Shown here: positions 1 to 23,726 of the stretch, one piece after another
How positions within the stretch are numbered: the stretch's first letter is position 1
How the letters are laid out: each line of letters begins with the position of its first letter
Notes under the pieces: model-generated
The model's input: the letters and a program-made list of their open reading frames with translations, nothing else
What the model was told of the DNA's origin: nothing
Database searches by the model: none
Origin: Deltaproteobacteria bacterium
GTDB lineage: Bacteria > Desulfobacterota > Desulfobacteria > Desulfobacterales > JAFDDL01
Direction of reading: 5' to 3'
Assembly: GCA_019310865.1 (NCBI GenBank)
Contig: JAFDDL010000031.1
Location: 1 to 23,726, forward strand
DNA length: 23,726 nt
Made by a program: the position numbers and the translations under genes

Positions 1-113
1 CCCAAAATTGAGACAAGGCTGTGGGTTTTATCCACCCGCAATCTGCCAATGGTAAATTGCGAGTCCGGGTGCTGATAGGTAATCCGTTCCAGGTGTCCTT
101 GTATGGTGATCAT
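1..113 (-). CDS. recD2: RecD2-like ATP-dependent DNA helicase, N-terminal fragment
   Basis: Only the first 37 codons are in the window; the gene continues past position 1. The peptide starts MITIQGHLERITYQHPDSQF and continues with IARLRVDKTHSLVSILG. That pattern (GxLERITYxxxxxxxTIARLRV, then a short hydrophobic strand) is the typical N-terminal OB-like domain of RecD2/RecD-like superfamily 1B helicases, 5'-3' DNA helicases of about 720-750 aa involved in repair. The start at 113 is fixed by in-frame stops just upstream, one of which is the stop codon of rlpA, so rlpA and this gene are 21 nt apart and probably co-transcribed. No strong Shine-Dalgarno is visible, so translational coupling to rlpA is plausible. 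The assignment rests on a short N-terminus; the Walker motifs that would confirm it lie outside. Confidence 0.72.
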   Translation of the reverse strand, partial: MITIQGHLERITYQHPDSQFTIGRLRVDKTHSLVSIL

Positions 114-134
114 CGGGAATTATCAGGTCGGTGC

Positions 135-911
135 TCATTCGGCCACGAGCACCGCCTCCTTGAACCCGCTTCTGATAAGCTTCGCTTCATAATCGATTGC
201 CTGATTCAAGGTGGTCCATCGCCCGACACGAACCCGGTAAAAGGTGAAACGGCCATCATGATATGTTGTGATATGGGCGTGGTCATAGATCTTTGACAGC
301 CGGTCCCTGAGCCTTTCGGCATTGGCCCGTTCCCGAAAGGCACCCACCTGGACGGTAAAAACGCCGTGCTGATAATCCACCGACTGGTATTCGGGGCGTT
401 TTTGCCCCTTGGTCGGGGGGTTGGCCCGGCCCAGTACGACCACCTCCACCGGTGCCGTGCCGGGACCGACCAATCCCAGCTTCTTGGCGGCGGCATAGGA
501 AAGATCGATGATCCGACCTCTGACAAACGGCCCCCTGTCATTGACCCGGACATCGAGCGTGGCGCCGGTGTTCAGGTTCCGAACACGAACCCAGGTGCCC
601 AGGGGCAATGTCTTGTGCGCGGCAGACAAGCCATACATATTGTAAACTTCACCGTTGGATGTTTTTCGGCCATGGAAATCCTTTCCGTACCAGGAGGCAA
701 TGCCCTTTTGGCGAAAACCGTGCGCATTGGCAATGGGCCGGTACCACTTGCCGTCAACCCGATACGGTTTGGGCGCATCAGGTGATTTCGGGGGTAGTTT
801 CGGGGGGGCTTTCGGGGCCGGCACGGTTCGTGCGCAACCGGAAAAAACCATCAGCCCGAAAACGATCAGCCCAATCCATCGTATGGTGCCGTGCCTAAAA
901 TGTGGTTTCAT
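135..911 (-). CDS. rlpA: RlpA-family septal ring lytic transglycosylase lipoprotein with SPOR domain
   Basis: The 258-aa product is a predicted outer-membrane lipoprotein. A hydrophobic signal (residues 11-25) ends in a lipobox FSG-C with the lipid-bearing Cys at 26, followed by a Pro/Lys-rich linker (31-50). A double-psi beta-barrel RlpA domain follows at about 68-160, starting GIASWYGKDFHGRKTSNGE. The catalytic pair known for this family is visible as His99 (in AAHKTLPLG) and Asp125 (in VNDRGPF). A C-terminal SPOR domain (about 182-257) should target denuded septal peptidoglycan. RlpA enzymes cleave naked glycan strands during daughter-cell separation. The start is supported by GGGAG about 5 nt upstream. 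The gene lies 30 nt downstream of lon and directly upstream of a recD2-like gene on the same strand. All key residues appear intact. Confidence 0.93.
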   Translation of the reverse strand: MKPHFRHGTIRWIGLIVFGLMVFSGCARTVPAPKAPPKLPPKSPDAPKPYRVDGKWYRPIANAHGFRQKGIASWYGKDFHGRKTSNGEVYNMYGLSAAHKTLPLGTWVRVRNLNTGATLDVRVNDRGPFVRGRIIDLSYAAAKKLGLVGPGTAPVEVVVLGRANPPTKGQKRPEYQSVDYQHGVFTVQVGAFRERANAERLRDRLSKIYDHAHITTYHDGRFTFYRVRVGRWTTLNQAIDYEAKLIRSGFKEAVLVAE

Positions 912-941
912 GCCTACTCCCGGTGGATCCCGACCGTCGGA

Positions 942-3290
942 TTAGTCCCCCCCCAATGCCAGCTCAAGCACTTCCTGCATCTTGTCGGCAAAATGAAAGG
1001 TCATATCCTGCCGAACCTTAGGCGGAATATCCTCCAGGTCTTTCTCATTCCATTTGGGCAAGATCAACGTTTTAATGCCCGACCGGTGGGCTGCCAGGAC
1101 TTTTTCCTTGATGCCTCCCACCGGCAGCACCTGCCCGCGAAGGGTGATTTCACCGGTCATGGCCAGATCGCGTTTGATCCGCCGGTTGGTGATCAGCGAC
1201 ACAAGGGCCGTAAGCATAGTCACACCGGCCGAAGGACCGTCCTTTGGTATGGCACCGGCGGGGATATGGATGTGAATATCATGAGAGGTGAAAAAGGCAT
1301 CCGGTACCGATAACGCCTCAGCATGAGACCGAATGAAACTCAATGCCGCACTGGCAGATTCCTTCATCACATCTCCCAGCTGGCCGGTGAGCGTCAATCC
1401 TTTGGCACCGGGCATGGACGTCGCCTCGATGAACAGAATCTCACCGCCAAACGGTGTCCAGGCAAGGCCCACCGCCACTCCCGGAATGGCGGTCCTGGCT
1501 CTGGTTTCCCGTGTGAGTCGAACCGCGCCGAGATACTCATGCAAATTTTTAATGCTGATGGTCACCTTTTTTGCGGTACCTTCCGCAATTTTTGCGGCAA
1601 CACCCCGGCAGACACCGGCAATCTCGCGTTCAAGATTTCGAAGACCGGCCTCGCGGGTATAACCGGAAATAATCTGCTTCACAGCGGCCTTTGTGATGGT
1701 GATCTGCCCGGCTTTGATGCCATGGGCATCGCGCTGGCGCGGTATCAGGTAACGGTTTGCAATCTGAATCTTTTCATCTTCGGTGTAGCCCAGCAGCTGC
1801 AGAATCTCCATACGGTCTCGCAGGGGTGGCGGAATGGTGTCCAGCACATTGGCAGTGGTGATAAACATCACGTTGGACAGATCAAAGGGAACATCGAGGT
1901 AGTGATCCTGGAATGAAAAATTCTGCTCCGGATCCAATACTTCCAAAAGCGCCGAAGACGGATCACCGCGAAAATCGCTGCCGACCTTGTCGATCTCATC
2001 GAGTATGAACACCGGATTGCTCGATTCGGCTCTCCGAATCCCCTGGATAATTCGGCCGGGAAGTGCTCCGACATAGGTCCGTCGATGCCCCCGTATCTCG
2101 GCCTCATCACGGACCCCGCCAAGGGACAGCCGGCTGAACTTTCGCCCCAGGGCCCGGGCAATGGAGTTTCCAAGGGAGGTTTTACCGGTCCCCGGAGGGC
2201 CGGCAAAGCAGAGAATCGGCCCCTTTGAATCGGGTTTGAGTTTTCGAACCGCTATATACTCCAGAATCCGTTTCTTTGCCTTTTCAAGCCCGAAATGGTC
2301 TTCATCCAGAACATTGCGGGCCGTTTGAATATCCAGATTGTCCTCCGTGCGTTCATGCCACGGCAAGGCGGTCAACCAATCGAGGTAAGTGGACGCAACT
2401 GTGTATTCGGAAGAGGATGGATGCATGCGCGACAGGCGATCCAACTCCCGCTCGGCTTCCTTCTTGGCTTCATCCGGGAGGTTCTTGGCTTCAATCTTGG
2501 CTCGATAATCCTCTACTTCCACATTGGAGTCATCGGTTTCACCCAATTCTTCTTTGATGGCCTTGAGTTGCTGGCGCAGGTAATATTCCCGTTGGCGCTT
2601 GTCCATATCACCCTTTACCTGGTTTTGAATTTTGCTACCCAGCTCCAGAATTTCCCGTTGATGGTTGACCAGCCGGGTGGCTTCCGTAAGTCGCTTTTTC
2701 ACGTCAAGTATCTGCAGGACTTTTTGCTTCTCCACGGCTGTCGCGTTGATGGTGGAGGCGATCATGTCGGCCACGACACCCGGTTCCTGAAGGCTCTTGG
2801 CCATGGCGATGATTTCCTGCGGCAGTCCCGGTGACAATTCCACCACCCGGGCGAACTGGCTGGTAATGTTGGCCATGAGCGCCTCGGTTTCTTTGTCTTT
2901 GGCCCGAATATCCTTCAGGTGCGCCACCTGTGCGGTGAGGTAGTCGTTTCCATTAATGAACTTTTTCACCTTGAAGCGCTCCAGGCCCTGCACCAGCAGC
3001 TGGGCCTTGTCGTCCTCCGTTTTGGCCATTTTCAGAATCAGCGCGCTGGTTCCATAGGTATACAGATCCTTTTCGGGCTCCACATCCTTTTGCGGTGACT
3101 CTTTTGAAACCAGCAGGCCGATAACCCGGTCTTTTGACATGGCTTCATCGATGAGCTTTACCGATTCGGCCTGCATCACCACTAACGGCAGAACCATTTT
3201 GGGAAACAGGACCACATCGAACAGGGGCAGTATGGGCATAACATCGGAAATATTATCAGTACCGAAATCCATGGCGGGATTCTTTGTCAT
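942..3290 (-). CDS. lon: Lon ATP-dependent serine protease
   Basis: The 782-aa product has full-length Lon architecture: an N-terminal substrate-binding LON domain (about 20-215), a coiled-coil region, an AAA+ module with Walker A GPPGTGKT (364-371) and Walker B FILDEID (428-434), and a C-terminal protease domain with the catalytic Ser in PKDGPSAG (Ser687) and the catalytic Lys in the GGIKEK segment. Lon degrades damaged and short-lived regulatory proteins in the cytoplasm. I chose the ATG at 3290 because GGAGG sits 5 nt upstream; a TTG four codons earlier would include this Shine-Dalgarno inside the gene. It lies 94 nt downstream of hsp20 on the same strand, a functionally coherent chaperone-protease pair, and 30 nt upstream of rlpA. 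Confidence 0.97.
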   Translation of the reverse strand: MTKNPAMDFGTDNISDVMPILPLFDVVLFPKMVLPLVVMQAESVKLIDEAMSKDRVIGLLVSKESPQKDVEPEKDLYTYGTSALILKMAKTEDDKAQLLVQGLERFKVKKFINGNDYLTAQVAHLKDIRAKDKETEALMANITSQFARVVELSPGLPQEIIAMAKSLQEPGVVADMIASTINATAVEKQKVLQILDVKKRLTEATRLVNHQREILELGSKIQNQVKGDMDKRQREYYLRQQLKAIKEELGETDDSNVEVEDYRAKIEAKNLPDEAKKEAERELDRLSRMHPSSSEYTVASTYLDWLTALPWHERTEDNLDIQTARNVLDEDHFGLEKAKKRILEYIAVRKLKPDSKGPILCFAGPPGTGKTSLGNSIARALGRKFSRLSLGGVRDEAEIRGHRRTYVGALPGRIIQGIRRAESSNPVFILDEIDKVGSDFRGDPSSALLEVLDPEQNFSFQDHYLDVPFDLSNVMFITTANVLDTIPPPLRDRMEILQLLGYTEDEKIQIANRYLIPRQRDAHGIKAGQITITKAAVKQIISGYTREAGLRNLEREIAGVCRGVAAKIAEGTAKKVTISIKNLHEYLGAVRLTRETRARTAIPGVAVGLAWTPFGGEILFIEATSMPGAKGLTLTGQLGDVMKESASAALSFIRSHAEALSVPDAFFTSHDIHIHIPAGAIPKDGPSAGVTMLTALVSLITNRRIKRDLAMTGEITLRGQVLPVGGIKEKVLAAHRSGIKTLILPKWNEKDLEDIPPKVRQDMTFHFADKMQEVLELALGGD

Positions 3291-3344
3291 GGCATCCTCC
3301 AACTATCTCGCTTGAAGTATCGTTTTTTTATCAACCGTATCAGG

Positions 3345-3353
3345 ATCATATCA
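3345..3353 (-). promoter_or_regulatory. Possible extended -10 promoter for lon
   Basis: On the minus strand the spacer between hsp20 and lon contains TGATATGAT, a TGn extended -10 with a 5/6 match to TATAAT. No good -35 lies at the expected distance. Transcription would begin around 3338, giving a leader of about 50 nt. This would let lon be transcribed separately from hsp20. Read-through from the hsp20 promoter is equally possible. Confidence 0.33.
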
Positions 3354-3384
3354 TTTTACGGGTCAACCGGATTACAGGAGATAT

Positions 3385-3837
3385 TCAGCCATCTGAAATG
3401 GCAATCTTGTGCGTTTTATCCAACGGCATTTTGGACAGCCGGATTTTGAGGAATCCATTGCTAAATGACGCGGTAACATTATTTGAATCGATGGGAGCCG
3501 GCAGGTACAATATGCGCTCAAAGGTACCGTACTGGATTTCCGCCAACCGATAGGTCGCTGCACTCTCAGGTGGGATTCCCAGTCGTTTTCCATGAATCTT
3601 AACCGCACGGTTGTTAATTTCGACATCGAGATCTTCTTTGTCCACACCGGCAATTTCAGCAATGATGACAATTTGCTCCCGTGTCTCGAAAATATCCATT
3701 GGCGGCTTCCAAGCGCATTCGGAACAGTCGAATGTTGGATTCAATGCCCTGGGCCTGAAAAATCCTTCAATTGTTTTTTCAATTTTGGAACTCATGTCTT
3801 CAAAATCGCCCCCAAATCTGATCTTAATAAAGTCCAT
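3385..3837 (-). CDS. Hsp20/alpha-crystallin small heat shock protein
   Basis: The 150-aa product is an ATP-independent holdase chaperone. The alpha-crystallin domain runs from about residue 46 (PPMDIFETREQIVIIAEIAG) to about 140, with the conserved GVDKEDLDVEI strand, the GTFERILYLPAPID segment and the closing NGFLKIRLSK motif. The N-terminal arm is short and has two Cys (FDCSECAWKPP), which is unusual enough to note as possible redox or metal contacts. I chose ATG 3837 because GAGGAG lies about 7 nt upstream; a longer frame from 3894 has no comparable ribosome site. It precedes lon on the same strand, so refolding and proteolysis are probably controlled together. Confidence 0.93.
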   Translation of the reverse strand: MDFIKIRFGGDFEDMSSKIEKTIEGFFRPRALNPTFDCSECAWKPPMDIFETREQIVIIAEIAGVDKEDLDVEINNRAVKIHGKRLGIPPESAATYRLAEIQYGTFERILYLPAPIDSNNVTASFSNGFLKIRLSKMPLDKTHKIAISDG

Positions 3838-3930
3838 GTTCGGCTCCTCACGCATGCCTACCCGGGATCGATCGGTTTCCGGATGGGGTCTCAACGGGTT
3901 ATCAATGTCTTTTTACCCTTCAAAATCAGA

Positions 3931-3959
3931 AATTTAACACCTGATCCTCATTTTGTAAA
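3931..3959 (-). promoter_or_regulatory. Candidate sigma70 promoter for hsp20(-lon)
   Basis: Reading the minus strand, TTTACA (5/6 match to the -35 consensus) is separated by 17 nt from TAAATT (4/6 match to -10), with a TG one base before the -10. Transcription would begin about 85-90 nt before the hsp20 start. No convincing heat-shock sigma32 pair was found in this spacer. Confidence 0.45.
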
Positions 3960-4024
3960 GGGAAGATAAGGATCGGATCGGGGTCTATGTTGTGTTTTGC
4001 CGAAAATTACCGTATGACGCGACT

Positions 4025-5185
4025 ATGATGTTCCATGGCGCGTTGAAAACCAAATCGATCATAAGCACCCAGTATTTTCTTTTTTTTGGGGCACTTGGCG
4101 TCTTTTTACCCTATTTCAACCTCTACTGCTACCACCTGGGATTCTCCGGATTTCAAATCGGCCTCATCTCTTCAGCTCGATCCATCACACTGGTTGTCTT
4201 TCCCTTCCTTTGGAGCATTCTGGCCGATCGGTATCGAATGCGGCGATCCATTTACATCTTCTGCCTGGTGACCAGCACGGCAGTCTGGGCCTTTTATTTG
4301 TTCACCGATCAGTTTGTCCCCATGCTGGTTATCACGATATGTTACGGCATATTTTTTTCTCCCATCATCAGTTTCCTGGAGGCCATTACCATGGACCTTC
4401 TTGGAAGGGAAAAAATGCGCTATGGCTCGATACGGGCCTGGGGGTCCATCAGCTTTATCATTACGGTCCTGGTGATGGGCAAGGCCATCGATCGGTCATC
4501 TGTGAATATTATCATTGCCTGTATTCTGGCTGCGTTTGCAGTGCAAAGCCTATCTTCATTTGCACTTCCGGTGCCGGCTGCCAATAAGAAAATCATTGCG
4601 CTGAGCCAGGCAAAAATTTTCTTTAACCGGCGCGTGCTTCTGTTTCTGATCTGCGCCTTTCTCATGCTGGTCAGCCACGGGACCTACTATGGCTTTTTTT
4701 CAATCCACCTGGAAAGCCTCGGTTACGACAAAACCTTTATCGGATTGTCATGGGCCCTTGCCTCCACGGCTGAAATTCTGGTGATGATCAAGTCGGAAAA
4801 AATCTTCAAACGCTTTTCCCTTGACCATGTGATTCTTTTTTCCATTTTCGTCGGCGCGCTTCGCTGGTTTGCGCTCTACAGCTCAAACAGCACCCTGGTG
4901 ATTCTTGTCACCCAGATATCTCATGCGGTCACCTATGGCACGTTTCACATGGCCAGCATTCTCTATATCGATCGACTGGCACCTGAGGAAGCAAAGACAC
5001 TCGGCCAGGCCATCAACAACTCACTCACATACGGCCTGGGTTTGATGGTTGGTTTTTTCCTGAACGGGTGGCTGTTTGACATTCTGGGATCCAATACCTT
5101 GTTTTTCATCAGTGGTGCGATCGGCGTTTCGGCCGGCGTGATGTTCACCGCTTCGACCCGCAGGCGACATGAAACCAACCCGTAA
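4025..5185 (+). CDS. MFS transporter (MFS_1-like / HcaT-NupG-like family)
   Basis: The product of about 386 aa is hydrophobic throughout and consistent with 12 transmembrane helices in two halves. After TM2 it has LADRYRMRR, the usual loop 2-3 signature of major facilitator proteins, and the LLGREKMRYGSIRAWGSISF segment typical of the MFS_1-like group containing the E. coli phenylpropionate (HcaT) and nucleoside transporters. The substrate cannot be read from sequence. Several starts are possible: GTG 3992, ATG 4025 or ATG 4028. None has a strong Shine-Dalgarno; I use 4025 because the family normally begins a few residues before TM1. Its 3' end overlaps the mutY start by 17 nt, so the two genes are translationally linked although no functional link is obvious. 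Confidence 0.85.
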   Translation: MMFHGALKTKSIISTQYFLFFGALGVFLPYFNLYCYHLGFSGFQIGLISSARSITLVVFPFLWSILADRYRMRRSIYIFCLVTSTAVWAFYLFTDQFVPMLVITICYGIFFSPIISFLEAITMDLLGREKMRYGSIRAWGSISFIITVLVMGKAIDRSSVNIIIACILAAFAVQSLSSFALPVPAANKKIIALSQAKIFFNRRVLLFLICAFLMLVSHGTYYGFFSIHLESLGYDKTFIGLSWALASTAEILVMIKSEKIFKRFSLDHVILFSIFVGALRWFALYSSNSTLVILVTQISHAVTYGTFHMASILYIDRLAPEEAKTLGQAINNSLTYGLGLMVGFFLNGWLFDILGSNTLFFISGAIGVSAGVMFTASTRRRHETNP

Positions 5186-6269
5186 GGATATCGACATCAT
5201 TCAAAGCCGACTGCCGGCCTGGTACCGGAAAAACCAGCGCAATTTGCCCTGGCGCGAAACCGATGACCCCTATTCGATCTGGGTGTCGGAGGTCATGCTC
5301 CAGCAAACCCAGGTAAACACCGTTATGCCGTTCTATATTGAATTTTTAAAACGGTTTCCCACCATGAACCGCCTGGCCGAGGCAACTCAGCAGCAAGTTC
5401 TCAAGTCCTGGGAAGGGTTGGGCTATTATGCCCGGGCTCGAAACTTTCACCGGGCCGCTCAAATCGTAATGGCGCAGCATAATGGTATCATTCCCGATAC
5501 ATATCAAGAATTTAAGGCCCTTCCGGGCGTTGGCGACTATATCGCCGCCGCCGTCCTTTCCATTGCATTCAAAGCCCCCTACGCGGTGGTGGACGGCAAT
5601 GTGAAACGGGTCTTTTCCCGTCTCTTCTGCCTAGACCAGGCCATCAACCACCCATCGGCAAAAAAGACCTTTTCCACACTCGCTGATTCCCTGCTGGACC
5701 GTCAGCGACCGGACCAATTCAACCAGGCGCTCATGGAACTGGGGGCCCTGATTTGCAAACCCGAACCCCAATGCCGTGCATGTCCCCTGAAAATCCGATG
5801 CGGCGCCTTCAGGACGAAGCGGGTGGGCGAGTATCCCAAAAAAATCAAGAAAAACCCGACACCGACGCATCACCTGGTAGCGGGCGTGGTTTGGCGCCGG
5901 AAAAAGGTTTTGATCACCCAGCGTAAAGCAGATGGCCTGCTGGGGGGACTGTGGGAATTTCCGGGTGGGACCGTAAGGGGTCAAGAAGCGCCCCCGAATG
6001 CCTGTCTAAGGCAAATTCGGCAGGAAGCCGGTCTCGTTGTGGAAATGGAGGATCATATCACCCGTGTCAAGCATGCCTACACGCATTTTAAGATTATCAT
6101 GGACGTATACTGCTGCCGGTATATCACCGGTAAGATAAAACTGGCACAACCTGCGGATTACCGATGGATCACCCTGGATCAGATCCCGGATTTTCCGTTT
6201 CACAAGGCCATTCACAAATTTATTCCGGACCTGAAAAAATGTCCGCCTGCCACCGGACAAAGGGCGTAA
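5169..6269 (+). CDS. mutY: A/G-specific adenine DNA glycosylase MutY
   Basis: The 366-aa product removes adenine mispaired with 8-oxoguanine. The HhH-GPD catalytic core occupies about 30-190: the catalytic Glu41 is in SEVMLQQTQV, the helix-hairpin-helix is LPGVGDYIAAAV (118-129), and the catalytic Asp142 is in VVDGNVKRV. A [4Fe-4S] cluster loop follows with Cys196, 202, 205 and 211. A C-terminal Nudix-like 8-oxoG recognition domain (about 233-350) has a degenerate Nudix box (RQIRQEAGL instead of REUxEExGU), as expected for MutY, which does not hydrolyse nucleotides there. The first cluster spacing is C-X5-C rather than the C-X6-C of E. coli. The start lies inside the end of the MFS gene. Confidence 0.96.
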   Translation: MKPTRKDIDIIQSRLPAWYRKNQRNLPWRETDDPYSIWVSEVMLQQTQVNTVMPFYIEFLKRFPTMNRLAEATQQQVLKSWEGLGYYARARNFHRAAQIVMAQHNGIIPDTYQEFKALPGVGDYIAAAVLSIAFKAPYAVVDGNVKRVFSRLFCLDQAINHPSAKKTFSTLADSLLDRQRPDQFNQALMELGALICKPEPQCRACPLKIRCGAFRTKRVGEYPKKIKKNPTPTHHLVAGVVWRRKKVLITQRKADGLLGGLWEFPGGTVRGQEAPPNACLRQIRQEAGLVVEMEDHITRVKHAYTHFKIIMDVYCCRYITGKIKLAQPADYRWITLDQIPDFPFHKAIHKFIPDLKKCPPATGQRA

Positions 6270-6317
6270 TTCGACGTCTGGCCTGGCGTCGGCCCTCTCC
6301 AGGTGCTTGGAATGGGG

Positions 6318-7001
6318 CTAAGGGGGGTCTGAAACACCCAGGGCGCTGCGAACGGCGCCAACAGCATCATCAATACCGACGGTGCCGGTATTGATGATGA
6401 GATCATAATTCAACGGATCATCGATATCCGCGTTGAAATGCTTTCGAATGAATGCGCGGCGATCCGATTCGGTCCGAATGATGCGTCGTTTGGCCTCCAC
6501 CGGACTCACCCCGAAGGCCTTGGCGACATGCTCAATTCGGATCTCTCTGGGTGCGATGATTCGAAGTCTGAAGCGCCGATTGGGGGGCAGGATAAAGTTG
6601 GCCCCTCTTCCCACAAGCACTGCGCGGCCATGTTTTCCGACAACCCCCACCACTTTCATCAGGTGCTTTAAATACTCGTCCGGCCACAGGTGGTGCGAAT
6701 CGACCAGGGAGGAAATCCAATCTTCCAATACATTCATGGCCTTCTCGTCGAGGGTTTTCAGCAGACTTCTGTGAACCTGCGCGCTTTCCGCCATGCGATG
6801 GATCATTTCCTGGTGAAAGATGCTGATACCCAAGTCGGATGCCAGCGATTCAGCAATGAGGCGACCGCCGCTTCCCGGTTCCCGGGAAATGGTGATGACC
6901 GGAATTTCCCGCTTTTCCCGGGCCGCCGCCGGATGCAATATCTGCCATCTTTGTACCTGCTCTTCGACAATTTGCTGAATTGAACGGTGTTTGGTCTTCA
7001 T
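6318..7001 (-). CDS. Cytidylate kinase-like P-loop protein
   Basis: The 227-aa product belongs to the cytidylate-kinase-like family often annotated in Desulfobacterota. It has a P-loop variant ISREPGSGG (38-46) followed by an amphipathic helix and IFHQEMIHRMAESAQ, then a central VGRGANFILP segment (the second conserved block of the family) and a C-terminal DLIINTG strand. About 30 residues before the P-loop form a charged N-terminal extension. The true substrate is uncertain: the family resembles CMP kinase but may act on another nucleotide or have a regulatory role. The start is well supported by AAGGAGGG just upstream. It converges with mutY and has its own promoter candidate at 7103-7131. 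Confidence 0.85.
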   Translation of the reverse strand: MKTKHRSIQQIVEEQVQRWQILHPAAAREKREIPVITISREPGSGGRLIAESLASDLGISIFHQEMIHRMAESAQVHRSLLKTLDEKAMNVLEDWISSLVDSHHLWPDEYLKHLMKVVGVVGKHGRAVLVGRGANFILPPNRRFRLRIIAPREIRIEHVAKAFGVSPVEAKRRIIRTESDRRAFIRKHFNADIDDPLNYDLIINTGTVGIDDAVGAVRSALGVSDPP

Positions 7002-7102
7002 AGTCCCTCCTTCACCACATTAGAAATCATTACAGCAGCACCAGTGCAGCAGGAAAAACAACAGGAGATACAAGGGGTTATCCGTTATGTCTCAATACCA
7101 AC

Positions 7103-7131
7103 ATCATACGCCTCTTTGGCCGGCGTGACAA
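7103..7131 (-). promoter_or_regulatory. Sigma70 promoter for the cytidylate-kinase-like gene
   Basis: On the minus strand TTGTCA (5/6) and TATGAT (5/6) are separated by exactly 17 nt. Transcription would start near 7096 and give a leader of about 95 nt before the ATG at 7001. The promoter lies in the 156-nt gap after the upstream peptidase gene, so the kinase-like gene is probably transcribed on its own. Confidence 0.6.
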
Positions 7132-7157
7132 GAATAAAATGGTTCGTGGTGCAAGGC

Positions 7158-8300
7158 TTAAGGGAAAACAATCGGCTCGGATATGGTCAGTACCTCCGGT
7201 CCGGATTCGGTCATCAGGACATCGTTTTCAATTCGAAATCCACCGATATCGGATGTAATCCCCGGTTCAATGGTGAAAATCATGCCGGGCACCAACAGTG
7301 TCTCGCGCCAGTATTTCAACATCTCCGGATCGGTCGGCTTGGGCGCCAATCCCGGTGGGTCATGGGTTTCCAATCCGATGCCATGCCCCAGACCATAGGG
7401 CATGTTCAATCCCTTTGATTTAATGTAATCAATGACCGCTTCGGCAACTCGGTGTGCGGGTACTCCCGGTTCGAGCATTCCAATCGCCATATCGTAGGCT
7501 TCCCGGTTGACATCGACGATTTTCTGTTGATCGGCCGTGAGCTTTCCGAAGGTCATGGGAACCGTTACGTCTGTGGCGTAGCCTTTCCACATCAGGCCAA
7601 AATCGATTAACGCCAGTCCCGGCAGATCCAACTGCGCCTCGGAGGCCGGCGGCACCTGGTGGATCATTCCGGAACGGTCACGGTTGGCCACCAAGCTATC
7701 GAAACTGGGGCCCTGGGCCCCACGTTCTTTCATCTTATTTTCCATAAACAACGCCAGATCGATTTCCCGCAATCCGGGATTTGCCTCGATAAAGGGCCGA
7801 ATCTCCCGGATCAGTTCGTTGGTCACCTGGGTGCCTTCCCGCAAGATTTCGATTTCGCGGGCCGTTTTGACCGATCGTGCTTTTACAAAGGCATGGGCGA
7901 TGCCATCACCCTGGCAGACAATATTCGCATCGGGAAAGGCCGCTTGAAGCTGCAAGACAAGCAGGTGCCCCTCAGTGGGAAGCACCTCCAACGTGAAGTT
8001 GTTGTTGAGTTTGTCTTTCAAGGCTGCAACCAGGGCGGCCCTGTAGGATCGTTTGTATTCACCGATATCGATCAACCGATCCACCTGGGACATCTTCTGG
8101 GCAACGACCATGTCCCAGGCAATCAGCGCCGTGTATCCATCTGAAAAAAGCAGCAATTGGGCGTCTGACGGCTGGCCGCTCAGATAGGCCAAATTCAGGT
8201 TACGCCCTCTTTCAAAATCCGAGACCAGCACGACATCGATTCCGCGCGATTTCATATCCGAAAGGATTTGATCCATTTTCTCTGGTGTGATAATTTTCAT
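7158..8300 (-). CDS. M24-family Xaa-Pro aminopeptidase/dipeptidase
   Basis: The 380-aa product has the two-domain layout of prolidase-like enzymes: a creatinase/prolidase N-terminal domain (about 5-140) and a C-terminal pita-bread metallopeptidase domain (about 150-375). All five ligands of the dinuclear metal centre are present: Asp233 (in LIDFGLMW), Asp244 (in YATDVT), His306 (in GLGHGIGLETHDPP), Glu345 (in FTIEPGI) and Glu359 (in RIENDV). It should cleave bonds involving proline at peptide N-termini in the cytoplasm. I chose ATG 8300 because AGAGG lies a few nt upstream and the family usually starts here; a start 28 codons earlier would add a hydrophobic stretch without a ribosome site. 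Confidence 0.93.
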   Translation of the reverse strand: MKIITPEKMDQILSDMKSRGIDVVLVSDFERGRNLNLAYLSGQPSDAQLLLFSDGYTALIAWDMVVAQKMSQVDRLIDIGEYKRSYRAALVAALKDKLNNNFTLEVLPTEGHLLVLQLQAAFPDANIVCQGDGIAHAFVKARSVKTAREIEILREGTQVTNELIREIRPFIEANPGLREIDLALFMENKMKERGAQGPSFDSLVANRDRSGMIHQVPPASEAQLDLPGLALIDFGLMWKGYATDVTVPMTFGKLTADQQKIVDVNREAYDMAIGMLEPGVPAHRVAEAVIDYIKSKGLNMPYGLGHGIGLETHDPPGLAPKPTDPEMLKYWRETLLVPGMIFTIEPGITSDIGGFRIENDVLMTESGPEVLTISEPIVFP

Positions 8301-8372
8301 GGGATATCCTCTGTTTACTGGATAGGTAATCACGATGAATTGGAGAATGCAATTTAAAAAGAATAGGCCTTT

Positions 8373-8402
8373 ATGGTAAAACACGCAGGTCTGTTAAGTC
8401 AA
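8373..8402 (-). promoter_or_regulatory. Candidate promoter for the Xaa-Pro peptidase
   Basis: On the minus strand TTGACT (5/6) is followed after 18 nt by TACCAT (4/6). The predicted start of transcription is about 65 nt upstream of the ATG at 8300, and downstream of the alternative upstream start codon, which supports the shorter protein. Confidence 0.45.
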
Positions 8403-8503
8403 ATGTTGTTTCCTATTGACCCATCGGCCCCTTTTCGATAGGTTCATATGATGTTTAAGTACGGATTTTCTTATTTTTCGAAATGTTGCAAGGATTTTTC
8501 AGA

Positions 8504-9160
8504 ATGACGGAACCCACGATCACACAGGATCAGATTGATGCGCTGTTAAAAGAAGTGGCCATTGAAGATCGAATCCAAAATCAATATGAACGGATAGAAC
8601 TCAAGATCGACCAATTATTGTCTCAAACACAATCAAAGGACCTGACGGCCGCAAAAGCCGCCTTGGGCAGGCAGATGGCATTTGTAACCCGTAACAACTC
8701 CGAATCCCAGGACACGGCCCCGAAGCTGCGCGATGAGATGAAAAAACTGGCGATCGACCTGCTTGGACTGACAAACGATATTGGCCTTTTTGAGCGGATC
8801 GTAAAGCTTCAAACTCTGATTGGTCTCAATCTTTACCGGGTAAAACAGGATCGACGTCAGCACCCACGGTTTCCATTGACGGTTGATGTCACGCTGAAAG
8901 CCAATGGAAATGTCCACCGGCTGTATGCAAACGATATATCCAGCATCGGTCTTTCGCTGATTGCAACGGAAAAATTGCCCGTGGGCAGACGATATGGCCT
9001 CATATTCTCATCGTTGCCGGACCAGGAGCACCAAATCGATGTGCTTCGAGTTCGCAAAATGCCACAAGATCAGCTGTTGATCTACCAAGCCGCCTGCACG
9101 TATGCAAATCTGCTTCCCTGGGCAACCATTCGAAAAATCATCGAGTCAGTTGTTCAATAA
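8504..9160 (+). CDS. PilZ-domain c-di-GMP receptor with FliM-like N-terminal motif
   Basis: The 218-aa product has a C-terminal PilZ domain (about 115-215) with both c-di-GMP-binding signatures: Arg118-x3-Arg122 (RQHPR) and Asp144-x-Ser-x-x-Gly149 (DISSIG). The N-terminal half is helical and probably coiled-coil, with no named domain. Residues 6-15 (ITQDQIDALL) closely resemble the N-terminal CheY-binding motif of FliM (LSQxEIDALL). I chose ATG 8504 because AAGGA lies 9 nt upstream; an ATG seven codons earlier (8483) has no ribosome site. It is a single-gene unit between a divergent peptidase and the convergent icmF. The target is unknown; the motif suggests motility or chemotaxis. Confidence 0.88.
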   Translation: MTEPTITQDQIDALLKEVAIEDRIQNQYERIELKIDQLLSQTQSKDLTAAKAALGRQMAFVTRNNSESQDTAPKLRDEMKKLAIDLLGLTNDIGLFERIVKLQTLIGLNLYRVKQDRRQHPRFPLTVDVTLKANGNVHRLYANDISSIGLSLIATEKLPVGRRYGLIFSSLPDQEHQIDVLRVRKMPQDQLLIYQAACTYANLLPWATIRKIIESVVQ

Positions 9161-9212
9161 CGTTGTGGATAACACTTGAAGTGATCTCAAAGCATTAGAT
9201 CTGAAACCACTT

Positions 9213-12200
9213 CTACATGTTTCGGCGATACTGCCCGCCCACATCATACAGCGCGCGGGTAATCTGTCCCAGTGAAGCGTAACGGACCGTATTCATCAAC
9301 TCGGCAAAGACATTTCCGCCTGACAGCGCCGTTTCCTGCAATTTTGCCAGGGCCCCGGGGGCATCGGCTTTGTTTCGCTCCGTAAAGGAAGCCAGTCGGT
9401 CGAGCTGGGACTGTTTCTCATCCTCGGTTGCCCTGACCAACTCAAGTGTATCGGCCATTTCCGACAACCCCACATCCGGATCACGAAACGTGTTGACGCC
9501 GACGATGGGCAGTTCGCCGGTGCTCTTGAGCATCTCGTAATACATAGACTCTTCCTGAATTTTACTTCGCTGATAACCGGTCTCCATGGCACCTAAAACA
9601 CCGCCCCGGGAAGCAAGTCGATCGAATTCCGCCAGAACCGCCTCTTCCACAAGTCGGGTCAACTCTTCCACAATGAAGCTGCCCTGGCTGATGTTTTCGT
9701 TTTTCGCGATTCCCCATTCCCGGTTGATAATTAGCTGAATGGCAAGGGCCCGGCGGACGGATTCAGCGCTTGGGGTGGTGATCGCCTCATCGAAGGCATT
9801 GGTATGCAGGCTGTTGCAATTATCGTATATGGCGCATAGGGCCTGAAGGGTGGTTCGAATATCGTTGAACTGAATGTCCTGGCTGTGCAGCGATCGACCC
9901 GAGGTCTGAATGTGGTACTTGAGCATCTGCGACCGGTCGTTGCCGCCGAGCATGTTGCGCATGGCAATGGACCAGATTCGTCTCGCAACACGCCCGATGA
10001 CGGTGTATTCCGGGTCAAGCCCGTTGGAGAAGAAAAAGGACAGGTTCGGTGCAAAGCTGTCAATATCCATCCCGCGCGACAGATAATACTCCACATAGGT
10101 AAACCCGTTGGCCAGTGTGAAGGCCAGTTGGGTGATGGGGTTGGCCCCGGCTTCTGCAATGTGATATCCGGAAATGGATACGGAGTAGAAGTTGCGGATC
10201 TCTTTCTCGATGAAGTACTGCTGGATGTCACCCATCATCTTGAGTGCAAAATCGATGGAGAATATACAGGTATTTTGCCCCTGATCCTCTTTGAGAATAT
10301 CGGCCTGAACCGTCCCGCGGACGCTTTTTAGCACCTTCTCGCAAATAGACTGATACGACGACGACGCGTCGACCGATGGCTCGCTGCCGGTTTCAGCCCG
10401 GTGGCGGTCCATCTGCTGGTCAATGGCGGTGTTTAAAAACATCGCAAGGATAATGGGCGCTGGTCCGTTAATGGTCATGGAAACAGAGGTGCCGGGTGCA
10501 CATAAATCAAATCCGTCATAAAGGGTCTTGACGTCATCCAGGGTGCAGATGCTGACACCGGATGTGCCCACCTTTCCATAGATATCCGGTCGAATTTCCG
10601 GATCCTGTCCATAAAGCGTCACGGAATCAAAGGCGGTGGACAATCTCTTGGCTTCATATTCAGCCGAAAGCAGTTTAAAGCGCGCATTGGTCCGCCCCGG
10701 CCCACCCTCTCCGGCAAACATTCGGGTCGGGTCCTCATCGGCCCGTTTCAAGGGAAACACACCGGCCGTATAGGGAAAGGCGCCTGGAATATTTTCTCTC
10801 CGCATCCACCGATATATCTCACCCGGGTCCTTGAATCCGGGCAGGGCGACCTTGGGAATTTTCGTATGCGACAAGGATGTATGATAAAGGGGAAGTCGTA
10901 TCTCACGGTCCCGGACATTGTAAACCAGATCGTCTTGGGTGTAGTCATGGCGAATCGCTTCCCATTGGCCGATCAGCTGACGGGTTTCAGGGGCCAGTTG
11001 CGACTCGGACGCTTCGATCGCCTCTTTGAGCTGCGCAGTCAGCGTATCGGCATTCTGCGCTTTGAGTGTCCCGAACGTTTCCTTCAGATGCCATGTTTGT
11101 CGAACCTTGTCCGCCTCGGACTCGGTCTCCCGATGGTAATCCCGAACCGTGTCGGAAATCTCGGCAAGGTATCGGGTCCTTTCCGGTGGAATAATGATGG
11201 TTTTGGATGATGAGGTTTTAATGTCCGATCTGGGCAGGTTCGATGCAAACACCACATCGGTTTTTTCGCCGATGGCATCTATCACCGCATGATACAGAGC
11301 CGTGACACCGTCATCGTTAAATTTCGAAGCGATGGTGCCAAAAACCGGCATATCTTCCGGCGTTCGATCGAAGGCCTGCCGGTTTCGCTGCATCTGTTTG
11401 CGCACGTCCCGAACCGCGTCGTCGCTGCCGCGCTTTTCAAATTTGTTGACAGCCACCAGGTCCGCATAATCGAGCATGTCGATCTTTTCCAACTGGGATG
11501 GGGCGCCAAACTCGCTGGTCATCACATAGAGGGACACATCCACGAGATCCGTCACCATGGAATCCCCCTGGCCGATCCCAGCCGTTTCGACGATGACCAG
11601 ATCGAATCCGGCGGCTTTGGCCACCGAAATGGCATCGGCCAGGGCGTCGGGAATCTCGGCATTGGATTGGCGAGTTGCCATACTTCTCATATACACCCGG
11701 GGATGCCCCAGGGCATTCATCCGAATCCGATCACCCAACAGCGCGCCACCTGTTTTTCGCCGTGACGGATCACAGGAAATAATCGCCACATGGGCATCTT
11801 TGATGTCGTGAAGCAGGCGTAAAATCAATTCATCGGTTAACGACGATTTGCCGGCGCCGCCGGTTCCGGTAATGCCCAGAACGGGTATTTTTGCCGACTC
11901 GATTTTGGCCTGAATCTGCTTTCTGAGATTTACCAGATGGCCGTTTTCTTTTGCCTTGACCTGTTCCACCGCGGAAATCATTCGGGCCACCATGGGCTTG
12001 TTTCCGGGAGAAAGCTGGGCGGCATCGATCTTTTTATCACCGACGATATCAAAATCCATCTGCTGGACCATGTGATTGATCATGCCCTGGAGCCCCATCC
12101 GGGCACCGTCTTCCGGGGAGTAGATTTTGGTAACGCCGTATTGTTTCAACTCCTTGATCTCTTGCGGCACAATCACGCCACCGCCGCCGCCGAAAATCTT

Positions 12201-12488
12201 GATATGGGATGATTCATACTCAGCAAGCAGGTCAACCATGTATTTGAAGAATTCAACGTGCCCACCCTGATAACTGGAAATGGCAATGCCGTGGGCGTCT
12301 TCTTCAACGGCGGCGTCGACGATTTCTTTCACGGATCGGTTATGGCCCAGGTGGATGACCTCCACACCGGTGGACTGAAGAATTCGCCGCATGATATTAA
12401 TGGATGCATCGTGTCCGTCAAATAACGAGGTGGCGGTAACGACACGGATTAGATTCCGGGGCTGGTATACGGTGACTTGCTGATCCAT
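9213..12488 (-). CDS. icmF: Fused acyl-CoA mutase IcmF (isobutyryl-CoA mutase with G-protein chaperone)
   Basis: The 1091-aa product has the full IcmF order. A B12-binding domain (about 12-145) carries FDGHDAS with the cobalt ligand His26 and SYQGGH (72-77). A MeaB-like GTPase chaperone domain (about 165-440) carries P-loop GTGGAGKS (208-215), ETAGIGQGD (301-309) and NKFE (348-351). The large TIM-barrel substrate domain (about 530-1091) includes [25 protein letters not shown] and [10 protein letters not shown]. IcmF interconverts isobutyryl-CoA and butyryl-CoA by an adenosylcobalamin radical mechanism; related enzymes act on pivalyl-CoA, and methylmalonyl-CoA cannot be wholly excluded by eye. 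Length matches the family. AGGAGGG 3 nt upstream sets the start at 12488. A GntR regulator is divergent upstream. Confidence 0.96.
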
Positions 12489-12506
12489 AATCCCTCCTGG
12501 GTGCAA

Positions 12507-12523
12507 AAAGGCCTGTGGCCTTT
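12507..12523 (-). other. Perfect hairpin in the icmF leader
   Basis: AAAGGCC and GGCCTTT form a perfect 7-bp stem around a 3-nt loop. On the icmF strand it is followed by further T residues, then CACCC and the ribosome site, so it sits between the predicted transcription start and the Shine-Dalgarno. It resembles a weak intrinsic terminator or an mRNA-stabilising stem. No function is shown. Confidence 0.5.
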
Positions 12524-12535
12524 ATCATGGTTTTT

Positions 12536-12548
12536 CTGGTAAGACCTA
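12536..12548 (-). promoter_or_regulatory. Imperfect GntR/FadR-type operator at the icmF promoter
   Basis: CTGGTAAGACCTA matches the FadR/PdhR-subfamily core TGGTnnnACCA at all but the last core position and shares the TGGT and GACC half-sites with the perfect palindrome at 12706-12718. It lies immediately downstream of the candidate icmF -10 and so would cover the transcription start, the classic position for repression. Confidence 0.62.
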
Positions 12549-12577
12549 ATGGTTGCAAATGTTTATTTTATTGTCAA
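12549..12577 (-). promoter_or_regulatory. Candidate sigma70 promoter for icmF
   Basis: On the minus strand a perfect TTGACA (-35) is followed after 17 nt by AACCAT (3/6 match). The weak -10 and the operator touching it suggest a controlled promoter. The leader to the ATG at 12488 would be about 55 nt. Confidence 0.55.
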
Positions 12578-12599
12578 GATGAAAATGATCCGCCGCCGA

Positions 12600-12700
12600 T
12601 AACAATCAAATCAATATAAATTTTTTTATATAAATATTAGGTTGATAAATAATTTAAATGAGGGTATACTTCAAAAAGTTTTTGTATTGATTCTAATTGA
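12600..12700. other. AT-rich core of the icmF-gntR intergenic spacer
   Basis: The 313-nt spacer between the icmF start (12488) and the regulator start (12802) has no gene. Its middle, from about 12600 to 12700, is strikingly AT-rich with long A/T runs compared with the flanking genes. It separates the two promoter-operator pairs and may be a bendable or easily melted segment. I see no further motif in it. Confidence 0.6.
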
Positions 12701-12706
12701 TATATC
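12701..12706 (+). promoter_or_regulatory. Weak -10-like hexamer for the GntR gene
   Basis: TATATC (4/6 match) abuts the perfect operator. The -35 region is poor (only T-rich sequence around 12678-12684). It is proposed mainly because the geometry mirrors the icmF side, with the operator starting directly after the -10. Confidence 0.35.
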
Positions 12707-12718
12707 TGGTCTGACCAG
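12706..12718 (+). promoter_or_regulatory. Perfect GntR/FadR-type operator palindrome
   Basis: CTGGTC-T-GACCAG is a perfect 6+1+6 palindrome and fits the TGGTCnGACCA core recognised by FadR-subfamily GntR regulators. It lies 83 nt upstream of the regulator start, next to a -10-like element, so it is probably the autoregulatory site. Confidence 0.72.
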
Positions 12719-12801
12719 CATGACAACTCCCTGTGCCGCGGTCTGTTTTAATCGCGTGGCCCTTCACAATGCGGTGGCCGGAAATGTTTAGGAAAACCTG
12801 T

Positions 12802-13524
12802 ATGGAAGATCTTTTTAGTCAAATAAAACCCCTCAAAGTATCCAAAGAAGTGGCCAATCAAATCCGGGGCTTAATCAAAGACGGCAAGCTTCAGCCCGGC
12901 GACAAGCTGCCCCCCGAACGAAACCTTGCCGCGTTTTTAGGCGTCGGGCGCTCTTCGCTGCGCGAAGCGATCAACAGCCTTGAAACCATGGGGTTTGTGG
13001 AAACCAAAAAAAGAAAGGGAATCTTTGTCCGCAGTGTCAGCGAACCGATTCTCTCGAATCCTTTAAGAAATCTCATCAAAGAGGATAAACGCAAATTGTT
13101 TCAGCTCTACGAAATCCGAAAGGATATCGAGCTGGCCTCTGCAACCCTTGCCGCCAGGCGGCGAACAGTCGAAGACCTGGCCCGCATACAGGGGTATATC
13201 AACAAGATGGTGTTCGATGCCCGCCGCGGGCACATGTCCACGTCTGACGATATCGGTTTCCATGTCGCGATCGCCCAGGCAACCCACAACGTCATTCGGG
13301 TACACATTCTGAAAAATATTTTCGAACTGTTCAACGAGTTTATCGACCGGGTGGTTGAAATGGTCGCCAAGGAAAAAGATGACATGCTTCACAATATCGA
13401 CCTGCATCAACAGATTTACAACGCCATTGAAAGGGGCGATAGTGAACACGCTCGCAAAACCATGAAAGAACTCCTCGTCTGGATAGAAAAAAACTGGCAA
13501 CATGCGGACAATGCGGGCTGGTAA
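12802..13524 (+). CDS. FadR-subfamily (FCD) GntR transcriptional regulator
   Basis: The 240-aa product has an N-terminal GntR winged helix (about 10-78; GDKLPPERNLAAFLGVGRSS and LREAINSLETMGFVE are typical) and a C-terminal all-helical FCD ligand domain (about 95-225). Three of the usual four FCD metal-ligand positions are present, Asp150, His154 and His202, but the fourth, expected 22 residues after His202, is Leu224. It may therefore bind an acid or acyl-CoA effector without the usual metal centre. I chose ATG 12802 because AGGAAAA lies just upstream and FCD regulators normally begin shortly before the winged helix; a frame from 12733 would add 23 unneeded residues. Its position divergent from icmF and the two shared operators make icmF the likely target. 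Confidence 0.93.
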   Translation: MEDLFSQIKPLKVSKEVANQIRGLIKDGKLQPGDKLPPERNLAAFLGVGRSSLREAINSLETMGFVETKKRKGIFVRSVSEPILSNPLRNLIKEDKRKLFQLYEIRKDIELASATLAARRRTVEDLARIQGYINKMVFDARRGHMSTSDDIGFHVAIAQATHNVIRVHILKNIFELFNEFIDRVVEMVAKEKDDMLHNIDLHQQIYNAIERGDSEHARKTMKELLVWIEKNWQHADNAGW

Positions 13525-13558
13525 AATGTCATTGCATCGGACCGGCTATGGTTTTCTC

Positions 13559-13587
13559 TTGACACATCTGCATTTTTATGCATATAC
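13559..13587 (+). promoter_or_regulatory. vapBC promoter
   Basis: A perfect TTGACA (13559-13564) is followed after 17 nt by ATATAC (13582-13587), or after 18 nt by TATACG. Transcription would start at about 13593-13595, on or beside the A of the antitoxin ATG at 13594, predicting a leaderless mRNA. Confidence 0.55.
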
Positions 13588-13594
13588 GTGCATA
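13577..13594 (+). promoter_or_regulatory. Inverted repeat, probable VapB(C) operator
   Basis: TATGCA and TGCATA are perfect 6-bp arms around a 6-nt centre (TATACG). The repeat covers the -10 and ends at the antitoxin start codon. Ribbon-helix-helix antitoxins repress their own operon from such sites, so this is the natural candidate. Confidence 0.55.
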
Positions 13595-13785
13595 TGAGAA
13601 CAACATTAAACATTGATGATAAATTGCTGGAAAAGGCCTCGCGGCTGGCAGGTGTTAAGGAAAAAACCGCTTTGGTGCGATTGGGTTTAGAGGCGCTAAT
13701 ATCCCGCGAAAGCAGCAAACGCCTAGCCAAGCTTGGCGGAACCGAAAAAGATCTGCAATCCATTCCAAGACGAAGATCTGCCTAA
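13594..13785 (+). CDS. vapB: VapB-type ribbon-helix-helix antitoxin
   Basis: The 63-aa product begins MRTTLNIDDKLLEKASRLAG, the standard N-terminus of VapB antitoxins: a short beta strand (RTTLNID) followed by two helices for DNA binding. A basic C-terminal tail (ending RRRSA) should wrap the toxin. I chose ATG 13594 over GTG 13588 because the protein family starts at this Met and because the inverted repeat and promoter place transcription at this base. No Shine-Dalgarno precedes it. It is followed after 17 nt by the PIN toxin, the normal antitoxin-first order. Confidence 0.85.
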   Translation: MRTTLNIDDKLLEKASRLAGVKEKTALVRLGLEALISRESSKRLAKLGGTEKDLQSIPRRRSA

Positions 13786-13802
13786 AACGTGCCGAATAAC
13801 CT

Positions 13803-14159
13803 ATGGTCCTCATTGACACTTCCATATGGATTTCCCACCTTCGCCAAAGCAGTCGACGGCTTGAAAAGTTATTGATGGCGGCTGAAGTTATGTGCCATCC
13901 ATTTATCATTGGCGAACTCGCCTGTGGTAACCTGAAAAACCGGACCGAAATCATTTCCTTGTTTCAGGCCCTTCCGATGGCGCCGAAAATTGAATTGGAC
14001 GAATTCCTGATTTTTATTGACCAAAATCACTTGACGGGAAAAGGGATTGGTTTCGTTGATGTCCACCTGTTGGGGTCTGCTCAGTTGACGGGCGTCCCGC
14101 TGTGGACAGCAGATAAAAGATTAAAAGCTGTAGCAGCCAAGCTCCAATTGAGCTTTTAG
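13803..14159 (+). CDS. vapC: VapC-type PIN-domain ribonuclease toxin
   Basis: The 118-aa product is a single PIN domain. The acidic metal-binding quartet is present: Asp5 (in VLIDTSIWI), Glu38 (in IIGELACGN), Asp86 (in GFVDVHLL) and Asp104 (in LWTADKRL). VapC toxins cleave specific RNAs (often tRNA or rRNA) and are neutralised by the cognate VapB. Full length and intact residues suggest an active toxin. It is convergent with the broken larE gene, which ends 14 nt downstream. Confidence 0.9.
   Translation: MVLIDTSIWISHLRQSSRRLEKLLMAAEVMCHPFIIGELACGNLKNRTEIISLFQALPMAPKIELDEFLIFIDQNHLTGKGIGFVDVHLLGSAQLTGVPLWTADKRLKAVAAKLQLSF
14139..14155 (+). terminator. Weak hairpin at the end of vapC
   Basis: AAGCTC and GAGCTT form a 6-bp stem around CAATT, followed by only a few T residues. 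It overlaps the last codons of vapC and lies between two convergent genes, so it could act as a weak terminator. The short T tract argues against a strong one. Confidence 0.3.
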
Positions 14160-14173
14160 GGTTCGCCTGAATC

Positions 14174-14922
14174 TTATATCCTGGTCGGTTGCGGCGAATT
14201 TGGCAACTCCCGGTTCATTCGTCCCATGGTATAGCCTTCCAGGTCAAGGGCCACATGGAGATAACCGATTTTTCTAAGCTTATCGATCACTGCCAAACGC
14301 ACATTGTCCTTGAGCATCAGGGACAATTCATCTAAAGGCACCTCAATTCTGGCCATATTGCCGTGGTGCCTAACCCGGCAATTTGTAAAACCGCAGCTTA
14401 GAAGCATTATTTCCGCCTGATCCACCATGTGCAGCGCTGATTTTGTCAGGGGGGTTCCATAGGGGATTCGAGTCGCCAGGCATGCCATGGCCGGTTTGTT
14501 CCAGGTGGGCAGATTCATCTGTTTTGAAAGATTGCGAATATCGTCCTTGCGCAAGTGGTTTCGATGCCAAGTTCCGCTGCGATGGGGATCAGCTGTGAGG
14601 CAAGATCCTTTTTACACAGATAGCATCGCTCTTTGGTGTTGGCCACAAGCGAATCCGGGCCGATATCGTCTCTATGCAATATCCGGTGGGGGACGTTGAG
14701 GGATTCTGCCAATTCACTGGCGACCTGAATCTCACGCGCAGGATGAAACGGCGACACACAGGTCACCGCAACAACGCCATCGCTAAGGATTTTTTTTGCG
14801 ACTGCCAGAAGAAACGTACTGTCAACCCCGCCGGAAAAAGCGATGAGAACGCTCCCATATCCTTTGAAAATACGCTCGAGATGCAACAGTTTGTCAGTCG
14901 GTGTATCAGCAAATGGTTTCAT
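14174..14922 (-). pseudogene. larE: larE (sulfur transferase of nickel-pincer cofactor synthesis), broken by internal deletion
   Basis: Two overlapping frames together make a LarE protein. The 5' part (start 14922) has the PP-loop AFSGGVDSTFLL and the CYLCKKD segment, then runs through AAELGIETT into a stop at 14515. The 3' part is in another frame from about 14555: LRKDDIRNLSKQMNLP, then KPAMACLATRIPYG with the Cys position used for sulfur donation in LarE, and the C-terminal DLEGYTMGRMNREL. In intact LarE roughly 35 residues separate ELGIE from the LTKDDIR-like motif; here they directly abut, in different frames. So about 100-110 nt are missing at about 14555-14562 and the frame is shifted. 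LarE sacrifices a cysteine sulfur to make the cofactor of lactate racemase. No larB or larC is visible nearby. An assembly error is the main alternative to a true pseudogene. Confidence 0.85.
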
Positions 14923-15015
14923 GGTTACCAAATTTCTTTTTTTTAAGATTCCATCAACAAAACAGTTTACAAATACCACCTAATTTAATAATTATGTGTT
15001 TTTAATTTTGCAAGG

Positions 15016-15021
15016 TATAAT
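15016..15021 (+). promoter_or_regulatory. Perfect -10 (TATAAT) upstream of the histone-tailed membrane protein
   Basis: TATAAT lies 35 nt before the ATG at 15057. The -35 region around 14993-14998 is poor. The spacing leaves a short leader containing an AAGAGG ribosome site. Confidence 0.45.
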
Positions 15022-15056
15022 CGATTATTCAAGTCAACGTACGATAAGAGGTTCTC

Positions 15057-16319
15057 ATGGAAAAAAAGAGTCTGCTTGGCGCAACTTCCAAAAAAAAGAG
15101 TGTCACATCTAAAAAGAAAGCGGCCCCAAAAACGACCGCCAAGAAAAATACCACGCCTGCAAAAAAAACTGCAACGACAAAAAAGGCGACAACTGTAAAG
15201 AAAGCAACGGCTGCCAAAAAGGCACCAACTGCCAAGAAGGCACCAATTGCCAAGAAGGCAACATCCGCAAAAAAACGCACGACAGCCAAGACAACAGCAA
15301 AACCGACCATAAAACGTGCAACGAGCCCGAAAAAGAAACCGTTCTCTGTCAAAGCGTTGCTTTTAAAAAAGTTTGATACACAGCCACCGGCCCAGCTATA
15401 CACACCACCCACTGATAAATCGGCCGCCACAATCCCCTCGGCACCGCCATTTATATCCGGCGATTCCGATACAGTTGAAAAACGCAAAGCTCTCCTGCTG
15501 AAAAAATTCGATTTAACAGAACCGGCCCCTGTTGAAAAAACCGATATCGTATCATCTGCAAAGCCCGAGCCCGAACCGAAACCTGAGCCAAAGCCTGAAC
15601 TCAAGCCCGGGTCTTCGTCGAAAAACGAAATTACCGGGACGCCCCCGAAGAAACAAGCACCTGAAAGGTCTGCCTCGAAACCAATGGAACCTGACTATAC
15701 CCGGAAAGGAATCGATCCGATGAAAAAAGCAGCCATCATTGCCGGCGCATGCCTTGTTGTCATCATTGGCCTCATTATCAACGCCAGCTTCTCTAATATG
15801 TCAAAATTTTATGCCAAAGAATCCAGTGGCGCCCTTGAAATTTGGCGCGGAAAGTTCGCCCCCCTGGGAAGTGAGCAACTGATACGCCTCGACGGTGCGG
15901 TTATGTCGGACGAACTCCAGAAATCGTATACAAAATCGGAAGCGTTTTCGTTGATTTTCCAACAATATACCCAGAAAGCCGATGCGCTTCTGGACGCACC
16001 GGGAACACCGGATTTTGACCAAATCCGAGCAACCCTTGAAAAATCGCGTCCATTTGCCATAACCGACAAGCTTTCAGCTGAAATCGGTCGACGCCTAAAG
16101 GCGATTGACATGATGACGCTGATGGTCAAGGCTGAAGTGCTCGCCGGCAAGGATACGCTGGTGGGACTGGAGGCGGCCCGGGATATTTTAAAGAAAGCAT
16201 TCCGTCTGAATCTGGATCGAGCGGAAAGAGACCTGGTCAAGCAAAAAATTCAACGAATCAACAGCCGAATCGACCAGTTGAATCCCACAGGTGAACCAGC
16301 GCTGAACTCGGTTCAGTAA
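15057..16319 (+). CDS. Membrane protein with histone-H1-like Lys/Ala tail, function unknown
   Basis: I do not recognise this 420-aa protein as a named family. Residues 1-97 are an extremely basic, low-complexity tail built from KKA/TAKK-type units (for example KKATAAKKAPTAKKAPIAKK), like bacterial histone-H1 mimics and AlgP. The motif KALLLKKFD then occurs twice (99-107 and 144-152). A Pro/Glu/Lys linker follows (PEPEPKPEPKPELKP, 170-184), then one transmembrane helix (about 224-243) and a helical, probably periplasmic domain of about 175 residues. With the Lys-rich side before the helix, a cytoplasmic N-terminus and periplasmic C-terminus are predicted. AAGAGG about 6 nt upstream supports ATG 15057. 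A DNA- or RNA-tethering inner-membrane protein is one reading; a TonB-like or polar-organising protein is another. Confidence 0.8.
   Translation: MEKKSLLGATSKKKSVTSKKKAAPKTTAKKNTTPAKKTATTKKATTVKKATAAKKAPTAKKAPIAKKATSAKKRTTAKTTAKPTIKRATSPKKKPFSVKALLLKKFDTQPPAQLYTPPTDKSAATIPSAPPFISGDSDTVEKRKALLLKKFDLTEPAPVEKTDIVSSAKPEPEPKPEPKPELKPGSSSKNEITGTPPKKQAPERSASKPMEPDYTRKGIDPMKKAAIIAGACLVVIIGLIINASFSNMSKFYAKESSGALEIWRGKFAPLGSEQLIRLDGAVMSDELQKSYTKSEAFSLIFQQYTQKADALLDAPGTPDFDQIRATLEKSRPFAITDKLSAEIGRRLKAIDMMTLMVKAEVLAGKDTLVGLEAARDILKKAFRLNLDRAERDLVKQKIQRINSRIDQLNPTGEPALNSVQ
15093..15343 (+). repeat. Low-complexity Lys/Ala/Thr repeat region inside the coding sequence
   Basis: Codons for K, A and T dominate, and short units such as gccaagaaggca recur in tandem (clearest around 15200-15270). 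The unit length varies between about 5 and 6 residues, so it is a degenerate protein-level repeat rather than a clean DNA tandem array. Such regions can change length by slippage. Confidence 0.7.
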
Positions 16320-16332
16320 GGGTAAAAGGGGT

Positions 16333-17388
16333 TTACGTGTGAATCTCATACCCATTGACTTCACTGAATGTAAACCCGTCCTTTTTAAACAAAGTCCAGC
16401 ATGCATCCACTACATCGGCATCGTACAGCCGGCCCCGGTGAGCCACAATTTCCGATAATGTATTTTCCAAACCTCTGGTGGGGCGATATGGCCGATGGGA
16501 GCTTTCTGCTTCCGTGATGTCGGCAACCGTGAGAATTTTTGCCTCGAACAATATCTGATCCCCTTTCAGCGCGTTTGGATAGCCCGAACCATCCAGTTTT
16601 TCATGATGCTGAAGGACGATATCGGCTATGGGCCAGGGAAACGGGATGTTTTTCAGCAGGTCATAACCGATTTGCGGATGGATTTTAATCATTTCCCGCT
16701 CCAGATCGAGAAGCTTGCCGGGCCGGTTGATGATGGCTTCAGGAATACGGATTTTCCCGATGTCATGCAGCTCTCCGGCAAACCGAATGGAATTTAGCTG
16801 CATCACGGAAACATCCATTTTTTTTCCAATGGCGCTCGCCAACTGGGCCACCTTCGCCTGATGCCCCGCCGTATAAGGATCTCTGATTTCCACGGCCAGC
16901 GCCATGGTCTTAATTGTTGCATTGAGCATTTCCTGCAGGGCAGTGGTTTTCTCCTGAACCTTTTGTTCCAGCAAGATGTTCTGGTTGTTCAAGGATTCGG
17001 TCATTTTTTTCAAGGAGAGCTGTATCCGCACACGCGCCAGCACTTCCGATGCATGAAAGGGTTTGGTGATATAATCGACGCCGCCGACTTCAAAGGCGCG
17101 AATTTTTTGATCCGGTGAGGTCAATGCGGTGATAAAGATCACCGGTATCTCCCGGGTCCGCCGATCTTTTTTCAGACGAATGCACACATCGTATCCATCT
17201 AATTCCGGCATCATGATATCGAGTAAGATCAAATCCGGCAGATATTGTTGTGCGTAGGCCAACGCCTTGATACCGTTTTTGGCAATCCCCAATCGGTATT
17301 CATCCCGAAGTGCATCCACCAGCAAATCGATATTGGTGGGATTGTCATCTACGACCAGAATATGTGCTTTGAGCTCATCGGCAGACAT
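16333..17388 (-). CDS. Response regulator with HD-GYP c-di-GMP phosphodiesterase domain (RpfG-like)
   Basis: The 351-aa product has a CheY-like receiver (about 8-125) with the acidic pair Asp14/Asp15, the phosphorylated Asp57 (in LILLDIMMPELDGYD) and Lys109 (in ITKPF). A coiled-coil linker (about 125-155) leads to an HD-GYP domain (about 160-340) with GELHDIGKI (His208, Asp209) and HHEKLDGSGYP (261-271). HD-GYP enzymes hydrolyse c-di-GMP. The last motif reads VADITEAESSHRPYRP, a variant of VADVxDAxxxxRPYR in which Glu replaces the second Asp. I chose ATG 17388 because AGGA lies 5 nt upstream; the ATG at 17394 has no room for a ribosome site. No histidine kinase is adjacent. The gene converges with the histone-tailed protein. 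Confidence 0.94.
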   Translation of the reverse strand: MSADELKAHILVVDDNPTNIDLLVDALRDEYRLGIAKNGIKALAYAQQYLPDLILLDIMMPELDGYDVCIRLKKDRRTREIPVIFITALTSPDQKIRAFEVGGVDYITKPFHASEVLARVRIQLSLKKMTESLNNQNILLEQKVQEKTTALQEMLNATIKTMALAVEIRDPYTAGHQAKVAQLASAIGKKMDVSVMQLNSIRFAGELHDIGKIRIPEAIINRPGKLLDLEREMIKIHPQIGYDLLKNIPFPWPIADIVLQHHEKLDGSGYPNALKGDQILFEAKILTVADITEAESSHRPYRPTRGLENTLSEIVAHRGRLYDADVVDACWTLFKKDGFTFSEVNGYEIHT

Positions 17389-17438
17389 GCGCATCCTAAA
17401 ATAGCAGAAAAAAGTTAATTGCTCGGAAGGTTCATCCC

Positions 17439-18281
17439 TTAATTGGGCTTTGAACCATCAATATAAGCATCCGTAGCGCTTTTACCAGTCTGGTTCTGTA
17501 AATATCGACGCGGAACCAGGGTAATTCTTGGAAACTTGCCCATGGGGCTTTCGTCCACAAGAATGGTGCAACCGTAAGTTTCCTCCAACGTGTCAAACGT
17601 CAGCACATCCCAAGGCTTGCCGATGCTGACCACCTGACCGTCATTCATAAGCAGGAGCCGGTCTGCGTACATGGCCGCCAGGTTGATGTCATGGGATACC
17701 ATAACGATGGTCAGTTGTTTTTCCTTCTTCAATGATTCCATCAGGTCCATGATCCGCAGTTGATGGGACAGGTCCAATGATGCGGTGGGTTCATCGAGAA
17801 TCAACAGCTTCGGTTCCTGGCATAACGCCCGGGCGATGAAAACGCGTTGACGCTCGCCACCGCTGAGCTGATCCAGCTTGCGGTTTGCCAGATGCGAAAT
17901 ACCACTGATCTCAAGGACTTGATTCGCCATTTCAACATCTTTTTCCGTTGCCAGTCCCAGCACACCCAAGTGGGGAAAGCGCCCCATGAGAACCGTTTGC
18001 AGCACCGTAAACGGAAGGTCGGCTGGTGGCACCTGGCCAACAAACGACAGGGTTTTTGCCAGCGCTTTTCTGGCATATGACGAAAACGACCGCCCAAACA
18101 GTTCGACGCTGCCGTGCTGGAACGGTTCCAGTCCGCAGATGGTTTTCAGCAGCGTTGTTTTCCCCGACCCGTTGGGCCCGAGGATGATAAAAAATTCCCC
18201 TTTCTGAATGTGCACATTCAAGCCCTTAAGCACGGGCAGTGCACCGTAAGAATGGGATAAATCTTTAATCTGTATGGCCAT
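17439..18281 (-). CDS. ABC transporter ATPase, BtuD/FecE family
   Basis: The 280-aa product is a cytoplasmic ABC ATPase: Walker A GPNGSGKT (35-42), Q-loop GQVPP (82-86), signature LSGGERQR (139-146), Walker B LLILDEPTASLD (159-170) and the switch His in VSHDINLAAMYADRL. The closest style is the iron-siderophore/cobalamin (BtuD, FecE, HmuV) group. It is the last gene of a three-gene operon, 5 nt after the permease. The C-terminal 25 or so residues (ending DAYIDGSKPN) are extra to the core fold. Substrate is inferred from the binding protein, not from this subunit. Confidence 0.93.
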   Translation of the reverse strand: MAIQIKDLSHSYGALPVLKGLNVHIQKGEFFIILGPNGSGKTTLLKTICGLEPFQHGSVELFGRSFSSYARKALAKTLSFVGQVPPADLPFTVLQTVLMGRFPHLGVLGLATEKDVEMANQVLEISGISHLANRKLDQLSGGERQRVFIARALCQEPKLLILDEPTASLDLSHQLRIMDLMESLKKEKQLTIVMVSHDINLAAMYADRLLLMNDGQVVSIGKPWDVLTFDTLEETYGCTILVDESPMGKFPRITLVPRRYLQNQTGKSATDAYIDGSKPN

Positions 18282-18286
18282 ATGAA

Positions 18287-19294
18287 TTATTTTGATCGTT
18301 TAAGCAGGTAAATAAACAATGGGGCGCCCACCATGGCCGTGATCACCCCGGCCGGCATTTCCCCCTGTTCGAGAAGCGTCCTTGCAAGCACGTCACACAG
18401 GACCAGGTAACTGCCACCCCCCAGAATACAAGCCGGAACAAGAACCCGATGGTCCGCTCCCAGTAACAACCGCAAGGTATGCGGCATGACGAGGCCTACA
18501 AACCCTAAAAGCCCACAATGGCTCACTGTGGCGCTTACCATGAAGGACGTCACCACGAGCAAAATAAGCGAAACCTGCCTAATGTTCACGCCGGATGTAT
18601 GGGCCAGGTCTTTACCCATGAGCAGCAAATTCATCTTATTGGAAAGAAGAAAAATAATGCCGAAACACGGAAGCAGTATCACCATCAACCAGACGGCCTG
18701 ACTTGCAGTCCCCTGACTTAGATCGCCCATGAGCCAGAACATGATACTATGAAGCCTGGCGTCCTGGGTCAGGGAGATGAGAAACATGATCACGGCCGAA
18801 CAAAACGAATTGACCATCACGCCCGATAACAGCAGGGATTCTTTTTTAATAATGTTCCTGCCCGAAGACATGAGCAATATCAATCCAAGGGTTGCGATAC
18901 TGCCGGTAAAGGCCATGAGGCTCACCCCCGGGAAACGGGAAAACCCCAGAATAATTCCGAAAATGGCGCCAATGGCCGATCCGCCGGAAATTCCGAGAAT
19001 ATAGGGTTCCGCCAAAGGATTACGCAAAAGCGCCTGGAACACCAGGCCGCCCACCGAAAGAGCGGCACCGACGGCAATGGCCAGCAGAACCCTCGGTAAC
19101 CGAATCTGCCAGATGATCGTTCGAAGCATAGCGTCTTCGGACTGATCCGTAAACAGCGCACGAACGATTGCGCCAACACTGCTCTCTGTGGAACCGAGAG
19201 TGATGCCAAGCAGGGCTGTGATTGCCAGGATAAAAACCAGCAGCAGCGACATGCGTAACAATTGGATGAATAAGGAAGGCGTTTTACCAGTCAC
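18287..19294 (-). CDS. ABC transporter permease, BtuC/FecCD family
   Basis: The 335-aa product is a polytopic inner-membrane permease with about ten hydrophobic segments. Conserved family blocks are clear: RLPRVLLAIAVGAALSVGG near the N-terminus, NPLAEPYILGISGGSAIGA, and GLLGFVGLVMPHTLRLLLGADHR near the C-terminus, the coupling region that contacts the ATPase. The ATG overlaps the stop of the binding-protein gene (ATGA), showing translational coupling. It imports cobalamin, haem or an iron chelate. Confidence 0.93.
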   Translation of the reverse strand: MTGKTPSLFIQLLRMSLLLVFILAITALLGITLGSTESSVGAIVRALFTDQSEDAMLRTIIWQIRLPRVLLAIAVGAALSVGGLVFQALLRNPLAEPYILGISGGSAIGAIFGIILGFSRFPGVSLMAFTGSIATLGLILLMSSGRNIIKKESLLLSGVMVNSFCSAVIMFLISLTQDARLHSIMFWLMGDLSQGTASQAVWLMVILLPCFGIIFLLSNKMNLLLMGKDLAHTSGVNIRQVSLILLVVTSFMVSATVSHCGLLGFVGLVMPHTLRLLLGADHRVLVPACILGGGSYLVLCDVLARTLLEQGEMPAGVITAMVGAPLFIYLLKRSK

Positions 19295-20184
19295 GGGGCA
19301 GCCTCATACAATTCCGGATGGATGAGTTGTGTCAGCAATTCCAGCCCGTCCACCAATCGGGGAGTGGGTCGATCGAATAAATTTGACTCCTGGATGTAAA
19401 TGCGTTGGTCTCGCGCCGCCGGCATCATCTTCCATTTCATCCAATTTGATTTTACTTCTTTAAATACGCCGACCCGGGCCATTGAGGTAATGATCATGAC
19501 CTCCGGCGCCAGACTCAGCACCTGTTCCGTGCTAAAGCGCGGATAAGAAATCGCCCCACGGGCCAGGTTCACGCCACCGGCACGGACAATCAATTCGTTG
19601 ATAAAAGTTCGGCTGCCCGCCGAAACAATGGGGGAGATGCCGATTTGAAAAAAGACGCGGGGTTTATATGCCGCCTTGGCCACCAACCGATCAACCCGGG
19701 CCACACGTTGTTCAAGATCGGATACCAGCCGCCTGGCGATTCGATCTGCATTGAGCAAGCGCCCGATTTCACTCACCGTGGTGAGCATCGTGCCAAGACC
19801 TTTGGGATCCACGGCATAGACGGGGATTCCCATCAATTCGAGCCGATCGGCCACTGCCTTTGGGTTACCGTCCTTAATGGCGATACAAAGATCCGGCTGC
19901 AAGGCGACGATTCGTTCCAGATCCAGATGCACATAGGAGCCGACTTTGGGAAGGTTTTGGGCGGCCTTGGGATAATCACTGAATCGACTTACCCCCACCA
20001 GAGCGTCCTGTCGCTCAAGGGCAAACACAATTTCGGTGATATTCGGGGCCAGGGCGACCACGCGACGGGGTGTCTCGGGCACCTCAAACTGCCGGCCGAG
20101 TTGATCCGTTACCGTCTTGGCTTGCGTGCCCATCGCCCAGAAAATGGCGGCCAGCGTTACGAAAAAAAAGATCCGCATCCGCAT
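19291..20184 (-). CDS. Periplasmic substrate-binding protein, BtuF/FecB family
   Basis: The 297-aa product starts with a signal peptide (MRMRIFFFVTLAAIFWAMG, cleavage expected after TQA) and a class III binding-protein fold. RRVVALAPNITEIVFAL, VGVSRFSDYP, LERIVALQPDLCIA and DGNPKAV resemble BtuF-type cobalamin binders more than siderophore binders, but this is by eye. I place the start at 20184 because the signal peptide begins there and because the predicted promoter (20273-20301) would start transcription near 20266. No strong Shine-Dalgarno is visible, which makes the exact start less certain. It leads a three-gene import operon. Confidence 0.88.
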   Translation of the reverse strand: MRMRIFFFVTLAAIFWAMGTQAKTVTDQLGRQFEVPETPRRVVALAPNITEIVFALERQDALVGVSRFSDYPKAAQNLPKVGSYVHLDLERIVALQPDLCIAIKDGNPKAVADRLELMGIPVYAVDPKGLGTMLTTVSEIGRLLNADRIARRLVSDLEQRVARVDRLVAKAAYKPRVFFQIGISPIVSAGSRTFINELIVRAGGVNLARGAISYPRFSTEQVLSLAPEVMIITSMARVGVFKEVKSNWMKWKMMPAARDQRIYIQESNLFDRPTPRLVDGLELLTQLIHPELYEAAP

Positions 20185-20272
20185 GCAGCCGATGGTGCGA
20201 TGAGAAGGCCGGTCCCAGCTATTGCAGGCGCGGCCCGGAAAACGTCTGGTTTGATTCGGTTTCATGGAACAC

Positions 20273-20301
20273 ATTGTATGTAACCGGATGAATTGGATCA
20301 A
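20273..20301 (-). promoter_or_regulatory. Sigma70 promoter for the importer operon
   Basis: On the minus strand TTGATC (4/6) and TACAAT (5/6) are separated by 17 nt. The leader to the ATG at 20184 would be about 80 nt; it contains G/C-rich stretches able to pair, but not the conserved boxes of a cobalamin riboswitch. Confidence 0.5.
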
Positions 20302-20334
20302 CAAAAAAGAAACCCACCCGGGAAAAAAGCATGG

Positions 20335-20363
20335 TTGCGATTCCGACCGAAACAGGATATGAG
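20335..20363 (+). promoter_or_regulatory. Possible promoter for the rfb operon
   Basis: TTGCGA (4/6) is followed after 17 nt by TATGAG (4/6). The leader would be about 55 nt and contains inverted ATCGGT/ACCGAT segments (20377-20400). Weak match. Confidence 0.35.
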
Positions 20364-20426
20364 AAAAGCCGTAAACATCGGTTGACCGAGGATCACCGAT
20401 AAATAGGCTTGCGTCAACGAGGACAT

Positions 20427-21305
20427 ATGAAAGGCATTATTCTAGCAGGTGGATCGGGAACCCGGCTGTATCCCATTACCCGGGTGGTGAGCAAGCAGCT
20501 CCTGCCCCTGTTCGACAAACCGATGATTTACTACCCCCTTGCCGTATTGCTGATGGCAAACGTTCGCGAGATCCTTATCATTTCAACACCCCAGGACCTG
20601 CCACTGTTTAAAAAGCTGTTGGAAGACGGAAGCCAACTGGGTGTTTCCTTCGAATATGCCCCGCAACCCCGGCCTGAAGGCCTGGCCCAGGCGTTTATTA
20701 TCGGCCGTGAATTTATCGGCAGCGGAAATGTCTGTATGATCCTGGGCGACAATGTCTTTTATGGACAAGGACTTCAGGAAACGGTCAGGACGGCCACAGA
20801 GCAGGATACCGGCGCAACCGTCTTCGGTTACTGGGTGAAAGATCCGGGCCGATATGGTGTGGTGGATTTCAATAGCGCGGGCCGAGCTGTGAGCATTGAA
20901 GAAAAACCCGATGAGCCCAAATCGAATTATGCCGTAACCGGTCTTTATTTTTACGATAACCAGGTTCTGGACATCGCAGCAGCGCTTAAACCCTCGAACC
21001 GCGGCGAGCTCGAAATCACCGATGTGAATATGGCCTACCTGAAAACCGGGAGATTACGCGTGGAAAAACTGGGCCGGGGCATTGCATGGCTGGACACCGG
21101 CACCCACGAGACCCTTATGCAGGCAAACAACTTCATCGAAGCCATCGAAAACAGACAAGGGCTGAAAATCGCCTGCATCGAAGAAATTGCATATCGGCAG
21201 GGATATATTGACGCCGAACAGGTCGAGCGACTCGCCAGACCGCTGATGAAAAACGGATACGGCCAATACCTGATGGCCATGCTCAGTTATGACGGAGCAT
21301 TTTGA
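20427..21305 (+). CDS. rfbA: Glucose-1-phosphate thymidylyltransferase
   Basis: The 292-aa product makes dTDP-glucose from dTTP and glucose-1-phosphate, the first step to dTDP-L-rhamnose. The nucleotidyltransferase signature [11 protein letters not shown] is at 8-18, followed by [17 protein letters not shown]; later blocks [31 protein letters not shown] and [16 protein letters not shown] are characteristic of RmlA. The length is normal. The start is set by GAGGA about 6 nt upstream. The stop overlaps the rfbC start by one base (TGATG). Confidence 0.97.
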
Positions 21306-21862
21306 TGAACGTTATCAAAACGGCCATAGACGGCCTCTTGATCATCGAGCCGGATGTATACCGGGACCGACGGGGATATTTTACGGAAACCTACCACCGG
21401 AAGCGGTATCAGGATTACGGGATAGACCGGGAGTTTGTTCAGGACAACCTATCCTTTTCAGCAGGTGGCACCCTTCGTGGGTTGCATTTCCAGATTGCCC
21501 ATCCCCAGGCCAAATTGGTCCAGGTCCTGTCCGGAGAGATTTATGATGTGGTGGTCGATTTAAGGGCAGGTTCGGCAACATTTGGCAGGTGGGAAGGTGT
21601 CGCTCTTTCCGGCAGCAATCTACGACAGCTTTATATTCCGGAGGGTTTCGCCCACGGATTCTGTGTTCTCAGCGATCGTGCGCATTTTTCTTATAAATGC
21701 ACGGACTATTATTCGCCGGAAAATGAAGGGGGTATTTTATGGTCCGACCCGGACATCGGTGTCAAGTGGCCGGTAAAAGATCCGACTCTCTCCGATAAAG
21801 ACCGGCAGCTTCCAGTCTTGGGCGAACTGGGCAAGGATCGACTGCCAAAATCGGAAGGCTGA
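21305..21862 (+). CDS. rfbC: dTDP-4-dehydrorhamnose 3,5-epimerase
   Basis: The 185-aa cupin enzyme epimerises C3 and C5 of dTDP-4-keto-6-deoxyglucose. Motifs include RDRRGYFTETYH (21-32), GTLRGLHFQ with the catalytic His61, PQAKLVQVLSGEIYDVVVDLR, and FAHGFCVLSD leading to YKCTDYYSPENE. I start at the ATG that overlaps the rfbA stop; a TTG immediately upstream is less likely. It is the second gene of the rhamnose cluster. Confidence 0.96.
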   Translation: MNVIKTAIDGLLIIEPDVYRDRRGYFTETYHRKRYQDYGIDREFVQDNLSFSAGGTLRGLHFQIAHPQAKLVQVLSGEIYDVVVDLRAGSATFGRWEGVALSGSNLRQLYIPEGFAHGFCVLSDRAHFSYKCTDYYSPENEGGILWSDPDIGVKWPVKDPTLSDKDRQLPVLGELGKDRLPKSEG

Positions 21863-21865
21863 TTC

Positions 21866-22765
21866 ATGGAAATTCTTCTCACCGGGGCCACCGGCCAATT
21901 GGGCCGGGAAATCTCCCGACATGCCCGGCAACCGTCACGATTACTGGTCGGTCCGTCACACGGCCGGCTCGACATCAGCTCCCCTGAATCCGTGGCCCGT
22001 GCATTTCGGGACAACGCACCGAACCTGGTCATCAACACAGCCGCCTACACCCGGGTTGACTCGGCGGAAAGCGATTCTGTCTGCACCTATCGCGTTAACC
22101 GTGACGGCCCCGGCTTGTTGGCCGCACAATGTGCCAAAGCGGATATTCCGTTGATTCACATCTCCACCGATTACGTCTTTGACGGCATGAAGGAATCCCC
22201 ATACACCGAATTAGAGCCCGTTTCTCCCATTGGCGTGTATGGAAACAGCAAAGCAGCCGGTGAGAAGGTCGTTCGTAAGTCACCCAAGCATATCATCATT
22301 CGAACATCCTGGGTATACGGGTTTTACGGCAATAATTTTCTTAAAACCATGTTGCGACTGGGGCGACAGAAATCGAACATTGGCGTGGTAGCCGACCAAT
22401 TTGGATGCCCCACCGCCGCTGGTGACCTGGCCCAGGTGATTCTCGCGGTGGCGCATCAAATCGTAGATGCGACGTTCACCCAATGGGGCTGCTATCATTT
22501 CTGCGGGGCAGGCGTGACGACCTGGTATCATTTTGCCCGGGAGATTTTTAAAATTGCCCGGCGTTTCGGCTACGACTCAGCACCCCACATAGAGGCCCTT
22601 ACCACGGATCAATACCCCACCGCCGCCGGAAGGCCTCCCTATTCCGTTTTAGATTGCACGCGGTTGAGTCGAATTTTTAACATTTCGCCTGCCCCGTGGC
22701 AAAACAGCCTGGATCGGGTTGTAAAAGAAATCATGTCCGATTCAAGTCAGGACCTTGTCGGTTAA
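21866..22765 (+). CDS. rfbD: dTDP-4-dehydrorhamnose reductase
   Basis: The 299-aa SDR-family enzyme reduces dTDP-4-keto-rhamnose to dTDP-L-rhamnose with NAD(P)H. The Rossmann motif GATGQLG is at 7-13, NTAAYTRVDSAE at 58-69, STDYVFDG at 100-107, and the catalytic Tyr125-x3-Lys129 in VYGNSKAAGE. It lies 3 nt after rfbC with GGAAGG upstream. The dehydratase gene rfbB, which acts between RfbA and RfbC, is not in this window. Confidence 0.96.
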   Translation: MEILLTGATGQLGREISRHARQPSRLLVGPSHGRLDISSPESVARAFRDNAPNLVINTAAYTRVDSAESDSVCTYRVNRDGPGLLAAQCAKADIPLIHISTDYVFDGMKESPYTELEPVSPIGVYGNSKAAGEKVVRKSPKHIIIRTSWVYGFYGNNFLKTMLRLGRQKSNIGVVADQFGCPTAAGDLAQVILAVAHQIVDATFTQWGCYHFCGAGVTTWYHFAREIFKIARRFGYDSAPHIEALTTDQYPTAAGRPPYSVLDCTRLSRIFNISPAPWQNSLDRVVKEIMSDSSQDLVG

Positions 22766-22774
22766 GGACCAGCT

Positions 22775-23726
22775 ATGTCAACTTTGGGAAATAAAAGAGT
22801 CGAATTGTTAGCGCCGGCAGGAAGCTTTGAAAAACTGGAAATCGCCGTCCATTATGGTGCCGATGCCGTTTACCTTGCTGGAAAAGACTTCAGCCTGCGC
22901 AACTTTTCCGGCAACTTCACATTAGATGAACTGTTTCAGGCCGTAAAATTTGCACGTAAACGCAACGTCAAGGTCTATGTCGCCTGCAATACCTTCCCTC
23001 GCAACCATGAGCAACGCGCCATCGCCGAATATCTGGATCAGTTGGAAAAGATCGACCCGGACGCCCTGATCATTGCCGATCCGGGGGTGCTGCGTGAAGC
23101 CGGATCCCGTTTGCCGCACGTTCCCATACACCTGAGCACCCAGGCAAACACCACCAATTACGCCAGTGCCCGCTTCTGGGAGTCCATGGGCGTCAGTCGT
23201 GTCAACGTTGCCCGGGAGCTTCCGTTACGCGAAATCAAGGAAATCGCAGACCGATGCCGGTGCGAAATCGAAGCGTTTATCCATGGCGCCATGTGTATTT
23301 CCGTCTCGGGAAGATGCCTGCTGAGCAGTTTTATGACCCAAAGAGACAGCAATCGTGGTATGTGCTCGCATCCGTGCCGGTGGCAGTATGCCGTGGTGGA
23401 ACAGCGCCGGCCGGAGAAGTATTTTCCCGTTGCCGAAGACACCCACGGCACTTATGTTTTCAATTCCCAAGATCTGTGCATGCTTTCACACATACCCGAA
23501 ATGGTGGCAGCCGGTATTGACTCGTTAAAAATAGAAGGCCGAATGAAGAGTGTCCATTATGTCGCCGCCACGGTCAAAACCTATCGCGAGGCGATCGACG
23601 CTTTTTATGATAATCCGCAAACATATCAGGTTGACAAGCGATGGGTGGCCGAGCTTTCCGGCATCAGTCACCGTCTCTATTGCACCGGCTTCTATTTCGA
23701 AGATCCCGAACAGATATCACCCAATT
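22775..23726 (+). CDS. trhP: Peptidase U32-family protein, TrhP (YegQ)-like tRNA hydroxylase, C-terminus cut
   Basis: An open frame of at least 317 codons runs off the window end. It begins ELLAPAGSFEKLEIAVHYGADAVYLAG, the hallmark of U32 proteins, and carries EAFIHGAMC and SGRCLLS, the U32 signature, with Cys174, 181, 197 and 201 as likely Fe-S ligands. The RDSNRGMC and HPCRW segments match the YegQ/TrhP branch (prephenate-dependent 5-hydroxyuridine formation at tRNA position 34) better than the RlhA branch. AAGGA 6 nt upstream supports ATG 22775. It follows rfbD by 9 nt, so it is co-transcribed with sugar genes to which it has no obvious link. Confidence 0.88.
   Translation, partial: MSTLGNKRVELLAPAGSFEKLEIAVHYGADAVYLAGKDFSLRNFSGNFTLDELFQAVKFARKRNVKVYVACNTFPRNHEQRAIAEYLDQLEKIDPDALIIADPGVLREAGSRLPHVPIHLSTQANTTNYASARFWESMGVSRVNVARELPLREIKEIADRCRCEIEAFIHGAMCISVSGRCLLSSFMTQRDSNRGMCSHPCRWQYAVVEQRRPEKYFPVAEDTHGTYVFNSQDLCMLSHIPEMVAAGIDSLKIEGRMKSVHYVAATVKTYREAIDAFYDNPQTYQVDKRWVAELSGISHRLYCTGFYFEDPEQISPN

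Follow-up and report, generated by a model that had tools for sequence, protein, structure and literature searches.

What controls a B12-dependent mutase gene that shares its upstream region with a divergent regulator gene? The question is posed by a 23,726-nucleotide stretch of DNA from a member of the Desulfobacterales, here called the window, in which icmF (9213..12488, minus strand, ATG at 12488) and gntR (12802..13524, plus strand, ATG at 12802, a start that agrees with homologues) diverge from a 313-bp spacer of 37% GC. The 1091-residue icmF product is a predicted fused isobutyryl-CoA mutase/GTPase; it scored 1910 bits against the NF045497 equivalog model, whose cut-off is 1500, and has the Pfam domains B12-binding, MeaB, and MM_CoA_mutase. 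IcmF is B12-dependent and interconverts the isobutyryl-CoA and butyryl-CoA skeletons, and isobutyrate/butyrate interconversion is important in the anaerobic breakdown of branched acids. The 240-residue gntR product is a GntR + FCD regulator, and two palindromic sites in the spacer are likely, judging by sequence, to be its operators.

Two palindromic sites and the family operator

The first site, O1 (CTGGTCTGACCAG, 12706..12718), is a perfect odd palindrome with its near edge 84 bp from the gntR start codon. The second and weaker candidate, O2 (CTGGTAAGACCTA, 12536..12548, centre 12542), lies with its near edge 48 bp from the icmF start codon and departs from O1 in the outer base of one half-site and in one inner base; the two centres are 170 bp apart. 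An earlier sequence-only reading had reported a perfect palindrome before the GntR gene and a degenerate copy before icmF, and both were found exactly there. Read as the TKGT/ACMA boxes of the FadR subfamily, spaced 3 nt apart, O1 is exact, and O2 consists of TGGT and ACCT, its right box being off by one base. O1 also resembles the operators of E. coli FadR and PdhR. The sequences of the sites and their fit to a family operator were computed directly, as were the residue co-variation, double-site geometry, domain class, and unusual neighbourhood described below.

Perfect 13-base odd palindromes are not rare in themselves: two occur in the spacer and 14 in the window, compared with 0.14 per simulated spacer. 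A 10/10 match to TGGTCNGACCA, the level of O1, arose in only 2 of 20,000 simulated 313-bp spacers, and a match of 8/10 or better, the level of O2, in 1,326 of them (~7%); the window holds seven sites with at most two mismatches to TGGTCWGACCA, compared with 4.7 expected. By mismatch count, O2 is thus unremarkable and proves nothing, and the operators of relatives were therefore examined. The 44 loci used comprise 23 of 80 from the genome_contigs search plus 3 of 6 and 18 of 19 from two further genome searches; the most distant (L024–L080) were excluded, the remaining omissions lie in genomes already counted, L092 was taken as the same locus as L021 (identical sites), and near relatives were counted separately. 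TGGTCNGACCA was present upstream of gntR at 10/10 in 20 of the 44 loci; lowering the threshold to 9/10 raised this to 29, and 17 loci had two sites of at least 9/10. On this sequence comparison, O1 is an operator of the regulator's own family, and the earlier assignment of a FadR-subfamily type of site to this regulator is borne out.

A symmetrised family matrix was then made from 59 sites hand-picked from the upstream regions of relatives, none of them from the window; weaker second matches were dropped and L010 was omitted as a double of L009. Across the 23.7-kb window, the matrix ranked O1 first and O2 second. The probability of the O2 score per 313-bp spacer was 0.00125 with the spacer background and 0.00325 with the window background (4,000 simulations each), part of that score being owed to relatives with proline at residue 51, most of which use GGTAAGACC. 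The exact motif is scarce genome-wide: 10 genomes contain it at 20 places (0–5 per genome), compared with 15 places for the reversed control. This count gives no sign of a wide regulon and is compatible with a local regulator.

Site sequence and residue 51, a recognition-helix position, vary together. Among loci with a scored site, the symmetric GGTC-N-GACC was present in 15 of 17 with Ser51, whereas 17 of 18 with Pro51 had a different core, usually GGTAAGACC in either orientation (Fisher p 6e-7, uncorrected for kinship; there are two large kin groups and far fewer independent events). Six of the 44 loci were not parsed by the HTH pattern, and two without a site and one with Val51 fall outside the 2 × 2 table. 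By alignment, residue 51 is HTH position 39, a position that PMC4494728 links to the central operator bases. The window regulator has Ser51; O1 is thus its expected site, and O2, in which one inner base is that of Pro51-type sites and one outer base is altered, would be suboptimal, with weaker binding expected. Tight self-repression and looser repression of icmF had been proposed previously; the pairing of Ser51 with a strong O1 and a weaker O2 fits that proposal, and the order of affinities is what we infer from it. In 11 of the 12 loci L140–L150 and L157, a GGTAAGACC or GGTTTGACC core starts 14–17 bases before the gntR start codon, a position at which a repressor, once bound, would lie over the region where translation begins.

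The regulator and its relatives

Both domains expected of an FCD-type member of the FadR subfamily, an N-terminal GntR winged helix-turn-helix (73.7 bits) and a C-terminal FCD domain (71.6 bits), were above their Pfam cut-offs. The sequence places the protein in the LldR/PdhR/DhdR branch of GntR/FCD proteins, and a structural comparison matched it best to DhdR and PdhR. It nevertheless stands apart from that group in several respects: it scores below the curated cut-off of every model shown (162.8 against 311 and 145.4 against 330 bits for the LldR/PdhR equivalogs), its neighbour is icmF, and leucine replaces the fourth metal-ligand histidine. The operator of DhdR itself, GTTATCAGATAAC (PMC8651671), also differs.

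An orthologue of E. coli FadR was considered and rejected, as the regulator reaches only 34.1 against 189 bits and 31.5 against 249.2 bits for the NCBIfam FadR models, carries an FCD domain, and is nearest in structure to DhdR and PdhR; it has no reported Pfam match to FadR_C, the domain present in E. coli FadR. For the same reasons, and because many relatives adjoin TRAP or FAD-oxidase genes, the analogy to FadR and acyl-CoA drawn in the sequence-only reading is not supported. LurR of Desulfovibrio, a candidate on account of its lactate theme, was also set aside, being described in PMC6456213 as a two-component response regulator with a different motif.

The sub-family closest to hand (L001–L023, mostly Desulfobacterota) is 40–55% identical to the regulator, L023 being 33% identical, and has a 10/10 operator in 16 of its 23 loci. 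TRAP genes adjoin L001–L010, FAD oxidases adjoin L014 and L019, and other genes are found elsewhere; no icmF was found in any of the 23 loci. Neighbours were named by eye, and Pfam was run on ten of them: it returned DctP in both of the two tested, CCG in two, FAD oxidase in two, and MFS in one, together with three that argue against a common theme, a sulfate permease (L011), TauE (L017), and LrgA (L012). The frequent proximity of relatives to genes for TRAP transporters or FAD-linked oxidases makes a carboxylate a more probable effector than an acyl-CoA; release by an acyl-CoA is possible, but not favoured. Searches for close orthologues, in genome sets that are samples or small groups, gave best identities of 53% in 291 order-level genomes, 50% in six family-level genomes, 49% in 395 phylum-level genomes (with P0004 as the query), and 55% in genome_contigs, and the viral contigs searched yielded two distant HTH-only matches.

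Promoters, geometry, and the setting of icmF

A TTGACA hexamer on the minus strand (12572..12577), located by reading, is the exact −35 that had been claimed for icmF. With a 17-nt spacer, it predicts a start at about 12542, which is the centre of O2; the −10 at that spacing is AACCAT (12554–12549), a weak 3/6 match that is absent from the promoter scan list. The accompanying claim that a −10 directly precedes each site consequently stands only in part: this 3/6 hexamer is the best available to icmF, and a TATATC does occur before the gntR palindrome but, by reading, without a matching −35. The best gntR promoter in the scan was TTGATA-17-TATACT (12642..12670, plus strand, 10/12), which ends 36 bp upstream of O1; transcription from it would be expected to start about 30 bp before O1. 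Two further promoter-like sites were listed, one at 12625–12653 (plus strand) and an icmF-directed one at 12717–12690 (minus strand, 9/12) whose −35 lies inside O1. The resulting total of three in the spacer region compares with 1.4 ± 1.1 in shuffles, and the 12717–12690 match was not accepted as an icmF promoter because the count is within the chance range. No RNA family reached its gathering score in the window, and a cobalamin riboswitch before icmF is thus unsupported at that threshold.

Each site lies by its own gene, O2 48 bp from icmF and O1 84 bp from gntR, as in a double-site divergon with separate sites. According to PMC4494728, in 71 of 100 FadR-subfamily double-site divergons that include the transcription factor gene the two sites stand apart, one close to each gene, and the mirrored pair noticed in the sequence-only reading is thus the commoner of the published arrangements; the circuit itself is ordinary. 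Among relatives, the gntR-TRAP divergons L002 and L004 have site pairs 166 and 168 bp apart, compared with 170 bp in the window, although in both of them the perfect site is the one far from gntR and the degenerate site the one close to it, whereas in the window this order is inverted. Other TRAP-linked loci differ: L001, L003, and L005–L008 have one site of at least 8/10, and L009 and L010 have a pair 112 bp apart. Spacings across the relatives' loci range from 101 to 321 bp, and no common helical phase between paired sites was seen by reading; we therefore make no claim of looping.

Paired sites could also serve the regulator only, as an autoregulatory pair that forms a loop or is simply redundant, with icmF a bystander. 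Five loci (L011, L013, L017, L018, and L022) indeed have two 10/10 sites 125–143 bp apart before gntR and, by eye, no obviously co-regulated divergent gene. In the window, however, O2 is so close to the icmF start codon, and directly on the predicted start point, that an effect on icmF would be expected regardless, and we consider this explanation unlikely.

The setting of icmF is itself unusual. Thirty-six loci of Desulfobacterota, the best-scoring 36 of 68 listed matches, were examined with flanks of ~1.5 kb (some shorter); their IcmF proteins are 65–75% identical to that of the window. A TetR-family gene lies on the same strand just upstream of icmF in 30 of the 36, as counted by a sequence pattern devised after the loci had been viewed (Pfam found TetR_N in 4 of 4 tested), and a thiolase motif lies downstream in 17 (confirmed by Pfam in the one tested). 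By eye, the window ORF list has neither a TetR nor a thiolase gene beside icmF, and within the flanks this gntR was found near icmF at 0 of the 36 loci. With 30 of the 36 having TetR and none this regulator, the regulatory partner has apparently been exchanged: icmF appears, from these gene neighbourhoods, to have left its usual TetR setting and to have come under a regulator family that often adjoins carboxylate uptake or FAD-linked oxidase genes. A site-like sequence preceded icmF in only one of the 36 loci (L081:4622, a Desulfotignum genome), where GGGTCTGACCA lies 27 bases before the gene; it is probably a chance match, since that genome's own regulator is preceded by different cores, TGGTAATACCA and TGGTTTTACCA.

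The closest listed GntR (P0002, 88%) and the closest listed IcmF (P0122, 91%) both carry a longest-contig figure of 16,161 bases (jgi), and on the basis of that shared figure, the icmF-gntR pairing seems to be retained in a sister species. The PilZ gene adjoining icmF in the window (8483–9160) has its 87% match on a 5,275-base contig rather than on the 16,161-base one, which leaves synteny beyond icmF-gntR unconfirmed. None of nine other proteins in the clade of the regulator (P0003–P0011) shares a contig size with the 120 listed IcmF matches, some of their contigs being too short for both genes, and the link to icmF may thus be confined to one genus. No paper naming both isobutyryl-CoA mutase and GntR was found in the open-access collection searched, a scope outside which most subscription papers fall.

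Other genes of the window were noted in passing. A PIN-domain protein (PF01850; 13803–14159, plus strand) is encoded 279 bp downstream of gntR, its VapC model score being below the cut-off. Two overlapping ORFs in different frames (14174–14979, minus strand) look by eye like two parts of one LarE-like ATP-dependent protein, split by a frameshift or a sequencing error. The ORF at 15057–16319 (plus strand) encodes a long N-terminal stretch rich in Lys, Ala, and Thr that looks histone-like, and then a hydrophobic segment, and an ABC transporter set at 17439–20304 (minus strand) looks by eye like a cobalamin or siderophore importer, in a window that has no riboswitch at gathering score.

An altered metal site and the proposed circuit

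Metal-binding FCD regulators (LldR, TM0439, and Atu1419) bind Zn through Asp/Asn and three His (PMC7797058). The window regulator departs from this ligand set, with D150, H154, and H202 present and leucine at the fourth position, 224. In an alignment of 120 listed of 704 matches, Leu224 was found in 11 of 11 members of the regulator's clade, the window protein included, and in 0 of the 109 other homologues listed, all 109 of which keep His224; Arg106 and the other three ligand positions are conserved throughout the 120. The loss of the histidine may predate the link to icmF, because the nine further clade members match no listed IcmF contig.

The lost ligand could instead mark a change of pocket from carboxylate to acyl-CoA, making the regulator a FadR-like sensor of a short or branched acyl-CoA. 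Leu224 throughout the clade and an adjoining gene for an acyl-CoA mutase are what one would cite for this; yet the protein lies far under the FadR family cut-offs, the remaining ligand positions and Arg106 are retained in all 120 listed homologues, and the clade is apparently not icmF-linked throughout, such that we regard this sensor as distinctly unlikely. That O2 is a chance match, O1 alone being real and serving self-control only with icmF regulated otherwise, has in its favour the ~7% of simulated spacers with at least an 8/10 match and the window's seven sites with at most two mismatches, against 4.7 expected, but is very unlikely given a family-matrix P of about 0.001–0.003, the position of O2 in the icmF promoter region, and an O1–O2 spacing similar to that of the L002 and L004 pairs.

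We thus favour, at a probability of roughly 0.7, a local FCD GntR repressor acting on both O1 and O2, with tight autoregulation, looser repression of icmF, and release by a small carboxylate. We infer that the regulator would bind the two sites, presumably as one dimer per site, and repress from each: O1, in the gntR promoter or leader, would impose tight negative autoregulation, and O2, over the predicted icmF start point, a looser repression of icmF. We consider autoregulation very likely and regulation of icmF likely. The effector that would release the regulator is probably of the small carboxylate class, our best guess being a 2-hydroxy or 2-oxo acid or a short branched acid from valine or isobutyrate breakdown.

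A wider evolutionary account is possible, though tentative and rather doubtful. Having lost a metal ligand, a clade of FCD regulators might have changed its effector and, in one lineage of Desulfobacterota, displaced TetR before icmF; it would have done so with two operators arranged much as in two TRAP-linked relatives (~168 bp apart), icmF being the gene at the far operator, and with a reduced-metal or metal-free pocket for a branched-chain acid or acyl-CoA.

Mechanism and layout are already known; what is new here is the pairing of regulator and target together with the altered metal site. If true, the circuit would represent a TetR-to-GntR regulator exchange at icmF, the gene of a B12-dependent carbon-skeleton mutase, and would offer a naturally occurring FCD regulator for testing whether effector sensing needs the metal site.
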